A DNA stretch of 60,668 nucleotides, from contig JAIPIK010000005.1 of the NCBI GenBank assembly GCA_021734745.1, positions 1 through 60,668 on the forward strand. Direction: 5' to 3'. The stretch is from Candidatus Altimarinota bacterium. GTDB lineage: Bacteria; Patescibacteriota; Minisyncoccia; Phycocordibacterales; UBA5272. Shown here piece by piece: positions 1-60,668 of this stretch. The number at the start of each line of letters is the position of its first letter. The stretch's first letter is position 1. The position numbers and the translations under genes were made by a program. The notes under the pieces were generated by a model. The model was not told the origin of the DNA and did no database searches. It worked only from the letters and a program-made list of their open reading frames with translations.

Positions 1-65
1 TGGGATTTGAACCCACGACCCCTGCCGTGACAGGGCAGTGCTCTAACCAGCTGAGCTACGACCGC
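1..65 (-). tRNA. tRNA-Asp (anticodon GTC), 3' end cut by window edge
   Basis: Read on the minus strand, the acceptor strand GCGGTCG is followed by TA, a D arm with GCTC/GAGC pairing and an anticodon arm CTGCC-CTGTCAC-GGCAG whose loop holds GTC. The T arm GTGGG-TTCAAAT-CCCA runs off the window, so the last few bases are missing. Anticodon GTC reads Asp codons. The same 5' sequence is repeated twice upstream (see the 113-base repeat). Confidence 0.93.
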
Positions 66-290
66 ATATATTTTATTTATTACTACTATAGTGTGTCACG
101 AGTATACTATATTTCGCACTGCTGACGTGCTCACTATATTCTTTCGAGGTAAACCTCTACGAGCTGAGCTACGACCGCATATATTTTATTTATTACTACT
201 ATAGTGTGTCACGAGTATACTATATTTCGCACTGCTGACGTGCTCACTATATTCTTTCGAGGTAAACCTCTATAAGCTGAGCTACGACCG
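49..290. repeat. 113-base tandem repeat carrying 5' tRNA-Asp fragments
   Basis: The segment starting at 49 recurs at 162 and, in part, at 275, a constant period of 113 bases. The first two units differ only at their last two bases. Each unit starts with the complement of the tRNA-Asp acceptor strand and D stem and continues with an AT-rich spacer. The spacer holds two small hairpins on the minus strand, GAGG-TTTA-CCTC and GCAC-GTCAGCA-GTGC. The extra copies lie upstream of the real tRNA and have no anticodon or T arm. Bases 291-459 hold nothing recognisable. Confidence 0.9.
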
Positions 291-459
291 TGTTTGTTAA
301 ACAAGTTAAATTACTTGTTATACTTAACATTCTACCATATATCCAGTATCTTTCAAGTGAAAAACTTATCCCACTCTTACTATTTTATACCATGTTACAC
401 TATCATGATTGTTTGTATTTTCTAACAACTATTAACCAGTAACTACCAAACGCCCCTAT

Positions 460-1692
460 ATGGCTAAATCATTTTCAACAAAAAAATACTTTTCAAAAAT
501 TCACAATCCAGAACTACTTGCAGACTTTTATGAGAAACATTCTATAGTAGCAATCTTGGGTATTACTGAAAAAACACCCAGAAAAACTGCAACTGATATC
601 ATGATGGATTTTTATAAATCTATTGAACCTTCAAAAAGGATTGATATCGAAAAAGAGCTGACATTAATCAATATTCTTTCTACAAAATATTCTGTTCCTT
701 TGTTTAAATCAATTTTGAAACAAAAAAAATTACCACATGAAGAAACAACTATTGAATGTAAAACTGACCAAGACAAAGTTCTTTATTATTATTTATATAA
801 CAAAGACATTTTTGACGAAGTATTATTCTTCCATGATTTCTATGTGTCACGTGGGTATATGCTTTATGAGGCAAAAGAGGTAGAAATGAATACTGCTGAA
901 TTTGCAATTACTGAGCTTACTAAAGAGTTTAAGCGAATAGCAAACAAAGAGGAGAGAGCTACGGAGTGTGAGGTTACTGCAAACAAATTAGACGATCTAC
1001 TCTATATTCATGTAATATTTGAGGGTGGTTCACACATAAGTCCAAGTCGAAATAAAATTACAGGAGAATTAGATAGAACAAGAACTATCAAGAAACAAGA
1101 AGAGGTAAAAATTGTATATTTTCCACTAGATAAAGAGGTTCTTATTTCTTACACTGGAAGTAAGCATGAGAAAATTATCTTCCTAGATACTTTCTTACGC
1201 ATTGTTTGTAATTCTGGGTTTGATGATAAGGTTGAATCTTTTAATCTTAATGTGTTCAAAAAACAAGACTTTGATTTTACAAAGACGAATAAAGGAACCC
1301 CACTACTAAACTGGAAGTTAAAAAATATAACACTAACACTTGGTGGTGGTGATAATAATAAAAGAAAAATGAAGTTATCTTTACCGAGCTCTGTTCAAGA
1401 GAATGGACTTAACCCTCTCTTTACTACCCTTGATGAATTAGGGCTAACTAAACTTTTACAGTCATGTGTAATTGAGAATGTTGCATTAAGTTTCTCATTT
1501 TTGGACAAGCATAAAGCTGATAAGAGTGTAAACGTATCCTGTTCATTGTCTACAAAAAAGTCGTCTCTTTGCCCTTTATTTCCTTATGATAGGCACACAA
1601 GAACGTTGTTAAAACAATCAGGAATTGATGGTGGATTCATTGAGCAAGTAAAAAATGATAGTGATAAGGTAATTAAAAAGTGGGAGGAGTAG
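460..1692 (+). CDS. hypothetical protein, 410 residues
   Basis: This is an open frame with even, AT-rich codon use, lying alone between tRNA genes and opposite in direction to them. I do not recognise the family. The protein has no signal peptide or membrane segment. It is mostly charged, with a Lys-rich N-terminus, a likely beta-rich middle (around residues 180-300) and a cysteine-containing C-terminal third. The start is the first ATG, preceded by AT-rich sequence without an SD. Its place between tRNA genes suggests an acquired gene, but no integrase or direct repeat ties it to an element. The coding call is fairly sure; the function is unknown. Confidence 0.75.
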   Translation: MAKSFSTKKYFSKIHNPELLADFYEKHSIVAILGITEKTPRKTATDIMMDFYKSIEPSKRIDIEKELTLINILSTKYSVPLFKSILKQKKLPHEETTIECKTDQDKVLYYYLYNKDIFDEVLFFHDFYVSRGYMLYEAKEVEMNTAEFAITELTKEFKRIANKEERATECEVTANKLDDLLYIHVIFEGGSHISPSRNKITGELDRTRTIKKQEEVKIVYFPLDKEVLISYTGSKHEKIIFLDTFLRIVCNSGFDDKVESFNLNVFKKQDFDFTKTNKGTPLLNWKLKNITLTLGGGDNNKRKMKLSLPSSVQENGLNPLFTTLDELGLTKLLQSCVIENVALSFSFLDKHKADKSVNVSCSLSTKKSSLCPLFPYDRHTRTLLKQSGIDGGFIEQVKNDSDKVIKKWEE

Positions 1693-1777
1693 AATTTATA
1701 AGCTAGATATTTGACTGTTACGAAAGTCTTATACCTCTCGGCGCACTTTACTAATCGTCAGTTGGCTTTGTCCACCA

Positions 1778-1820
1778 ACACAGAAAACCAAGAACTAAAA
1801 GTTCTTGTTTTTCTTTTCTG
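1778..1820 (-). terminator. intrinsic terminator after tRNA(CAT)
   Basis: The hairpin CAAGAAC-TAAAA-GTTCTTG (1789-1807) sits inside longer flanking complementarity (CACAGAAAA with TTTTCTGTG). It lies directly 3' of the minus-strand tRNA and is T-rich, as expected for a terminator of that tRNA. Confidence 0.65.
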
Positions 1821-1894
1821 TGTCGGTGGGAGGGATCGAACCTCCGACCTCATCTTTATGAGTGATGTGCTCTAACCGACTGAGCTACACCGAC
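1821..1894 (-). tRNA. tRNA with anticodon CAT (elongator Met or Ile2)
   Basis: On the minus strand the acceptor GTCGGTG pairs with CACCGAC. The D arm, anticodon loop CTCATAA and T arm GGAGG-TTCGATC-CCTCC are complete. Anticodon CAT could be elongator Met or, after lysidine modification, Ile reading AUA. The lowest pair of the anticodon stem (next to the loop) is an A-A mismatch. The first pair G-C and the lack of three consecutive G-C pairs in the anticodon stem exclude initiator tRNA; that gene lies next door at 2100-2170. No CCA is encoded. Confidence 0.9.
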
Positions 1895-1997
1895 ATTTTT
1901 TAATTTTACCACTATAGACAAAACATTTATAAAAGAAATTATGTCGACCGTGTCATTCGCTTGCTAGCTACTGACATCTTCATAGCTCTTCGCTCCT

Positions 1998-2011
1998 CGA
2001 GCTACACCGAC
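1998..2011 (-). repeat. 5' fragment of the CAT tRNA, upstream copy
   Basis: On the minus strand this reads GTCGGTGTAGCTCG, matching the first 13 bases of the tRNA at 1821-1894. It is followed by unrelated sequence instead of the rest of a tRNA. The arrangement copies the situation upstream of tRNA-Asp: an extra 5' tRNA fragment a short way upstream of the intact gene. Confidence 0.7.
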
Positions 2012-2039
2012 ATATTATAATTTTATCACACCAGATTCC

Positions 2040-2078
2040 AAAACTTGAGCGTCGCCACTACGTGGCGACGCTCAAGTT
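2040..2078. terminator. strong symmetrical hairpin downstream of initiator tRNA
   Basis: Two perfectly complementary 18-base arms (AAACTTGAGCGTCGCCAC and its complement) enclose a three-base loop TAC. The hairpin is GC-rich in its centre and flanked by A/T runs, so it could terminate in either direction. It most likely ends the transcript of the minus-strand initiator tRNA at 2100-2170. Confidence 0.75.
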
Positions 2079-2099
2079 TTAGTGTCACGCAGTTACTTG

Positions 2100-2170
2100 T
2101 TGCGGGGACAGGAATCGAACCTATGTCCCGAGGTTATGAGCCTCGTGAGTTACCTCTACTCTACCCCGCT
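2100..2170 (-). tRNA. initiator tRNA-fMet (anticodon CAT)
   Basis: On the minus strand the sequence starts AGCGGGG and ends CCCCGCAA. Position 1 is therefore mismatched with position 72, the mark of bacterial initiator tRNA. The anticodon stem CGAGG-CTCATAA-CCTCG is stable, the loop carries CAT, and the T arm is ACAGG-type with TTCGATT. No CCA is encoded. Confidence 0.9.
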
Positions 2171-2310
2171 ATGTATATTTGAAATAACAAATTAATTATC
2201 AATCAAAACCTTACTAGGTCTAAATATACTACCATAAATACACATATTAAACAAGCTCACTTCATAATTAAATGATTATTTTATAGCAAAAAACAGACTA
2301 ATATTTTTAC

Positions 2311-3699
2311 TTACCCTATTACTTTTAATTCTCTAAATACTGACTCATACAATATAAAAGATCTCTTCGCTTCTCTTTCTGTAAGCTCAAAATCTGACCC
2401 TTCATGAGCAATTCTATTACGTATCTTGTGTGCATCCCAGGCCATATCTATTGTTTTGAAACTTGCTGTTTTTAACATTTCACTAACACTATCACCCCTG
2501 TATCCTTTTCCCCTTAAAACTTCTAACAAAAGGTTATCTGCCTCCATAATTCCAATTCTCCACAGAGCCTCACTTGTACTACTCATATATCCTTGTATTA
2601 CAGCAAACTTTGGATGGTCCTTAAATTCCTGCATTGTAGGAGGTAAAGCAGGAGCCTCTTCATAAACTGGCAAGTTGGCAATCCCTGCTGGCATACTCTC
2701 CTCTTTGTGATGCTTAATTGTATGTAAATTATGATGAGTAGAAGTGTTACCATGTGCGCCATGAAAATGATGTTCGTAATGATTTAATGACTTAAGAAAA
2801 ACTATCAACCACCGCATAGATGTATACACGAGTAAAACAATAAATAATATAGATAGAACAGATAGTAAATTAGAAAAAAATTGAAGCACTGGATTTTGTA
2901 TTGAAAAATGAAGACCTTCAGTACTTTTCTGAAGATCAAACTGTGAAATTTGGCTTAAATTATCTGAATCAAGTGGGTATGTATCCATTCCATCGTATAT
3001 ACCGTCTAGATCACTGTCTTTACTGTTATTATTTGTTCCTAAAAAAGTTTCAATCTTATCACTTACTCCATCACTGTCAGAATCAGGCCCAATTGATGTA
3101 ATGTTAGAATTAAGTGGGGATTCATCTCTTCCGTCAATGACTCCGTCTCTATCTGTATCATTATTAAGTGGATCTGTCCCAGTCAATAATTCAACACCAT
3201 CTGCAAGACCATCTCTATCAGAATCTGGATTCTTATAATCAGTACCATGGGCAATTTCATAGCTATCCGGAACTGCATCACCGTCTGTATCTTTCGGACC
3301 AATACCTAGAACATCACGAACATGGTCCATAAAACTATAATCTTCTTCATACCGCTCTTTAAGCTGTGCGCTAGTTACATTATATTTATCATGTGGACTG
3401 CTGTCAGAAATATCAGGAATACCATCGCCGTCACTATCGGTAAGTTTCTTTCCGAAGACATCAAACATTTTCTGCCATAATGAATAGTGAACATCAGAAG
3501 GTGGAACATCCGCATTTTTAATTATAAAATATTCATCGAACCAACCCCTGTCCCGCAATCCATCCCAAGTAAGACTTGAACGACTTTCTATATATTCCTC
3601 AGGATTATTACGAAGTACAGTAAAAAACCATGTATACTTTATCCAAAGTAATACATCATAAATTCTATTAAATATATAATCGATAGATAAAGAATACAT
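2311..3699 (-). CDS. membrane-anchored thrombospondin type 3 repeat protein with C-terminal HEPN-like domain
   Basis: A hydrophobic segment near residues 8-30 is followed by a region of Asp-rich calcium-binding repeats of the DSDGDGIPD / DTDGDAVPD / DSDRDGLAD type (about residues 90-250). A second membrane segment lies near 275-300, followed by a His-rich linker and a helical C-terminal domain. The repeats should bind calcium outside the cell. The C-terminal domain contains RNRIAH, which fits the RNxxxH motif of HEPN domains, in a helix-rich setting like DUF4145. The in-frame TTG two codons earlier is less likely than the ATG used here. No SD is visible. The TSP3 repeats are certain; the HEPN assignment is inference. 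Confidence 0.88.
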   Translation of the reverse strand: MYSLSIDYIFNRIYDVLLWIKYTWFFTVLRNNPEEYIESRSSLTWDGLRDRGWFDEYFIIKNADVPPSDVHYSLWQKMFDVFGKKLTDSDGDGIPDISDSSPHDKYNVTSAQLKERYEEDYSFMDHVRDVLGIGPKDTDGDAVPDSYEIAHGTDYKNPDSDRDGLADGVELLTGTDPLNNDTDRDGVIDGRDESPLNSNITSIGPDSDSDGVSDKIETFLGTNNNSKDSDLDGIYDGMDTYPLDSDNLSQISQFDLQKSTEGLHFSIQNPVLQFFSNLLSVLSILFIVLLVYTSMRWLIVFLKSLNHYEHHFHGAHGNTSTHHNLHTIKHHKEESMPAGIANLPVYEEAPALPPTMQEFKDHPKFAVIQGYMSSTSEALWRIGIMEADNLLLEVLRGKGYRGDSVSEMLKTASFKTIDMAWDAHKIRNRIAHEGSDFELTEREAKRSFILYESVFRELKVIG

Positions 3700-3786
3700 G
3701 GGCAAATAGTTCGTAATTACTATTCAATAGTTACTAGTTAATAATACCATGAAAGTACTTCGCTCTTTTGTGTATTAGTATAAAAA

Positions 3787-5205
3787 CTATTTAATAATAG
3801 CTAATTCAAATTCTTTTCCAATTGTGAATAATGTTCCTTCTGACATATGTGACGCTACAAACTGCATGCCTAAAGGAAGCCCTGAGGAAGTTTTACCAGA
3901 TGGTATAGAAATAGCTGGAACACCCACAATATTAACAGGTACAGTAAAAATATCAGCTAAATACATAGCTAAAGGATCTTGAGATTTTTCACCTATCTTA
4001 AATGCTGGCACTGGTGAAGTAGGCGTAGCAATAACATCAACTTCTTGAAATACTTTCTCAAATTCCTTTCTCAACATTTCACGAACAAGGTTCGCTTTAT
4101 TGTAATATGCATCATGATACCCAGAAGAAAGAACATATGTTCCTAATAATATACGACGGCGTACTTCGGGGCCGAAACCAGCAGTACGACTTTCAAAATA
4201 ACTTTGAATACTTGTCTCACCAGGATGGGATAATCCGAAACGGATACCATCATATCTAGCAAGATTACTAGATACTTCAGCTGGCATTAAAATATAATAT
4301 ACAGATAGTGCTTTCTCTAAATATTCAATATTAATATCTTTTATAATGTATCCAAAGTTTTTCATCATATCTATAGATATATTAAAATTATCAAGAACCT
4401 CTTTATCAATTCCTTCTCTATTAACGAAACTCATCGGTATTCCAATAATTTTCTTTAGATTTTCAACTTTCGGCTTTCGGCTTTCATTTGATAGTGAAGT
4501 ACTGTCTAACTCGTCATATCCAGAAATAATTTTATATACCTCTTCTACATCTTCGACAGAATTCCCAAATGGGCCAATCTGATCAAGCGATGAACCCATT
4601 GCCATAACTCCATATCTAGAAACGTCTCCATATGTTGTTTTAAGCCCTACAACACCACATAGTGAAGCTGGTTGCCTTATAGATCCACCAGTATCTGAGC
4701 CGAGTGATACTGGTACACCGCCATAAGCAACAACTGCTGCTGACCCTCCTGAGGAACCTCCTGCGACACGTGTAATGTCATGTGGGTTTTTGGTTACTCC
4801 AAAAGCTGAGTTCTCAGTACTCCCACCCATAGCGAATTCATCCATATTTGCCCTAGCTATTAAAATAGCACCAGCTTCTTTTAATTTTTTAATTACAGTA
4901 GCATCATATGTTGCATGGTATTTCTCTAAAATTTTAGAGCCACCCGTTGCAAGCTCTCCTTTTACCAAAATGTTATCTTTAATTACTATTGGAATACCTG
5001 TTAAGGTATTTGCTTTTCCATCCTTAAACATTTTTTCTGCAACAACAATCTGTGAAGAAATTAATGAGTCTGAATATAGGCCCAGCAAAGCATGTATATC
5101 TCCATCCTTTTCAGCTATTGTCTTCTTGCATTCTATAACTAAGGACTCAACGGTAATTGTTCCATTCTTCAACTCTTCATGTAATTGTTTAAGTGTCTTT
5201 TGCAT
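3787..5205 (-). CDS. gatA: aspartyl/glutamyl-tRNA amidotransferase subunit A
   Basis: GatA is the amidase that releases ammonia from glutamine so that mischarged Glu-tRNA(Gln) or Asp-tRNA(Asn) can be amidated by GatB. The amidase signature is complete: Lys76 in IPIVIKDNI, Ser151 in GGSSGGS and Ser175 in SDTGGSIRQPA have the same spacing as the known Lys-Ser-Ser triad. The length (472) is normal for the family. It follows gatC on the same strand with a short gap. gatB is not in the window. With only a GluRS and an archaeal-type AspRS here, the cell probably makes Gln-tRNA and perhaps Asn-tRNA by this route. Confidence 0.97.
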   Translation of the reverse strand: MQKTLKQLHEELKNGTITVESLVIECKKTIAEKDGDIHALLGLYSDSLISSQIVVAEKMFKDGKANTLTGIPIVIKDNILVKGELATGGSKILEKYHATYDATVIKKLKEAGAILIARANMDEFAMGGSTENSAFGVTKNPHDITRVAGGSSGGSAAVVAYGGVPVSLGSDTGGSIRQPASLCGVVGLKTTYGDVSRYGVMAMGSSLDQIGPFGNSVEDVEEVYKIISGYDELDSTSLSNESRKPKVENLKKIIGIPMSFVNREGIDKEVLDNFNISIDMMKNFGYIIKDINIEYLEKALSVYYILMPAEVSSNLARYDGIRFGLSHPGETSIQSYFESRTAGFGPEVRRRILLGTYVLSSGYHDAYYNKANLVREMLRKEFEKVFQEVDVIATPTSPVPAFKIGEKSQDPLAMYLADIFTVPVNIVGVPAISIPSGKTSSGLPLGMQFVASHMSEGTLFTIGKEFELAIIK

Positions 5206-5242
5206 GTGTTTATATTTTGACTTTATGGACTTTATAAACTTT

Positions 5243-5551
5243 TTACTTTAATACTTGTTCTACTTTCACATAATCATCTTTAACTGAAGGAGCTTCATCT
5301 AACAAGGTTTTAGTATTTGAATTTGTTTCTCTTGTAATAACATCTTCTCTGACCACATTAAATACACCTTTTTCACCTAAAGCAATTCGCTCTTCTTCTA
5401 CGGAAGAATTTGACAATGATATTTCATTTATTTCAGAGACATATCCCAAAATAGCCTGCATGTCTAAAAGCATTTTTGGTTTTTCATCTTTTGTTACATT
5501 AATTCTAGCTAGTGACGACAAATTATCTAAATCCTGTTCTGTAAATGACAT
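5243..5551 (-). CDS. gatC: aspartyl/glutamyl-tRNA amidotransferase subunit C
   Basis: This small protein of 102 residues stabilises the GatA-GatB contact. The family pattern is present: an N-terminal helix with LSSLARI, a central DMQAILGYVSEI segment and the C-terminal VREDV followed by LLDEAP. It lies immediately upstream of gatA in the same direction, the usual order. The start is the ATG followed by SFTEQDLDNL; it has AT-rich upstream sequence and no SD. Confidence 0.95.
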   Translation of the reverse strand: MSFTEQDLDNLSSLARINVTKDEKPKMLLDMQAILGYVSEINEISLSNSSVEEERIALGEKGVFNVVREDVITRETNSNTKTLLDEAPSVKDDYVKVEQVLK

Positions 5552-5614
5552 AATACTTTATATTTTAACACAAAGACGGCAAACATAATAACAAACAATA
5601 ATCACACCCTTTAA

Positions 5615-5716
5615 CTACTTAATTTTCATTAAAATAATCCATACCCCCACAGCTGAACCAATAACAAACACAGTAAAAATCATAAGAGTAAATACTGGTA
5701 GTGTAAATGTTATCAT
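5615..5716 (-). CDS. 33-residue single-pass membrane microprotein, second of a pair
   Basis: The short frame encodes a protein starting MITFTLPVFTL and ending WIILMKIK, almost entirely hydrophobic, so it is one membrane helix with a positively charged tail. Its ATG overlaps the TGA stop of the preceding microprotein (ATGA), which suggests coupled translation. The two proteins have the same length and share MIT(F/L)T(L/I)P at the start, so they look like a tandem duplication. The function is unknown. The coding case rests on the paralogy, the ATGA overlap and the position behind the M23 peptidase gene. Confidence 0.6.
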   Translation of the reverse strand: MITFTLPVFTLMIFTVFVIGSAVGVWIILMKIK

Positions 5717-5814
5717 AGGTTATTTAGCCAAAAAGCAGACACGGATGTAATCATTCCAAGAATAAAAGTTATAATAATTATTAATATTACTGCAGGAATT
5801 GTAAGTGTAATCAT
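5713..5814 (-). CDS. 33-residue single-pass membrane microprotein, first of a pair
   Basis: The frame encodes a protein starting MITLTIPAVIL and ending SAFWLNNL: one hydrophobic helix with almost no charge. It begins 14 bases after the M23 peptidase gene and overlaps the next microprotein by four bases. Both features suggest one transcript with the peptidase. It may be a small partner of the cell-envelope peptidase, but this is only inferred from position. Confidence 0.6.
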   Translation of the reverse strand: MITLTIPAVILIIIITFILGMITSVSAFWLNNL

Positions 5815-5827
5815 AAAATATATTTTA

Positions 5828-7123
5828 CTACAAATAACTAAGTGGGTTAAGATATCCTTCTTTTGGAGCAAGAGGCATAATCATATATGTACCGCACACT
5901 TTACTCTTATACTCTGTTGGACCAGATATATGAACAGAATCTGATGCATATACTGTAAAGTGAAGATGTGGACCAGTACTATAACCAGTATTACCTGAGA
6001 GGCCAATTTTTTGTCTTGATGCAACTTTCTCACCTGTTTCAACTTGAATTACCGATAAGTGAGCATATAGTGTAGTAAGCCCATTTGCATGTCTAATTAG
6101 AATCCATTTGCCATATGATACTCCATTGCACGCGGAATCAGTATTACCAGTTCCTAAAACAATACCAGCCCCTGCTGAATAAATAGGTGTTCCAGTCCTT
6201 ACTCCAAAGTCTATACCATTATGCCCAGAACCATTATATACCTGCGGATTTTTTGTAGAAAATGCAGTTTTACCAAAATATTGTGTAACGTAAATATCCT
6301 CAACAGGATATTGAAGAACCCCCTTTCCTGTATCAGGCAGTTTGGATGCATCAACAAAAACTCTCAACTTTGACTCAACATCTAGCATTTCAGATTCAAG
6401 TTTATCTTTTTTTGCTTTTCTAACAGCAAGAAGTTTTTGATATTCACTTTCTCTATTTTTTGTCTGCACCAATAAGCTATTTTTATCTTTTGATGTTTGA
6501 GTAACTAAATCTTTTTGATTGGTAAGTGTTTTATTAAGATTTTCTAAAACATGTTTACTTGATTCATAGCTAGCCTTTTGCAAAGATAGTGACATTTTTA
6601 TATCAATAAGCTCTCTAACTTTATGATTAATTGCTCGCGATGCTTCACTTCCTCTTTTCATAATTTCAATAGCATCAGAAAGATGCGACCCTGGGGCAAG
6701 TACTCCAATAAATGCAGGAATATATTGTTCTGATTGAGCTAATGACCTCAGAGATTCAGAAAGGGCTTTTTTGTTTCTGTCTAAAACACTTTCTGTTGAA
6801 TCTATTCTACCTTTTGTTGTAGTAATGTTGTCTTGAGTCCTAAGAATACGTAATTTTGTATAACTAATATCTTTAGCTAAAAGAGCCTTACGGTTTTCCA
6901 AATTAATGAGTGCTTGTTTCAAAGTTTTTGCTTCACCTTGAGTCTTTGCCACTTTTGAACTATAGCTTTTGATTTCAGCATCAAGCGATTTAATTTGAGC
7001 AGATAGCGAGTCTAAATCACCTTGAAGTTCTTCTGCAGTTTGAGCAAACAACTGAATTGGTGAACTGTAAGAGAACAAAAAAATAAATACAAGTATTAAT
7101 GATGGTATTTGACGTATTAACAT
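5828..7123 (-). CDS. M23-family peptidoglycan peptidase with N-terminal coiled coil (EnvC/NlpD-like)
   Basis: The protein (431 residues) starts with a signal peptide or anchor (LILVFIFLFSYSS). It continues with a long coiled coil (about 30-250, heptads rich in Leu, Lys, Glu and Ser) and ends with an M23 domain. The metal and active-site motifs are visible: HNGIDFG, with a downstream LYAHLS, and HLHFTVY. Such proteins cut peptide cross-links, or activate amidases, at division sites. The end of the domain contains an unusual insertion with two cysteines (residues about 335 and 409) that could form a disulfide outside the cell. Two membrane microproteins follow directly. Confidence 0.93.
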   Translation of the reverse strand: MLIRQIPSLILVFIFLFSYSSPIQLFAQTAEELQGDLDSLSAQIKSLDAEIKSYSSKVAKTQGEAKTLKQALINLENRKALLAKDISYTKLRILRTQDNITTTKGRIDSTESVLDRNKKALSESLRSLAQSEQYIPAFIGVLAPGSHLSDAIEIMKRGSEASRAINHKVRELIDIKMSLSLQKASYESSKHVLENLNKTLTNQKDLVTQTSKDKNSLLVQTKNRESEYQKLLAVRKAKKDKLESEMLDVESKLRVFVDASKLPDTGKGVLQYPVEDIYVTQYFGKTAFSTKNPQVYNGSGHNGIDFGVRTGTPIYSAGAGIVLGTGNTDSACNGVSYGKWILIRHANGLTTLYAHLSVIQVETGEKVASRQKIGLSGNTGYSTGPHLHFTVYASDSVHISGPTEYKSKVCGTYMIMPLAPKEGYLNPLSYL

Positions 7124-7140
7124 ACTTACTTATAAGTATA

Positions 7141-8460
7141 CTATGAATCAAGTGACTGGCATGCATTATCAATGCGGATAACAACTTCTTCAACTCCTAA
7201 TACATAACATATAGTGAAAGGATCTACAGACTTTTCCTGTCCTGATAATGCCATTCGAAGTGGCCACAACACATTTCCTTTTCCATTTTTTTCTGCATAT
7301 TCCATAATTGATTGTTTCAGACTGTCTGGCGAGGAGAAATCAGCCTTAAGCAGCAACCCCTTAACTGATTTAAGATTTTGTGATGCTTCTGATTTATTGC
7401 TATTTTTCCAAACAATTTTTTCAACATCAACTACAGGTCTTTTTATAAAAAATCTGAACTCTGTATTATCAACTGTCGCCAAATCGCCATAATTAGAAAT
7501 TTTTTCTATTACTGTTGGTAATAATTTTTTTAACATATCTTCGGGGTAATCTTTCATGTGTCTTTCTATGCTTTTCAATTGAACATCTACTGATTGTAAT
7601 TTTATATGTTCCTTATTCACCCATGAAAGTTTTTCTTTATTAAAAATTGCACCGCCTTTATGGATTTTTGTAATATCAAAAACCTCAACTAATTCATCCA
7701 AAGTAAATATTTCTTTTTCACCACCAGGGTTAAACCCTATAAATGCCATGAAGTTTAGAATAGCTGATGGAAGATACCCCATATCACGATAATCTGTCAC
7801 AGGAAGTGCTCCTTTTCTCTTTGAGAGCTTCGTTCTGTCTTCGGACAACACAAGTGGTAGGTGGGCATATATTGGCTGAGGAAATCCTAATGCTTCTCTA
7901 ATGAGTATTTGTCGTGGAGTATTAGGAATATGATCTTCACCTCTTAATATATGAGTGACCCCTTCTTCATAATCATCAACTACAACAGCAATATGAAATA
8001 GTGGTTCTGAAATTGATTTTGCAATAACAAAATCTCCTAAATCTTTTGTATCAGTTTCTATTTTTCCACGAATTGCATCTTCAAATATTACTGTCTGTCC
8101 ATTATTTTTAAATCTAACTAATTCTCTAATAACCCCACTTCCATCCTTTGCTTCTTCTTTTGAGATATATGCTTTTCCATCATTAATCAACTTCTGTAAA
8201 TATTTTGTATGAGATTCTACATGTTCACTTTGTCTATATTTTTCATCATATGAAAGACCTAGCCATTCCAAACTTTCAACAATATTATCCTCATACTCTT
8301 TTTTACTACGTTCGCGGTCAGTATCTTCAATACGAAGAATAAATTTCCCTCCATTTTTTTTTGCGAACATATATGCGAACACCGCCGTCCGATAATTCCC
8401 CATATGTAGCAACCCTGTTGGACTAGGTGCAAATCGTGTAACAATTTTTGACGTAACCAT
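7141..8460 (-). CDS. gltX: glutamyl-tRNA synthetase
   Basis: This class I synthetase charges tRNA-Glu and, in organisms with GatCAB, probably tRNA-Gln as well. The ATP-binding motifs are clear: PSPTGLLHMGN replaces the usual HIGN form, and KLSKRKG is the KMSKS loop. The catalytic core covers residues 1-310 and a helical anticodon-binding part the rest. At 439 residues it is slightly shorter than typical GluRS. The start ATG is two codons before the conserved first strand. A short gap separates it from the M23 gene downstream. Confidence 0.96.
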   Translation of the reverse strand: MVTSKIVTRFAPSPTGLLHMGNYRTAVFAYMFAKKNGGKFILRIEDTDRERSKKEYEDNIVESLEWLGLSYDEKYRQSEHVESHTKYLQKLINDGKAYISKEEAKDGSGVIRELVRFKNNGQTVIFEDAIRGKIETDTKDLGDFVIAKSISEPLFHIAVVVDDYEEGVTHILRGEDHIPNTPRQILIREALGFPQPIYAHLPLVLSEDRTKLSKRKGALPVTDYRDMGYLPSAILNFMAFIGFNPGGEKEIFTLDELVEVFDITKIHKGGAIFNKEKLSWVNKEHIKLQSVDVQLKSIERHMKDYPEDMLKKLLPTVIEKISNYGDLATVDNTEFRFFIKRPVVDVEKIVWKNSNKSEASQNLKSVKGLLLKADFSSPDSLKQSIMEYAEKNGKGNVLWPLRMALSGQEKSVDPFTICYVLGVEEVVIRIDNACQSLDS

Positions 8461-8540
8461 ATTTACACATTATATCATGAATAAATTCTAGAAACTTTTA
8501 AAAAATACTAACCATACTATTCAACTACCGTTATTTTTTA

Positions 8541-8705
8541 TTTTTCCTTTTTAAAACACGTGTCATTTTTCGAGGAACGAAGAGTGACGAAGACATCCGA
8601 AGATAACAATCGTAGAACTAAAATATATAGTATGCACTTCCACTCGCCTTGTCTCCCGACACGATTTACTAATCGCCGGCTCCGTGATGTTTTAAAAGAA
8701 AAAAT
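8541..8705. other. non-coding stretch bounded by an inverted repeat
   Basis: The 420 bases between gltX and the next gene hold no convincing gene. Imperfect inverted arms, TTTTTCCTTTTTAAAACA at the left and TGTTTTAAAAGAAAAA at the right, enclose about 125 bases. That interval has a higher GC content than its surroundings and includes a small hairpin CGAT-TTACTA-ATCG. It also holds GAGGAACGAAGAG, a motif that recurs elsewhere in the window. It may be a structured RNA or a degraded repeat. Short frames on both strands here look like chance. Confidence 0.4.
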
Positions 8706-8791
8706 GAGAGGGTTGTTTAAATGCACACAAATTCAAAGTGAAAACTTCTACCTCACTTATTTTTCCTTATTTTACAATATTCTTACTGCTA

Positions 8792-8820
8792 TTGACTTTT
8801 ATACTTTTTAGTGTTAAAAT
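8792..8820 (+). promoter_or_regulatory. sigma70-like promoter
   Basis: The -35 box TTGACT (8792-8797) and -10 box TAAAAT (8815-8820) are separated by 17 bases. They lie about 60 bases before the ATG of the membrane protein at 8880. Confidence 0.7.
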
Positions 8821-8879
8821 TAAAAGAGGGAGTTTTTTGTTAACTCATTCAATTTTGAGCCATTACCTGGGAGATTCTC

Positions 8880-9494
8880 ATGAGCACAGAGTTCTGGACG
8901 TACTTGTCCGCCCTTGTTGTCGGAATCAGTGGCTTTTACTACGCTATTCGTGCGTGGCAAGGCTCAATTTTTCCAAACCCTGTAAGTTGGGGTGTCTGGT
9001 CTGTGGTGGGGGTTGCTTTGTTTCTGGCGGCAGATTCATCAAAAGCTGAAGCTGTCTACTGGAGTACACTTGTCGGGGCCTGGAATCCAACCATGATAGC
9101 CGGGGTTATTCTATGGCGGTCAAGGAGTAAAGTATATGGGCTACAGAAACATGAAAAACAATGCCTCGCACTAGCTGCTGTCGGCTATTTCTTCTGGTTC
9201 TTGGTTCATGATCTGCCGGAGGTAGCACCGTGGTCAATGTACTTCATGATTGCCGTTGATTTGTTTGCTTTGTGGCCGACTTGGGTGCAAATTTATCGAG
9301 ACCCATTATCGGATAAACCTTTTCCATGGATAATCTTCGGCTGGGGATTCGGGCTGTCTGGTTTTGCAATCGAAGTCAACACACTGGCAAACTGGGCACT
9401 TCCGATGTACATGTTTATTGGCTCGAATTTTGTTGCATTGCCAATGATTATCGGTCGCATTCGTCGGAAAGTACCACTGGCTCAATGGGTTTGA
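8880..9494 (+). CDS. polytopic membrane protein, 204 residues, unknown function
   Basis: Six or seven hydrophobic segments fill the whole length, with Trp- and Pro-rich motifs such as NPVSWGVWSVVG, WNPTMIAG and PWIIFGWGFG. The pattern recalls PQ-loop or small transporter-like folds, but I cannot place it in a family. The start has a clear SD (GGGAG, 7 bases upstream), its own promoter and its own terminator. Its base composition is clearly richer in GC than the neighbouring core genes. Together these point to a separately expressed and possibly acquired gene. Confidence 0.88.
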   Translation: MSTEFWTYLSALVVGISGFYYAIRAWQGSIFPNPVSWGVWSVVGVALFLAADSSKAEAVYWSTLVGAWNPTMIAGVILWRSRSKVYGLQKHEKQCLALAAVGYFFWFLVHDLPEVAPWSMYFMIAVDLFALWPTWVQIYRDPLSDKPFPWIIFGWGFGLSGFAIEVNTLANWALPMYMFIGSNFVALPMIIGRIRRKVPLAQWV

Positions 9495-9512
9495 AAATGC
9501 CGTCATTTAATG

Positions 9513-9543
9513 GAAAATCGTTAGAGGGCGGTTTTCTTTTTGT
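9513..9543 (+). terminator. intrinsic terminator of the membrane-protein gene
   Basis: The hairpin GAAAATCG-loop-CGGTTTTC (9513-9536, one G-T pair) is followed by TTTTTG, 18 bases after the stop of the gene at 8880-9494. Confidence 0.65.
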
Positions 9544-9579
9544 ATTATCTAAAGTCTAAAATCTAAAATCTAACGTCTA
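9544..9579. repeat. dispersed TCTAAAATCTAA-type repeat
   Basis: Three tandem near-copies of a TCTAAAATCTAA-like word sit between convergent genes. The same word (or its complement TTAGATTTTAGA) recurs at 28994, 30581 and 34923 in this window. Confidence 0.6.
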
Positions 9580-9582
9580 CCC

Positions 9583-10689
9583 CTACGAATGTGACATTCC
9601 TATTCGAAGTATTTCTGCTCCAATTATCTTTGCAGCATTTCTACCATTATCAAATTTTTTCCCAGCTTCTGACATTTTTTTATAATTATCATTATTATCA
9701 AGTATACGAGAAATTTCTGAAAAAATGATCGACTTACCAATATTATCTTCTTCAATAACCGAAGCTGTACCTCTACTTGCCATGGCATATGCATTGCTGT
9801 GCTGGTCGCGGCTAATAGTCTCAGGTATAGGTATAACAAGCATTGGTAGTTGCCAAAGAGCAGCTTCTAACATCGATGAACTTCCTCGCGTAATAACCAT
9901 ATCAACTTTCGGATAAAACAAGGACATGTCAATAAAACCATCAACATAATAATGATTCTTGAACTGATGACCTTTCAACATTTCAGTTGTAATTTTTTTA
10001 ACTTCCTCAAGATTATTTACACCAACCTGATGAACAATGTCATATTTATCTAACAATTCTGGAAGTATTTGCATTACTGCCTCATTTATTCTTTTGCTAC
10101 CTTGCGCCCCACACAAAACCATAATTACGGGTCGCTCTTTATTTTCAAAAACCCTATTAAAGTTCTCTGGCGGTATTAGTGCTGAACGAATTGGTTGTCC
10201 AGTAAGTGCTGTTGTATTTGAGGGAAAAAATGGAGCAGCCTCTGGATAAGAAATGGCGACACGTGATGCGAACTTTCCACCAAACTTAGTAGTTCTACCT
10301 GGAACTGTATCACTCTCATGAACTACCACTGGTATTGAAAGGAATTTTGCGGCAAAAAGTGTAGGAAAACTAGCATATCCACCTTTCGCAAAAACAACAT
10401 CAGGGTAGACTGAGTATAATTTTAAAATTGCAACTATACATCCATAAAAAGTTTTAAAAATATCAGTAACTGTTTCAAGAGATGGGTATACTCTTAATTT
10501 TCCAGCTGGAATCTGAATAAATTTTATCTGTTCATCAAAAAGCGCCTTTTCGTCATATGGTTTATCAGAAAAGAAAAAAACTTCTGGTTGAATTATTTTT
10601 TGTATAAATGTTTGAGTTCTAATACTTTCAATAACCGCTATTAACGGATAAAAGTGCCCTCCACCTGCTCCTGTAATTACTATTTTCAT
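9583..10689 (-). CDS. murG: UDP-GlcNAc:lipid I N-acetylglucosaminyltransferase
   Basis: MurG adds GlcNAc to lipid I at the inner face of the membrane to make lipid II. The N-terminal GAGGGHFYPLIAV loop (the usual GGTGGHxxP motif is slightly altered) and the central CGAQGSKRINEAV donor-site region are visible. The C-terminal RGSSSMLEAALWQLPMLVIP segment is the typical acceptor/donor cleft. The length (368) is normal. Its ATG overlaps the ftsW stop by four bases (ATGA), so the two are translated together. Confidence 0.95.
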   Translation of the reverse strand: MKIVITGAGGGHFYPLIAVIESIRTQTFIQKIIQPEVFFFSDKPYDEKALFDEQIKFIQIPAGKLRVYPSLETVTDIFKTFYGCIVAILKLYSVYPDVVFAKGGYASFPTLFAAKFLSIPVVVHESDTVPGRTTKFGGKFASRVAISYPEAAPFFPSNTTALTGQPIRSALIPPENFNRVFENKERPVIMVLCGAQGSKRINEAVMQILPELLDKYDIVHQVGVNNLEEVKKITTEMLKGHQFKNHYYVDGFIDMSLFYPKVDMVITRGSSSMLEAALWQLPMLVIPIPETISRDQHSNAYAMASRGTASVIEEDNIGKSIIFSEISRILDNNDNYKKMSEAGKKFDNGRNAAKIIGAEILRIGMSHS

Positions 10690-11786
10690 ATATGAATGTT
10701 ACTAGATTTAGAAATATTTAACAAAACCCCAAGCTCAAACAGTGCAATCATAAGTGCGGTTCCTCCATGGGATACAAGAGGGAGTGGTACACCTGTTAAG
10801 GGCAGTATTCCAAGCATAGATCCAATATTTAAAGTTGCCTGTGACATAATAATCACCACTATACCAATTGCTAACAATCTACCGAACTGGTCTCTAGTTT
10901 CTCTAAAAATAAAATACCCCCTACTCGCTACTATACCATAAAGAACTATAATATAAAGAGTCCCTAAAAATCCAACCTCCTCTCCTAGTACAGCAAAAAT
11001 TGAGTCTCCTATAGGTTCAGGAAGGTAATTAAACTTCTGCACACTTTGTCCTAAACCTCTACCAGTGAGGCCGCCACCGCCGAGAGCTATTAATGACTGA
11101 TTTAGTTGCCACGATGACCCCCTAGGGTCATGGGTGTTATTCAGAAAAGTTTTTACTCGTTCCAACATGTATGGTCTAACCATAATTAAAGTTACAAAAC
11201 CCATCATTCCGATTAGTATTAGTATCTGAATGTGTCGTTTTCGTGCGCCACCAATAAAGTAAGTAATAAATGACGCCGACATTACAACGAGATATGTTCC
11301 AAAATCTGGCTGAGCTAAAAGAATAACAGAAACAGCTCCTGCTGCCAAAATATATGGGAGAAGGCCATATTTCCAATCCTTAAATTTACTGCGATATTTT
11401 GTACACCAATGAGCTACCACAAGGACAAAGGTGAATTTTAAAATCTCACTTGGTTGTACGGTGAATGAGCCTAAATCTATCCATCTGTGTGCTCCTCCAT
11501 GATACCGTGAAAGAAATGGAACAAAAACTAAAGTAGTAACAAAGAGCGCAAGTCCAAAAAATGTATATGCGTGCTTCCTATACCAAGTAAAAGGAATAGT
11601 TGCCCCAATATATAATGCTAGCCCGCCACCAATAAGCGCATAGATGAGTTGTGTTTTTATGACAGAATAAAATTTAACTTCATTAACTGCTAGAACACCC
11701 AACGCCGCTGAACCAAAGATAACTAGACCACTTGCAAGTAGTAACACAATTGTAATTAGTAATAGTTTATCTACTTTTTGAAACAT
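10686..11786 (-). CDS. ftsW: SEDS-family peptidoglycan polymerase FtsW
   Basis: About ten membrane segments, the YHGGAHRWIDLG loop, QPSEILKF and the C-terminal PLPLVSHGGTALM motif are typical of FtsW/RodA glycosyltransferases. The large extracellular loop with RGLGQSVQKFNYLPEPIGDSIF favours FtsW. Its place between mraY and murG supports a role in septal wall synthesis. At 366 residues it is a compact version without long N-terminal extensions. The start ATG has no SD. Confidence 0.94.
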   Translation of the reverse strand: MFQKVDKLLLITIVLLLASGLVIFGSAALGVLAVNEVKFYSVIKTQLIYALIGGGLALYIGATIPFTWYRKHAYTFFGLALFVTTLVFVPFLSRYHGGAHRWIDLGSFTVQPSEILKFTFVLVVAHWCTKYRSKFKDWKYGLLPYILAAGAVSVILLAQPDFGTYLVVMSASFITYFIGGARKRHIQILILIGMMGFVTLIMVRPYMLERVKTFLNNTHDPRGSSWQLNQSLIALGGGGLTGRGLGQSVQKFNYLPEPIGDSIFAVLGEEVGFLGTLYIIVLYGIVASRGYFIFRETRDQFGRLLAIGIVVIIMSQATLNIGSMLGILPLTGVPLPLVSHGGTALMIALFELGVLLNISKSSNIHI

Positions 11787-11792
11787 ATTAAT

Positions 11793-12863
11793 TTAACTTA
11801 CTAACACAATAACCACACCTAAAAGCGCACACATGTATGATACTACCCAATACCTCATCGTCACTTTTGCCGACGACCACCCCTTTGCTTGAAAATGATG
11901 ATGAAGAGGAGCTACAATAAATAATTTTCTTTTAAAAACTTTTTTCCATATCAATTGCAAAATAACAGATAATGTTGTTATCAAAAGTGGAAAAGCTATT
12001 ATCGGCAAATACATAACCGCATCTGTCAAAAAGGCAATAACAGAGAGTGATAGAGAGAGGGCCAGCATTCCTGTTTCCGTAAGATAAAATAATGCCGGAG
12101 GGATGTTGAACCACAGGAAGGCCATTATTCCACCTAATACAACAAAGCAAAAGGCAGCAATATCAACTTGTCCATGAGCATACGCAATCATTCCGTAAGC
12201 AGTAAAGACTGCAGACATAACTCCACCAGATAATCCATCAACTCCATCAATTACTCCAGTAGAAAAAGTAGCTAAAGTTACAACAACAAAAAATAAAATA
12301 AAAAGTAATCCCCCTAAATGAATATGCCCATAGAAAGGAATATACACTGCATCTACACCAAGTTTTACATAAAACCACCACCCTGCGAATAACCCTAACA
12401 TTGAAACAGCTGCCAAGCGAATTGGAAATGATAAACCACCCCCAATATAAGAATTTAACTTACTTCCAAATGCTTCTGCAACAAGCAGATCATCAATTGC
12501 ACCAACGACAGCCCCCACAAACATAGCCATAAGTGGTAACCATGTCTGATTACGGGAAATGAATACTAATTTTTCTGTAAATGGCATTGGAAACACTTTT
12601 GATATAAACCAAAACAATAAAGCCGTCACAAATACCGAAATCCATACTACTGAACCACCCAACCTTGGTACTGGTAACTTCTCGTCATTATGAAGTGATG
12701 CTGTGATAGTAGCCTCTTTGCCATCAATTGTTTTTGTTACATTCTTTTTCTTCCAGAGTTTATTTCGTATCAAAAAACGCCCAATAATTGGCGCAATAAT
12801 AATTCCAACGATAAAAGATACAACTGCTGGCAATAGTACTTTAAACGGGTCAAGTGCGAACAT
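11793..12863 (-). CDS. mraY: phospho-N-acetylmuramoyl-pentapeptide transferase
   Basis: MraY attaches phospho-MurNAc-pentapeptide to undecaprenyl phosphate, making lipid I. The protein has about ten membrane segments. The active-site Asp pair is in GAIDDLL, the substrate loop is GVIDGVDGLSGG, and the C-terminal cytoplasmic loop carries PLHHHFQAKGW (the HHH motif). The start ATG lies in AT-rich sequence. It precedes ftsW and murG with gaps of a few bases at most, so the three form one lipid II operon. Confidence 0.96.
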   Translation of the reverse strand: MFALDPFKVLLPAVVSFIVGIIIAPIIGRFLIRNKLWKKKNVTKTIDGKEATITASLHNDEKLPVPRLGGSVVWISVFVTALLFWFISKVFPMPFTEKLVFISRNQTWLPLMAMFVGAVVGAIDDLLVAEAFGSKLNSYIGGGLSFPIRLAAVSMLGLFAGWWFYVKLGVDAVYIPFYGHIHLGGLLFILFFVVVTLATFSTGVIDGVDGLSGGVMSAVFTAYGMIAYAHGQVDIAAFCFVVLGGIMAFLWFNIPPALFYLTETGMLALSLSLSVIAFLTDAVMYLPIIAFPLLITTLSVILQLIWKKVFKRKLFIVAPLHHHFQAKGWSSAKVTMRYWVVSYMCALLGVVIVLVS

Positions 12864-12947
12864 ATTCGTATTATATCATATTAGGTAATTTGTAATATTG
12901 GATATCTTTTTATTAATGGTAGTTAACGAGATTTATAGAAAGTAAAG

Positions 12948-13868
12948 TTACTTTGAAACACTACTCAGCAAAGCTTTATATAATATCTCTACATCTGTAA
13001 ATCTCTCTGTTAGGGTAGACCCTAATACAACAATAGCTACTGGATGTCCAATCAATATATCAACTACTATTACTAGATTTCCACCAGCGATATCTGTATA
13101 ACCTGTCTTTGACATTTCTATACCGGGAAATTTATTTACATTTTGATTTGTATTTGGTATGCCTATTATTCTTCCGGTGTTCGCAGTTACATTTGTTCTT
13201 CTTCTTGTGGTTGCCTCAAAAACCTCAGGAAATTCTCTTCGTGCAAGTGCAGTTAATTTTGCAATTGAAAGTGCAGACCCTTCCCCTCCAATTTTTCCAT
13301 TTTCGTCTAACCCAGCTGGGCTAGTAAAATGTAAATCAAGACCGAGTGTTGTTGCATCAGTATTCATTTGTGATATAAAAAAATTTCTTCCACCTAATCC
13401 ATCGGCTATAGCTTGAGCTCCATCATTTGACGAAAAGACAAGTGTATATTTAAGTAATTCATCTAAATTAAATATTTGCCCTTTTTTTAATCCTAAATCA
13501 TATGCCCCATCTATACTAGACTGACCAATTGTTATATTTTTAGTTTTATCATTATGTATACGCGCAGTAAGAGCAGTCATCACTTTTGTAATACTTGCAA
13601 CAGGTAAAACATCACTCGAATTTTTTTCAGAAATTATTTTCTTATCCACAATATCATATACTACATATGATTTTGCTCTAACATCAATACCATCAAAAGA
13701 TGAGCTACTGAATAGTTCTGGAACTTCTTTGACTTCACTAGTAACTAATTTTTTTTCTAACACATGTACAACTGGTCTCTGTATATTAGAAAGTATAAGA
13801 ACAGATAACACAGCAAATCCGTAGATAATAGCACTGTCTACTTGATTGTACTTCGAATGTCTAATCAT
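12948..13868 (-). CDS. D-alanyl-D-alanine carboxypeptidase (S11, penicillin-binding type)
   Basis: An N-terminal membrane anchor (about residues 12-30) is followed by a DD-peptidase domain. All three active-site motifs are present: SITK (Ser92-Lys95), SSN (Ser146-Asn148) and KTG near residue 254. The enzyme trims the terminal D-Ala of peptidoglycan stem peptides outside the membrane. At 306 residues it lacks the C-terminal beta domain and amphipathic helix of classic PBP5, so the anchor is at the N-terminus instead. It lies just downstream of scpB on the same strand. Confidence 0.93.
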   Translation of the reverse strand: MIRHSKYNQVDSAIIYGFAVLSVLILSNIQRPVVHVLEKKLVTSEVKEVPELFSSSSFDGIDVRAKSYVVYDIVDKKIISEKNSSDVLPVASITKVMTALTARIHNDKTKNITIGQSSIDGAYDLGLKKGQIFNLDELLKYTLVFSSNDGAQAIADGLGGRNFFISQMNTDATTLGLDLHFTSPAGLDENGKIGGEGSALSIAKLTALARREFPEVFEATTRRRTNVTANTGRIIGIPNTNQNVNKFPGIEMSKTGYTDIAGGNLVIVVDILIGHPVAIVVLGSTLTERFTDVEILYKALLSSVSK

Positions 13869-13880
13869 AACCTGAAAAAG

Positions 13881-14387
13881 CTACGCCTCTGTTGTTTCTA
13901 ATTTCTCAATTAACTCTGAATGAATTTTTTGATAGTCTGGTAAATCCTCTACTTTTGTAATACCAAGATGCTTAAGTGCATCCGTAGTTAATGTACAAAC
14001 CTCACCATTTCTAATAATTAGACCCCTAACGAGCAGTGTTCGAATAGATTGAGATGATTGCACTCCTCGTATATATGAGATTTGTTCTCGCGTCCCATTC
14101 CCTAAGTAGGCCACTAGGGTTAATACTTGTAATGTAGCAGGAGTAAGATCACCCTTTAATTCTTCTTTCCAAAACGTATCTACTAATTCTGACTGTATTG
14201 CCTGAGTTACGATAGAAAGTTCATCTTTATTACGAAGAATAGAGAGTCCAACATTTGCAAGAGCTACACCAAGCTCATCTATATGTTTTTCTACATCATC
14301 TGTTGTTGTTCCTAGAATGTTTGCAATAGTAGCAATTGGTAAAGGGTCGCCAGATAAATATAGAATTGTAACGAGTTTTTGAAGCAT
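13881..14387 (-). CDS. scpB: segregation and condensation protein B
   Basis: ScpB forms a complex with ScpA and SMC to compact the chromosome. Two winged-helix domains fill its 168 residues. The family motif around VLTLVAYLGNGTREQISYIRG (residues about 88-108) is easily recognised and is followed by LLVRGLIIRNGE. It directly follows scpA on the same strand, which is the usual pairing. Confidence 0.93.
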   Translation of the reverse strand: MLQKLVTILYLSGDPLPIATIANILGTTTDDVEKHIDELGVALANVGLSILRNKDELSIVTQAIQSELVDTFWKEELKGDLTPATLQVLTLVAYLGNGTREQISYIRGVQSSQSIRTLLVRGLIIRNGEVCTLTTDALKHLGITKVEDLPDYQKIHSELIEKLETTEA

Positions 14388-14466
14388 ATTATTTATAAGT
14401 GTATCATATTTGTGCTTTAAATATTGTTAGATAATAACTAATTTGTTAATAAATAGATTAAATAAA

Positions 14467-15183
14467 CTAATTACTCTTTAAAATATTTATTTCACCTCCA
14501 TCTGCGTGTTGCACTGCATTAATTGACCCAGAACGAAGAAGTTCTAACATCGCAATAAAATTAACAATTAGTAGTTTTTTACGTTCTTCGATTGTAGAAC
14601 CGGTGTCAGCCAAACTTTGTAAAGTTACTTCCTTCGCTGTACGCACACGCTCTAATAAATTTTCAATTACGTTTTCAATTCGTAAGGCCTGCTCAACCGC
14701 TACTTTTACCAACTGTTTAGGTGAAACAAATGACATTAAAGTTAGTGACGCAATAGATTGTAGAAATATACTAGTCACCCTATTGTCAGGAACAAAAACT
14801 GGATCACCTTTGTATTTCATATACTCTCGAGAATGAAGTATTTTTTTCATATACACGGAAGAGAGTTTTGTACACGCATTGGTGAGCATTGCATAAAGTT
14901 CTAACTTTCTTTCTAAGTCATGAACCTGTTTTTCTTCCTCTTCTGTATACACAACTCCAGGGAGAAGAGACTTCGCCTTCATTAGAATAAGAGTAGACGC
15001 AACTACAATAAATTGTGAAATATCAACTAGGTTTTTTTGTTCTAATGTTTTTATATATGCTATATATTCATCAGCAACAGAAACTAGAGATATTTCTGTA
15101 ATAGAAAGTTTTCTCTGCTCAATTAATTCGAGTAGTTTTGTATAAGGCCCCTCATATCTATCTAGTTTTACAGTAAATTCCAT
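14467..15183 (-). CDS. scpA: segregation and condensation protein A
   Basis: ScpA is the kleisin that bridges the SMC heads. The N-terminal pattern LDRYEGPYTKLLELIEQRKL and the following ISLVSVADEYIAYI are typical, as is the central FIVVASTLILMKAKSLLP. The C-terminal winged-helix part with FIAMLELLRSG is conserved. The length (238) is normal. It is the first gene of the scpA-scpB-carboxypeptidase group. Confidence 0.94.
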   Translation of the reverse strand: MEFTVKLDRYEGPYTKLLELIEQRKLSITEISLVSVADEYIAYIKTLEQKNLVDISQFIVVASTLILMKAKSLLPGVVYTEEEEKQVHDLERKLELYAMLTNACTKLSSVYMKKILHSREYMKYKGDPVFVPDNRVTSIFLQSIASLTLMSFVSPKQLVKVAVEQALRIENVIENLLERVRTAKEVTLQSLADTGSTIEERKKLLIVNFIAMLELLRSGSINAVQHADGGEINILKSN

Positions 15184-15245
15184 GTTACTAGTATACAGTA
15201 GCTACTGTGTGTGGCCAGTTGATAAACATTACGTTGGTTAATTTA

Positions 15246-16400
15246 CTATCTAAGCATATTCCAGATTTTTGGATCTTGTCCTCCATCAATTTTGAATATC
15301 GCAACACCTCCCAATTTGTATAATTTTGCTATGCGAATTTTATCCGCAATAGCTCCGGCATCTGAATACCAAACAAGATATTTTTTCATTCCACCCAATT
15401 GTTCACCATTTACTCCTGTTGATGTTGCATATACGAAATTAACCTCCCCAGCTCCATTACGCATTGGTGTAATATTAAGACTTCTGGCAAGATCATCTGC
15501 ATAATTCCAATTCATTGAACCCACTCTTGAATACTTGATATCAGAAACAATGTTTGTTTTTTGGATTATTTCATATTTGTAACCATAAGTTGGCACACCA
15601 AGAATTATTTTTTTAGCAGGGATATCCCACATAGCAAATGTTATAACTTTTTTAATCCATTCTATATCAGCAACTGGTTTGTATATAATATCGCTATTAT
15701 TATTTTCTAGTAATGCGTCATCACCAGCCTGGTCATAAGCCATTATGCGCACTTGGTCACATACTTTACCTATAACTTTATAATCATTTGAATACTCCAC
15801 TCTTGAAAGTATTTTTTTTGAAGTTGTTGCGTATCTACTTTCTGGTGGTGTGCGTGCTTCTATGGTACAAATTAGTTTTTTACCAGTTTTGTGTAAATCT
15901 CTCGAAAGTCCAGTTAGAAAATCCGAGAAGTATGGACCCGTTTCTGCTAATTTTGCCTCATAATCAATATCTATTCCGTCGAATTTATTTTTATTAACAA
16001 GTTCAACAATTTCCTTTATATGAGCATTTCTAGATTTTCTTTGTGCAAGTAATAGATATTGAATATTTTTTTCTTTTTCATTGTGGGGGTATGACAAAAT
16101 ACTCGGATAAATTTTTACCCCTTTCTTTTTTGCTTCAGTAATTAATGTAGTCCAAGGTTCCTCATCAATTTTCAAAACATTATTTATACTTCCATCTGTT
16201 TGCAATTCATAAGCAAAAGGACTAATTTGTGTTACTTTATCCAAATTAGGAAGTGTACTACTCGCCCCCTCTGTCTTTCGCCAATATGGAATCCAAATTG
16301 CAGTATCAAAAGGATTTTTTGTCAAAGCAAATACCCCTTCTGTTAGAGATGCAAAAATAAAAATAATTACTAATATTCTCTTCATAGTTTTATTATACAT
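15246..16400 (-). CDS. secreted glycoside hydrolase family 18 protein (YaaH/SleL-like)
   Basis: A signal peptide (MKRILVIIFIFASLTEGVFA, starting at an internal ATG at 16385 that is equally possible as the start) precedes a GH18 barrel. The catalytic motif DGIDIDYE places the acid Glu at about residue 148. Other family marks are WIPYWRK near the first strand, ILGVPTYGYKYE and the final GGVAIFKIDGGQDP. Such proteins act on GlcNAc-containing polymers, often peptidoglycan. It stands alone, downstream of the aspS terminator. The substrate is not decided by the sequence. Confidence 0.9.
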   Translation of the reverse strand: MYNKTMKRILVIIFIFASLTEGVFALTKNPFDTAIWIPYWRKTEGASSTLPNLDKVTQISPFAYELQTDGSINNVLKIDEEPWTTLITEAKKKGVKIYPSILSYPHNEKEKNIQYLLLAQRKSRNAHIKEIVELVNKNKFDGIDIDYEAKLAETGPYFSDFLTGLSRDLHKTGKKLICTIEARTPPESRYATTSKKILSRVEYSNDYKVIGKVCDQVRIMAYDQAGDDALLENNNSDIIYKPVADIEWIKKVITFAMWDIPAKKIILGVPTYGYKYEIIQKTNIVSDIKYSRVGSMNWNYADDLARSLNITPMRNGAGEVNFVYATSTGVNGEQLGGMKKYLVWYSDAGAIADKIRIAKLYKLGGVAIFKIDGGQDPKIWNMLR

Positions 16401-16410
16401 TTATATATAA

Positions 16411-16453
16411 AAAAGGAAAACTAGACACAAAATCTGCATCTAGTTTTCCTTTT
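16411..16453 (-). terminator. intrinsic terminator of aspS
   Basis: Fifteen-base complementary arms (AAAAGGAAAACTAGA and TCTAGTTTTCCTTTT) enclose a 13-base loop. On the minus strand the hairpin lies 18 bases after the aspS stop and ends in a T run. Confidence 0.85.
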
Positions 16454-16470
16454 GTTTAAATTTTTACACC

Positions 16471-17799
16471 CTATTGTGAGAGTAAATTATCTATCCTATT
16501 TATGTCTCTTGGAAACATTGTTGCTTCTTTTATATTTTCAAGACCTAAAAACTTTGACGTTATTCTCTCAAGTCCAAGTCCAAGTCCTCCATGTGGAGGC
16601 ATGCCGTATTTGAAGGCTTGTAAATAATATCTGAATTGATTAGAATTTAAACCTTTATTTTCCATTGACTTAACTAATTTTTCATAGTTATGAATACGCT
16701 GACCACCAGTTGTTATTTCTACACCCCTGAACAATAAATCAAAGCCTTTTGCATAACCAATATCATTTTCATCCTCATACGTATACATCGGTCTTTTACT
16801 AATTGGAAAATGAGTTATGAAAATAAAATCTGAGTTAAAATTCTTCTTTGCGTATTCACAAAGCCAGCGTTCATGCTGTGGTTCTAAGTCTGGTTCTTGT
16901 GAGCAATCTTCTCCAAACTCTTTTTTAATTATTTGTTGAGCCTCTCTCAATTTCATAACTGGAACATTTTCTGGAAGCTCAGGGAATGTTGCGTTGAGTA
17001 ATTCAAATTCTCTGGTGCATTCCTTCTTTAGCGCTGAGATAATATAACGCAATAGAGAGGTCTCCATCTCAATAATATCCGTATGATCTTTTATAAATCC
17101 CATTTCAAAATCAAGGCTTGTATATTCGTTCAGATGGCGAGAAGTCGCGTGTTTTTCAGCACGATAAACATTCCCAGTAGTAAAGACCCTTTCAAAAACT
17201 CCGACCATTATTTGTTTATAAAATTGTGGACTTTGCGCTAAATGAGCAGTGTGTCCAAAATATTCCAAATCAAAAGAATTTGCCCCACCTTCGGCGTCTT
17301 CACCTATAAGTTTTGGTGCTTGGAACTCAGTAAAACCCTCAGTAATCAAAAACTCGCGAAATGCTTTTAAAATAGTTGACTGAACCTTAAATATTGATTT
17401 GTACTTTTCTCCTCGAAGGGTATACGGCAATAGGTCTAAGTGGGTATCAAGATTAACTTCTGAACCAAGCTCAAATGGTACATCTTGAGCTTCTGCTATA
17501 ACTTCAATCGTAAGAACTTCGAGTTCTACGTCGCCATTTATAACACCCTCCTTAATATTTCTCTCTGGACGTTTGTTTACTTGTGCAGTAACTGAAACAA
17601 TCCACTCAGGACGAACTTTTTGTGCTACATCAAGGGCTTCCACATGATTAGGTAACACTACCGCTTGCACCTTACCTGTTACATCGCGCAAGTCCAAGAA
17701 AACCATTTTTCCTTGGTCACGACGAACATCAATCCATCCTTTAACAGTTACTTCACTTCCAACACTTTTAGAAATATCTTTAATATAAGTTCTTGCCAT
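16471..17799 (-). CDS. aspS: aspartyl-tRNA synthetase, archaeal/non-discriminating type
   Basis: This class II synthetase has an N-terminal OB-fold (residues 1-100, VKGWIDVRRDQGKMVFLDLRD) and a catalytic core with GANSFDLEYFGHTAHLAQSPQFYKQ, FRAEKHATSRHLNEYTSLDFE (motif 2) and GLGLGLERI (motif 3). It lacks the GAD insertion of bacterial AspRS, so it is the archaeal type. That type often also charges tRNA-Asn and works with GatCAB. The ATG at 17799 is chosen over an upstream in-frame TTG because it begins at the conserved MARTYI and directly follows the T-box hairpin. A terminator follows the gene. Confidence 0.93.
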   Translation of the reverse strand: MARTYIKDISKSVGSEVTVKGWIDVRRDQGKMVFLDLRDVTGKVQAVVLPNHVEALDVAQKVRPEWIVSVTAQVNKRPERNIKEGVINGDVELEVLTIEVIAEAQDVPFELGSEVNLDTHLDLLPYTLRGEKYKSIFKVQSTILKAFREFLITEGFTEFQAPKLIGEDAEGGANSFDLEYFGHTAHLAQSPQFYKQIMVGVFERVFTTGNVYRAEKHATSRHLNEYTSLDFEMGFIKDHTDIIEMETSLLRYIISALKKECTREFELLNATFPELPENVPVMKLREAQQIIKKEFGEDCSQEPDLEPQHERWLCEYAKKNFNSDFIFITHFPISKRPMYTYEDENDIGYAKGFDLLFRGVEITTGGQRIHNYEKLVKSMENKGLNSNQFRYYLQAFKYGMPPHGGLGLGLERITSKFLGLENIKEATMFPRDINRIDNLLSQ

Positions 17800-17978
17800 A
17801 AAATTAAAATAGTCCGTAAACAAACATTTATTACATCTAGGCCTTGCCTAGATGTAAATTGTTTGTGTACGGACGATTACGGAGAACCGTGGTGCCACCA
17901 TACCTTGCTACTTATTGTAGCCACTCTTATTTATTAAATTAGTCCTTCGCTCCGAAGTTGTCAGCTTCATCAATGCTT
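17800..17978 (-). promoter_or_regulatory. T-box leader controlling aspS, with very short stem I
   Basis: On the minus strand the leader contains GGTGGCACCACGG (17887-17899), the T-box sequence that binds the tRNA acceptor end, then TCGTCC (17871-17876), as in known T-boxes. A small hairpin GCTAC-AATAA-GTAGC (17907-17921) sits where stem III is expected. Further upstream, GCTGACAACTTC offers GAC (Asp) as a specifier codon, with AAC (Asn) next to it. A long hairpin (17812-17874, outer arms GTCCGTA/TACGGAC, inner perfect TACATCTAGGC arms) ends in TATTTTAATTTT directly before the ATG, so it looks like the terminator form. Stem I is far shorter than in Firmicutes. Confidence 0.78.
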
Positions 17979-17984
17979 ACATTT

Positions 17985-18012
17985 ATACTATCACATTAAA
18001 AATAGCAAGCAA
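17985..18012 (-). promoter_or_regulatory. probable promoter of the aspS T-box transcript
   Basis: On the minus strand, TTGCTT and TAGTAT are 16 bases apart. They would start the transcript near 17978, just before the first T-box helices. Confidence 0.45.
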
Positions 18013-18049
18013 GAAGAAGTGTGTAGGTCTTGCCTTGACATAAGATATA

Positions 18050-18089
18050 GAAAAGAAAATCCCCACAAACGATGTTCTTGTTCATGGGG
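18050..18089 (-). terminator. intrinsic terminator of the 23S-like RNA
   Basis: On the minus strand CCCCA and TGGGG pair (with further AACA/TGTT pairing inside), followed by ATTTTCTTTTC. It begins a few bases after the closing stem of the RNA gene. Confidence 0.75.
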
Positions 18090-18093
18090 ACGG

Positions 18094-18516
18094 ATGATTC
18101 CTTAATACATTGATGACTACTTTCAAAGGGTACTCACGTTGTCTATGAAGTTTGCTCTTTGTTCTGGCTAGGTCTCAGGTATCGGACCGACTTCTCGACG
18201 TTTTCCTTTTTCGACACACAGGGATGGTATTTCACTGTTGGCTCCACGACGTCTAGCGACGTAAAGGTTATTCAACCTACTTCCCAGTACATAAGGATTA
18301 AGATTGACCTCGGTTCAACGCCTCCCACCTATTCTACACAATGCGTATCTATTGATTTCATTAGGTGATGGATTCGAACCATCTAACAGAATACAACGAG
18401 ATACCTCTACCTCGTTCTGTCACCAGTTTCACCTTTGGTGTGATGAAGACGTCGAAACCCTACTTTCCCCGAGTTTCGTCCAAGGCCATTTTTACATCAA
18501 TTTGTATTAAGGAACC
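18094..18516 (-). ncRNA. structured RNA gene containing 23S rRNA domain V (L1-stalk) sequence
   Basis: The ends pair: TTCCTTAATACA near the 5' end matches TGTATTAAGGAA near the 3' end, and the next six bases also pair after a two-base bulge. Inside, GTGTAGAATAGGTGGGAGGC, then GTGGAGCC and GTGAAATACCATCCC, match 23S rRNA helix 75 and the flanks of the L1 stalk (about E. coli 2090-2200) with few changes. The stalk itself carries an insertion. Other visible parts are the hairpin CGAAAC/GTTTCG, the hairpin AACGAG/CTCGTT, and a stem with the T-loop TTCGAAT. A promoter ends six bases before the first G and a terminator follows. It could be a captured rRNA piece, a decoy RNA or a pseudogene. It is not a full rRNA. 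Confidence 0.65.
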
Positions 18517-18522
18517 AAATAA

Positions 18523-18551
18523 ATACTATCAAAAACTAAAAATTATTGCAA
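18523..18551 (-). promoter_or_regulatory. sigma70-like promoter of the 23S-like RNA
   Basis: On the minus strand, TTGCAA (18546-18551) and TAGTAT (18523-18528) are separated by 17 bases. The expected start falls at 18516, exactly where the closing stem of the RNA begins. The -35 overlaps the end of trpS. Confidence 0.65.
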
Positions 18552-19523
18552 ACCAACTTGCTTACGTATAACACTCATTTTTTCTTCTGCTTTTTTTTGT
18601 GCAGACTCACCCCCTTCTTTTAAAAGATTAAGTATAAAAGATGTATCGGCTACTAGTTCATCGTACTTTTCTTTTTTACCTTCACGCCATTTCATTAAAG
18701 TCTCAAAAAGTTCATCCTTAGCTTGTTTGTATCCATAACCACCATTTTCAAATTTTGCACGAAGACTTTTATTTTCTTCCTCACTCAAAAACAGTTTGTG
18801 AATTTTATAAATATTATTTTCATCTGGATTCTTCTTTTCTTCTGGACTAGCGCTATCAGTAACAATACTCATAACTTTTTTCTTCAAATCTTCATCTGAG
18901 CAAAACAATTCAATGTGATTGTTATAACCTTTACTCATTTTCTGTCCATCAATACCAGGAAGTGATGCCACACTCTCGACAATTAAATCTTTTGGAAGTT
19001 TAAACTCATCTATGTTGTAGGCACGATTATAATATCCAGCAATATCACGTGCGTATTCTACATGTTGTTTCTGGTCTGCTCCCACCGGAACAATATCTGC
19101 ACCATAAATCAAAATATCCGCTGCCATAAGTACTGGGTAATCAAAAAGACCTAAATTAACATCCTCATTTTTAGCCTCTCTGTCTTTAAACGCATGAGCT
19201 CGCATCATATAAGGCATTGTCACGAGATTATTAAATATCCAAGTGAGTTCTGTAACTTGAGGAACCGATGACTGTTTGAACAAAATAACTTTAGAAAGGT
19301 CTAGCCCGCAAGCAATATATGATGCTACAGCTTCAATTGTTTGAGTTCTCAATTCATCTCCATTTCTAACAGTTGTTAGTGCATGATAATCAGCAATAAA
19401 AACATAGCTCTCAAATTCACCAGAACTTGAAAGGTCTATATTTTGCTTCATCGCCCCAAAGTAATTACCAAAATGTAATCGTCCAGTTGGTTTAATTCCA
19501 GAAACTAAGATTTTCTTTGACAT
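18543..19523 (-). CDS. trpS: tryptophanyl-tRNA synthetase
   Basis: This class I synthetase charges tRNA-Trp. It has SGIKPTGRLHFGNYFGA (the HIGH region as HFGN), GADQKQHVEYARDIA and the KMSKS-like loop KMSKGYNNH. Its length of about 326 residues is typical. The ATG at 19523 is chosen over an upstream TTG because it begins with MSKKILVSG and is preceded by AAAGGAC. Its last bases overlap the promoter of the RNA gene downstream. A few bases separate the next upstream gene, the symporter. Confidence 0.94.
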   Translation of the reverse strand: MSKKILVSGIKPTGRLHFGNYFGAMKQNIDLSSSGEFESYVFIADYHALTTVRNGDELRTQTIEAVASYIACGLDLSKVILFKQSSVPQVTELTWIFNNLVTMPYMMRAHAFKDREAKNEDVNLGLFDYPVLMAADILIYGADIVPVGADQKQHVEYARDIAGYYNRAYNIDEFKLPKDLIVESVASLPGIDGQKMSKGYNNHIELFCSDEDLKKKVMSIVTDSASPEEKKNPDENNIYKIHKLFLSEEENKSLRAKFENGGYGYKQAKDELFETLMKWREGKKEKYDELVADTSFILNLLKEGGESAQKKAEEKMSVIRKQVGLQ

Positions 19524-19564
19524 GTCCTTTAGTGTATCAAAAATCAATAAAAATGCACTCTTAA

Positions 19565-21001
19565 TTACGATGTCTCCCCTTCTTTTTTAGGCATAATTTT
19601 TTCCTCTTCCAGAATGAATCTTCCGACAACAGTTCCAAGTATCATACCAACAATTGACGCAAGAAAACCAACGAATGTTCCAGGTATTTCAGATGTCGTT
19701 ACATAAAGATTCCAATACTGCCATGTACACACCCCAAGAATAATTGAAAGTAGTGCTCCAAATGAATTTGCTTTTTTACTATAAAGCCCAACGACAAGTG
19801 GAATAAAACCAGCGACCAATGTTACAGAATATGCACTAGCAACCAAATCATAAATTCGTGCATCATCTTTCATAGCCAAAAATATTCCACCAAAAGAAAT
19901 AAGAATAACAGCAGCACGAATAATATGCAGTCTTAGATTATCTGAAATTTCTGTAAAGAATGGTTTGATAACATTCTCTGCAAGGAGTGTACCTGGTGCA
20001 AGAAGAGCACCGGATGCGGTAGAAATAATAGCAGAAATAAGTGCTCCAAAAAATAATACCTGCACAATTATAGGGGTATGATTTTGCACAAGTGTCAGCA
20101 CTAGATTCTGTGGATCATTTGCAAGGACATCTGGATACAAAATACGAGCCACGCCAGCAATAAAAAGTGGCATAAGAACAATAGTAAAATAAAGAAGACC
20201 TCCTACAATTGATGCCCATACGGAGATGGTTGCTGACTTAGCACTCATGGCGCGTTGATAAACATCTTGCTGTGGAATTGAGCCAAAACCAATAGTCATA
20301 AGGGCTGTTACAAATATTATCCACTCAGTTAATGACCCTGACATACTAGGTGTGACTTTCCAATACTCAGGTGGTGTTTGACTAATAAGAACATCGAGTC
20401 CACCGATTTTTGAAAGTGCATAAGCAAAAATTGCCCCAAGCCCTACAATAATAACAACGGACTGTATAGTATCAAGGAGAGCCACTGAATACATTCCACC
20501 AAAAAATGTATATAGTGTTACAATCGAAGCTGCTAGTAAAATAGCCCATTGCAAAGAAAGAGTAGGAATAACAATAGAAAGTACAAGTCCAAGTGCTAAG
20601 AATTGTGCAGCAACCCAACCAAAGTAACTAATAATAATCGCAACAGACAAGAACACTGCAATAATTGTATTATAACGATTCTTAAAATAATCCCCAATTG
20701 TTAAAAAATTCAATTCATATAATTTTCTATTAAAAAATAATCCTGCAATAATAAGACAGAGAGCGGCACCGAACGGGTCTTCAATAACATTAGTAAACCC
20801 ACCTTCTGCGAACTTGGTACTTGCTCCTAATATAGACTCACTACCAAACCATGTTGCAAACACCGTAGCAAGAGCCATATAAAATGGAAGTGAACGTCCC
20901 GCCAAAACATAATCACCGGTATTTTTAACTTTACGACTAGCGTAAATTCCTATTGGTAACATAATGAGCACATAGGCAATAACTGCGTATTGTACAAGCA
21001 T
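19565..21001 (-). CDS. sodium:solute symporter family (SSS) transporter
   Basis: The protein (478 residues) has about 13 membrane segments and the SSS pattern: an N-terminal YAVIAYVLIMLPIGIYASRK, then GRSLPFYMALATVFATWFGSE, and GGMYSVALLDTIQSVVI in the middle. Members take up proline, sugars, pantothenate or similar solutes with sodium. The substrate cannot be told from the sequence. Such a transporter is unusual in small CPR genomes, which rely on scavenging, and may import a host-derived nutrient. It precedes trpS on the same strand. Confidence 0.9.
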   Translation of the reverse strand: MLVQYAVIAYVLIMLPIGIYASRKVKNTGDYVLAGRSLPFYMALATVFATWFGSESILGASTKFAEGGFTNVIEDPFGAALCLIIAGLFFNRKLYELNFLTIGDYFKNRYNTIIAVFLSVAIIISYFGWVAAQFLALGLVLSIVIPTLSLQWAILLAASIVTLYTFFGGMYSVALLDTIQSVVIIVGLGAIFAYALSKIGGLDVLISQTPPEYWKVTPSMSGSLTEWIIFVTALMTIGFGSIPQQDVYQRAMSAKSATISVWASIVGGLLYFTIVLMPLFIAGVARILYPDVLANDPQNLVLTLVQNHTPIIVQVLFFGALISAIISTASGALLAPGTLLAENVIKPFFTEISDNLRLHIIRAAVILISFGGIFLAMKDDARIYDLVASAYSVTLVAGFIPLVVGLYSKKANSFGALLSIILGVCTWQYWNLYVTTSEIPGTFVGFLASIVGMILGTVVGRFILEEEKIMPKKEGETS

Positions 21002-21042
21002 ATTTTTATATTATATAAGTGTACATAATCAAAGGGGAAAAA

Positions 21043-21071
21043 GAAAGACCCCGAATCCACGGAGTCTTTTT
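21043..21071 (-). terminator. intrinsic terminator of the 221-residue gene
   Basis: On the minus strand AAAGACTCCG and CGGGGTCTTT pair (a loop of GTGGATT and one G-T pair) and are followed by CTTTTTC. It lies 17 bases after the stop at 21088. Confidence 0.8.
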
Positions 21072-21087
21072 GATACAACTACTATTT

Positions 21088-21753
21088 TCATTGAAACTTT
21101 CTCTGCTCTAACACCTTTGTGATATTCCTCAATCTCTCTATTTCCCGTCTACATTCTGCAAGAATGCACAGGGGGGCATGTTGTGCCCGTAGAATCTTCT
21201 CACGTTTGATGGCGCGACTAGTTTCAATCCAAACAACGAAAGAAAGTCCCTTATAAAGAGCTCTTCCATTTTCTGAAAGTGACACTTCACGGTACAGAAC
21301 AAATCTCCTCTTCAAAATACTACTGATTCGATTGATTGAAAAAAGAGCAAAAACAACTCTCTCCTTGATAATGTCATCGATCGACAGTTTCTTATTCTTC
21401 TGAACTATCCTCGTCCAACTGAGTTCGACCTTAAGATCCTCCTCTTTCGGTAAATCTATGCTCGGAAAAAGAATATCGGATCCAAGAACACAAATCTTGA
21501 CATCAAATGGATCTTTACCAAAAACAACATAAAGATCTTCCTCTTTAAGGAACGGCAAACGAAGAGGTCTAATGACTTCAAAAAAACGAAGAGAGAGGAG
21601 TGTATTGATAGCATCAATATCCCCAATCAAAAACAAATCTGCTAAGGCTGATATTTCAGCATCATCCTTAGCTTCTTGATTTAGTAGACCAGAGAACTGA
21701 CTGTTCATTCTTTCGATGAAAGCACTTGCGTGTACTGAAGTTCTGTCCGACAT
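21088..21753 (-). CDS. hypothetical soluble protein, 221 residues
   Basis: No family is recognised. The protein is soluble, charged and mostly helical at both ends, with a beta-rich middle (about residues 65-115) and an Arg/Glu-rich C-terminal helix. The gene has a strong SD (GGGGGGAAG just before the ATG), a clear promoter upstream and a terminator downstream. Its GC content is higher than that of dnaJ and the symporter gene beside it. It belongs to the group of free-standing accessory genes in this window that carry full canonical expression signals. Confidence 0.85.
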   Translation of the reverse strand: MSDRTSVHASAFIERMNSQFSGLLNQEAKDDAEISALADLFLIGDIDAINTLLSLRFFEVIRPLRLPFLKEEDLYVVFGKDPFDVKICVLGSDILFPSIDLPKEEDLKVELSWTRIVQKNKKLSIDDIIKERVVFALFSINRISSILKRRFVLYREVSLSENGRALYKGLSFVVWIETSRAIKREKILRAQHAPLCILAECRREIERLRNITKVLEQRKFQ

Positions 21754-21795
21754 GTCTTCCCCCCATATTCAAGAATTTTGAAACATCCAAAATGT

Positions 21796-21823
21796 ATTCT
21801 AAACTATCAAAATGATATGTCAA
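21796..21823 (-). promoter_or_regulatory. sigma70-like promoter
   Basis: On the minus strand TTGACA (21818-21823) and TAGAAT (21796-21801) are 16 bases apart, about 40 bases before the ATG at 21753. Confidence 0.75.
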
Positions 21824-21889
21824 TACATACAAAATATACATGCTGGACATGTCTATTTGTTTAATATGTATTTTTATTCACCGAGTATT

Positions 21890-22978
21890 CTATAGCCCCT
21901 CCTCCTGTAACCCTTCCACTAATTCCATTGCCTTCCTAGAAAGCTTTTTAGGCATATGAATATTGAGTTTTACTAATATATCACCTCTTTTTCCTTTATC
22001 GTGAATATGGGGCACTCCACGGCCTTTTACACGTAAAATTTCACCTGTTTGAGCTCCTGAAGGAACATCAATCTCTACTTTCCCGTCCAGACCATCGATA
22101 GTATGCTTTACGCCAAGCAATGCGTCTGTTAATTTAATTTCATCTGTTATGACGAGGTCATTTCCTTCACGTTTCCAGATTTTGTGTGGTGTTACGTTTA
22201 TCTTCACATACAAATCTCCTGAAACTCCACCTGACACGGCTTCACCCATTTGTGACATACGAATCATTTCACCATTTCCCATTCCTGCAGGAATAGCGAT
22301 ATTGACCTCCTCGCGGTCATTAACAACACCTTGCCCCTTACAATTATTACATTTCTCTTCTGGAATTTGTCCTACTCCACGGCAATTATCGCAAGTGCGA
22401 ACTGTTTGGAAATTACCCATGAATGTTTTCTTTACATCATGAACTTTTCCTTGACCATTACATGTAGTGCATGTTTTCTTTTTTGTTCCAACTTTCGCAC
22501 CACTACCAGTACATGTTTTACAAGTGCTTACTTTTGAAAGTAAAACATTTCTCTCTGTTCCGAAAATTGCTTCAGTAAAAGGGACATCAATTTCAAGTGA
22601 AATATCTCTTCCTCTTTTTGGACCCCTACCTCCACCACCTCCTCCAAACACATCTCCGAATATATCTCCAAGGTCACCGAAATCAAATTGCATGTCAGCA
22701 AAATCAGATTGATTGAACCCTCCAAAACCACCGAATCCTCCAGCTCCACCCTGTGGTCCTTGCCCATTGAATGTCTGACCGTATGTATCATACTCCTTCC
22801 TTTTCTTTTCGTCAGAGAGAGTTTGATATGCCTCGTTTATTTCTTTAAACTTTGCTTCATCTCCACCTTTTTTATCTGGGTGATATTTTGCTGCAAGTTT
22901 ATAAAACGCTTTTTTAATATCGTCTTTTGTAGCCCCTTTTTCTACACCAAGTAAATTGTAGTAATCTTTTGTTGCCAT
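21890..22978 (-). CDS. dnaJ: chaperone DnaJ
   Basis: DnaJ delivers unfolded clients to DnaK and triggers its ATPase. The J domain is at residues 3-65 with the HPD motif (KYHPDKKGG). A Gly/Phe-rich linker follows, then four CxxCxGxG zinc motifs ([32 protein letters not shown]). The rest is the client-binding C-terminal domain. At 362 residues it is a full-length type I DnaJ. It follows dnaK on the same strand with a short gap. Confidence 0.97.
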
Positions 22979-23001
22979 AATTAACTTTATTCTAACATAA
23001 A

Positions 23002-24936
23002 CTATGCATTTGTACTTGTGTCATCTTTTTTAGATTCTTCAGCTCCAGCCTGTTCATTAGAATCCACTTTTTCAGCACCATCATCTTTCGGAGCTTCTGT
23101 TGATTCAGTTGCTGTAGATTCTTGTGCTGCATCATTGGCGGATTTCATTGCTTCACCAATCTTCATCATCTTTTCTGAAAGAGATTCAGTAGCTTTTGTA
23201 AGAACATCTTTATCCTCTCCACCGCGAGCAGTCTTCACATCTCCAATTGCATCAGTTACTTCTTTTTTAATTTCATCACTAATTTTATCTCCGGCATCCT
23301 TCAATGCTTTTTCTGCAGTATGCACCATTGCATCTGCCATATTCTTAGTTTCAACTAATTCCATCTTCTTCTTGTCTTCATCAGCGTGAGATTCAGCGTC
23401 AGATTGCATACGCTTAATATCTTCATCTGTTAGCCCTGACGATGCTTCAATACGAATAGTCTGCACCTTACCTGAGGTTTTATCCTTTGCAGTAACATTA
23501 AGAATACCGTTAGCATCTACGTCAAAAGTAACCTCCACTTGTGGCATACCACGTGGTGCAGGTGGAATACCGTCTAGAATAAATCTTCCTAATGACTTAT
23601 TATCAGCTGCAAGTGGTCTTTCACCTTGTGTGATGTGAATCTCCACTGATGTTTGATTATCTGATGCTGTAGAGAAAATCTGTGACTTTGATGTTGGAAT
23701 AGTCATATTTTTTTCTACAAGTTTTGTTGCAACACCACCCATTGTTTCTATACCAAGTGAAAGTGGAATAACATCAAGAAGAAGAACATCTTTCACATCT
23801 CCTTGTAATACTCCTGCTTGTACAGCAGCACCTAGTGCTACCACTTCGTCAGGATTAATTGAACGATTTGGTTCTTTGCCAAAAAGTTCTTTCACTGCTT
23901 CAAGTATCATTGGCATACGAGTCTGACCTCCAACCATAATGATTTCATGAATTTCCTCTTTTTTAAATGGTGAAGCAGCAATTGCTCTTTTTGTAATCTC
24001 AATAGAACGCTCAACGAACTCTTTTGAAATTTCTTCAAGCTTCGCACGTGTTACCTTTACAACTAAATGCTTTGGTCCATCGGCTCCTGATGTAATGAAT
24101 GGAAGATTGATTTCTGTTTCCATTTGAGTAGAAAGTTCATGCTTTGCTTTCTCAGCTGCCTCATCCAATCTTTGTAATGCAAGAGCATCTTTTGAAACAT
24201 CAATACCTTGGTCCTTTTTAAATTCTGCAGCAATATATTCCACGAATTTCTGGTCAATATCTCTACCACCTAAATGTGAATCTCCATCTACTGACTTAAC
24301 CTCTACAACACCATCACCTACTTCAAGGATAGAAATATCGAATGTTCCTCCTCCAAAGTCATACACTGCTATTTTTTCATTCTTAGCACTATTAAATCCA
24401 TACGCAAGAGCTGCTGCTGTTGGTTCAGGAATAATACGCATAACTTCAAGCCCTGCAATTTTACCCGCATCAATGGTAGCTTGTCTCTGAGTGTCATTGA
24501 AGTACGCAGGAACAGTAATAACAGCCTGAGTAACAGTCTCACCCGTCTTTGCTTCTACATCTGATTTAATTTTTTGTAAAATCATCGCACTAATTTCCTC
24601 TGGACGACTATCTTTACCACCAAGTGAAATAGACACTCCACCATTACTACTTGCTTTTAATTTGTAAGCTATACGCGGAATATCATTTTGTACTTCCTCG
24701 TCGGCAAAAGAATGACCCATGAATCTTTTTACGCCATAAATAGTATTTTCTGGATTAGTTACAGCTTGTCGTTTTGCAATTTGACCTACTGCACGCTCTC
24801 CATTTTTGTTAACTGAAACAACAGATGGTGTTGTGCGGTTACCCTCAGCATTCTCAATAATTTTTGGTTGTCCCGCTTCTATGATTGCCACCGCTGAGTT
24901 TGTTGTTCCTAAATCAATTCCAATTATTTTTGCCAT
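23002..24936 (-). CDS. dnaK: chaperone DnaK (Hsp70)
   Basis: DnaK binds and refolds unfolded proteins in an ATP cycle. The nucleotide domain begins [13 protein letters not shown], has [14 protein letters not shown] and VGGQTRMP, and the linker reads [16 protein letters not shown]. The substrate domain and helical lid follow, with an acidic, Ala/Thr/Glu-rich tail (residues about 600-644). It lacks an SD and starts at AT-rich 'atATG' sequence, like its neighbours. It sits between grpE and dnaJ, one heat-shock operon. Confidence 0.98.
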
Positions 24937-24982
24937 ATGTTTTTATAGTTATTTGTTATTTGTTGTTAATTAAATTCAAACC

Positions 24983-25615
24983 TTAATTCTCATTCTTATA
25001 TTGACCGACATGAACTCTTGCTGGACGTAATATACTGTCATTCATTTTATATCCATTTTGTAACACTTTCACTATTTTTTCATCATCACTTTCTTTTTCA
25101 ACATTTACAGATTCCATTGTTTCGTGTAGTTCAGGATTAAATGTATCTCCAACCTTTCCGAACTGCGTAACCCCTTCACCTTCTAGAACGGTACGGAATT
25201 GATTGAAAATATATTCTATTCCAACCCTCCAATTCTTGTCTACTTTTTCCCAGCTTTCGGTATTTCCTTGTGCCATGTCATATGAATCTAGTACTGGAAG
25301 CAATTCTTCAATGAATCTTTTTGTTGCAAATTTTCTATTTGAAGCTTGATTGTTCTCTACTTCTTTTTTAAAGTTCACATAATCTGCTCTTGTACGTTGA
25401 CTCAAATCCAGATACTCCTGCTTCTCTGCTTCTAGCTTCTTAATCTTTTCACGAAGTTTTTTTACAGTTAATTTTATGCTTTGTTCACCGTCCTCATCTA
25501 TGTCCTCGAATGAAATATCATCTTCATTATCGTTAGGAGTTGTTAGTTCTTCGTTAGGGTTTACTTGTTCTTCTTGAGTTATATCATCATTTATTATTTC
25601 TTCATCTTTATTCAT
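24983..25615 (-). CDS. grpE: nucleotide exchange factor GrpE
   Basis: GrpE releases ADP from DnaK. The first 50 residues are acidic and disordered. A long coiled coil (about 50-115) follows, then the family motif LPVLDSYDMAQ and the C-terminal beta part with HETMESV and VLQNGYKMNDSILRPARVHV. It is the first gene of grpE-dnaK-dnaJ. No CIRCE-like inverted repeat is visible upstream. Confidence 0.96.
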   Translation of the reverse strand: MNKDEEIINDDITQEEQVNPNEELTTPNDNEDDISFEDIDEDGEQSIKLTVKKLREKIKKLEAEKQEYLDLSQRTRADYVNFKKEVENNQASNRKFATKRFIEELLPVLDSYDMAQGNTESWEKVDKNWRVGIEYIFNQFRTVLEGEGVTQFGKVGDTFNPELHETMESVNVEKESDDEKIVKVLQNGYKMNDSILRPARVHVGQYKNEN

Positions 25616-25762
25616 ATTTAACTTTCAATATCATTACAAAATCTTACTAATTATTACCAAGTACTGTCTTTACTCCATTTTCTACCGTGTCTGTGCATCT
25701 GTTATTGTCAGTATAGCATTTTCCTCGCACATAATATATATAAATTATATTGAAAAAAAAGT

Positions 25763-25796
25763 CAAGAAAAATGCCAACACTTTTGGAGTTGGCAAA
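25763..25796 (-). terminator. intrinsic terminator of the 100-residue gene
   Basis: On the minus strand GCCAACTCC-AAAA-GTGTTGGC forms a hairpin followed by ATTTTTC, ten bases after the stop at 25807. Confidence 0.85.
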
Positions 25797-25806
25797 AATA
25801 ACTATT

Positions 25807-26109
25807 TCAATGTTTGACAGTTTTGATCCCCGGAAACTGTACATTTGAACACCAAGTAAAGAACGTATCAAATCGATATGCGCTTTCGGCAGACACAACA
25901 ATTTCTTTTGTGTCAAAACCATTTGGGCCCAGATCACCTAATACTTGACTAGTCCTAGCGCGTGTAAGTCGACTTCTGGTAGTAAAACGTACCTGTTGTG
26001 TTTTTAGCTTGAGAGTCTTTGTTGTGGAAAGGAAAGCAAACTCGTAATCTCCATTAGGCAAGCCCATAATTGAAGTTACTACCAAAGAACGCTCGAAATT
26101 AGAGTTCAT
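25807..26109 (-). CDS. hypothetical small protein, 100 residues
   Basis: No family is recognised. It is a soluble, mostly beta-type, basic protein rich in Thr and Arg, with two cysteine-free halves and a Trp-Cys pair near the end. The gene has an SD (TAGGAGAAG six bases before the ATG), a promoter-like TTGAAA / TAGTAT pair with 16 bases between (minus strand, near 26150-26180) and its own terminator. A frame overlapping its 3' half (25647-25937) has no such signals and is not counted. Confidence 0.78.
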   Translation of the reverse strand: MNSNFERSLVVTSIMGLPNGDYEFAFLSTTKTLKLKTQQVRFTTRSRLTRARTSQVLGDLGPNGFDTKEIVVSAESAYRFDTFFTWCSNVQFPGIKTVKH

Positions 26110-26202
26110 TTCTCTTCTCCTATTTAAATAAGTTTCGATAACTATTAGGCAAAAACTTTCTAAAACAATACTATCACACTAGACTTGATTTTCAAAAAAA
26201 TA

Positions 26203-26625
26203 TCATCTTGTTGTTGCACTCAAAATATCAGTCAAATTTTCTCTATTAAATACACCAGAATTTAAAATTTTATCCCTTGATTGATTCTTTTGTCCAGTCT
26301 TTGAATTCAGGTACTTTGACAAAAATGTTCTTAGGACATCTATGCGTTTATTAGGGTGACCGGTCCCAAATGTTTTAACCTCATTAATATTATCTTTATT
26401 CATTTCATCTATAAGCATAGTCGCAGCTTCATTTACCACAGCAAGATTTTCTTCTTGTCCACTTAGATGTTCCATCAAACTTCCTATTTCTTTTTCTTCT
26501 TCGATATATTTATTCCCCCCAACAGCAGCAACTACTCCTACTGCAGCAACACCAAACATTTTGCCTAAAAAACTTCTTCTACTTGGATCACTTGGTCCAC
26601 CACTATTATTTTCTGGAGTATTCAT
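26203..26625 (-). CDS. secreted protein with Tat-like signal, 140 residues
   Basis: The N-terminus PSRRSFLGKMFGVAAVGVVAAVGG has the twin-arginine pattern (SRRSFLG) before a hydrophobic stretch of about 15 residues. The mature part is helical and charged, with no recognised domain. If the Tat pathway exists in this organism, the protein would be exported folded or stay anchored by this segment. The gene is monocistronic, downstream of the rpsI terminator. The export signal is a reading of the sequence; the function is unknown. Confidence 0.75.
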   Translation of the reverse strand: MNTPENNSGGPSDPSRRSFLGKMFGVAAVGVVAAVGGNKYIEEEKEIGSLMEHLSGQEENLAVVNEAATMLIDEMNKDNINEVKTFGTGHPNKRIDVLRTFLSKYLNSKTGQKNQSRDKILNSGVFNRENLTDILSATTR

Positions 26626-26663
26626 ATGTTTTAATTATTAATTAATTTTAGCATGTTAATTAC

Positions 26664-26703
26664 ACAAATTAAAACCACCCTGTTGTGGGTGGTTTTAATT
26701 TGT
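26664..26703 (-). terminator. terminator of the ribosomal protein operon
   Basis: Seventeen-base perfect arms (ACAAATTAAAACCACCC and complement) enclose the loop TGTTGT. On the minus strand the hairpin directly follows the rpsI stop and ends in an A/T-rich tail. Confidence 0.9.
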
Positions 26704-26704
26704 A

Positions 26705-27112
26705 TTAACGCTTTGACCAAGTTGGTGCCTTACGAGCCTTCTTAAGCCCGAATTTCTTTCTTTCAACTTGTCTTGAATCACGCTTTAGAAAACCAAGTTT
26801 CTTAAGAGTGTTTTTGATGTCCTCATCACGAAGAACAAGAGTACGCGAAAGTCCATGACGAACTGCTTCTGCTTGCGCATGAATACCACCACCCAGAACA
26901 TGAACCGATACGAAAAATTTATCTCCAACTTCAGACTTTGTAATTGCCTCCTGTACGATAGTTTGAAGTTCCTCTGTCACAAAATAATCCTTAAGTTCTT
27001 TGTCATTAACAACAAAAGATGTTTTTGCAGCTGGAGTAATACGAACACGAGCAATTGCAGTCTTGCGACGTCCCACTGCCTCTATGTATCTTTGTTTTGT
27101 TTCTGTAGCCAT
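26705..27112 (-). CDS. rpsI: 30S ribosomal protein S9
   Basis: S9 lies in the small-subunit head, and its basic tail reaches the P-site tRNA. The family marks are clear: YIEAVGRRKTAIARVRI at the start, VHVLGGGIHAQAEAVRHGLSRTL, and the tail ending in WSKR. At 135 residues it is complete. It follows rplM by 15 bases, the usual pair. Confidence 0.97.
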   Translation of the reverse strand: MATETKQRYIEAVGRRKTAIARVRITPAAKTSFVVNDKELKDYFVTEELQTIVQEAITKSEVGDKFFVSVHVLGGGIHAQAEAVRHGLSRTLVLRDEDIKNTLKKLGFLKRDSRQVERKKFGLKKARKAPTWSKR

Positions 27113-27127
27113 ATATTATATAAATTA

Positions 27128-27472
27128 TTATTCTTCTATCACAAGATTTTTCATGCGAATATCTTGAAGTTTGTTTTTTGGAAGCATTCCACGCACAGCG
27201 TGTGTAAGTAGTTCTGAATATCCTTTCTTTTCTACTACATATGAAAGAGGCATCTCCTTAAGTCCTCCTGGGTAACCAGAATATGATTTATGAACACTCA
27301 CTTTCATTTTATTACCAGTAACTTTAATTTTTGAAGCATTAGTAACTTTTACTGAAACTTCAGCTACACGATTTTTTACAAAATGAATACTATTTTTTGC
27401 ATTAAGAAGAGCAGCTACTTCTGTAGCGATTCGTCCTAATGATCTGTCTGTTGCGTCAATAATGTGGTTCAT
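27128..27472 (-). CDS. rplM: 50S ribosomal protein L13
   Basis: L13 is an early assembly protein of the large subunit. The sequence shows IIDATDRSLGRIATEVAALL, the SGYPGGLKEMP loop and VRGMLPKNKL. The ATG at 27472 is chosen over an in-frame TTG at 27490, which would overlap rplQ. The length of about 114 residues is short for L13 (about 140) and the family's usual C-terminal extension is missing. Confidence 0.95.
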   Translation of the reverse strand: MNHIIDATDRSLGRIATEVAALLNAKNSIHFVKNRVAEVSVKVTNASKIKVTGNKMKVSVHKSYSGYPGGLKEMPLSYVVEKKGYSELLTHAVRGMLPKNKLQDIRMKNLVIEE

Positions 27473-27482
27473 AGTAGTAAAA

Positions 27483-27836
27483 TTATACAAATTCGATAAT
27501 GGCTTTTTCAGTACCGTCTGAAATACGTGTAGGAAGTTTCAGAATACGAGTATACCCACCAGTTACTGCTTTATACTTCACAGCATATTCAGCAAATAGT
27601 TTTGAGGTTTCGATATCTTGATTCATGATACGAGACATAATAAGACGACGACGTGATACAGTATCCTCCTTTGCAAGAGTAACCAGCTTCTCAACAAAAG
27701 GACGAATCTCTTTTGCGCGAGCAAGTGTAGTCTCAATGCGTCCATGACGAATTAAATTAACAAGAAGTCCACGCACAAATGCTTTGCGCTCGTTTTTTTC
27801 TCGTCCGAATTTTCTGAATGATTTGTGGTTTTTCAT
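27483..27836 (-). CDS. rplQ: 50S ribosomal protein L17
   Basis: L17 sits near the exit tunnel. The typical patterns are KNHKSFRKFGREKNERKAF, LIRHGRIETTLARAKEIRPFVEKL and the C-terminal GGYTRILKLPTRISDG. It is 117 residues long, normal for L17. It follows rpoA on the same strand, as in most bacteria. Confidence 0.96.
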   Translation of the reverse strand: MKNHKSFRKFGREKNERKAFVRGLLVNLIRHGRIETTLARAKEIRPFVEKLVTLAKEDTVSRRRLIMSRIMNQDIETSKLFAEYAVKYKAVTGGYTRILKLPTRISDGTEKAIIEFV

Positions 27837-27883
27837 ACGTTGTCTGTTTAGTGCTCTACTATATCATGATTTTGCACTTTTTG

Positions 27884-28849
27884 CTATGCTTTTAGTTCAA
27901 GACCAAGGTCAAATAGTGCTTTTTTAATTTCAGTAATACCTTTTTCACCTAGCCCATCAGCTGAAAGCAAATCAGCTTCTGTCTTACGAGCAAGACCCCC
28001 TGCTGTACGAATTGATGCTGTAACAAGTGCATTTTCAGTACGAGTTGATAGTCCTAGGTCTTCAATCTTCACTTTACTTGCATCAGTTAGATCAAGTGAG
28101 TCAGATGAATCGACGATAGGTTCCTGCTTAGCTTCTTTAGGCATGTCAATAACCTCAGCTCTAAATCCTACAATTGATTGAAGCTGTGTAATCATTGTGT
28201 GAATAGAAGATTCAAGAACTTCATGAGGTGTAATTGTCCCATCTGTTTCGATAGAAATACGCAAACGGTTGTGATCTGTTCTGTCACCCACACGCATGTT
28301 CTCAACTTCGTAGCTAGCACGACGGATAGGAGTAAATGATGCATCAAGAACAATAGTTCCGATGTCTGCCTTATCTTTAATTAAAACTTCTCTTGGTACA
28401 TATCCTAGACCCTTCTCAATTGTAATTTCAATTGCTAAGTCCACATCTTTTGAAGTTGACTCACAGATGTATTGGTCCTTATTCATGATTTCAAGTTGTG
28501 AAGGAATTGTTATATCACTTGCAGCAATTGTCCTTGCTCCCTTTATATGGAGAGTTGCTTTTTGAGCATCATCACCATGTAACTTAAAACGAGTCTTCTT
28601 AAGGTTAAGAATAATAGCGATTACATCTTCTTTTATTCCATCAATAGCAGAGAATTCGTGCTTTACACCATCAATTGAAAGTGAAGTTATTGAAGCCCCA
28701 GAAACAGATGAAAGAATAATACGACGTAATGAATTCCCTAAAGTATGTCCATACCCAGGGTATAATCCGTCTATCTCGTACACGCCAGAAGTGGCGTCTT
28801 CTTTAACGATTCTTGGCTTTGAAGGCAAAATGATAGAATGTGAAGACAT
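27884..28849 (-). CDS. rpoA: RNA polymerase alpha subunit
   Basis: Alpha dimerises to start polymerase assembly, and its C-terminal domain contacts promoters and activators. The N-terminal domain shows YPGYGHTLGNSLRRIILSS and the VRREVLIKDKAD-like region (YVPREVLIKDKADIG). The C-terminal HhH domain has IEDLGLSTRTENALVTASIRT. The ATG at 28849 is chosen over the TTG two codons earlier. The length (about 321) is full. The gene lies between rpsD and rplQ. Confidence 0.97.
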   Translation of the reverse strand: MSSHSIILPSKPRIVKEDATSGVYEIDGLYPGYGHTLGNSLRRIILSSVSGASITSLSIDGVKHEFSAIDGIKEDVIAIILNLKKTRFKLHGDDAQKATLHIKGARTIAASDITIPSQLEIMNKDQYICESTSKDVDLAIEITIEKGLGYVPREVLIKDKADIGTIVLDASFTPIRRASYEVENMRVGDRTDHNRLRISIETDGTITPHEVLESSIHTMITQLQSIVGFRAEVIDMPKEAKQEPIVDSSDSLDLTDASKVKIEDLGLSTRTENALVTASIRTAGGLARKTEADLLSADGLGEKGITEIKKALFDLGLELKA

Positions 28850-28993
28850 ATGCAAAATTATGGTCTTAGTTATTAGTTATAGGCACAAAACAATATTGAA
28901 ACTTGAAACACAAACAAATCCCTCTTATAAGTAAAGTTACCCTATTCTAACCCAGAATTGCAAAATATGCAAGTATGTGTTAGTGGATATCCA

Positions 28994-29078
28994 ATTAGAT
29001 TTTAGAGATTAGATTTTAGAAATTAGATATATGTTTTATATTCATCTAAAATCTAACACCTAAAGTCTAAAATCAGAC
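28994..29078. repeat. inverted array of TTAGATTTTAGA-type repeats
   Basis: Two tandem copies of TTAGATTTTAGA-like words face two TCTAAAATCTAA-like words across an AT-rich loop, between rpsD and rpoA. The array can fold into a hairpin and may slow or end transcription. The same words recur at 9544, 30581 and 34923. Confidence 0.6.
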
Positions 29079-29699
29079 TTATCGTGAATAATACTCAAGC
29101 ACCTTCTGAGTATCGAACATTCCCTCAACTTCCCGCACAGAACTTTTAACTTCAGCTGAAAATGTCGCAGGATCCACAGTTAGAACATAACTTGGAGCTG
29201 CAGCAGTTAATTTCTCTGTAAGGTTTTCAAAAACCTTTGCCTTCTTACTACCCTCACGGATAGAGACAACGTCAGATATTTTTGCTTGATAAGAAGCAAC
29301 ATTGATACGACGACCATTAACCAGAATATGACCATGTGATACTAACTGACGAGCAAGTGCGCGAGTATTAGCAAACCCAGCACGGTATACAATGTTATCT
29401 AATCTTGATTCTAGTTCACGTGCGAGTTTAAGTGCAGGTGTAACTGATCCTTCACCTGATTCATGAGATGATGTAGCCCTCTTTACATACATTGAAAATT
29501 GCTTTTCCATAAGACCGTAAGTCACCCTCATCTTTTGTTTTGCTCGAAGTTGCTCTCCGTATTCAGATAAGTTTGAACGATGCTTTCGCTCACTGTCTAA
29601 TTTTCCTGGGGCATAAGGACGTCTTTTGTACGCACACTTCTCACGGCCACATAGTGACTCTCCGAGACGACGACAACTTTTACAGATAATTCTACTCAT
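29079..29699 (-). CDS. rpsD: 30S ribosomal protein S4
   Basis: S4 is a primary 16S-binding protein and can regulate its operon. The N-terminus has four cysteines of zinc-ribbon type (CKSCRRLGESLCGREKC). The S4 RNA-binding domain follows (LDNIVYRAGFANTRALARQLVSHGHILVNGRRI). The length (206) is normal. It lies between rpsK and rpoA. Confidence 0.97.
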   Translation of the reverse strand: MSRIICKSCRRLGESLCGREKCAYKRRPYAPGKLDSERKHRSNLSEYGEQLRAKQKMRVTYGLMEKQFSMYVKRATSSHESGEGSVTPALKLARELESRLDNIVYRAGFANTRALARQLVSHGHILVNGRRINVASYQAKISDVVSIREGSKKAKVFENLTEKLTAAAPSYVLTVDPATFSAEVKSSVREVEGMFDTQKVLEYYSR

Positions 29700-29718
29700 A
29701 TATTTTTATAATTTATTA

Positions 29719-30153
29719 TTAAACGTGACGAGGCTTACGCGGCTTTGGTCCATTATGTGGAACTGGTGTCTTGTCGATAATAGAGACTACATCAACTCCA
29801 AAAGTTGAAAAGCCTCTAATGGCTGATTCACGGCCAGAACCAACACCTTTTACCACAACAGCTACCTCCTTTATTCCTACCTGTTGAGCTTTCTCACCGA
29901 TAAGCTCTCCGATTTTTGAAGCAGCAAAAGGAGTTCCTTTCTTTGCACCTTTGAATCCAAGAGATCCTGATGAAGACCATGCCAAAATATTACCAGACTT
30001 GTCTGAAAGTGAAAGACGAGTGTTGTTGTATGAAGATTCAACATAAAGAACACCTTCAACAATTTTCTTCTTGATTACTTTAGCAAGTGAACGTGCCTTT
30101 AGGGCACTATCCACACCAGAACTATTCTTTTTTACTATTCGTTTCTTTCCCAT
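29719..30153 (-). CDS. rpsK: 30S ribosomal protein S11
   Basis: S11 lines the platform and mRNA exit. The core shows YVESSYNNTRLSLSDKSGNILAWSSSGSLGFKGAKKGTPFA and the end VSIIDKTPVPHNGPKPRKPR. At 144 residues it has a somewhat longer basic N-terminus than usual. The neighbouring gene order is rpsM-rpsK-rpsD. Confidence 0.97.
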   Translation of the reverse strand: MGKKRIVKKNSSGVDSALKARSLAKVIKKKIVEGVLYVESSYNNTRLSLSDKSGNILAWSSSGSLGFKGAKKGTPFAASKIGELIGEKAQQVGIKEVAVVVKGVGSGRESAIRGFSTFGVDVVSIIDKTPVPHNGPKPRKPRHV

Positions 30154-30175
30154 AATGATTTTATAATATTAATTT

Positions 30176-30556
30176 TTAGGTCTTTTCAGTCTTACGGCGT
30201 CCACTACCCATAGTACGACGAACGTTTCCACGCACTGTTCTACTATTTGTTTTTGTACGCTGACCACGAGCTGGTAAATGCTTAATGTGTCTTACCCCTC
30301 TGTATGCCTTAATATCTTTAAGACGCTTGATGTGTTGCTGCGTCTCACGCTTTAGGTCTCCTTCTGTTTTAAAAAGTTCAATTTCACGACGGATTAGATT
30401 TTCTTCATCTGCAGTAAGTGCAGTAGTCTTCATTCCAACATCTAAACCACATTTTTCTATAATTTTTATAGCACGAGGACGTCCGACACCATACACTGCT
30501 GTAAGAGCAATTTCTAGACGTTTATTTTCTGGGAGATTTATACCTGAGATACGCAT
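30176..30556 (-). CDS. rpsM: 30S ribosomal protein S13
   Basis: S13 is in the head and touches the large subunit and P-site tRNA. The N-terminus MRISGINLPENKRLEIALT, the helix-hairpin-helix VYGVGRPRAIKI and the tail RGVRHIKHLPARGQRTKTNSRTVRG are typical. At 126 residues it is complete. Confidence 0.97.
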   Translation of the reverse strand: MRISGINLPENKRLEIALTAVYGVGRPRAIKIIEKCGLDVGMKTTALTADEENLIRREIELFKTEGDLKRETQQHIKRLKDIKAYRGVRHIKHLPARGQRTKTNSRTVRGNVRRTMGSGRRKTEKT

Positions 30557-30580
30557 ATAATTAGTTGGTGGATTTTAAAT

Positions 30581-30598
30581 GTTAGACTTTAGATAATT
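30581..30598. repeat. single TTAGACTTTAGAT repeat word
   Basis: A single copy of the dispersed TTAGA(T/C)TTTAGAT word lies between rpmJ and rpsM. Compare the longer arrays at 9544, 28994 and 34923. Confidence 0.45.
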
Positions 30599-30612
30599 CG
30601 AATATAATTCAT

Positions 30613-30726
30613 TTATCCTTGAGCTTGCTTATGCTTAGGATTCTCACAAATAACACGAAGAACACCGCCGCGTTTTAGCATCTGACACTTTGAACAAATT
30701 GTCTTTACTGATGATCTTACTTTCAT
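30613..30726 (-). CDS. rpmJ: 50S ribosomal protein L36
   Basis: A 37-residue frame reads [20 protein letters not shown] and continues to [13 protein letters not shown]. This is bacterial L36 with its zinc ligands CxxC, then C and H. It lies between infA and rpsM on the same strand, the standard place for rpmJ, and is too short for usual frame filters. Confidence 0.95.
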
Positions 30727-30872
30727 GAGAAATATGGGGAGTATTATACTATAATTTAATAAATAATGCAAACATAAGAGTTTAAAGTCGTAAAGTTTAT
30801 AAAGTAACTTAGAATAAAAATAATTAAATTATATTTGTGTCTACTGCTAATTTATAAACTTTCTAACCCTAA

Positions 30873-31085
30873 TTACATCCTCTTAATAATTCTTCCTTTT
30901 CCTCCGTATGGATCAATCTGTACGGTGACTTTATCACCAACCAGAACCTTTATTTTGTGAATACGCATACGTCCACCAAGATATGAGATTAATACTTTAC
31001 CATTCGCTAATTCTACTCGAAATAGAGTGCTAGGAAGCGCCTCTATAACACGTCCTTCAATAGTTTCAATATCAGTTTCGTCCAT
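30873..31085 (-). CDS. infA: translation initiation factor IF-1
   Basis: IF-1 binds the A site during initiation. The single OB-fold reads IEGRVIEALPSTLFRVELANG, then LISYLGGRMRIHKIKVLVGD and VTVQIDPYGGKGRIIKR. The 70-residue length is normal. It leads the rpmJ-rpsM-rpsK-rpsD-rpoA group. Confidence 0.97.
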   Translation of the reverse strand: MDETDIETIEGRVIEALPSTLFRVELANGKVLISYLGGRMRIHKIKVLVGDKVTVQIDPYGGKGRIIKRM

Positions 31086-31129
31086 ATGTTAGTAACTTAG
31101 TATAACAGAAATATGTACTATTATCAATG

Positions 31130-32554
31130 CTAACGCTTAGGAAGTGACTCAACAATTGCAATTTTGTTATTATTATCTGGGAAAGTTGATAGCCAGAGTG
31201 GTGAGAAACTAATTTCTGCACCTTGTATTGTTGTTACACCCTTCATAAGAGCTTGAAATTCATCTCGTTTTTTACCACTAACTATCTCCTTAATACCATC
31301 ATTGTCACTTACCCATATTACCCTTGGTTTACCTTCAACCAAAATAGCTAGAGTTGTACTGGATGCGATTTTATCTGCATCTCTTCGTGTGTACGTAAGT
31401 GTCTCCGTATAACCTAGGCGAACTGGTTCATCTTTGTAGTCACGAAGATTTTTTGCTACTGATTGTGCTAATTTTGAAGCATCTGCAAGAATTAGATAAC
31501 CGGTAGCCCTTGCTTCATATGTTCCTGTTGTCCCATTTAAAACTTCAATTTCATTGTCTATGTAAGTAACCTCAGATGCCCCATATAATCCTATATACCC
31601 TTCTTTATTTATTTTCATAAGATTAGCCTTAACCTCTTGAGCTAGCTCTAACGCCAATTCATCTTTTGCAGCATTAATATCTGAAAGAGAAGCAGACGAA
31701 ACATTACCTGAAGCACCTCCCACTATTGAACCTTTTCCTCGTGCATAAAATCCACTTTCTCTTAATGTCCCCTTGAAACCAACAATTGTAAAATCAGTAA
31801 CCGGTGTATTATATGATGCTCCATTACTATCTGCATAAACAGTTGCTTCTACACTGCCCGGAGTATCACCTTTTTTACCTGGTACTGTTACTGATTGATT
31901 GATTCTGTAGATTTTACCAGCAGTTGATTCTAATCTTGTGTTTTTTATCAGTTTTTGTGGAGATGAATCATAATTATTATAAATAATAACAACACCCGAG
32001 GCTTTTGATTCTACCTTCTTTGACTCGGAAAGAGCTAAAGTTTTACTTTTTGTTGAAGATGACGTCACAACTATATATGGAACACTTGCAGCATCAGATT
32101 CATTTTTTGAAAATGAAATTGTCTTATTAAAATCAGTAATGTCTTTATATTTTGGAACAATAGTTACAGTCGCACTATCAAAAACATATGTAAATAATCC
32201 CGCAACAACTGCAAAAACAATAATTACTCCTATAAATATCCACGTCCCCATGGAGTTGTCACGTCTAGGTCGTCTTGTGTTTGGATTTATATCCCCAGTT
32301 CTTCTATTTGGTCTTTCCTCTTCATACTCCTCCTCGAAATCATCTTCGCGCCTAACGTCATCCATTCTTCTACGTGGGTACATATCCATATCATTCACGT
32401 TACGACGTGAGCGTCTAACAGGTATTTGAACGTGTCCGTTTTCACGCTCATCATAATCTTCTCGCTCATATGAACGAGTTTCAAATTGCTCAACACGAGA
32501 ATTGAGGTCTTTATTAGAGCTTGAACGAGTGTATGGTTTGCGAATGTCGTGCAT
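31130..32554 (-). CDS. single-pass membrane protein with baseplate-J-like outer region
   Basis: The first 100 residues are a disordered, Arg/Asp/Glu-rich cytoplasmic tail. A membrane helix follows (WIFIGVIIVFAVVAGLFTYVF, about 105-127), then a long outer region. That region has the repeating beta units seen in baseplate J-like domains of CPR proteins (for example the segment with PGKKGDTPGSVEATVYADSNG). A role in a cell-envelope structure is likely, but not shown. Its start overlaps the gene before it by 41 bases in another frame, so the two are probably coupled. Confidence 0.85.
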   Translation of the reverse strand: MHDIRKPYTRSSSNKDLNSRVEQFETRSYEREDYDERENGHVQIPVRRSRRNVNDMDMYPRRRMDDVRREDDFEEEYEEERPNRRTGDINPNTRRPRRDNSMGTWIFIGVIIVFAVVAGLFTYVFDSATVTIVPKYKDITDFNKTISFSKNESDAASVPYIVVTSSSTKSKTLALSESKKVESKASGVVIIYNNYDSSPQKLIKNTRLESTAGKIYRINQSVTVPGKKGDTPGSVEATVYADSNGASYNTPVTDFTIVGFKGTLRESGFYARGKGSIVGGASGNVSSASLSDINAAKDELALELAQEVKANLMKINKEGYIGLYGASEVTYIDNEIEVLNGTTGTYEARATGYLILADASKLAQSVAKNLRDYKDEPVRLGYTETLTYTRRDADKIASSTTLAILVEGKPRVIWVSDNDGIKEIVSGKKRDEFQALMKGVTTIQGAEISFSPLWLSTFPDNNNKIAIVESLPKR

Positions 32555-32906
32555 ATGAAAGAGGAACGTCGATTATACCTTCTAGTGTAACACTTATTGG
32601 CGCTCCGCTAGTATAGAACTGTGTATAAGAAGCGTTTTCAATAACTTCACCTGTCCACCTTGCGTATCGCGGTGATACCAATTTGAAATCAGTTGGTATT
32701 CTGTCATGAAGAGAAATGAATTCTAATGTGTATAAAATACCATCAATAAACTTTGATGCCGCAATTATACTCATTCCTTCCGCCTCAATATGCTTATAAC
32801 CAATAGGGTGTGTATGAGAGATAAGGACTTGATCATCAACCATATAGCTGATGAGTGTAGATGTATCACCTACTGCAATACTTAGAAATGGTTTTGTATC
32901 ACTCAT
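32514..32906 (-). CDS. conserved hypothetical protein, 130 residues
   Basis: The protein is soluble, with an alternating beta pattern at the start (FLSIAVGDTSTLISYMVDDQVLI) that resembles the first strands of actin-like or RNase H-like folds. The rest is too divergent to assign. It overlaps the following baseplate-J-like membrane protein gene by 41 bases and lies just downstream of alaS, on the same strand. It may work with the membrane protein. Confidence 0.7.
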   Translation of the reverse strand: MSDTKPFLSIAVGDTSTLISYMVDDQVLISHTHPIGYKHIEAEGMSIIAASKFIDGILYTLEFISLHDRIPTDFKLVSPRYARWTGEVIENASYTQFYTSGAPISVTLEGIIDVPLSYARHSQTIHSFKL

Positions 32907-32987
32907 GCATATAGTATATAGCTAATGGCTAATAGTTGGTAGTAATTAATACACAAAAATCATATTAATTGATTAATTAATATAATA

Positions 32988-34916
32988 CTAACTAAGTGTC
33001 GCTTTAATTCGGCGGACCCCAGCTGACACTGCTTCTTCTTTTATAATTTTAAATTCTCCAAGGCATCCAGTATTAGTTATATGAGGACCGCCACATAATT
33101 CAAGTGAGAATAGTTTTTCGTCACCACGGTTTTCACCTTCTCCTATTTTATAAATTGAAACTTTTTCTCCATACTTATCTCCAAACAATCCAATAGCTCC
33201 TTTATTTTTTGCTTCTTCAAAAGTTGTATCTTCACGAACAACTGGTAAATCTTGTGAAATTTTCTCATTAACAATCTCCTCAACTCTTTTCTTTTGCTCG
33301 TCTGTCATTTTTTCATTATAAGAAAAGTCGAAACGTAATCTTTCTCCAGTTATATTAGAGCCTTTTTGATTTACATCTTCACCTAATACTATTTTCAAAG
33401 CTTGATGTAATAAATGTGTAGCTGTATGATACTTTACTTCCATTTCACCATCTCCACCTAATCCACCTTTGAACTTACCCGCACTTGCAGTACGAGACAA
33501 TGCCTTATGTTCTTCAATTTTCATTTCAACAATTTGCATATTAATGTTCAAACCTCTTTCTTTTGCTAACTCTTGTACTAATTCAATTGGAAAACCATAA
33601 GTAGTCACCAAATCAAAAACTGCCTGACTAACTAAAGTTTTTTCCATAAAATCTCCCTCATATCCGAACAAGACGACTCTTTCGAACTGTTTCATTCCTT
33701 TATCAAGAGTTACTCTGAATTTTGATTCTTCTCTATCTAATTCACCTAAAATAAATTCACTTTTTTCATCTAAATTTTTATATTCATTTTTATAAGTATT
33801 AATATACGTTTCTGCCACTTCTCTTGTAAAAGATTCATTAATACCCAAGTCGCGTGCAAATCTAACAGAACGACGAATAAGTCTACGAACAAAATACATC
33901 TGGTCTTTATTTCCTGGAACTATACCATCACCAATTAGGAATGTTGCAGCACGAATGTGATCGAGAATAACACGCATTGCATAAGTAATCTTTTCATCAT
34001 CTCCGTAACTTTTTCCACTTTTATTTATAAGTAATTTTTTTGCTTCATCAAATACATCTATATTAAACATATCGTCGTCATTACGAACTGCTGCAGTTAT
34101 ACGCTCAAGACCTCCACCAAAGTCAACATTCTGTTGTGGAAGTTCTACGAATCCTGGTATTCCATCTCTTGCAATAGTTTTTTTATATTGCATGAATACA
34201 TTATTTCCAATTTCCATAAATCGTCCACAGTCACAATTCACATGACATTTATTTTCGGCATACTTCGAGTTCTTGTGAATATTTTTTTTATCTGTCGGGT
34301 CAAAATCATAAAACATTTCAGAATCTGGTCCACCTGGCTCACCATCTGGCATATTAGCTGGTACTCCAGAACGACTCCACCAATTCTTTTTTTCTCCATA
34401 ATAAAAAATATGTTCTCCTGATTTCATTCCATCTAATTCTGGATTTTCTCCTATACCAACAGCGATTCCATTTTTTAAGAATAACTTTTGCCACAACTCT
34501 GCAGAAAATGTATCTTTTGGTACACCCAGCTCTTCATTACCCTTGAAACATGTTATATAAAAATTATTAGGGTCAAGCTTCAATTCATTAATAAGAAAAT
34601 TCCACATCATGGTTATTTGCTCTTCTTTAAAATAATCTCCAAATGACCAATTACCTAACATTTCAAAAAACGTTGTGTGACGATTATCACCAACTTCATC
34701 TATATCTTGGGCACGAAAACATTTCTGACTATCTACAATTCTTTTACCAAGTGGATGAGATTCACCTAAAAGATAAGGAAGCATCGGCTGCATACCAGAA
34801 CCAGTAAAGAGTGTAGTTGCATCATTTTCTGGCACAAGAGATGATGAAGCGATAATACTATGATTATGCTTTTTAAAATATTCTAAATATTTTGTGCGAA
34901 TTTCATTCGTTGTCAT
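32988..34916 (-). CDS. alaS: alanyl-tRNA synthetase, short form without C-Ala domain
   Basis: This class II synthetase charges tRNA-Ala and edits misacylated tRNA. The catalytic domain starts EIRTKYLEYFKKHNHSI and has FFEMLGNWSFGDYFKEE. The editing domain keeps HTATHLLHQ and CGGPH, the zinc-binding pairs. The protein ends at residue 642, directly after the editing domain, while most bacterial AlaRS is about 870 residues with a coiled coil and C-Ala domain. The shortening seems genuine because no frameshift or continuing frame is seen. Confidence 0.95.
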   Translation of the reverse strand: MTTNEIRTKYLEYFKKHNHSIIASSSLVPENDATTLFTGSGMQPMLPYLLGESHPLGKRIVDSQKCFRAQDIDEVGDNRHTTFFEMLGNWSFGDYFKEEQITMMWNFLINELKLDPNNFYITCFKGNEELGVPKDTFSAELWQKLFLKNGIAVGIGENPELDGMKSGEHIFYYGEKKNWWSRSGVPANMPDGEPGGPDSEMFYDFDPTDKKNIHKNSKYAENKCHVNCDCGRFMEIGNNVFMQYKKTIARDGIPGFVELPQQNVDFGGGLERITAAVRNDDDMFNIDVFDEAKKLLINKSGKSYGDDEKITYAMRVILDHIRAATFLIGDGIVPGNKDQMYFVRRLIRRSVRFARDLGINESFTREVAETYINTYKNEYKNLDEKSEFILGELDREESKFRVTLDKGMKQFERVVLFGYEGDFMEKTLVSQAVFDLVTTYGFPIELVQELAKERGLNINMQIVEMKIEEHKALSRTASAGKFKGGLGGDGEMEVKYHTATHLLHQALKIVLGEDVNQKGSNITGERLRFDFSYNEKMTDEQKKRVEEIVNEKISQDLPVVREDTTFEEAKNKGAIGLFGDKYGEKVSIYKIGEGENRGDEKLFSLELCGGPHITNTGCLGEFKIIKEEAVSAGVRRIKATLS

Positions 34917-34922
34917 TTTGGT

Positions 34923-34954
34923 AGATATTAGATTTTAGAAATTAGACTTTAGAT
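34923..34954. repeat. dispersed TTAGATTTTAGA-type repeat
   Basis: Two tandem words, TTAGATTTTAGA and TTAGACTTTAGA, lie just upstream of alaS. They are related to those at 9544, 28994 and 30581. Confidence 0.55.
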
Positions 34955-35013
34955 AAACCTATAAACGGTAATTATTTGATTATACAGGAAAAATTGCATT
35001 TAAAAAATAGTAA

Positions 35014-35045
35014 ATACAAAAGACGCCTTCTTGCGAAAGCGCCTT
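35014..35045 (-). terminator. intrinsic terminator of the 87-residue gene
   Basis: On the minus strand CGCTTTC-GCAA-GAAGGCG (a GNRA-type loop) is followed by TCTTTTG. It lies about 25 bases after the stop at 35066. Confidence 0.8.
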
Positions 35046-35065
35046 AATCTGACTTTGGTCGATGA

Positions 35066-35329
35066 CTATGCTGTCATCATGCCATGGATGGTTTCCCTGC
35101 GACTCTTGTGAAGCTCGCGTTTTTGATGATGTGTGTGTTCAAGCCGCGTTATTTCACTTTTTTTCTCCAGCGTCCCACCTTGGCAACGACATACCAGCTT
35201 CGTCAGCTGAGCAGTTTTCTTTTTTGCCAACTCCGCTTCCATCTTGACGAAGTCGTAGTTTTCGCGACGCCCACCGCAGCCACAAGCTGCAGCAATCATT
35301 CCACCGATGATGCAAATTTCAATCGTCAT
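35066..35329 (-). CDS. small protein with N-terminal hydrophobic Cys-rich segment, 87 residues
   Basis: Residues 3-18 (IEICIIGGMIAAACGC) are hydrophobic with several cysteines and could be a short membrane segment or lipid attachment site. The rest is charged, with a second CxC and a His-rich end. No family is recognised. Expression signals are complete: promoter, SD (GGGGGAT before the ATG) and terminator. Confidence 0.75.
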   Translation of the reverse strand: MTIEICIIGGMIAAACGCGGRRENYDFVKMEAELAKKKTAQLTKLVCRCQGGTLEKKSEITRLEHTHHQKRELHKSRRETIHGMMTA

Positions 35330-35375
35330 CTTATCCCCCTTTTAAACATTATAAAGGACTACACTTACTAGATAT

Positions 35376-35404
35376 AGTATAGCATAATACTGACTAATTG
35401 TCAA
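35376..35404 (-). promoter_or_regulatory. sigma70-like promoter
   Basis: On the minus strand, TTGACA (35399-35404) and TATACT (35376-35381) are exactly 17 bases apart, about 46 bases before the ATG at 35329. Confidence 0.85.
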
Positions 35405-35544
35405 TAGCTATAAATATATCTAATTATGTAAGTCTAATCCTTAAAAATATCAAAATCCACTAACTTATCCCCTTTTTATACAATTTATTTCGAATGTGAT
35501 AGTATTTGAATATATTTCAATTTATATTTGTAAAGGTGAAAAGC

Positions 35545-35775
35545 ATGTTCGTTACATTATTACCGGGATGTTCAAGTGGACACAAGCATGTGCTTGTTGT
35601 TGAAGAATCTCTTAACTCTATTATTCTTGAACTTCACAATAGAGAAAAGGGAAATGAATCTGATGCGAAATATTTTCTTCCTCTTCCTGAATCTCATCCA
35701 CTAATTGAGGCAATATTCAAAGACAATAATCGATTACGTGTAGAAAAAGCTGAAATAAGAAAAAATTCGGTGTAA
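35545..35775 (+). CDS. hypothetical small protein, 76 residues
   Basis: The start at the internal ATG (35545) is chosen because AAAGGTG lies eight bases before it; an earlier in-frame start has no SD. The protein is soluble and charged, with a short CSSGHK segment near the N-terminus. No family is recognised. It ends 38 bases before a strong terminator that has a near-twin 1 kb further on. Confidence 0.7.
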   Translation: MFVTLLPGCSSGHKHVLVVEESLNSIILELHNREKGNESDAKYFLPLPESHPLIEAIFKDNNRLRVEKAEIRKNSV

Positions 35776-35812
35776 CTTTGGCTGATTTCCGAACTGTCCC
35801 AGCACACTAATC

Positions 35813-35844
35813 AAAACCAGTGCACCTGTGCGCTGGTTTTTTTG
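35813..35844 (+). terminator. intrinsic terminator (first of two near-identical copies)
   Basis: AACCAG(T)GCA and TGCGCTGGTT pair with a short loop and are followed by a run of seven T. The sequence is almost the same as the terminator at 36786-36812. Confidence 0.9.
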
Positions 35845-35848
35845 TACA

Positions 35849-35878
35849 AAAAAACCAGCAGATATTCTTGCTGGTTTT
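35849..35878 (-). terminator. terminator of the minus-strand gene pair
   Basis: On the minus strand AAAACCAGCA and TGCTGGTTTT pair and are followed by a T run. It begins at the stop of the gene at 35877. Confidence 0.85.
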
Positions 35879-36134
35879 AAGGAACATATTTTGTGTACCC
35901 CTCTTTTTCTATTAGTCTATGTGCTTCTTCACTAGAAATTTCTTCTGCTAAATCACAACTTCTATCAAATTGATGACAACAACTTGTTGGGTAACATATT
36001 ATACAATATACCCATTCTTCTATCACTTCCTTTCTTTTGTGATTAACAAAATATACAAAGACTGTACCACAACCCAAACATTCTCTACAGTTTGGATCAT
36101 TCTTTTCTTCAATCTCATTATGACTAAAGTTCAT
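35877..36134 (-). CDS. small cysteine-rich (zinc ribbon-like) protein, 85 residues
   Basis: The sequence has CxxCxxC near residues 16-22 and a second cysteine group (CIICYPTSCCHQ) near residues 44-55, so one or two metal sites are likely. No family name can be given. The gene starts three bases after the stop of the gene upstream and has its own SD (GAAGGGATAA), so both probably come from one transcript. Confidence 0.75.
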   Translation of the reverse strand: MNFSHNEIEEKNDPNCRECLGCGTVFVYFVNHKRKEVIEEWVYCIICYPTSCCHQFDRSCDLAEEISSEEAHRLIEKEGYTKYVP

Positions 36135-36137
36135 TTT

Positions 36138-36356
36138 TTATCCCTTCAAATTACGCATAGCAACAAGCTTTTCATCTTGCATAATATCCACACATAATTC
36201 AGTGATTAGAAATTCTGTACCACAAGCAGAAAGTCTCATTTGTTTCTGTTTCAAACGTTTTTGTATCTCTTCCAACTTTTCTTCAATAGATAGATCATTA
36301 TCAATATCAAGCATAGGAATTAATCTTCCCGCCCACCAGCATTTAATAGTTTGCAT
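36138..36356 (-). CDS. small helical protein, 72 residues
   Basis: The sequence starts MQTIKCWWAGRL and continues with a charged helix (about 25-45), a cysteine pair and a short C-terminal helix. No family is recognised. The gene has an SD (GAGGTT before ATG) and promoter, and is followed by the zinc ribbon-like gene. Confidence 0.7.
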   Translation of the reverse strand: MQTIKCWWAGRLIPMLDIDNDLSIEEKLEEIQKRLKQKQMRLSACGTEFLITELCVDIMQDEKLVAMRNLKG

Positions 36357-36385
36357 AATTAACCTCTTTTGAAAGATCTGTTTTT

Positions 36386-36414
36386 ATCCTAAAGAATAAT
36401 CTTGTTGGTGTCAA
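36386..36414 (-). promoter_or_regulatory. sigma70-like promoter
   Basis: On the minus strand TTGACA (36409-36414) and TAGGAT (36386-36391) have 17 bases between them, ahead of the small gene pair. Confidence 0.8.
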
Positions 36415-36453
36415 ACCAACTAATTTCACTTTTTGTATAATTATGTTAGTGTA

Positions 36454-36482
36454 TTGACTAGAGTTACCATTTGAAATTAACT
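36454..36482 (+). promoter_or_regulatory. possible promoter of the 92-residue gene
   Basis: TTGACT (36454-36459) and a weak TTAACT (36477-36482) have 17 bases between them, close to the SD of the next gene. Confidence 0.45.
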
Positions 36483-36501
36483 TAAAATTAAGGAGAAGAA
36501 A

Positions 36502-36780
36502 ATGAAGCAACCCAAAGATACTCTTTATTATTTCTTGGGTTTTAACTATCTACTTGGAATAATAGTTGCCTGTACTTTTTTCTACTCTCTTTCCACATTT
36601 CCTCAAAATACACGCTTAATGATTGATACTTCTGTTCCACTCATCACACGCATGGTAATTACTAGTGGACTGTTTGTTATTCCTGTAATTATGCTTGCGG
36701 ACATTTTTAAGAAAAAATTTTTACATGCAAGTATTTCCATTTTTCTTCTAACAATGATAATGAATAATACTCTGCTATAA
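36502..36780 (+). CDS. small three-pass membrane protein, 92 residues
   Basis: Three hydrophobic stretches (about residues 10-30, 45-65 and 72-90) fill the protein. It has no recognised family. The SD AAGGAG is ideally placed nine bases before the ATG. Its terminator is a near-copy of the one at 35813. Confidence 0.75.
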   Translation: MKQPKDTLYYFLGFNYLLGIIVACTFFYSLSTFPQNTRLMIDTSVPLITRMVITSGLFVIPVIMLADIFKKKFLHASISIFLLTMIMNNTLL

Positions 36781-36785
36781 ATCGA

Positions 36786-36812
36786 AACCAGCGCATCTGT
36801 GCGCTGGTTTTT
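36786..36812 (+). terminator. intrinsic terminator (second near-identical copy)
   Basis: AACCAGCGCA and TGCGCTGGTT pair perfectly and are followed by TTTTTCT. The sequence matches the terminator at 35813 with few changes. Confidence 0.9.
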
Positions 36813-36860
36813 CTATTATTTGTTTTAACGAAAAATTTGACAGTGTGACAGTACATGCAA

Positions 36861-36888
36861 TTGACATGTATCACTAGCATGATAGAGT
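36861..36888 (+). promoter_or_regulatory. sigma70-like promoter
   Basis: TTGACA (36861-36866) and TAGAGT (36883-36888) have 16 bases between them, 50 bases before the start of the 99-residue gene. Confidence 0.65.
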
Positions 36889-36938
36889 GTGGGTAGCTGC
36901 ACATCTAAGTATATACACACTGCCCTAAAGGAGTTATC

Positions 36939-37238
36939 GTGAACATTGTTGACATCCCCCAAATAGTTAAAATCTTATCGTCAAATCCAGAGCACAGGAA
37001 TTATGCGGCATGTCTAAGAAAAAGTATTAGTATCAAAGACATCAGGAAAATAATTGCCATATATGGAGCACTGCTTAAAAATGAGAGTTTCTCGGTGGGT
37101 CTTGAATTAAATACAGACACTGGTGAATATACATTTGCTATTCATTTTGATGAAAAAACTGTAAAAGCAGTCAAAGATCTTGAAATTGACCTGTGGTTTA
37201 TATGTGACGAAACCAAGCTCAGCAACGTCCTTTCATAA
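36939..37238 (+). CDS. hypothetical small protein, 99 residues, GTG start
   Basis: The frame begins with GTG at 36939, nine bases after AAAGGAG. It is soluble, with an alpha-helical first half and two beta strands in the middle (FSVGLELNTDTGEYTFAIHF). No family is recognised. The strong terminator at 37242 ends it. Confidence 0.78.
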   Translation: MNIVDIPQIVKILSSNPEHRNYAACLRKSISIKDIRKIIAIYGALLKNESFSVGLELNTDTGEYTFAIHFDEKTVKAVKDLEIDLWFICDETKLSNVLS

Positions 37239-37241
37239 TCA

Positions 37242-37278
37242 AAATCTGGTAACAACATTTAGTTGTTGCCAGATTTTT
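37242..37278 (+). terminator. intrinsic terminator
   Basis: AAATCTGGTAACAAC and GTTGTTGCCAGATTT pair with loop ATTTA, followed by a T run, directly after the stop of the 99-residue gene. Confidence 0.92.
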
Positions 37279-37324
37279 TATTTGAGAGTTTGCTTCACAA
37301 TTTTTAAATACCCTTGGTCTGTTT

Positions 37325-38425
37325 TTAAATCTTAAACTCTATAATGTCGCCATCCTTCACAATATATTCCTTTCCTTCAGTTCTCAATACTCCTTTTGCT
37401 TTTGCTTCAGCATAATTTCCACACGACACCAAATCATCATATGCAACAACTTCAGCACGAATGAATTTCGTTTCAAAATCAGTGTGTATTGCAGCAGCAG
37501 CACGAGGCGCAGTACTACCCTTCTTTACTGTCCATGCACGTGTTTCCATTTCACCAGTAGTAAGATATGTTTCAAGTCCCAATAAATCATACCCAGCTTT
37601 TATAAGACCATCAACACCACTATCGTGTGCATTCATTTCATTGCGCATCATTTCTTTTTCTTCACCTTCGAATTCTTTTAATTCATCCTCTATTTTTGCA
37701 TCTACAATTACATATTTAAAGTTATTAGCTTTGAAGTATGTGAGTAGCTTTGAAAATCTTTCATCATTCATCTCATCAAGATTCTTTCCACCTGACTGCT
37801 TATTTAAAACATAAAGAAATGGTTTCATTGTAATTAAATGCAAGTCTCGTACAAGTTTTGTTTCCTCAGCATCAAATTTAATTGTATTAGCGAGTTTTTC
37901 GTCTTCCAAGTTTGTTTTTAGTATCTCAAGTAGATCTTGTAACTTAATTGCGTCTTTATCTCCACGCTTCACATCACGTCCAATTGTCTGGCTACGCTTC
38001 TCTACGGTTTGCATATCAGCCAAGATGAGCTCCATATTAATAATCTCAATATCACGAAGTGGGTCAACTGTTCCTTCTACGTGTATCAAATCACTATTCT
38101 CATAGATACGTACAACTTCTGCAATAGCGTCTGTCTCACGAATATGTGATAGGAACGCATTACCCAACCCTTCACCGCTTGATGCTCCTTTTACAAGTCC
38201 CGCTATATCAACGAATTCCACAATTGCTGGAAGAATTTTTTTTGATCCAGAAATTTTCGAAAGAACCTCAAGTCTCTCATCTGGAACAGGAACAACCCCA
38301 ACAGAAGGATCGATCGTACAAAAAGGATAATTGTCTGCTGGGACTGACTTGTTCGTTATTGCATTAAATAGTGTTGACTTGCCGACATTTGGGAGTCCAA
38401 CAATTCCGATTGAAAGTGATGACAT
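37325..38425 (-). CDS. ychF: ribosome-binding ATPase YchF/OLA1 family
   Basis: YchF is an Obg-like P-loop ATPase that binds ribosomes and responds to stress. G1 is GLPNVGKST near the start, G3 is DIAGLVKGAS, and a C-terminal TGS domain ends in GKEYIVKDGDIIEFKI. The usual G4 NKxD is replaced, as expected for the ATP-using members. The ATG at 38425 begins MSSLSIGIVG; in-frame ATGs at 38431 and 38443 are also possible. The first 60 bases are also read, in another frame, as the end of the serine recombinase gene. Confidence 0.94.
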   Translation of the reverse strand: MSSLSIGIVGLPNVGKSTLFNAITNKSVPADNYPFCTIDPSVGVVPVPDERLEVLSKISGSKKILPAIVEFVDIAGLVKGASSGEGLGNAFLSHIRETDAIAEVVRIYENSDLIHVEGTVDPLRDIEIINMELILADMQTVEKRSQTIGRDVKRGDKDAIKLQDLLEILKTNLEDEKLANTIKFDAEETKLVRDLHLITMKPFLYVLNKQSGGKNLDEMNDERFSKLLTYFKANNFKYVIVDAKIEDELKEFEGEEKEMMRNEMNAHDSGVDGLIKAGYDLLGLETYLTTGEMETRAWTVKKGSTAPRAAAAIHTDFETKFIRAEVVAYDDLVSCGNYAEAKAKGVLRTEGKEYIVKDGDIIEFKI

Positions 38426-39998
38426 TGACATCAATTCTACCATAAACTTGTAATTCTGACACCGTTCCAATAATTTTACTGATTGTACCTCTGACTACTG
38501 TTTGTCTTTCAGGAAAACTCAAGGTATTCATTTTATTACTACAAAGTTCTGCAAAGGTTTTTATTTCCTCAGTGTTCGGCAAAGAGGTATCACTAACCTT
38601 TGTATCAATAGACTGTGATTTTATTATTTGTTCCTCCAATGAAGCAATTTTACTTTTAAGAGGAGCTGTATACTCGGCAAGTTTGTCTAATCCTATAAGA
38701 CCAGTTCCATATGCTTTTGCAAAACGGTCTTCTTGTTCTTTCAATTTAGAGATGACTTTCTTTAGCTCCTTAATATCAACAACAAATGATTCTGAACTAC
38801 TACTTTTATTTTTGTTTTCAACCCAACGATCTGCTTGTTTAAGTAACAAGTCTGAAGAACTCATAATTTTTGATAATTTACCCCAAACAAGCTTATCAAC
38901 AATTCTAGCGTTTAATCCTTTCTCTTTACAAGTAGAAGGCATCGGGAAACTCTTTACACGACTAGTACAACGGTAATATAAGTGTTTACCTTGTTGAGGA
39001 CCTTCTCCAGCTCGTCTACATCCACAAGGACACCAAATCCTATGGGAAAGAAGGTACTCATTTTTTGTATTCCTTACACACATTTGAAAGTTTGCAGTTA
39101 GACGTTCTTGCACTCTTAAAAATAGAGCTTCTTCAATAATCTTAGGTGTAGGTATTATTATCCATTCACTCTCAGGTTTAGAGCGTCTACTTGTCTTCTT
39201 TATTTTCTTATAGGTATCTTTCTTAAGAGGATTTACTGGAACTACTGCGTACGAAGCACCGTAATGAGCTTCTCCAATATATGTCTTGTTTCTTAAGAGT
39301 GTACTTAAAGTACTTGTACTCCATACACCTCTTTTACTTTTACGTGGAGATATGGCTAAATCTTGTAACCTCCTAACAACACCTCTTAATGTTAACCCTT
39401 CGTTGGCAACCCAAGAAAAGATATTCTTAACTACCTGTGATTCTATTTCATCAATCTCATAATACCCCTGTCTTTCTGCATTCTTCAATATAAAATTATA
39501 TCCATATGGAGCCTCACTAACAATTATATGTCCTTCATTTGCTTTACGTACTTTTCCCAATCGAAATCGCTCTGCAATTTTAGCTCTTTCATACTCGGCA
39601 AATAAACCTCTTACTCCATAGAGAATCTTATCTTCACTATTCTTTGGTGCTGATACTGTAACAAATATAACCTCAATCCCAGCTTCACGTAATTCATCCA
39701 TAACTAATTCTTGATATGAATAACGTCTCGCCAATCTGTCTGGGTCATACATCAATACAGCAGACCAAATCTTCTTCTTTGCGTCCATACGAAGCTGGTC
39801 TAAAGCAGGTCTAGCGATACTATCACCACTCCATCCTTCATCTGTATATTTCTGAACAATAACTAGACCATTCTTACCAGCAAATTCATTAACAGCAGAA
39901 AGCTGTGTTTCAATAGTTCCCTCATTCTCTTGGTTTGAGCTAGAGACTCTTCCATAGATAGCTGTAGGCTTATTTTGTTTGTGTAGTATTTCGTTCAT
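38364..39998 (-). CDS. large serine recombinase (site-specific integrase)
   Basis: The protein (544 residues) has the resolvase N-terminal domain (AIYGRVSSSNQ, catalytic Ser19), the recombinase domain (about 190-300), a zinc beta-ribbon with CPCGCRRAG and later RCTSR, and a C-terminal coiled coil (about 420-470). Such enzymes cut and join attB and attP through a serine-phosphate intermediate. The last residues, RNCWTPKCRQVNTI, are an out-of-frame reading of the ychF P-loop, so the gene runs into ychF. That places the recombination site at the start of ychF. Confidence 0.94.
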   Translation of the reverse strand: MNEILHKQNKPTAIYGRVSSSNQENEGTIETQLSAVNEFAGKNGLVIVQKYTDEGWSGDSIARPALDQLRMDAKKKIWSAVLMYDPDRLARRYSYQELVMDELREAGIEVIFVTVSAPKNSEDKILYGVRGLFAEYERAKIAERFRLGKVRKANEGHIIVSEAPYGYNFILKNAERQGYYEIDEIESQVVKNIFSWVANEGLTLRGVVRRLQDLAISPRKSKRGVWSTSTLSTLLRNKTYIGEAHYGASYAVVPVNPLKKDTYKKIKKTSRRSKPESEWIIIPTPKIIEEALFLRVQERLTANFQMCVRNTKNEYLLSHRIWCPCGCRRAGEGPQQGKHLYYRCTSRVKSFPMPSTCKEKGLNARIVDKLVWGKLSKIMSSSDLLLKQADRWVENKNKSSSSESFVVDIKELKKVISKLKEQEDRFAKAYGTGLIGLDKLAEYTAPLKSKIASLEEQIIKSQSIDTKVSDTSLPNTEEIKTFAELCSNKMNTLSFPERQTVVRGTISKIIGTVSELQVYGRIDVNVITFNRNCWTPKCRQVNTI

Positions 39999-40002
39999 AA
40001 TG

Positions 40003-40182
40003 TTATTTAACTTTACTATTCTTCAAGAACTTCTCCACCTCCGACTTTGGTATACGTAATACCGCTGTACGCCCAGTTCCAAGTTTATAACCTTTCAAGT
40101 TACCATTAGCTAACCAACGAGCGACAGTTCTTTCGTTGACTCTAAAATATTCTGCTACTTCACTTTTTGTTAATAATTCCAT
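40003..40182 (-). CDS. excisionase-like helix-turn-helix protein, 59 residues
   Basis: The short frame reads MELLTKSEVAEYFRVNERTV, then RWLANGNLKGYKLG and VLRIPKSEVEKFLK. This is the MerR/excisionase-type helix-turn-helix with a wing, as found in Xis-like proteins of mobile elements. It ends a few bases before the recombinase gene, in the same direction, as expected of a directionality factor. It is too short for usual frame filters. Confidence 0.85.
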   Translation of the reverse strand: MELLTKSEVAEYFRVNERTVARWLANGNLKGYKLGTGRTAVLRIPKSEVEKFLKNSKVK

Positions 40183-40301
40183 ATTTTTAGTATATCCCTA
40201 ATTGTCCATAGATGTCAATCAACCTTTTTATAAGTTTATTTTCAATCATAGATATCATAGATATTATTTACTTATATATAATTATTATATATAAATTAGT
40301 C

Positions 40302-42560
40302 TTATAAATTAAAATCATCCGTGATATCTATGATTTCCGATGAAGAATCATCTAAGAACACATCATCAAAAGGATCATCCTCTACTGCATTTTTTAACTT
40401 AACATTTCTCCAACCAGTCTTCCCTCCCTTTTTACTGTCAACAACATAATTCGCAAATTTAGTTATCTTTCTACCAAAATCAATCATAGGAATTAAAGGT
40501 AAATTCTTTGTCTTAACAAAATCTGCGTATGAGTTGTACATAACCTCTTTACTTAACCACGAATCATTACTGTCCACCAGACAATCGTATGCAAAGTTTG
40601 CAATTGGAGAGCCAGAACGCAACATTTCATTTTTAATTTCATCAGCAATTTTGTTATAACTAAAGTCTTGATTCTTGAGCAGTCTACTTAAACCTTCCAA
40701 TGCAAAATTCAGGAACCCAGATATTTCTTCTGGAGTTGTCATTTCATAAATAAGAAACTTATTTTTTACCGCTATTTGACGATTAAACTGCATAACAATC
40801 CATCTTGAAAAATATGCTTCATCATTTGTATCACTAACATTAGGTATCTTATTACAAGAAAAAGTTATCTTTGAAAAGTTTTCAAAATGAAACTGATTAC
40901 CAAACTTATACTCACCAGTAAGGTTACCTCCTCCTGTAACAATCTTAAATGAGCCATTATCATTTACATCACTAAACGATAAATCATCATATATGTTGAT
41001 GTACTTATTATATAAGTGGGCAACTGAAAATTTGTCTCCACTTATTCTTTGTAGACTAACACCAGATATGTTATCTCTACCGAAAAGATGAACAAAAAGA
41101 TTTATAAGTGTAGTTTTACCTGTGTCTGGTTCACCGACAAATATAATAGCCTTCTTAATAAAGTACTTCCTATATAAACAATAACCCACCCATTCTTGAA
41201 TAATAACAATATCTTTCTCACTTAAAATTTCAGAAAGAAACTTCTTTATAGTTGGACAACCCCCTCCTAATTTATAGTCAACAGGCAATTTACTAAAAAA
41301 TAAATAACTTGGGTCGTGTGGAGTAAGCTCTAAATTTCTTATGTTTAAGACACCATTATTAAGATTAATTAAGTCTATATTCACTTTATTAAATTCTTCT
41401 CTATCAATGAGAGTCAAATCTTTAATTTTGTCTATAATTTCACTCTTACTTCCCGAATTTACTAACTCCTTCAAAATTGATTGAATTTCCTCTCTTAATA
41501 TATTTTCACCTGGACGATATACACCGTTTTCATAAACATAAATTTCTCTAATCTTTTCTCCAATTGTTTTAACATTATATTTTTTAACTAGAAACTCCGC
41601 AAGAATATACCCACCAACATTTCTACTTTTTACTGTGTTGGTTTCATAAAATGATCTAATATACTCTATTTTGGAAGATAACTCCTTTGCGTTAGATTTT
41701 TTCTTCTTAAGCACCCAACTAAAAACATCATCCAATTCTTTCTTGCGTTCACTAAACCTCTCTGGAGAACCCACAATTTTTTGATCCCAGTCATAGTAAT
41801 TAGACCTAGCAATCTCTACCTTTTCTTTTGTATCAGCTTCTTGCAAAAAAAGTCCTGCCACTTGTATTAGTTTTGAATGACGCTCCCCTTTACCAATAGA
41901 AACTCCTTTAACTAAGAGTTCTGACACTGGAACCTTTGAACTACTTTCTTTGGTATCAATATGTTTTGGTAAGATTTTATCTAGTTCATCAAGAGTTATT
42001 CTCTCCTCCTTGTTATAAGCCATCACTTTCACTTCAAAAGGTTTGCTCGGATTTTTCAGATGTAACGTATCAGGTAAACGTAAAACTCTTGCAGGATCAA
42101 TAGCGTTTACATCTCCCTTAAAGAAGTTAACAAGTCTTTTTTGTACATCTCTCCACTGTTCTATATTCGCTTCTGTTGGCTCGATATTATTCTGATAAAG
42201 CCAAATCAAGTGAGCTCCTTTCTGAGTACGGATTATAACAGTAGGAAGAGGAACATCTCCCTCAATTCCAAGCATACGTATTTCTTGTATTTTTGCACTT
42301 ATGTCTTCCTGAGATAATGTTCCATCTACATCAAAATCAACATAATTACAATTTAATGATAAGAGTTCCAACTGTGTTGCCTTACCATTAGGAGGAAATC
42401 CGTTAACAGAATAAAAAACACCATAACCTTTTTTATTCCACGACATATCTAAAACATTATTGCCTTGCACTACAATCTTCTTTACGTCGTGAATATATCT
42501 ATGACGAGTATCTGGAAATAAAGAAATAAATTCTTTTTGAGTTAGTGGATTATTTTCCAT
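40302..42560 (-). CDS. primase-polymerase fused to D5-like SF3 helicase
   Basis: The N-terminal part (about 1-250) resembles an archaeo-eukaryotic primase: the catalytic acidic motif is VDFDVDGT, with KGAHLIW and GDVNAIDPARVLRLPDT further on. The C-terminal part is an SF3 helicase: Walker A GEPDTGKTT (about residue 480), Walker B INIYDDLS and motif C TFSCNKIPN. Phages, plasmids and integrated elements use such proteins to start their own replication. It overlaps the gene before it by 11 bases. Confidence 0.92.
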   Translation of the reverse strand: MENNPLTQKEFISLFPDTRHRYIHDVKKIVVQGNNVLDMSWNKKGYGVFYSVNGFPPNGKATQLELLSLNCNYVDFDVDGTLSQEDISAKIQEIRMLGIEGDVPLPTVIIRTQKGAHLIWLYQNNIEPTEANIEQWRDVQKRLVNFFKGDVNAIDPARVLRLPDTLHLKNPSKPFEVKVMAYNKEERITLDELDKILPKHIDTKESSSKVPVSELLVKGVSIGKGERHSKLIQVAGLFLQEADTKEKVEIARSNYYDWDQKIVGSPERFSERKKELDDVFSWVLKKKKSNAKELSSKIEYIRSFYETNTVKSRNVGGYILAEFLVKKYNVKTIGEKIREIYVYENGVYRPGENILREEIQSILKELVNSGSKSEIIDKIKDLTLIDREEFNKVNIDLINLNNGVLNIRNLELTPHDPSYLFFSKLPVDYKLGGGCPTIKKFLSEILSEKDIVIIQEWVGYCLYRKYFIKKAIIFVGEPDTGKTTLINLFVHLFGRDNISGVSLQRISGDKFSVAHLYNKYINIYDDLSFSDVNDNGSFKIVTGGGNLTGEYKFGNQFHFENFSKITFSCNKIPNVSDTNDEAYFSRWIVMQFNRQIAVKNKFLIYEMTTPEEISGFLNFALEGLSRLLKNQDFSYNKIADEIKNEMLRSGSPIANFAYDCLVDSNDSWLSKEVMYNSYADFVKTKNLPLIPMIDFGRKITKFANYVVDSKKGGKTGWRNVKLKNAVEDDPFDDVFLDDSSSEIIDITDDFNL

Positions 42561-42816
42561 ATTTTTCTTTTCTTATTTTATACTCCTCTATTTTTAGAGA
42601 TTTATAATAATTAAAAACTTTCTCCACCTGTTTAATAAGGTCTTCGTTCAACGAAAGATAGTCATTACACCCTTTATTCTTCATATCGCAACATTTATCG
42701 TAATACTCTGTTAATAGATCGTTAATTTTATGAGGTAAAGCCACTACTTCAGTTACACTATTTTTTGTAGAAGACCGTCTTACATAAGAAACTTTTTTAT
42801 TTAATTCTTTTGTCAT
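42550..42816 (-). CDS. small accessory protein of the primase module, 88 residues
   Basis: The sequence is charged, with a Lys-rich N-terminus, one cysteine pair (CCDMKNKGC) and a helical C-terminus. No family is recognised. It overlaps both the primase gene (11 bases) and the small gene upstream (20 bases), so the three are translated together. Confidence 0.72.
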   Translation of the reverse strand: MTKELNKKVSYVRRSSTKNSVTEVVALPHKINDLLTEYYDKCCDMKNKGCNDYLSLNEDLIKQVEKVFNYYKSLKIEEYKIRKEKYGK

Positions 42817-42973
42817 TTTCTTGTTGTTTTAATTTAATCCAATAATTTTTATAGACTCTCTCAAAAAGCACATCAAAAGCCTCATCAACTCGTCTTTGAA
42901 TTTCTTCAGCTGACTCACTTTCATCAAAGCGATATACCAGTTCAGTATTTTTGTTTGCTTTTGCTTCGTCCAT
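42797..42973 (-). CDS. small acidic helical protein, 58 residues
   Basis: The frame reads MDEAKANKNTELVYRF, then a helix with FDVLFERVYKNYWIKL. It is the first gene of the primase transcript and overlaps the 88-residue gene by 20 bases. It is too short for usual frame filters, but the overlap and composition support it. Confidence 0.6.
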   Translation of the reverse strand: MDEAKANKNTELVYRFDESESAEEIQRRVDEAFDVLFERVYKNYWIKLKQQENDKRIK

Positions 42974-42991
42974 TATATGACTATGACATAC

Positions 42992-43018
42992 AAAAAAGCC
43001 TTTAGAATAAGGCTTTTT
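42992..43018. terminator. bidirectional hairpin
   Basis: AAAAAAGCCTT and AAGGCTTTTT pair around TAGAAT and carry A and T runs on both sides. It separates the primase transcript from the 341-residue gene. Confidence 0.85.
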
Positions 43019-43104
43019 GATACTAACTCATACTATTACTGTGAATAACTAATGTAGACAACCATAAATACAGAGATAAAAGTTCTAATTAGTTCTATTT
43101 ACAA

Positions 43105-44130
43105 CTAACTGTTGATGTGTTTAATTACTAAAATATATTTATTTTGTGTCTTAGGAAAAATTTCTGCGGGTATTCCGCATTCTTCAATCCGTGATCTAAG
43201 CACTTTCAACGCTGTTCTAAATGATGAATCACTCCTATAATTACCAAGCTTTTGTAATTCATTTCTATGAACACTTTGACCTTCTTTTATTAGTATTCCC
43301 TCTCTATAAATTTCTGCTGTGTCATTTAGTTTTATAAACATTTCTCGTAGACCTCCACCTAGAGGAACTTTTTTGTCATTCCACTTTAATTTTCTACTGG
43401 CAATTTCAATACTGTCAGAGATTTTTGTTTCTATTTTATCTTTTCGTGTGCCTCTCTTGTCAATGTTTTTTAATGTCTTTATATATTTTGACGCCTTATC
43501 TGTCCACACGGAATAATCACCTTCTTCCGTAGAGGATTTTACTGCAATATCAATAAACTCAAAAACTCTTTGAGGCTTAATTTCTGACTTTATATCGTAA
43601 TAAATTGGATTCAAAAACTCTACAAGAAAATTAATAACTGACACTTCCTCTGAATACGAAACATAGAATAATAAATCTATAAGGGTGTATTTCTTAAAAT
43701 TAAACAATCTGTAAATCTCATCGTGTGAATAAATAGAAGATATAATTTTCATTAATTTATCATTACCAAAAATAATCTTCAACTGTTTTACAATCTGTAC
43801 TATTTCTTCTCTCCTAATAAGTGGTTTTTCTCTTAACCCTTCTTTAAGTTCTTGAATATATTTTTTTAACTGTCTTTTATTAATTTTTAGACTATCATAC
43901 TCTACCCATTCATCAATTTCTTCCACTAACTTAACCTGAAATTCCCACTTAACAATCCCTTTATTCTTAAGATTTTCAAGTATATCTACAGTATCTTCTT
44001 CAGACATTCCAATAAGATTTAGATATTCTTTTGATGTTAATAAATCCCCTCCATACTTTGAACTTACAATCTTTTCAGAAAAGTAAATTATTTTAGTATT
44101 GAGAATTAAGTTAGTTTTCATAGTTTTCAT
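43105..44130 (-). CDS. hypothetical protein, 341 residues, winged-helix-like ends
   Basis: No family is recognised. The N-terminal 60 residues (LTSKEYLNLIGMSEEDTVDILENLKNKGIVKWEFQ) look like a winged helix. The C-terminal part ends in a pattern of short helices with SDSSFRTALKVLRSRIEECG, which resembles another small DNA-binding unit. The middle is helical and charged. The gene follows the restriction operon on the same strand. Confidence 0.7.
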   Translation of the reverse strand: MKTMKTNLILNTKIIYFSEKIVSSKYGGDLLTSKEYLNLIGMSEEDTVDILENLKNKGIVKWEFQVKLVEEIDEWVEYDSLKINKRQLKKYIQELKEGLREKPLIRREEIVQIVKQLKIIFGNDKLMKIISSIYSHDEIYRLFNFKKYTLIDLLFYVSYSEEVSVINFLVEFLNPIYYDIKSEIKPQRVFEFIDIAVKSSTEEGDYSVWTDKASKYIKTLKNIDKRGTRKDKIETKISDSIEIASRKLKWNDKKVPLGGGLREMFIKLNDTAEIYREGILIKEGQSVHRNELQKLGNYRSDSSFRTALKVLRSRIEECGIPAEIFPKTQNKYILVIKHINS

Positions 44131-44225
44131 AAATACATGATTAATAAATATTATTATTTATTAATACTGGTTGTTTCAATTTTTGTAGTAAATTATTATC
44201 CATTATTTTTACAATCATAAAATAT

Positions 44226-45446
44226 TCACGATGTCGGTGTAGACGCTGTTTCTATATTAAGAGAATTTTTTAATTTATGTTGTGAGTATTTTGTTTTTAG
44301 TTTTTCTAACTTCTCACCAACACCTTCCAACACCGCCGAACTTTTTTCTTTTGACTTTAGAAATTTGTCGTCGAGTAATGAAAAATTATATTTAGCATCT
44401 GGGTCCATTATATTTATAAAATATCTTTTCAACTGAAACCTGTTTATTTTTTTCTCTAGTTGCACGTCTCTTATATCTTTAATTTTATCTAAGTAGTGTG
44501 CTATCTTATCAATTGTATCTTCAGTTGTTAATGTGTCCTCTTTTTTAAGTTCACCCTCTAACAGTAAAAGAATTTTTTTCTCATATTCATTCTTTTCTTC
44601 TAGAAGAAAAATAATATCGTTCACGTACTCTTGTAATAAATGATTCATTTTCCTACCCTTAAGGATAACATCAACTTGGTCTTTGGCACTTTCTGTGTCT
44701 ATATATCCAAATGTTAAATCTCTCTCTGTATTACGTAATGCCAGCAACAACAAATCAGATGAATATATTATAGATATGTAGAGTGAGGTAAGGTATAAGA
44801 TTCCTAATAAAATAAATGATGTTTGGATATTATTTATACAAGTTGATTGACACTCCAAGCCTATAATGAGTAAATATATAGATATTATAAACACAACACA
44901 AATACCAACAAAAATTCCGACAAATATTCTAATGACTAACTTGTTAGGTATTTTTTTTGGTATTGGAATGTCAAAAAAGTCGGAGAAAATAGAAAAAATG
45001 ATGAAAAAACTAAAAAAAAGGTAATAGAAAAGTATGATGGATTTTAAGATTATGTTTAATGACACAGGAATCATAAACATTAAAAAAACCACTAAACCTG
45101 TTCTAACTAGAAAAGATATATTGAACCCTCTTTCTAATGAAGATTCTAACGGGGATGTGAATCTATTCTTTATCGAGTCATTTGGTTTGAAGGGTAGTGA
45201 AGGTTTTGGTTTTAAAAAGAACGCCCTAAAAAAAATTAATGTATCCCAAATAATAATACCAATAAAAAACAATAGGGAAATTGAGTTTAGATCGAAACTA
45301 CCTTGTTGAATTTGTTTTAATAAAACCCAAACAAGTCCTGCTATTGCAGTAAGTAAAGCCCACTGCGTCCATCCAGGACGACTTTCATTCTTCTGAATGA
45401 AATCTATTTCCTTACTTATTGCACTGATTAGTTCTTGTTTTTCCAT
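44226..45446 (-). CDS. polytopic membrane protein with cytoplasmic coiled tail, last gene of the restriction operon
   Basis: Residues 28-235 hold six or seven membrane segments; the rest (about 245-406) is a charged helical tail predicted to be cytoplasmic. I do not recognise a family. It begins 21 bases after the Res stop and is transcribed with that operon. A membrane partner is not part of classical type III systems, so it may be an effector or an unrelated addition. Confidence 0.75.
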   Translation of the reverse strand: MEKQELISAISKEIDFIQKNESRPGWTQWALLTAIAGLVWVLLKQIQQGSFDLNSISLLFFIGIIIWDTLIFFRAFFLKPKPSLPFKPNDSIKNRFTSPLESSLERGFNISFLVRTGLVVFLMFMIPVSLNIILKSIILFYYLFFSFFIIFSIFSDFFDIPIPKKIPNKLVIRIFVGIFVGICVVFIISIYLLIIGLECQSTCINNIQTSFILLGILYLTSLYISIIYSSDLLLLALRNTERDLTFGYIDTESAKDQVDVILKGRKMNHLLQEYVNDIIFLLEEKNEYEKKILLLLEGELKKEDTLTTEDTIDKIAHYLDKIKDIRDVQLEKKINRFQLKRYFINIMDPDAKYNFSLLDDKFLKSKEKSSAVLEGVGEKLEKLKTKYSQHKLKNSLNIETASTPTS

Positions 45447-45467
45447 ATTTGTTTTCTACATAAAAAA

Positions 45468-48461
45468 TTACTTCCCCATTCTCCACACGTTATAATCATC
45501 AGCTCTCTCGAACTTGATACCAGTGTTTATAGCTTCAAAATGCTTTGCTCCACACTTTATTTTTGAGTCCTCTATATATCTCAAATTCTCAGACAAGATA
45601 CTACCTTTTGTTTCTACAACAAAATACAACTTCTCTTCTCCGTTCTTATCAAGAACAACAGCCCAGTCAGGATTATATGAACCGAGAGGTGTATCTATCT
45701 TGAACCATGAAGGTAACTTTACGAACAACTTCACATCTCTGTCGTTATTCAACTTCTCTGCAAACGTTTTTTCTATATCTGAATCATAGGTAACATGAGA
45801 ATATACACTCTTATCAACTGCAATAGAATTTGATGTTATATACCCCACAAGCTCATCGTCCTTGAACAACTCTTGTGCGTGAATAGAACCATCTCCTATC
45901 TTCTCATACTTAATACCATCAACCATAAGCAATCTCTTCTGCTGATTGATAATATCTACCACTTTCGACATGAACTCTTGAGGATTAACATAGAACTCAT
46001 CAAGTCTTTCGCTTGCAATAAGAATCTTTGAAATAGTTGAACGCTTGAGGCGTGTATACTGCTCTATAAATGAAATAATATTAGGAAGATTGTTGTCTTT
46101 ATAATTCTCCTTCACATAAGTCCTTATTCTGTTTGGATCACTTGTCGTCACTCCATCAGCACCGAAATGAAGATTAACGAATTTTGCAATAACAGGATTA
46201 GCCTTGATCTCCTCCATATGCTTAATTTCTAAAATAGTATTAGTAACTAAATCATCAATATTAAAATCAAGCTTAAAAATTGTCTTATACTTTATTCTAT
46301 CCCATAACGCTGTGAAGTCAGGACTCAAGAATACCTGTTTATTAAGAGTCTTCTGTTCCTTAACCTTCTTAAATATAGGCAATCTCTTTACTGTTTCTTT
46401 TATTTTTTGGACCACCTCTTTTGTAATATCCTTGTATTCTTCTGGAAGGACAAATGTTTCCTCTTCTATCGCTTCTGTAAGTAGAACTGTAACCTTACCT
46501 TTAACATCAATAAACTTCTTCTCTAACAAGTAATCACGAATCTTCTTCGAATCATCATAGCCAAGATCAAGTAACTCTTCGCCTTTCTTTACGAGAACAT
46601 GCTCAAAGAGTCTTTCATTGATAACACCGAACTTCGTATTTGTTTCGCTTTCAATTTCCTTTTGTAATGTTTCTGCGAAAGTTTCATAGCTCTCATTAGC
46701 AACAACAGTAAGTATGTTGATTGAATCCTCTTGTATTCTTTCGCCTTCCTGATTCACTGGTAGACGTAACCCTCGACCAATTTTCTGCCTCTTTGTCATT
46801 GTGTCTTGTGTATCAACAAGTGTACATATTTGAAACACATTAGGATTATCCCAACCTTCCTTAAGAGCAGAGTGAGAGAAGATGAATCGTAGATTCGTAT
46901 CAAAACTAAGCAACCTCTCCTTATTCTTCATAATAAGCTCAAAAGCACTTTCATCTGCCTTTGTAGACTTCTCTTTAGAATCCTTAAATACACCATTCTT
47001 ATCTTGTGCAAAATAACCATCGTGTATATCTTCCACATTTGTATTCAGTACATAATCTTTATGTTGTTTTGTATTAAAGAGTGTCTGATATTTTGGTAAT
47101 GCAATCATTCTCTTATATTCTTCCTCGAAGATTGTTGCATATATACCCTTTTGTGGAACAGTACCACTTTCAGTTTCTATGTATTCTCGATAATTGTGAA
47201 CTTTATCAATAAAGAAAAGTGATATTACCTTAATACCTTTCTCAAGAAGATACATTTCCTTATCAAGGTGCGTTTCAATAGTGAATCTGATCTGAGCCCT
47301 TTTATTTTCAATATCAGCTGTATCTTCTTCAACTTTTAGTATTGTTCCGTTTTCGAATTCCACATATTCATTTCCAGGATTAACACTAATACTTGTTACG
47401 ACAAAATTACGATATACCTCATTATCATTAGAAAGAGACAAGAGGCTATTCTTCTTACTAGAATTAACAGTTTCTTCTGAAACAACAGCAATACCCCTTT
47501 CATTAATTTTCTTTAATTCTATCTTTGCAGAATACGAGCCATTCTTATTCATTACTTTCTTAAGTTTAAGATATGGACCGTTTCCTCCACCATCAGATAC
47601 AGAAAGTACTTCAATAGCCTTTACCAGCTTATTTTCATACGCCTCTACTGGACCAAGTCTATACATGAGATTGTATGACTCTCTGTGTGTAGCAGAATAT
47701 CTAAAGATTGCGAGTGGATTCAGCGACTTGATAGCCTCTTTTGACTTATCAGTAGTATCAACAGATTGAGGCTCATCGATAATAACAAAAGGATTCGTTT
47801 GTTGAATAAACTCAATAGGTCTTCTTCCACTTAGCTTGTCATTTGGTTTATGAATGATATTTCCTGTTGCTTCACCGTCTTCATCTTCAAAAGACTTTCT
47901 AAAAGCATCTATGTTAATAATCATCACTTCAATATCACTACTTGTAGCAAATGACTGCACCTGATTCAAATTTGAAGAATTGTATACGAAATAATGAAAA
48001 CCTTGTCCAGGATAGAGTGATGCGAAGTGCTTCTCTGTTACTTGTAATGACTTATGTACTCCTTCACGAATAGCAACACCAGGAACCACTATAATAAACT
48101 TTGTAAAACCATATTTCTTATTAAGCTCGAGAACTGTTCTTGTATATACATATGTCTTTCCTGTTCCTGTTTCCATTTCTATTGCAAAGTTAGGAACTCC
48201 ATACAAGTCATCATTTATTTTCACACTGCGTTTCAACTTATTCCTATCTTGAACGAACCTTACATTAGTAAGCAAGTCTTCTTCTGTGAGGTCCAACTTA
48301 TTACCATAACCTAGCTCAGTAGTAACACCGAAAATACTCTCCTTATTAGTAACAGCAGTGAACTTCGAATGACGTAATGCCTGACCTTCAAAAATATCAA
48401 CAATAGAATCTATTGCTGTTTTTTGATACCCCTGATTCGCATCAAATTTTAGTGTAAGCAT
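45468..48461 (-). CDS. type III restriction enzyme, Res subunit
   Basis: Res is an SF2 ATPase that translocates on DNA and cuts with its endonuclease domain. Motif I is METGTGKT (residues 96-103), motif II is IIDEPQSVD, and helicase motif VI is seen in TKRQKIGRGLRLP. The C-terminal PD-(D/E)xK site is NPDWAVVL followed by FVVETKG. The length (997) is normal. It starts five bases after the Mod gene, the usual pair. Confidence 0.95.
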   Translation of the reverse strand: MLTLKFDANQGYQKTAIDSIVDIFEGQALRHSKFTAVTNKESIFGVTTELGYGNKLDLTEEDLLTNVRFVQDRNKLKRSVKINDDLYGVPNFAIEMETGTGKTYVYTRTVLELNKKYGFTKFIIVVPGVAIREGVHKSLQVTEKHFASLYPGQGFHYFVYNSSNLNQVQSFATSSDIEVMIINIDAFRKSFEDEDGEATGNIIHKPNDKLSGRRPIEFIQQTNPFVIIDEPQSVDTTDKSKEAIKSLNPLAIFRYSATHRESYNLMYRLGPVEAYENKLVKAIEVLSVSDGGGNGPYLKLKKVMNKNGSYSAKIELKKINERGIAVVSEETVNSSKKNSLLSLSNDNEVYRNFVVTSISVNPGNEYVEFENGTILKVEEDTADIENKRAQIRFTIETHLDKEMYLLEKGIKVISLFFIDKVHNYREYIETESGTVPQKGIYATIFEEEYKRMIALPKYQTLFNTKQHKDYVLNTNVEDIHDGYFAQDKNGVFKDSKEKSTKADESAFELIMKNKERLLSFDTNLRFIFSHSALKEGWDNPNVFQICTLVDTQDTMTKRQKIGRGLRLPVNQEGERIQEDSINILTVVANESYETFAETLQKEIESETNTKFGVINERLFEHVLVKKGEELLDLGYDDSKKIRDYLLEKKFIDVKGKVTVLLTEAIEEETFVLPEEYKDITKEVVQKIKETVKRLPIFKKVKEQKTLNKQVFLSPDFTALWDRIKYKTIFKLDFNIDDLVTNTILEIKHMEEIKANPVIAKFVNLHFGADGVTTSDPNRIRTYVKENYKDNNLPNIISFIEQYTRLKRSTISKILIASERLDEFYVNPQEFMSKVVDIINQQKRLLMVDGIKYEKIGDGSIHAQELFKDDELVGYITSNSIAVDKSVYSHVTYDSDIEKTFAEKLNNDRDVKLFVKLPSWFKIDTPLGSYNPDWAVVLDKNGEEKLYFVVETKGSILSENLRYIEDSKIKCGAKHFEAINTGIKFERADDYNVWRMGK

Positions 48462-48466
48462 ACTTG

Positions 48467-50263
48467 TTATATGACTCGTATATCTTCTATTCCAGCTTTC
48501 TTAAGTGTCTGCTCTGCGTTTATTTTCACCATATCATCCGCAAATCCATGATCGTAGAATACAACTCTTTCAGGCTTCTTCTTTGCAATTTCTGAAACAG
48601 TTTCTAAATCAATATCTTTATCAAGACATACGAGCAGATATCCTCCAGCAATAGAATACACTTTCTTACCATTAATACTTTCCTCTGTAATAGGAGTAGC
48701 TAGATCAACTCCATATTTTAGTAAGACTTCATACAATACATCTTCTTGTGTCCTTCCATTCTTTGTAGAATTTATCTGTTCGAGAAGTGATGTCTGTAAG
48801 TCCTGTGTTTTTTCATCCCAAAGTGTAAGATTAGTAGAATCAAGAGTGAAAGCCTTGAAGCCAATATCAAGCTTATCTATTCCTTCTTTATCCTTATTAT
48901 CTGCTTTTATTTTTTCACCAGCACGACGAATACGTTCTTTTGAAATATCCGAAATATATTTATAACCTGCTTTAAATACTTCAGAATTTACATCTACTTC
49001 TTCAGGTATTTGAACTAAAACAAACTTTCTATTTCCTCCATCTTCTACATTTAAATTCATAATGGAGTGAGCAGTTGTCCCCGAACCTGCAAAAAAATCG
49101 AGAATAATGGAATTTTTTTTAGTGGCAACCTTTATTAAATAGTCCATTAATCTAATTGGTTTTGGATTATCAAACTTAGCATCCGGAATCAGCTCCTTCA
49201 AAAAAACTGTCGTGCTTTGTGGATCAAAAACTCCCCAGTTACTTTTTATTGCCATGTTTTCATTCCTCATCTCGTTCATAAACTCTTTTTGTTTAGGAAG
49301 GGAGTCCTTCCATAAAATACGTTTTTCTTTTATCATCTGTTCCAGTGACTCCTTTGAAAAGGCCCAAGTGTTCGTATATTCTCTACCAGTGTCTGGGTCA
49401 ATAATAGTAAAAGCTTGATCACTAGACTTAATTGTACTTTTTATATTCGACTCTCTCCAAGGACCTCTCGGGTCATTATCTGGATTTTTAAATTTTCCTG
49501 ACTCCTCTGTCCTTTCTTCACCAACAAATTTAAAACCGTCACCATTTTGGTATGCGAGTATATATTCATGAACATTCACCATCATATTTTTAGGTGGAAC
49601 TCCTTTAGCTGAAGATTTTTTATCCCACACAATGTTATCAATAAAATTTTCTTCACCAAAAATCTCATCACAAATTTTTCTTAAATTAGCTACCTCATTA
49701 TCATCGATAGAAATAAAAATAGCCCCGTCATCTGTTAACAAATTCCTTGCAAGACGAAGACGTGGATACATCATGTTAAGCCAATTAGTATGATACCTTC
49801 CGTTTGTATCCGCATTAGATACCATCGCCTGATTCGTGCGTTCTTTGTAATCTGCAACTGTATCATTAAAATTATCACTATACACAAAATCATGTCCAGT
49901 ATTATAAGGAGGATCTATATATATCATCTTTACCTTGTTTCTGTATGTGTCTTGTAACACCTTCAGTACCTCGAGATTATCTCCTTCTATAAAAATATTT
50001 TCAGTACTATCCCAATTTTTACTTGATTCCCTGTCAGGACGAAGCGTTGCAGATGTTGGTGTGAGCGCTGTTTTAATTGCTTTATTCTTACCATTCCAAG
50101 CAAAAGAATATCTTTCAGCATCCTTATCAACAAAGCTACCAAGCAGTTTCTTTAGTACATCAAAGTCTATTTTCCCCTCTTCAAAAGCTTCAGGAAATAA
50201 CTCCTTTATTTTTGAAACATTTTCTTCCAAAACATTCATTGATTGTCCATTTAATTTATTCAT
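48467..50263 (-). CDS. type III DNA methyltransferase, Mod subunit
   Basis: Mod recognises the target and methylates adenine. It is a beta-class N6-adenine methyltransferase: motif IV is DPPYNTG (residue 117), motif I is LDFFAGSGTTAHS (near residue 395) and the target-recognition region lies between. The length (598) is normal. Its start overlaps the DUF4391-like gene by eight bases. Confidence 0.96.
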   Translation of the reverse strand: MNKLNGQSMNVLEENVSKIKELFPEAFEEGKIDFDVLKKLLGSFVDKDAERYSFAWNGKNKAIKTALTPTSATLRPDRESSKNWDSTENIFIEGDNLEVLKVLQDTYRNKVKMIYIDPPYNTGHDFVYSDNFNDTVADYKERTNQAMVSNADTNGRYHTNWLNMMYPRLRLARNLLTDDGAIFISIDDNEVANLRKICDEIFGEENFIDNIVWDKKSSAKGVPPKNMMVNVHEYILAYQNGDGFKFVGEERTEESGKFKNPDNDPRGPWRESNIKSTIKSSDQAFTIIDPDTGREYTNTWAFSKESLEQMIKEKRILWKDSLPKQKEFMNEMRNENMAIKSNWGVFDPQSTTVFLKELIPDAKFDNPKPIRLMDYLIKVATKKNSIILDFFAGSGTTAHSIMNLNVEDGGNRKFVLVQIPEEVDVNSEVFKAGYKYISDISKERIRRAGEKIKADNKDKEGIDKLDIGFKAFTLDSTNLTLWDEKTQDLQTSLLEQINSTKNGRTQEDVLYEVLLKYGVDLATPITEESINGKKVYSIAGGYLLVCLDKDIDLETVSEIAKKKPERVVFYDHGFADDMVKINAEQTLKKAGIEDIRVI

Positions 50264-51032
50264 ATTTTTTTACTAATGACACTGCTTGATTTTTAATATC
50301 TTCCAGCTCCTTTATAACACGCAAAACACTGTTTTGCAGTGCAACTCTTTCACCAAAATTAGTTGTTTGTTCTTGCTCTTTTCTAAGATTTTTTATAATA
50401 GTATTTTTATTTTCAAAAGCATCAACGATTGGAGCTAATGATATTATATCGCATTTTGTTGCATTACATTTATAATCACCAAGAATAGCTATAAAATTGC
50501 TTAAAAGCACTGTTTTTACATAATCTTCATAAAAATCCTTGAGCGTATGATATGAATACTTTTTTGTATTAAAAGACTGTACAGCGTTTTTGTATACCAC
50601 ATCATTACTATCTACTGGTAACCATAGAGACTGATATATTTCTTCAAGAACTGCTTTCTCTTCATCGTTCTTGTTGATTCTACTTATTGAACCTGACAGA
50701 TGAATCTTGTTATCGTAATACAGCACAAGCATCACAGGATTAGGAATAAGAAGATGTATAAGCTTAACAATTCTATCAGTCTGTTTATCTCCCTTTAGCT
50801 CTACTGCTATTACGTATATTTCCTCATATACATACATATCATCTTTGTATGCTTGTATATGTATAGTTTCATCGTTAAAGAGTGCTATGAGCTTAATTGA
50901 TTCTATCGCCTCATCAAAAAGTCTCTTCTTCTCTGCGTTGAATGACTCATGGTCATAAAAAATACTTTTTATTTTCTTATTCTGAAGTGCTGTTCCATCG
51001 ATATTAAATATGCTTTTGATTGTCTCCTCCAT
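50256..51032 (-). CDS. DUF4391-like protein of the defence operon
   Basis: The protein (258 residues) has a beta-rich start, the segment IVKLIHLLIPNPVMLVLYYDNKIHLS (residues about 92-117) and a C-terminal coiled coil. These features fit the DUF4391 family, often found beside SNF2-type helicases and type III enzymes. No catalytic motif is visible, so it is probably a structural or adaptor subunit. The gene lies between the helicase and Mod, with a gap of one base on the helicase side and an overlap with Mod on the other. Confidence 0.8.
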   Translation of the reverse strand: MEETIKSIFNIDGTALQNKKIKSIFYDHESFNAEKKRLFDEAIESIKLIALFNDETIHIQAYKDDMYVYEEIYVIAVELKGDKQTDRIVKLIHLLIPNPVMLVLYYDNKIHLSGSISRINKNDEEKAVLEEIYQSLWLPVDSNDVVYKNAVQSFNTKKYSYHTLKDFYEDYVKTVLLSNFIAILGDYKCNATKCDIISLAPIVDAFENKNTIIKNLRKEQEQTTNFGERVALQNSVLRVIKELEDIKNQAVSLVKKYE

Positions 51033-51033
51033 A

Positions 51034-54000
51034 TTACTTAATAACTAAGAATGATATAAGCTCGAAGTCATCCATACCACTCAAAGCACTTTCTTTTGCA
51101 ATAGTTGTTTTACCAAGTGAGAACAGCTCTGAAGCACTCTTCTCCTGTCGTTTACCTATAATATTTGCAACTGCTTTTTCTAAGAGGTGTGACTGCCCAC
51201 TCATATCTCTTCCATCTTCTGTCTCATTATTAAATATTTTTACCAATTCTTTCTGTACATCATCGATACCATTACATAACTTCTTGAACACATCAAGAAT
51301 GTATTTTGCCTGAACGTGTGTATATTTTATCTCCCCACTTTCTTCTATGAATACAAGATAATATGGATGAAGAGCATTTGTTTCTTTACTTTCTATTTCA
51401 GAATAATGAACTTGCTTTAATGCAAATATAACTCCTCTTTTTACTTCACCAGCAAGAAGTGTACTATCTGCTATCGCATACATACCAAGAGGTGCCTGTT
51501 CCAGAACTTTCTTATTCTCCTTCATGTATGAAGAGAGGTCCATTTTGAAGTCATTCATGGTGAGATCTGTAATAGAAATATTACCTGATATGTCTTCTAG
51601 GTCCACAATTTCTTCTTGTAATTTTACAAGCTGATTCTTTCTGTATTCAATATCATTCATAACATCTTCCTCTGTCTGATTAATAATATCTTCTTCTCCT
51701 GTTGCTGATGAATTAAGTAGCATCATTCTGCCTCTCACTCTTTGTTCTAGCTTGATATATGCTTCTAGCTCCATGTTAGGCCAGAAGTTAATAAGCTTCA
51801 CACTGTCATTGATAGAGCCAATACGATCTATACGCCCGAATCGTTGAATAATACGTACAGGATTCCAGTGAATATCATAGTTTACCAAGCAATCACAGTC
51901 CTGAAGGTTTTGTCCTTCTGAAATACAATCTGTCGCTATCAAGATATCAATCTCTTCCTTTATATTTGGATATATCTTATCCCTTTCTTTTGAACGTGGT
52001 GAGAAGTTAGTAAGTATAGAATCAAAATGATTCGATATCTGTGAAGAAGTAGTCTTGTTAGAACCTCCTCCAGTTACAAGTGCTACATTCACATTGAATT
52101 CTACTTTTATCCAATCTGCAATCTCCTTGTAAATGTATTGTGTTGTATCAGCAAAAGCACTAAAAACAACCACCTTCTTATTATCTGCGTTAAAAGGATG
52201 TGTTATCTTATCTGCAATTATCTTCTTAAGAGCATCAAGCTTTTCATCACGTTCTGGTGTTATCTTTTTTGACTCCTCTGCAAGCTCCTTCAAACGAATA
52301 TGATCGTCTTCTAGGTCCTGTCGCCACTTCACCAAGTCAATATCTTGAAGTGCAACTTGTACAGCTCCACCAACCATGAGTGCTTCGAGCTGTTCATCAT
52401 CTCCATCAATACTCTCATCTTCATCCTCAGCTTCTGTTATCATGATAGGCGTATTAATTTTTGCCCCAGATTCCAATGTATCTATTTGCTGTAATATAGA
52501 ACATATCTTCGAGTCAATTCTTTGTACAGTAAGATTGTAAGAATAGATAGAACTCTCGAGTCGCTTCAAGATGTTAACCCGCATCAAATTCACAATACTC
52601 CTTTCACGATCTGCTTGCTTGAATCTTGATTGACCATCATTCACAACAATATCGTACTTCTCTTCATAGTATTTTACTTTCTCAGGAATAACATACTGAA
52701 GAGGAGAATAAACAGCAAGCTTCAACCTTCTAATTGAATCATTTATTTCTTCAAAAGAAGAGAAGTCTTTTTGTAAATCGATACCAGTCTTGTAGTTTAT
52801 CGGTTTCAACCTCTTAGGAAATTTACCAACCTCCGTCAAATCGTAATACTTCTCTATATGCTTTCTTGATCTTGCAATAGTAAGCAAGTCTAATAATTTA
52901 AAATAGTTAATATTTAAAGAAGAAAGAAGATTCTCAAGCTTCCTATCTTCCGCAGACTTTTCAAGCCATGTATTAAAGGTAAGCTGAGCTACACGAAGTG
53001 TTTCCTGAATACTACCAATACCATGCTTACTCATCGCTGTATCATCTGCCTCTGTAATAAACGCCACCTGATTCTTCAAATCGTTCATTCTGTTATTTAC
53101 AGGTGTAGCAGACAACATAAGCACCTTTGTTTTTACGCCACTTCTTATGATGTCCTCCATCAACTTCTGATATCTATTCTTAGTGCCTTTTCTAGGATCA
53201 TTATTCCTGAAGTTATGTGATTCATCAATTACAACAAGGTCGTAGTTTCCCCAGTTAATTGTTTCAAGATTAATATCACCAGACTTCCCTCTGCTTCTAC
53301 TGAGGTCAGTATGATTCAAAATATCATAACCAAATCTATCATGTGACAGAATATTTCTTACATCATTCATTCTGTACATACTCCAGTTATCACGAAGCTT
53401 CTTAGGACAAAGAACCAAGACACGATGATTACGTAGCTCGTAATACTTAATAACAGCGAGTGCTTCAAAAGTCTTTCCGAGACCAACTGAATCAGCAATA
53501 ATACAACCATTATGCTCCTCTAATTTGCTTATAGCACCCATCACACCATCCTTTTGAAACTTATAGAGCTTGTTCCATATAAGAGTCTCTGCAAAGCCAG
53601 TTTTAGGCTTAATAATGTTATCTTCTTGTATCTCTTCAAGATACTCTCTGAAAATATTATAGAGTGTTACAAAGTAAATGAATTCAGGTGTGTTTTCCTT
53701 GTATATTGTTTCGATATTCTTAATGACTTCTTCTTTAACATCTTCCACCAGTGCTGAATTGGTCCAAATATCATCAAACCACTGTAAAGTTTCTTTTGTA
53801 GCCGATTGATCATCAGAATACATATTAAGCTCATACCTGTTAGAATTCGTAACACCAAGACCAGTAGAAGTGAAGTCCATTTGTCCTTGAATGACAAACT
53901 CCTCATTATTCTTATTCTGTACATGTATTGCTCTTGCTCCTGAAGTATCTGCTTTCTTTAGCGACTTGAATTCTACTTTGCTTCTGATCCAGTCAGCACA

Positions 54001-54306
54001 TTCCTTTGCAATTTTTGATTGTGTAAGCTCGTTTCTTAATTTTATTTCGTATTCTGTTCCTGATAGCTGTTTCTCTCTGTTTTGCCTGTTAATGTAGAAT
54101 TCTCGCTTCTCCTCCTTTTCTTTAGTGAAAGTAGGTTCAACAAAAAGAAAACGAAGACTCTCGACACCCTGTAAGCTCTCCTTGAGAGCATCATAGCCAT
54201 AAATAGTAAAATACGCTGAAATAATGGATATTTTAGAGTCCTTTTTGATTCCCTCTTTTAGTGCATCAATAACCTTCGATTTTTTGTTATCTATAATTTT
54301 TTCCAT
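51034..54306 (-). CDS. SNF2-family helicase with PLD-like N-terminal domain
   Basis: The N-terminus (about 1-190) resembles a phospholipase D-like domain with an altered HKD pattern (HVQNKNNEEFVIQGQMDFTSTGL). The SNF2 ATPase follows: Walker A DSVGLGKT (near residue 271), motif II VIDESHNFRN, and the second RecA lobe with the motif ISEGQNLQDC and RFGRIDRIGS. A long insertion sits between the lobes. Proteins like this remodel or translocate on DNA in defence systems. It is the first gene of the five-gene operon. Confidence 0.93.
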   Translation of the reverse strand: MEKIIDNKKSKVIDALKEGIKKDSKISIISAYFTIYGYDALKESLQGVESLRFLFVEPTFTKEKEEKREFYINRQNREKQLSGTEYEIKLRNELTQSKIAKECADWIRSKVEFKSLKKADTSGARAIHVQNKNNEEFVIQGQMDFTSTGLGVTNSNRYELNMYSDDQSATKETLQWFDDIWTNSALVEDVKEEVIKNIETIYKENTPEFIYFVTLYNIFREYLEEIQEDNIIKPKTGFAETLIWNKLYKFQKDGVMGAISKLEEHNGCIIADSVGLGKTFEALAVIKYYELRNHRVLVLCPKKLRDNWSMYRMNDVRNILSHDRFGYDILNHTDLSRSRGKSGDINLETINWGNYDLVVIDESHNFRNNDPRKGTKNRYQKLMEDIIRSGVKTKVLMLSATPVNNRMNDLKNQVAFITEADDTAMSKHGIGSIQETLRVAQLTFNTWLEKSAEDRKLENLLSSLNINYFKLLDLLTIARSRKHIEKYYDLTEVGKFPKRLKPINYKTGIDLQKDFSSFEEINDSIRRLKLAVYSPLQYVIPEKVKYYEEKYDIVVNDGQSRFKQADRERSIVNLMRVNILKRLESSIYSYNLTVQRIDSKICSILQQIDTLESGAKINTPIMITEAEDEDESIDGDDEQLEALMVGGAVQVALQDIDLVKWRQDLEDDHIRLKELAEESKKITPERDEKLDALKKIIADKITHPFNADNKKVVVFSAFADTTQYIYKEIADWIKVEFNVNVALVTGGGSNKTTSSQISNHFDSILTNFSPRSKERDKIYPNIKEEIDILIATDCISEGQNLQDCDCLVNYDIHWNPVRIIQRFGRIDRIGSINDSVKLINFWPNMELEAYIKLEQRVRGRMMLLNSSATGEEDIINQTEEDVMNDIEYRKNQLVKLQEEIVDLEDISGNISITDLTMNDFKMDLSSYMKENKKVLEQAPLGMYAIADSTLLAGEVKRGVIFALKQVHYSEIESKETNALHPYYLVFIEESGEIKYTHVQAKYILDVFKKLCNGIDDVQKELVKIFNNETEDGRDMSGQSHLLEKAVANIIGKRQEKSASELFSLGKTTIAKESALSGMDDFELISFLVIK

Positions 54307-54373
54307 TTCTCAATGCTTGGTAGTATTGATTATAACAGACCAAAAGAACAAATAATAATTAAAGTTATTCGAA

Positions 54374-56857
54374 CTAATATTTCCTTCTTGTGCTATTTTT
54401 TATAGTGTAGACACATTCAGGAAAATTACTACAACCCCAAAATGTACCATAAGTACCTTTTCTTTGAACCATTATCCCTCCACACTCTTCACAAATTTTA
54501 TCAATCTCTGTTGTAGACTTTTTTGAACCTTCTAGCTCCAGAACAAATACTGACTGCTTTCCATCTTCTGTAACAATATAGACCTTATGGCGAGCTCGTG
54601 TCATAGCAACATACATTAGTCTCCTTTCCTCTGCGTGTGGGTACGAATCGCTTTTACTCAAAACTATTTCTAAAAGTGGGTCGTCTGTTATTTCAGAAGG
54701 AAATCCATGTTTACCTGAAATCACATCAAGAATGATCACGTAATCAGCTTCAGCACCCTTTGATGCATGTATAGTAAGAAATTCAATTGATAAGTTTTTA
54801 TACTCTTTTAAATAACTTGAGAAATTCTCTGGTTTATTATAATTATAACGCCCCAACAGAAATACACTCACTTTCTTATCATTAGATGCCACTCTACTAA
54901 TTGTAGAAAGTATTTTGCATATGAGTTCATCGGTATCACTTTTCTTTTGATGATACCTAATTTCTACTGGGTCACCCTCTTCGATTTTTGAAGACTGCAC
55001 TACTTTTTTTATTTGACTTGGATTTTTTAAAATAAACTTATTTGATACCACAGCAAGTCCATTAGCAAAACGATTTGTAAGCACTAGTTGTTTTTTTCTT
55101 GTAAAACCATAATTTTGCTCGAAATTGGCCATAAGAGAAATATCAGAACCAGAAAAACGAAATATTGACTGCCAGTCATCGCCCACACAGAAAAGTTTTG
55201 TATCTGGACTTTGGTCACAAAGTGATTTCACAAGTAAATACTTACTAACAGAAAAATCTTGAAACTCATCAATAATAATATATTTATAATTGTGTTTATA
55301 AAGACCATCATTTACAAATCGTGAAGAATTAATCAGCATATCATCAAAATCAATCTTATTGTTATGAGTAAGGTATTCCTCATATGATAAAAATATTGGG
55401 GCAAATATATCATAAAAGGCCATCTCACGAGGATCATTCCTTGGTAAGATAATATCTTGTATTTTTTCAACACTGTAACCATTAGACTTTGCTAGCCCTA
55501 AAAATACACCAAACAATTGAGAAATTTCTTTTACATTACTACTAGATTTAAGGTCAGATGTAATCTCCTCTTTATTACGAGATGAAAATTCAATATTATG
55601 TTTTTTTAATTTACTTGTGAGTTTTTCTTTCCAATTTCTTTCATTGAATTCGTAGCTAAAAGTCTCAATAAGTGGAGTCTCGTGTTGACTATGCATACCT
55701 CTTTTCCATGACATATCTAACTGGTACTTACTGGTTTGAATTCTATTCTGCTCAATATTCCCAGTAAAGTGAGTACGGCCGTCACGATCAACACCGAAAT
55801 GCTCTATGTATACACCGTAATCTGATAAATAAAAGTCTGGTTTATACTGACTATAATCCTTGTCGGCTGTATCATATTTATATGGTTTTTCGTATTCGTA
55901 ATTTATTCCATTCATGTACAAAAAATTTGCAATCATAACTTCTTGCTGACTTTTTAGATACTCTTTCTTGAGTGTTAAGTGCTGTTCTGTTCTGGAATAT
56001 TTATAGTATTCATCAAGAGTTTGGAACGATGGCTCTAGCACTATGGGTTTAAAATAATACGCAAAGTATTCTACAGCGCAATGAAGATAATCCGCATCCT
56101 TTAGTTGTAAATTAAATTGTTCATCTAAAAATTTTTGACGTGAAGAAGTAGAAGTAAATGCTAGGTCTGGTCTTTTTCCAAGTGCTTCACCAATAACTGA
56201 TAAGCCAAAACTATGAAATGTTTGAGCTTTAATTTTTTTATCAGGAAATGTCTTATGTATTCTTTCAGTTAGTTCGTCAACGGCACGCCCAGTAAATGAT
56301 AAAAGTAATATTTCTTCTGGATCTATCCCAGCTCTTTCAATTAAATATGCAAGTTTACCTAAAATTGTGGTTGTTTTGCCAGTGCCTGCCCCAGCAACAA
56401 GTAGTGTATTATCTTCGTCAGAGGCTATAGCATTTATTTGGTCATTGTTATATCGTACTCCTTTCTCATCTAAAATATTTTTTATTGTTGGATATTCTTG
56501 TTGTACAAAATTTTCATTGTATTCATCTATAAATATTTTTCTACCGTTAAAATAACATTCAGCAAAATTTACAACAATACTTTTTATTGAATCCTTAGTA
56601 TTTATTTCAGAAAATATAGGATTATACTTTTCTGCGAGATATTTATACTTATTTTTCCAAAGTTGATATTGTCTATCACTAACATACCAATTTGTATCCT
56701 TGAAACTATTAAACTCTCGAATTGCCTGCTTGTACTTTGGTTCAATAGATTTGAGTTCAAGTAGTAATGCTAAAACATGTTCATGCTCTTTATTTTTACT
56801 AAACTTCTTATATAAAACAACTGTTGCTACGATGAATATTATAGTTATGAGCAACAT
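54374..56857 (-). CDS. UvrD/HelD-like SF1 helicase with N-terminal membrane helix and C-terminal zinc finger
   Basis: The first 15 residues (LLITIIFIVATVVLY) are a membrane anchor. The SF1A motifs follow: GAGTGKTTT (about 155-163), FTGRAVDELTERI, QTFHSFG, IIDEFQDFS, VGDDWQSIFRFSG and the C-terminal YVAMTRARHKVYIV. Between the lobes an insertion carries KPDFYLSDYGVYIEHFG, which looks like a PD-(D/E)xK-type nuclease core. A topoisomerase-type zinc finger (CEECGGIMVQRKG ... CSNFPEC) ends the protein. The combination suggests a membrane-tethered DNA-processing enzyme. Confidence 0.88.
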   Translation of the reverse strand: MLLITIIFIVATVVLYKKFSKNKEHEHVLALLLELKSIEPKYKQAIREFNSFKDTNWYVSDRQYQLWKNKYKYLAEKYNPIFSEINTKDSIKSIVVNFAECYFNGRKIFIDEYNENFVQQEYPTIKNILDEKGVRYNNDQINAIASDEDNTLLVAGAGTGKTTTILGKLAYLIERAGIDPEEILLLSFTGRAVDELTERIHKTFPDKKIKAQTFHSFGLSVIGEALGKRPDLAFTSTSSRQKFLDEQFNLQLKDADYLHCAVEYFAYYFKPIVLEPSFQTLDEYYKYSRTEQHLTLKKEYLKSQQEVMIANFLYMNGINYEYEKPYKYDTADKDYSQYKPDFYLSDYGVYIEHFGVDRDGRTHFTGNIEQNRIQTSKYQLDMSWKRGMHSQHETPLIETFSYEFNERNWKEKLTSKLKKHNIEFSSRNKEEITSDLKSSSNVKEISQLFGVFLGLAKSNGYSVEKIQDIILPRNDPREMAFYDIFAPIFLSYEEYLTHNNKIDFDDMLINSSRFVNDGLYKHNYKYIIIDEFQDFSVSKYLLVKSLCDQSPDTKLFCVGDDWQSIFRFSGSDISLMANFEQNYGFTRKKQLVLTNRFANGLAVVSNKFILKNPSQIKKVVQSSKIEEGDPVEIRYHQKKSDTDELICKILSTISRVASNDKKVSVFLLGRYNYNKPENFSSYLKEYKNLSIEFLTIHASKGAEADYVIILDVISGKHGFPSEITDDPLLEIVLSKSDSYPHAEERRLMYVAMTRARHKVYIVTEDGKQSVFVLELEGSKKSTTEIDKICEECGGIMVQRKGTYGTFWGCSNFPECVYTIKNSTRRKY

Positions 56858-57030
56858 ATTTTAGATACTTTATTTGTAACTATTATACTAGTATTTTAGT
56901 TATAGGTCTATGTAATAAATGCTTCGGTTAACTAAAAATTGGTATACACAGAATAAAGTATCATTACCAACTAGTAGTGGCACTTGAAAAATTATCATAC
57001 CTCCATTTTATAAGGGTTATAATAAAAGAT

Positions 57031-57192
57031 ATGATAAAAAATAAAGAAATATTAGAAATAGCCACGAAAAAGAATACTACTACTTGTGATGCGAGTCCAG
57101 ACTTTGTATCAGAAAATGATGCTCTTGATTATCTTGCTGAACTATACGTAAATATCTACTTTGATTACGTCAAAAAAATGAAAAATGGTTAA
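57031..57192 (+). CDS. small acidic protein, 53 residues
   Basis: The ATG at 57031 is chosen because GGGTTATAATAAAAG (a combined -10 and weak SD) lies just before it. The earlier in-frame start at 56977 has neither. The product is helical and acidic, with no recognised family. It ends inside the last bases of rmuC on the other strand. Confidence 0.5.
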   Translation: MIKNKEILEIATKKNTTTCDASPDFVSENDALDYLAELYVNIYFDYVKKMKNG

Positions 57193-58517
57193 ACTTCCTC
57201 CACAGATAACTGAGATGTCTCAACTAACGATAAAACTTCACCTGGAGACTCTATACCAGATACTTCTTGTACCCTTCCTAGTTTCTTTTCTATGTTACGT
57301 GTCTTTGACATAGCATCCTCCATAACGTTTCCTGCTTCTTGTATTTTCTTGTGGGTCTTCTCTAGTAAGTCTCCAAACTTACCAAACTCAGATTTAACGG
57401 TAGACAACACTGCCCAGACCTCACTCGATCTCTTTTGAATATTAAGAGTCCTAAAACCTACCTGAAGACTATTTAGAATAACCTGAATAGTTGTTGGGCC
57501 TGTAATAATAACTTTTAAATCTCTTCTTAGTAACTCATACAAACCTGGCCTTCTTAAGATTTCAGCATATAAGCTTTCAGTGGGAACAAAAAGTATTCCA
57601 AAGTCAGTTGTGTTTGGAACATCAATATATTTATCTCTTATATCTTTTGCTTCAGCCTTAATTCTAGTCTCTAGAGCCTTACCAAGTTCATCCACTAATA
57701 GAATATTACCTTGTTCTTGTGCTTCCATTAGTTTTTGATAATCCTCAAGTGGAAACTTGGCATCTATAGGCAACCAAATATGTTTACCATCTTCACCTCC
57801 TGGAAGTTTAATTGCGTACTCAACATTATCTTTACTTGATTTCTTTGTTCTAACATTTTTCTCATATTGGTCTGGAGTAAATATTTCTTCAATTAAATTA
57901 CCTAATTGTGCCTCTCCCCAAGTCCCTCTCGTTTTTACATTACTTAAAACCTTCTTTAAGTCACCAACACCAGTGGCTATTGTCTGCATTTCTCCTAACC
58001 CTTTATGAACAAGATCTAAGCGGTCACTCACAAGTTTGAATGATTCCCCAAATCTTTTTTCAAGTGTAGCGTGTAATTTTTCATCCACAGTGACACGCAT
58101 TGATTCCAATTTTTCACTATTATCTTTTTGAATAGCATCAAGCTTTCTCTCTACAGTCTCCTTTACCTTATCCATCTTCACATCATTACGGTCGGTAAGC
58201 TCAGATAACTTTGTTGAAAAATTATCAAAACTTTTATTTTGAGCACTAGAAAAATCTGCCATTCGTTTTTCAATTGAGTCTCCAAATGTCTTAAAGAGAC
58301 CAGAAAGTTCTTCTCTCACTCTCTTTTCAGACTCTGCTTGCTCTTTACGGTTAGTGGACATTTCAGCTCTCAAAAATGCCTCAATTTTCGCATCTGAAAC
58401 AGCTAACTGCTCTTTAATAAGAGATTCTACATTCAAATCTTCCTTTTTCTTTATCACAAAATAAAGGAGTACTAAAACTCCTAATAAAATCAATGTTAAA
58501 AGTAAATTAGTTATCAT
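57189..58517 (-). CDS. rmuC: DNA recombination protein RmuC
   Basis: RmuC limits sister-inversion recombination and has a nuclease-like fold. The N-terminal membrane helix (LLLTLILLGVLVLLYFVI) is followed by a long coiled coil (about 30-150) and the RmuC domain with TRGTWGEAQLGNLIEEI, LPIDAKFPLEDY, GILFVPTESLYAEIL and TTIQVILNSLQVGFRTL. The length (442) is normal. Confidence 0.95.
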   Translation of the reverse strand: MITNLLLTLILLGVLVLLYFVIKKKEDLNVESLIKEQLAVSDAKIEAFLRAEMSTNRKEQAESEKRVREELSGLFKTFGDSIEKRMADFSSAQNKSFDNFSTKLSELTDRNDVKMDKVKETVERKLDAIQKDNSEKLESMRVTVDEKLHATLEKRFGESFKLVSDRLDLVHKGLGEMQTIATGVGDLKKVLSNVKTRGTWGEAQLGNLIEEIFTPDQYEKNVRTKKSSKDNVEYAIKLPGGEDGKHIWLPIDAKFPLEDYQKLMEAQEQGNILLVDELGKALETRIKAEAKDIRDKYIDVPNTTDFGILFVPTESLYAEILRRPGLYELLRRDLKVIITGPTTIQVILNSLQVGFRTLNIQKRSSEVWAVLSTVKSEFGKFGDLLEKTHKKIQEAGNVMEDAMSKTRNIEKKLGRVQEVSGIESPGEVLSLVETSQLSVEEV

Positions 58518-58617
58518 ATTTTCTTATTATTACACACTTTAACTAATTTAAATACTAGGGTGGCATTTGGTAGCAAATGGTAGCAAAACAAGTGGCGCGA
58601 CTGACAATAAACAGGTG

Positions 58618-58623
58618 TATAAT
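58618..58623 (+). promoter_or_regulatory. -10 box of a nearly leaderless transcript
   Basis: TATAAT at 58618-58623 lies only six bases before the ATG at 58630. A transcript from this box would start at or next to the start codon. No convincing -35 box is seen. Confidence 0.5.
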
Positions 58624-58629
58624 TATAGT

Positions 58630-59091
58630 ATGAATGATTCAAATTCTCAGCGTATAATAAAACCACTTAATTACCAACAAAAGCTGGCGTTAGATTTTTG
58701 GTGTGGAAATAGAAGAAGAAGTAAGGCTGAAGTATTGCGTGAAGCTGGATATAGTGAAGCTATTGCCCGTCAACCGCATAAATTCTTTAATAGTCCAGCG
58801 GTGCAGAAGGAACTAGCCTTGAGAGGCTATGGAACAAGCGGTATTAGTAATAATGAAAAACCCGCAACTATTTTTAATGAAGCAGAAAAAATAAAACCAT
58901 CATCAAATCCAGTTATAGATATTTCTAAAATACCTAAAGAAGTAATTCAAGAACTACAACAAAGATTACGTGAAGAAGGATGGAAACCTAACCCAATAAA
59001 AGAGGAAGAACCTCAGAACTATGGTCAACCAAGTTTTTATATTGAGGATAGTCAAAAATACCCACCCACAGAAAACTTTTCATCAATGTAA
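58630..59091 (+). CDS. terminase small subunit-like protein
   Basis: The segment LDFWCGNRRRSKAEVLREAGYSEAIARQPHKFFNSPAVQKEL (split here by reading) has the helix-turn-helix pattern of phage terminase small subunits, which bind DNA ends for packaging. The C-terminal half is disordered, Pro- and Glu-rich. The ATG at 58630 is used because the longer frame starts in non-coding sequence. No large terminase or capsid gene is present, so it may have another DNA-binding role. Confidence 0.6.
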   Translation: MNDSNSQRIIKPLNYQQKLALDFWCGNRRRSKAEVLREAGYSEAIARQPHKFFNSPAVQKELALRGYGTSGISNNEKPATIFNEAEKIKPSSNPVIDISKIPKEVIQELQQRLREEGWKPNPIKEEEPQNYGQPSFYIEDSQKYPPTENFSSM

Positions 59092-59114
59092 TATTTATAA
59101 CTTCTTTTATCTGG

Positions 59115-59708
59115 TTAGTATCTGAAACCCTCTGAAACAAAAGAATAAGCATTCATTTGGTTAGAAAAACTCACTGACACAGTTACCACCTCCCCAGTCT
59201 CATCATCAATGGTATCAAAAATAGATATTAAACTATCATATATTTTTTGTATTGGGTCAGAGACTTCTTGTTCTTTATATACCCCACACAGGCCATCATT
59301 TATTCCATTCACATAATCCCAGAGAGAAATCCATATATCTTCTAAAGATAGAATACCACTCTCGGTTATTTCTTTTTTCTTTTCATCAGTAACACCATCT
59401 AAATAACATTCAATGTCTTCGTAAAACAATCCTAGTTTGTTGAAATCGATAGTTTTATCTGATGAGACTTCTATAAAAAAATCATTGTAAATTCTGTTAG
59501 TAAAGTTTGTGACTATAAAAGATGACGCAACGGCATATATAAAAACTCTTCCCTTTACAGTGTCTTCATCGGTTATAAGAAAATAGCCACTTTTCTCAAT
59601 TAAACTATAAGTATCTATACCCCAATTAGACTCTTTTATATTATCACCAGTGTAATCAGAGAGTTGATTAAAGGTGTCTACAAATATCTCTTTAATTTCC
59701 TTTTCCAT
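59115..59708 (-). CDS. hypothetical protein, 197 residues
   Basis: The protein is acidic and soluble, with a probable beta-rich middle (GYFLITDEDTVKGRVFIYAVASSFIVT) and helical ends. No family is recognised. It starts three bases after the small membrane protein gene, so the two are likely expressed together. Confidence 0.72.
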   Translation of the reverse strand: MEKEIKEIFVDTFNQLSDYTGDNIKESNWGIDTYSLIEKSGYFLITDEDTVKGRVFIYAVASSFIVTNFTNRIYNDFFIEVSSDKTIDFNKLGLFYEDIECYLDGVTDEKKKEITESGILSLEDIWISLWDYVNGINDGLCGVYKEQEVSDPIQKIYDSLISIFDTIDDETGEVVTVSVSFSNQMNAYSFVSEGFRY

Positions 59709-59711
59709 AAA

Positions 59712-60047
59712 CTACTTAGTGACTTTATTTGTAAGAAATGTAGAAACCTTGAATGAGAGTACTTCAATAAGAGCAACAGAACACCCAACGAGAGCACTAA
59801 TAGAATACCCAAAACCATATCGTGAGAAAAAGAAATATATTATAGACAAGAGGAAAAGAACAAGAACTATTAACATTGTGAGATGTATTGCTGTTCCATT
59901 GGTGCTGACATTCGTTCCTAAGTCCTTCAAAACCCTTCTTGTTTTAGAGGAAAAAAGGATTCTAATCTTAAAAAAGATGCCTTCCAAAAGTGGCTTAAAA
60001 ACACTATATGAAAAAAAGATAACAACCATTGCAATAATGAAAGTCAT
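59712..60047 (-). CDS. small three-pass membrane protein, 111 residues
   Basis: Three hydrophobic segments (about residues 2-22, 55-75 and 82-100) separated by a basic loop fill the protein. No family is recognised. It is the first gene of a pair with the 197-residue gene and lies downstream of the structured RNA. Confidence 0.7.
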   Translation of the reverse strand: MTFIIAMVVIFFSYSVFKPLLEGIFFKIRILFSSKTRRVLKDLGTNVSTNGTAIHLTMLIVLVLFLLSIIYFFFSRYGFGYSISALVGCSVALIEVLSFKVSTFLTNKVTK

Positions 60048-60088
60048 AGAAGGTTGTGTTTACTTAATAAGCCCTCTGGGTGACCTAT

Positions 60089-60116
60089 AAAACAAAATAG
60101 GCACCCCAAGAGGTGC
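60089..60116 (-). terminator. intrinsic terminator of the structured RNA
   Basis: On the minus strand GCACC-TCTTGG-GGTGC is followed by CTATTTTGTTTTAT. It begins inside the closing stem of the RNA, so the two folds would compete or succeed each other. Confidence 0.75.
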
Positions 60117-60232
60117 AGACAAGTGAACAGCGTTGCCGTTGCTCATATGTTTCCTTTGGAATGCCTATACTGGCTACGAGCAACGCAAAAATCGCTTTTT
60201 AACGCTGTAATTCAATATTCACTTGTCTGCAC
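60113..60232 (-). ncRNA. structured RNA of about 120 bases, unknown family
   Basis: The ends form a perfect 15-bp stem, GTGCAGACAAGTGAA with TTCACTTGTCTGCAC. Inside, CAGCGTT pairs with AACGCTG and GCGTTGCTC with GAGCAACGGC. The tip has two small hairpins, GCC-AGTATA-GGC and TTCC-AAA-GGAA. An extended -10 box upstream and a terminator downstream fit a minus-strand RNA gene. It is not SRP RNA (no GGAAG/AGCAG loop), tmRNA or 6S as far as I can tell. Confidence 0.65.
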
Positions 60233-60236
60233 AATC

Positions 60237-60245
60237 ATTATAGCA
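60237..60245 (-). promoter_or_regulatory. extended -10 promoter of the structured RNA
   Basis: On the minus strand TGCTATAAT is a perfect extended -10 box. It would start transcription at about 60230, within the first bases of the closing stem. Confidence 0.7.
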
Positions 60246-60291
60246 AAAAAGAAGAAAACACTATAATTAGAAATTATATAAATAATAAAAT

Positions 60292-60468
60292 ATGAAAATA
60301 CCATCAGAAAGCATTGAACAGTACAAAGAGGTCTTCAAAAAAGAATACGGTTTTGAAATAAGTAACGAACAGGCTTATCACGAACTACACGCATTACTTA
60401 CTCTTATGGATGCAGTATACAGACATATAAACAAAGAGAATTATTCAAAACTTAACGAGGTAGCTTAA
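60292..60468 (+). CDS. small helical protein, 58 residues
   Basis: The frame reads MKIPSESIEQYKEVFKKEYG, then ISNEQAYHELHALLTLMD and ends in NEVA. It resembles short uncharacterised proteins that I associate with plasmids and integrated elements, but no family name is certain. It is divergent from the structured RNA. No SD is present; the region before the ATG is purely A/T. Confidence 0.6.
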   Translation: MKIPSESIEQYKEVFKKEYGFEISNEQAYHELHALLTLMDAVYRHINKENYSKLNEVA

Positions 60469-60668
60469 TCGTGAATTCAAAAGGTATACCACTATTATCA
60501 GCTAGGAAATGTTGGTTTGTGTCCTGACGATGCCGATAGATAGGCTCATAGGTGACAGTTTTTAGGGACTAGGGACTAGTAAATATAAAATACATACTAC
60601 CATGAAAACTCTTAACTCATAAATCATAATGGGAAAAGAACCAATTTTATGATAGTATCCAAATACCC
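60469..60668. other. non-coding, no recognisable feature
   Basis: The last 200 bases contain no convincing frame, hairpin or repeat. A gene may start beyond the window edge. Confidence 0.4.

Follow-up and report, generated by a model that had tools for sequence, protein, structure and literature searches.

Organization of the aspS leader

The window (the whole stretch of DNA analyzed, 60,668 nt) carries aspS on its minus strand, with the ATG at 17799, preceded by a leader in which the T-box proper spans 17982-17866 (-). The other features of the locus are given in Table 1. The T-box sequence GGTGGCACCACGG (17899-17887), TCGTCC (17876-17871), the stem III-like hairpin, the GAC loop and the strong hairpin, all named in the first-pass annotation of this DNA, were found on the same strand. 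Stem I is composed of a 2-bp lower helix (GC/GC), a K-turn-like AUUGAU/GGA and an upper helix of 3-4 bp (GAAG/CUUC). Stem III, flanked by GAGUG and AA, fits the RRRxG-stem III-AA motif (PMC7583486). At the promoter-like element, GTGnTAGTAT is invariant in four congeners; a scan with the sigma-70 consensus revealed no -35 match and no full promoter upstream of the leader. Between trpS and the T-box promoter, we also observed a strong hairpin (CCCCAUGAAC...GUGGGG) followed by UUUUCUUUUC at 18050-18110 (-), and no Rfam family matched positions 18020-18560.

Table 1. Features of the aspS leader and associated genes in the window.
Feature	Position	Strand	Basis or remark
Putative extended -10-like promoter element TGATAGTAT	17985..17993	-	Just upstream of stem I; read from sequence
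Ultrashort stem I (~28 nt)	17949..17976	-	RF00230 alignment
Specifier GAC (Asp) in 7-nt apical loop CUGACAA	17960..17962	-	Sequence
A/U-rich 22-nt linker in the usual place of stem II, S-turn and IIA/B pseudoknot	17927..17948	-	Sequence, congener comparison
Stem III with flanks (GAGUG, GCUAC-AAUAA-GUAGC, AA)	17905..17926	-	GCUAC/GUAGC helix 17921-17907
Antiterminator (A1 GUAUGG/CCGUAC, A2 ACG/CGU)	17867..17903	-	RF00230 and R1 alignments
T-box bulge UGGCACC (7 nt) within the antiterminator	17897-17891	-	RF00230 and R1 alignments
Predicted intrinsic terminator with interrupted U tract	17800..17874	-	Hairpin 17874-17812, then UAUUUUAAUUUU, then ATG 17799
aspS (442 aa, chimeric AspRS)	16471..17799	-	NF003483 and domain-wise identity
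tRNA-Asp(GUC), the presumed ligand, truncated at its 3' end by the contig edge	1..65	-	Rfam tRNA match, anticodon from sequence

The AspRS encoded downstream matched NF003483 (aspartate--tRNA(Asn) ligase) with 507 bits (cut-off 353), and that of the congener G014 is bacterial-type (505 bits, cut-off 374). Residues 1-100 of the window protein are 63-97% identical to those of the congeners G005, G008 and G014, against only 13-40% for the rest of the protein, which shares 59-86% identity with the AspRS of G024, a genome from another family. Judging by these identities, the window AspRS is an in-frame chimera of a native bacterial-type anticodon-binding domain and an archaeal-type catalytic domain, with a breakpoint near residue 103. 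The leader and the anticodon-binding domain thus appear to have stayed in place while the catalytic part was exchanged. No other AspRS was found in the genome, which argues against an assembly artefact. The first-pass annotation, which described the enzyme as archaeal-type, was right for most of the protein but not for residues 1 to ~103.

Identification and distribution of the T-box

A T-box in front of aspS had been proposed in the same annotation, along with a scan with RF00230, and was borne out by RF00230, by a second model (R1) and by conservation in relatives. RF00230 matched positions 17982..17866 (-) with 44.2 bits (E = 2e-8 for 701 nt searched against 4227 families; E = 6.3e-9 in the whole 960-kb genome). 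This score lies under the gathering score of 93 bits, a limit set in curating a model whose stem I is full-length and not a biological feature. R1, a covariance model built from 11 minimal leaders that all belong to other families of the order of Patescibacteria in which this genome falls, found the element independently with 52.3 bits (E = 6.7e-9), the next-best match in the window having 10.1 bits. The GAC in the apical loop, the anticodon of tRNA-Asp(GUC) and the downstream gene agree with each other, and matching pairs of specifier and gene were also observed in relatives (AUC with ileS, AGC with serS). From these features, we conclude that the aspS leader is very probably a minimal transcription-attenuating T-box riboswitch controlling aspS.

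Searches with RF00230 at E 1e-3 or better returned matches in 41 of 118 relatives and in 130 of the 397 genomes of an even sample of the order, none of them over the cut-off, and in 128 of 380 genomes across the phylum, 13 of them over it; these counts are approximate, as some weak matches were lost to strict filtering and a small number of matches are false. The 13 above-threshold matches (L274-L286) are fuller T-boxes elsewhere in Patescibacteria. R1 matched 86 of the 397 order genomes; T-boxes bearing stem II were among these matches, so the figure cannot be taken as the number of minimal forms. Where a match had a T-box core and was followed by a gene that could be named, that gene was nearly always aspS, ileS, thrS or serS. 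Within the genus, the aspS genes of G005, G008 and G014 have a leader almost the same as that of the window, and no T-box was found before aspS in the other congeners examined, which are most of the genus genomes examined. The same genome contains a second sub-threshold T-box, with an AUC specifier and a stem II, before ileS (L001 1501-1659, contig C21). Two matches in an rplU context (L047, L048) were rejected because they have no T-box core, and L202, with only a degenerate core, was treated as false.

Other T-box arrangements were encountered during these searches. Six loci (L005, L031, L038, L214, L223 and L239) belong to another type with GGUCC...UUGGGCC in stem I and a possible UGG (Trp) specifier, located upstream of amidoligase-like or carboxylate-amine-ligase-like genes and trpB. 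In the thrS T-boxes L033, L221, L235 and L262, an apical loop contains ACC, the bulge is UGGA and stem I differs from the K-turn type. Small proteins (about 114 aa), the function of which is perhaps linked to aspartate, are encoded directly behind GAC T-boxes at L009 1756-2094 and L272 975-1316; a guess that they are aspartate transporters was dropped, as they have no Pfam match.

A stem I without its usual supports

The short stem I had been flagged as unusual, and it is indeed present, but the missing stem II is the more unusual feature. The elbow-binding IDTM of class I T-boxes with a long stem I is absent, as there is no distal stem I part and the promoter-like element lies directly upstream. 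Stem II, the S-turn and the IIA/B pseudoknot of class II are also absent, only the linker occupying their place. The three congeners with a window-type T-box lack stem II too, as do leaders from five other families (G063/G257; G029; G390; G071/G225/G410/G438; G243/G367/G385/G402), for a total of six families with the window genus, whereas most aspS and ileS leaders of the same order keep it. A U before the specifier was considered as a mark of minimal leaders and abandoned because most leaders with stem II have this U as well.

Covariation was analyzed in the stem I segments written out for 16 minimal leaders. Among the specifier stems, the 10 distinct ones all paired with their own partner, compared to 10 of 90 crosswise combinations (0 of 200,000 permutations), and so did all eight lower stems, compared to 13 of 56 crosswise (p = 3e-4, the 2-bp stem of the window left out); these p-values are indicative, since visual selection of segments for their pairing biases towards self-pairing and the leaders are related to each other. 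For the window leader, the nearest-neighbour model favoured a competing hairpin (CUUCG/CGAAG), about 2 kcal/mol more stable than the specifier hairpin, and gave the specifier stem a probability of about 0.004. We attached limited weight to this prediction because the specifier-stem probability was also low for most relatives tested, which made MFE folding uninformative as a test of stem I; the nearest-neighbour model may be poor for this element.

The points against a working T-box are the score under the cut-off, the weak lower helix, the competing hairpin, the interrupted U tract and the published general dependence of transcriptional T-boxes on the elbow-binding motif and of short stem I forms on stem II (PMC7583486). 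The main rival explanation is a decaying T-box, in which replacement of the catalytic half of aspS would have relaxed selection, stem I would be losing its lower helix (2 bp, against 5 bp in congeners) and the leader would now act mainly as a constitutive attenuator. The more stable competing hairpin, the chimeric nature of aspS and the rarity of T-boxes before aspS in the genus are consistent with such a decay. However, stem III and the antiterminator are almost identical to those of congeners, an intact terminator follows, and the specifier remains a matching codon in a loop, CUGACAA, which is identical in distant relatives such as G390 (aspS leader). We therefore regard decay as unlikely.

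For the working T-box that we favour, the loop sequence suggests one way in which the tRNA might be held without elbow dock or stem II. The seven nucleotides of the loop, C-U-GAC-A-A, can be read as arranged like an anticodon loop (positions 32-38), and complementary anticodon loops bind each other far more strongly than codon triplets. A tentative suggestion, which we consider plausible without thinking it probable, is that the T-box has been cut to a working minimum in which the specifier hairpin mimics the anticodon arm of a tRNA; loop-loop pairing with tRNA-Asp, as between two tRNAs whose anticodons are complementary, would replace the missing supports and be fast enough for transcription control.

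The predicted terminator/antiterminator switch

The predicted energy of the terminator is -36.5 kcal/mol and that of the antiterminator about -10 kcal/mol, and with a terminator so much stronger the OFF state would be the default. The two structures are mutually exclusive, as positions 17874-17867 are common to both and the 5' arm of the terminator, GUCCGUA, overlaps the 3' strand of the antiterminator. The stem III/antiterminator core (~50 nt) is almost identical in four congeners, among which the upper and apical parts of the terminator vary with their self-complementarity kept. In a permissive test, the terminator 3' arm could pair with the antiterminator strand in 94 of 112 leaders, compared to 42-55 with shuffled anchors. 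The whole leader folds with a z-score of -6.0 (0 of 200 shuffles equally good) because of the terminator, the aptamer by itself being not unusual (z = -0.8).

We infer from this arrangement that the leader binds tRNA, responds to its charging and terminates transcription. Uncharged tRNA-Asp would base-pair with the leader at two sites, the anticodon GUC with GAC in the stem I apical loop and the 3'-terminal GCCA with UGGC in the bulge. The bound tRNA would stabilize the antiterminator and keep GUCCGUA out of the terminator, allowing RNA polymerase to read into aspS. Charged tRNA would be unable to do so; the terminator would form and transcription would stop before the ATG.

Alternatively, the T-box could act mainly on translation, the hairpin up to the AUG masking the translation start rather than terminating transcription. 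The hairpin is located 12 nt from the AUG and most translational T-boxes have an intermediate or ultrashort stem I (PMC7583486), but no Shine-Dalgarno sequence was seen within this hairpin, the hairpins of relatives are followed by U-rich stretches (e.g., UUUUUAUUUUU in G014), and terminators were predicted in most of the 112 leaders, making translational control an improbable main function.

The presumed tRNA ligand

The congener copies of tRNA-Asp are identical to that of the window over 65 nt and carry G73, to which the C of the UGGC bulge is complementary. The bulge base varied with the downstream gene, as it was U in all 22 ileS leaders, A in 20 of 20 thrS leaders and C in the six serS leaders, while aspS leaders had C in 27 cases and U in 5 of 32. 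The corresponding tRNA genes of this genome have A73 (Ile), U73 (Thr), G73 (Asn) and G73 (Ser). Such agreement between bulge and discriminator across genes would be difficult to account for if tRNA were not sensed. This genome also has a pair of neighbouring tRNA-like genes (L204 101-293, contig C9) whose anticodons are odd, one called as the 4-base GCAA and the other as ACA.

By the first-pass annotation, a lack of conservation of the core or of the specifier in related aspS leaders would have refuted the T-box; both are conserved there, as is the short stem I, with the difference that the triplet is AAC instead of GAC in G005, G008 and G014. No AsnRS was found above the cut-off in 16 genus genomes and GatB was found above it in 15 of them; Asn-tRNA is therefore probably made by transamidation. 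The AspRS probably serves both tRNA-Asp and tRNA-Asn, so that the AAC of the congeners and the GAC of the window both make sense. The ligand could then be tRNA-Asn, or both tRNAs, a reading with which G73 in both tRNAs also agrees. Nevertheless, GAC pairs fully with GUC and would need a G-U pair with GUU, and we hold it quite unlikely that tRNA-Asp(GUC) is not the sole ligand.

That a T-box-like string arose by chance beside an ordinary terminator is hardly conceivable: the Rfam score is sub-threshold, but the independent models, the gene context, the covariation of the stems and the agreement between bulge and discriminator speak against it, and the conservation data contradict it.

Comparison with known T-boxes and significance

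The translational T-boxes with ultrashort stem I in front of actinobacterial ileS genes (Sherwood et al., 2015, cited in PMC7583486) resemble the window element in having an apical-loop specifier on a short K-turn stem I, no elbow-binding motif and the same core of stem III and T-box bulge. In contrast to the window element, with its predicted terminator and no stem II, they act on translation and rely on both stem II and the IIA/B pseudoknot. The transcriptional glyQS T-boxes of Firmicutes share the lack of stem II and the antiterminator/terminator switch, but they have a long stem I and require the elbow-binding motif. Other T-boxes of the same order, before aspS, ileS and serS, share the ultrashort stem I, an apical specifier, a UGGN bulge and a terminator, although most of their aspS and ileS leaders have the S-turn stem II, often with the pseudoknot. 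The window element, as predicted, combines a short stem I and a terminator with the lack of stem II. As a rule, according to PMC7583486, the elbow-binding motif is required in transcriptional T-boxes, and stem II in those with a short stem I. In TBDB, the class II model was searched only in Actinobacteria, complemented by class I matches with a truncated stem I, and short forms without stem II are thus likely under-recorded. Our literature search, with most subscription journals outside its reach, found no paper on T-boxes in Patescibacteria, CPR or Saccharibacteria.

In current models, codon-anticodon pairing becomes strong enough in a T-box only with the help of either a stem I that binds the elbow or a stem II (PMC7583486). 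A natural leader of ~115 nt with neither support would define the minimum that an RNA needs to read a tRNA, and its small size makes a direct test possible. The AAC-to-GAC specifier difference beside a domain-swapped AspRS represents a natural experiment on a T-box following its enzyme. More broadly, tRNA-sensing control appears to be common in one order of Patescibacteria and invisible at the standard Rfam threshold, and annotations of these genomes therefore miss T-boxes.
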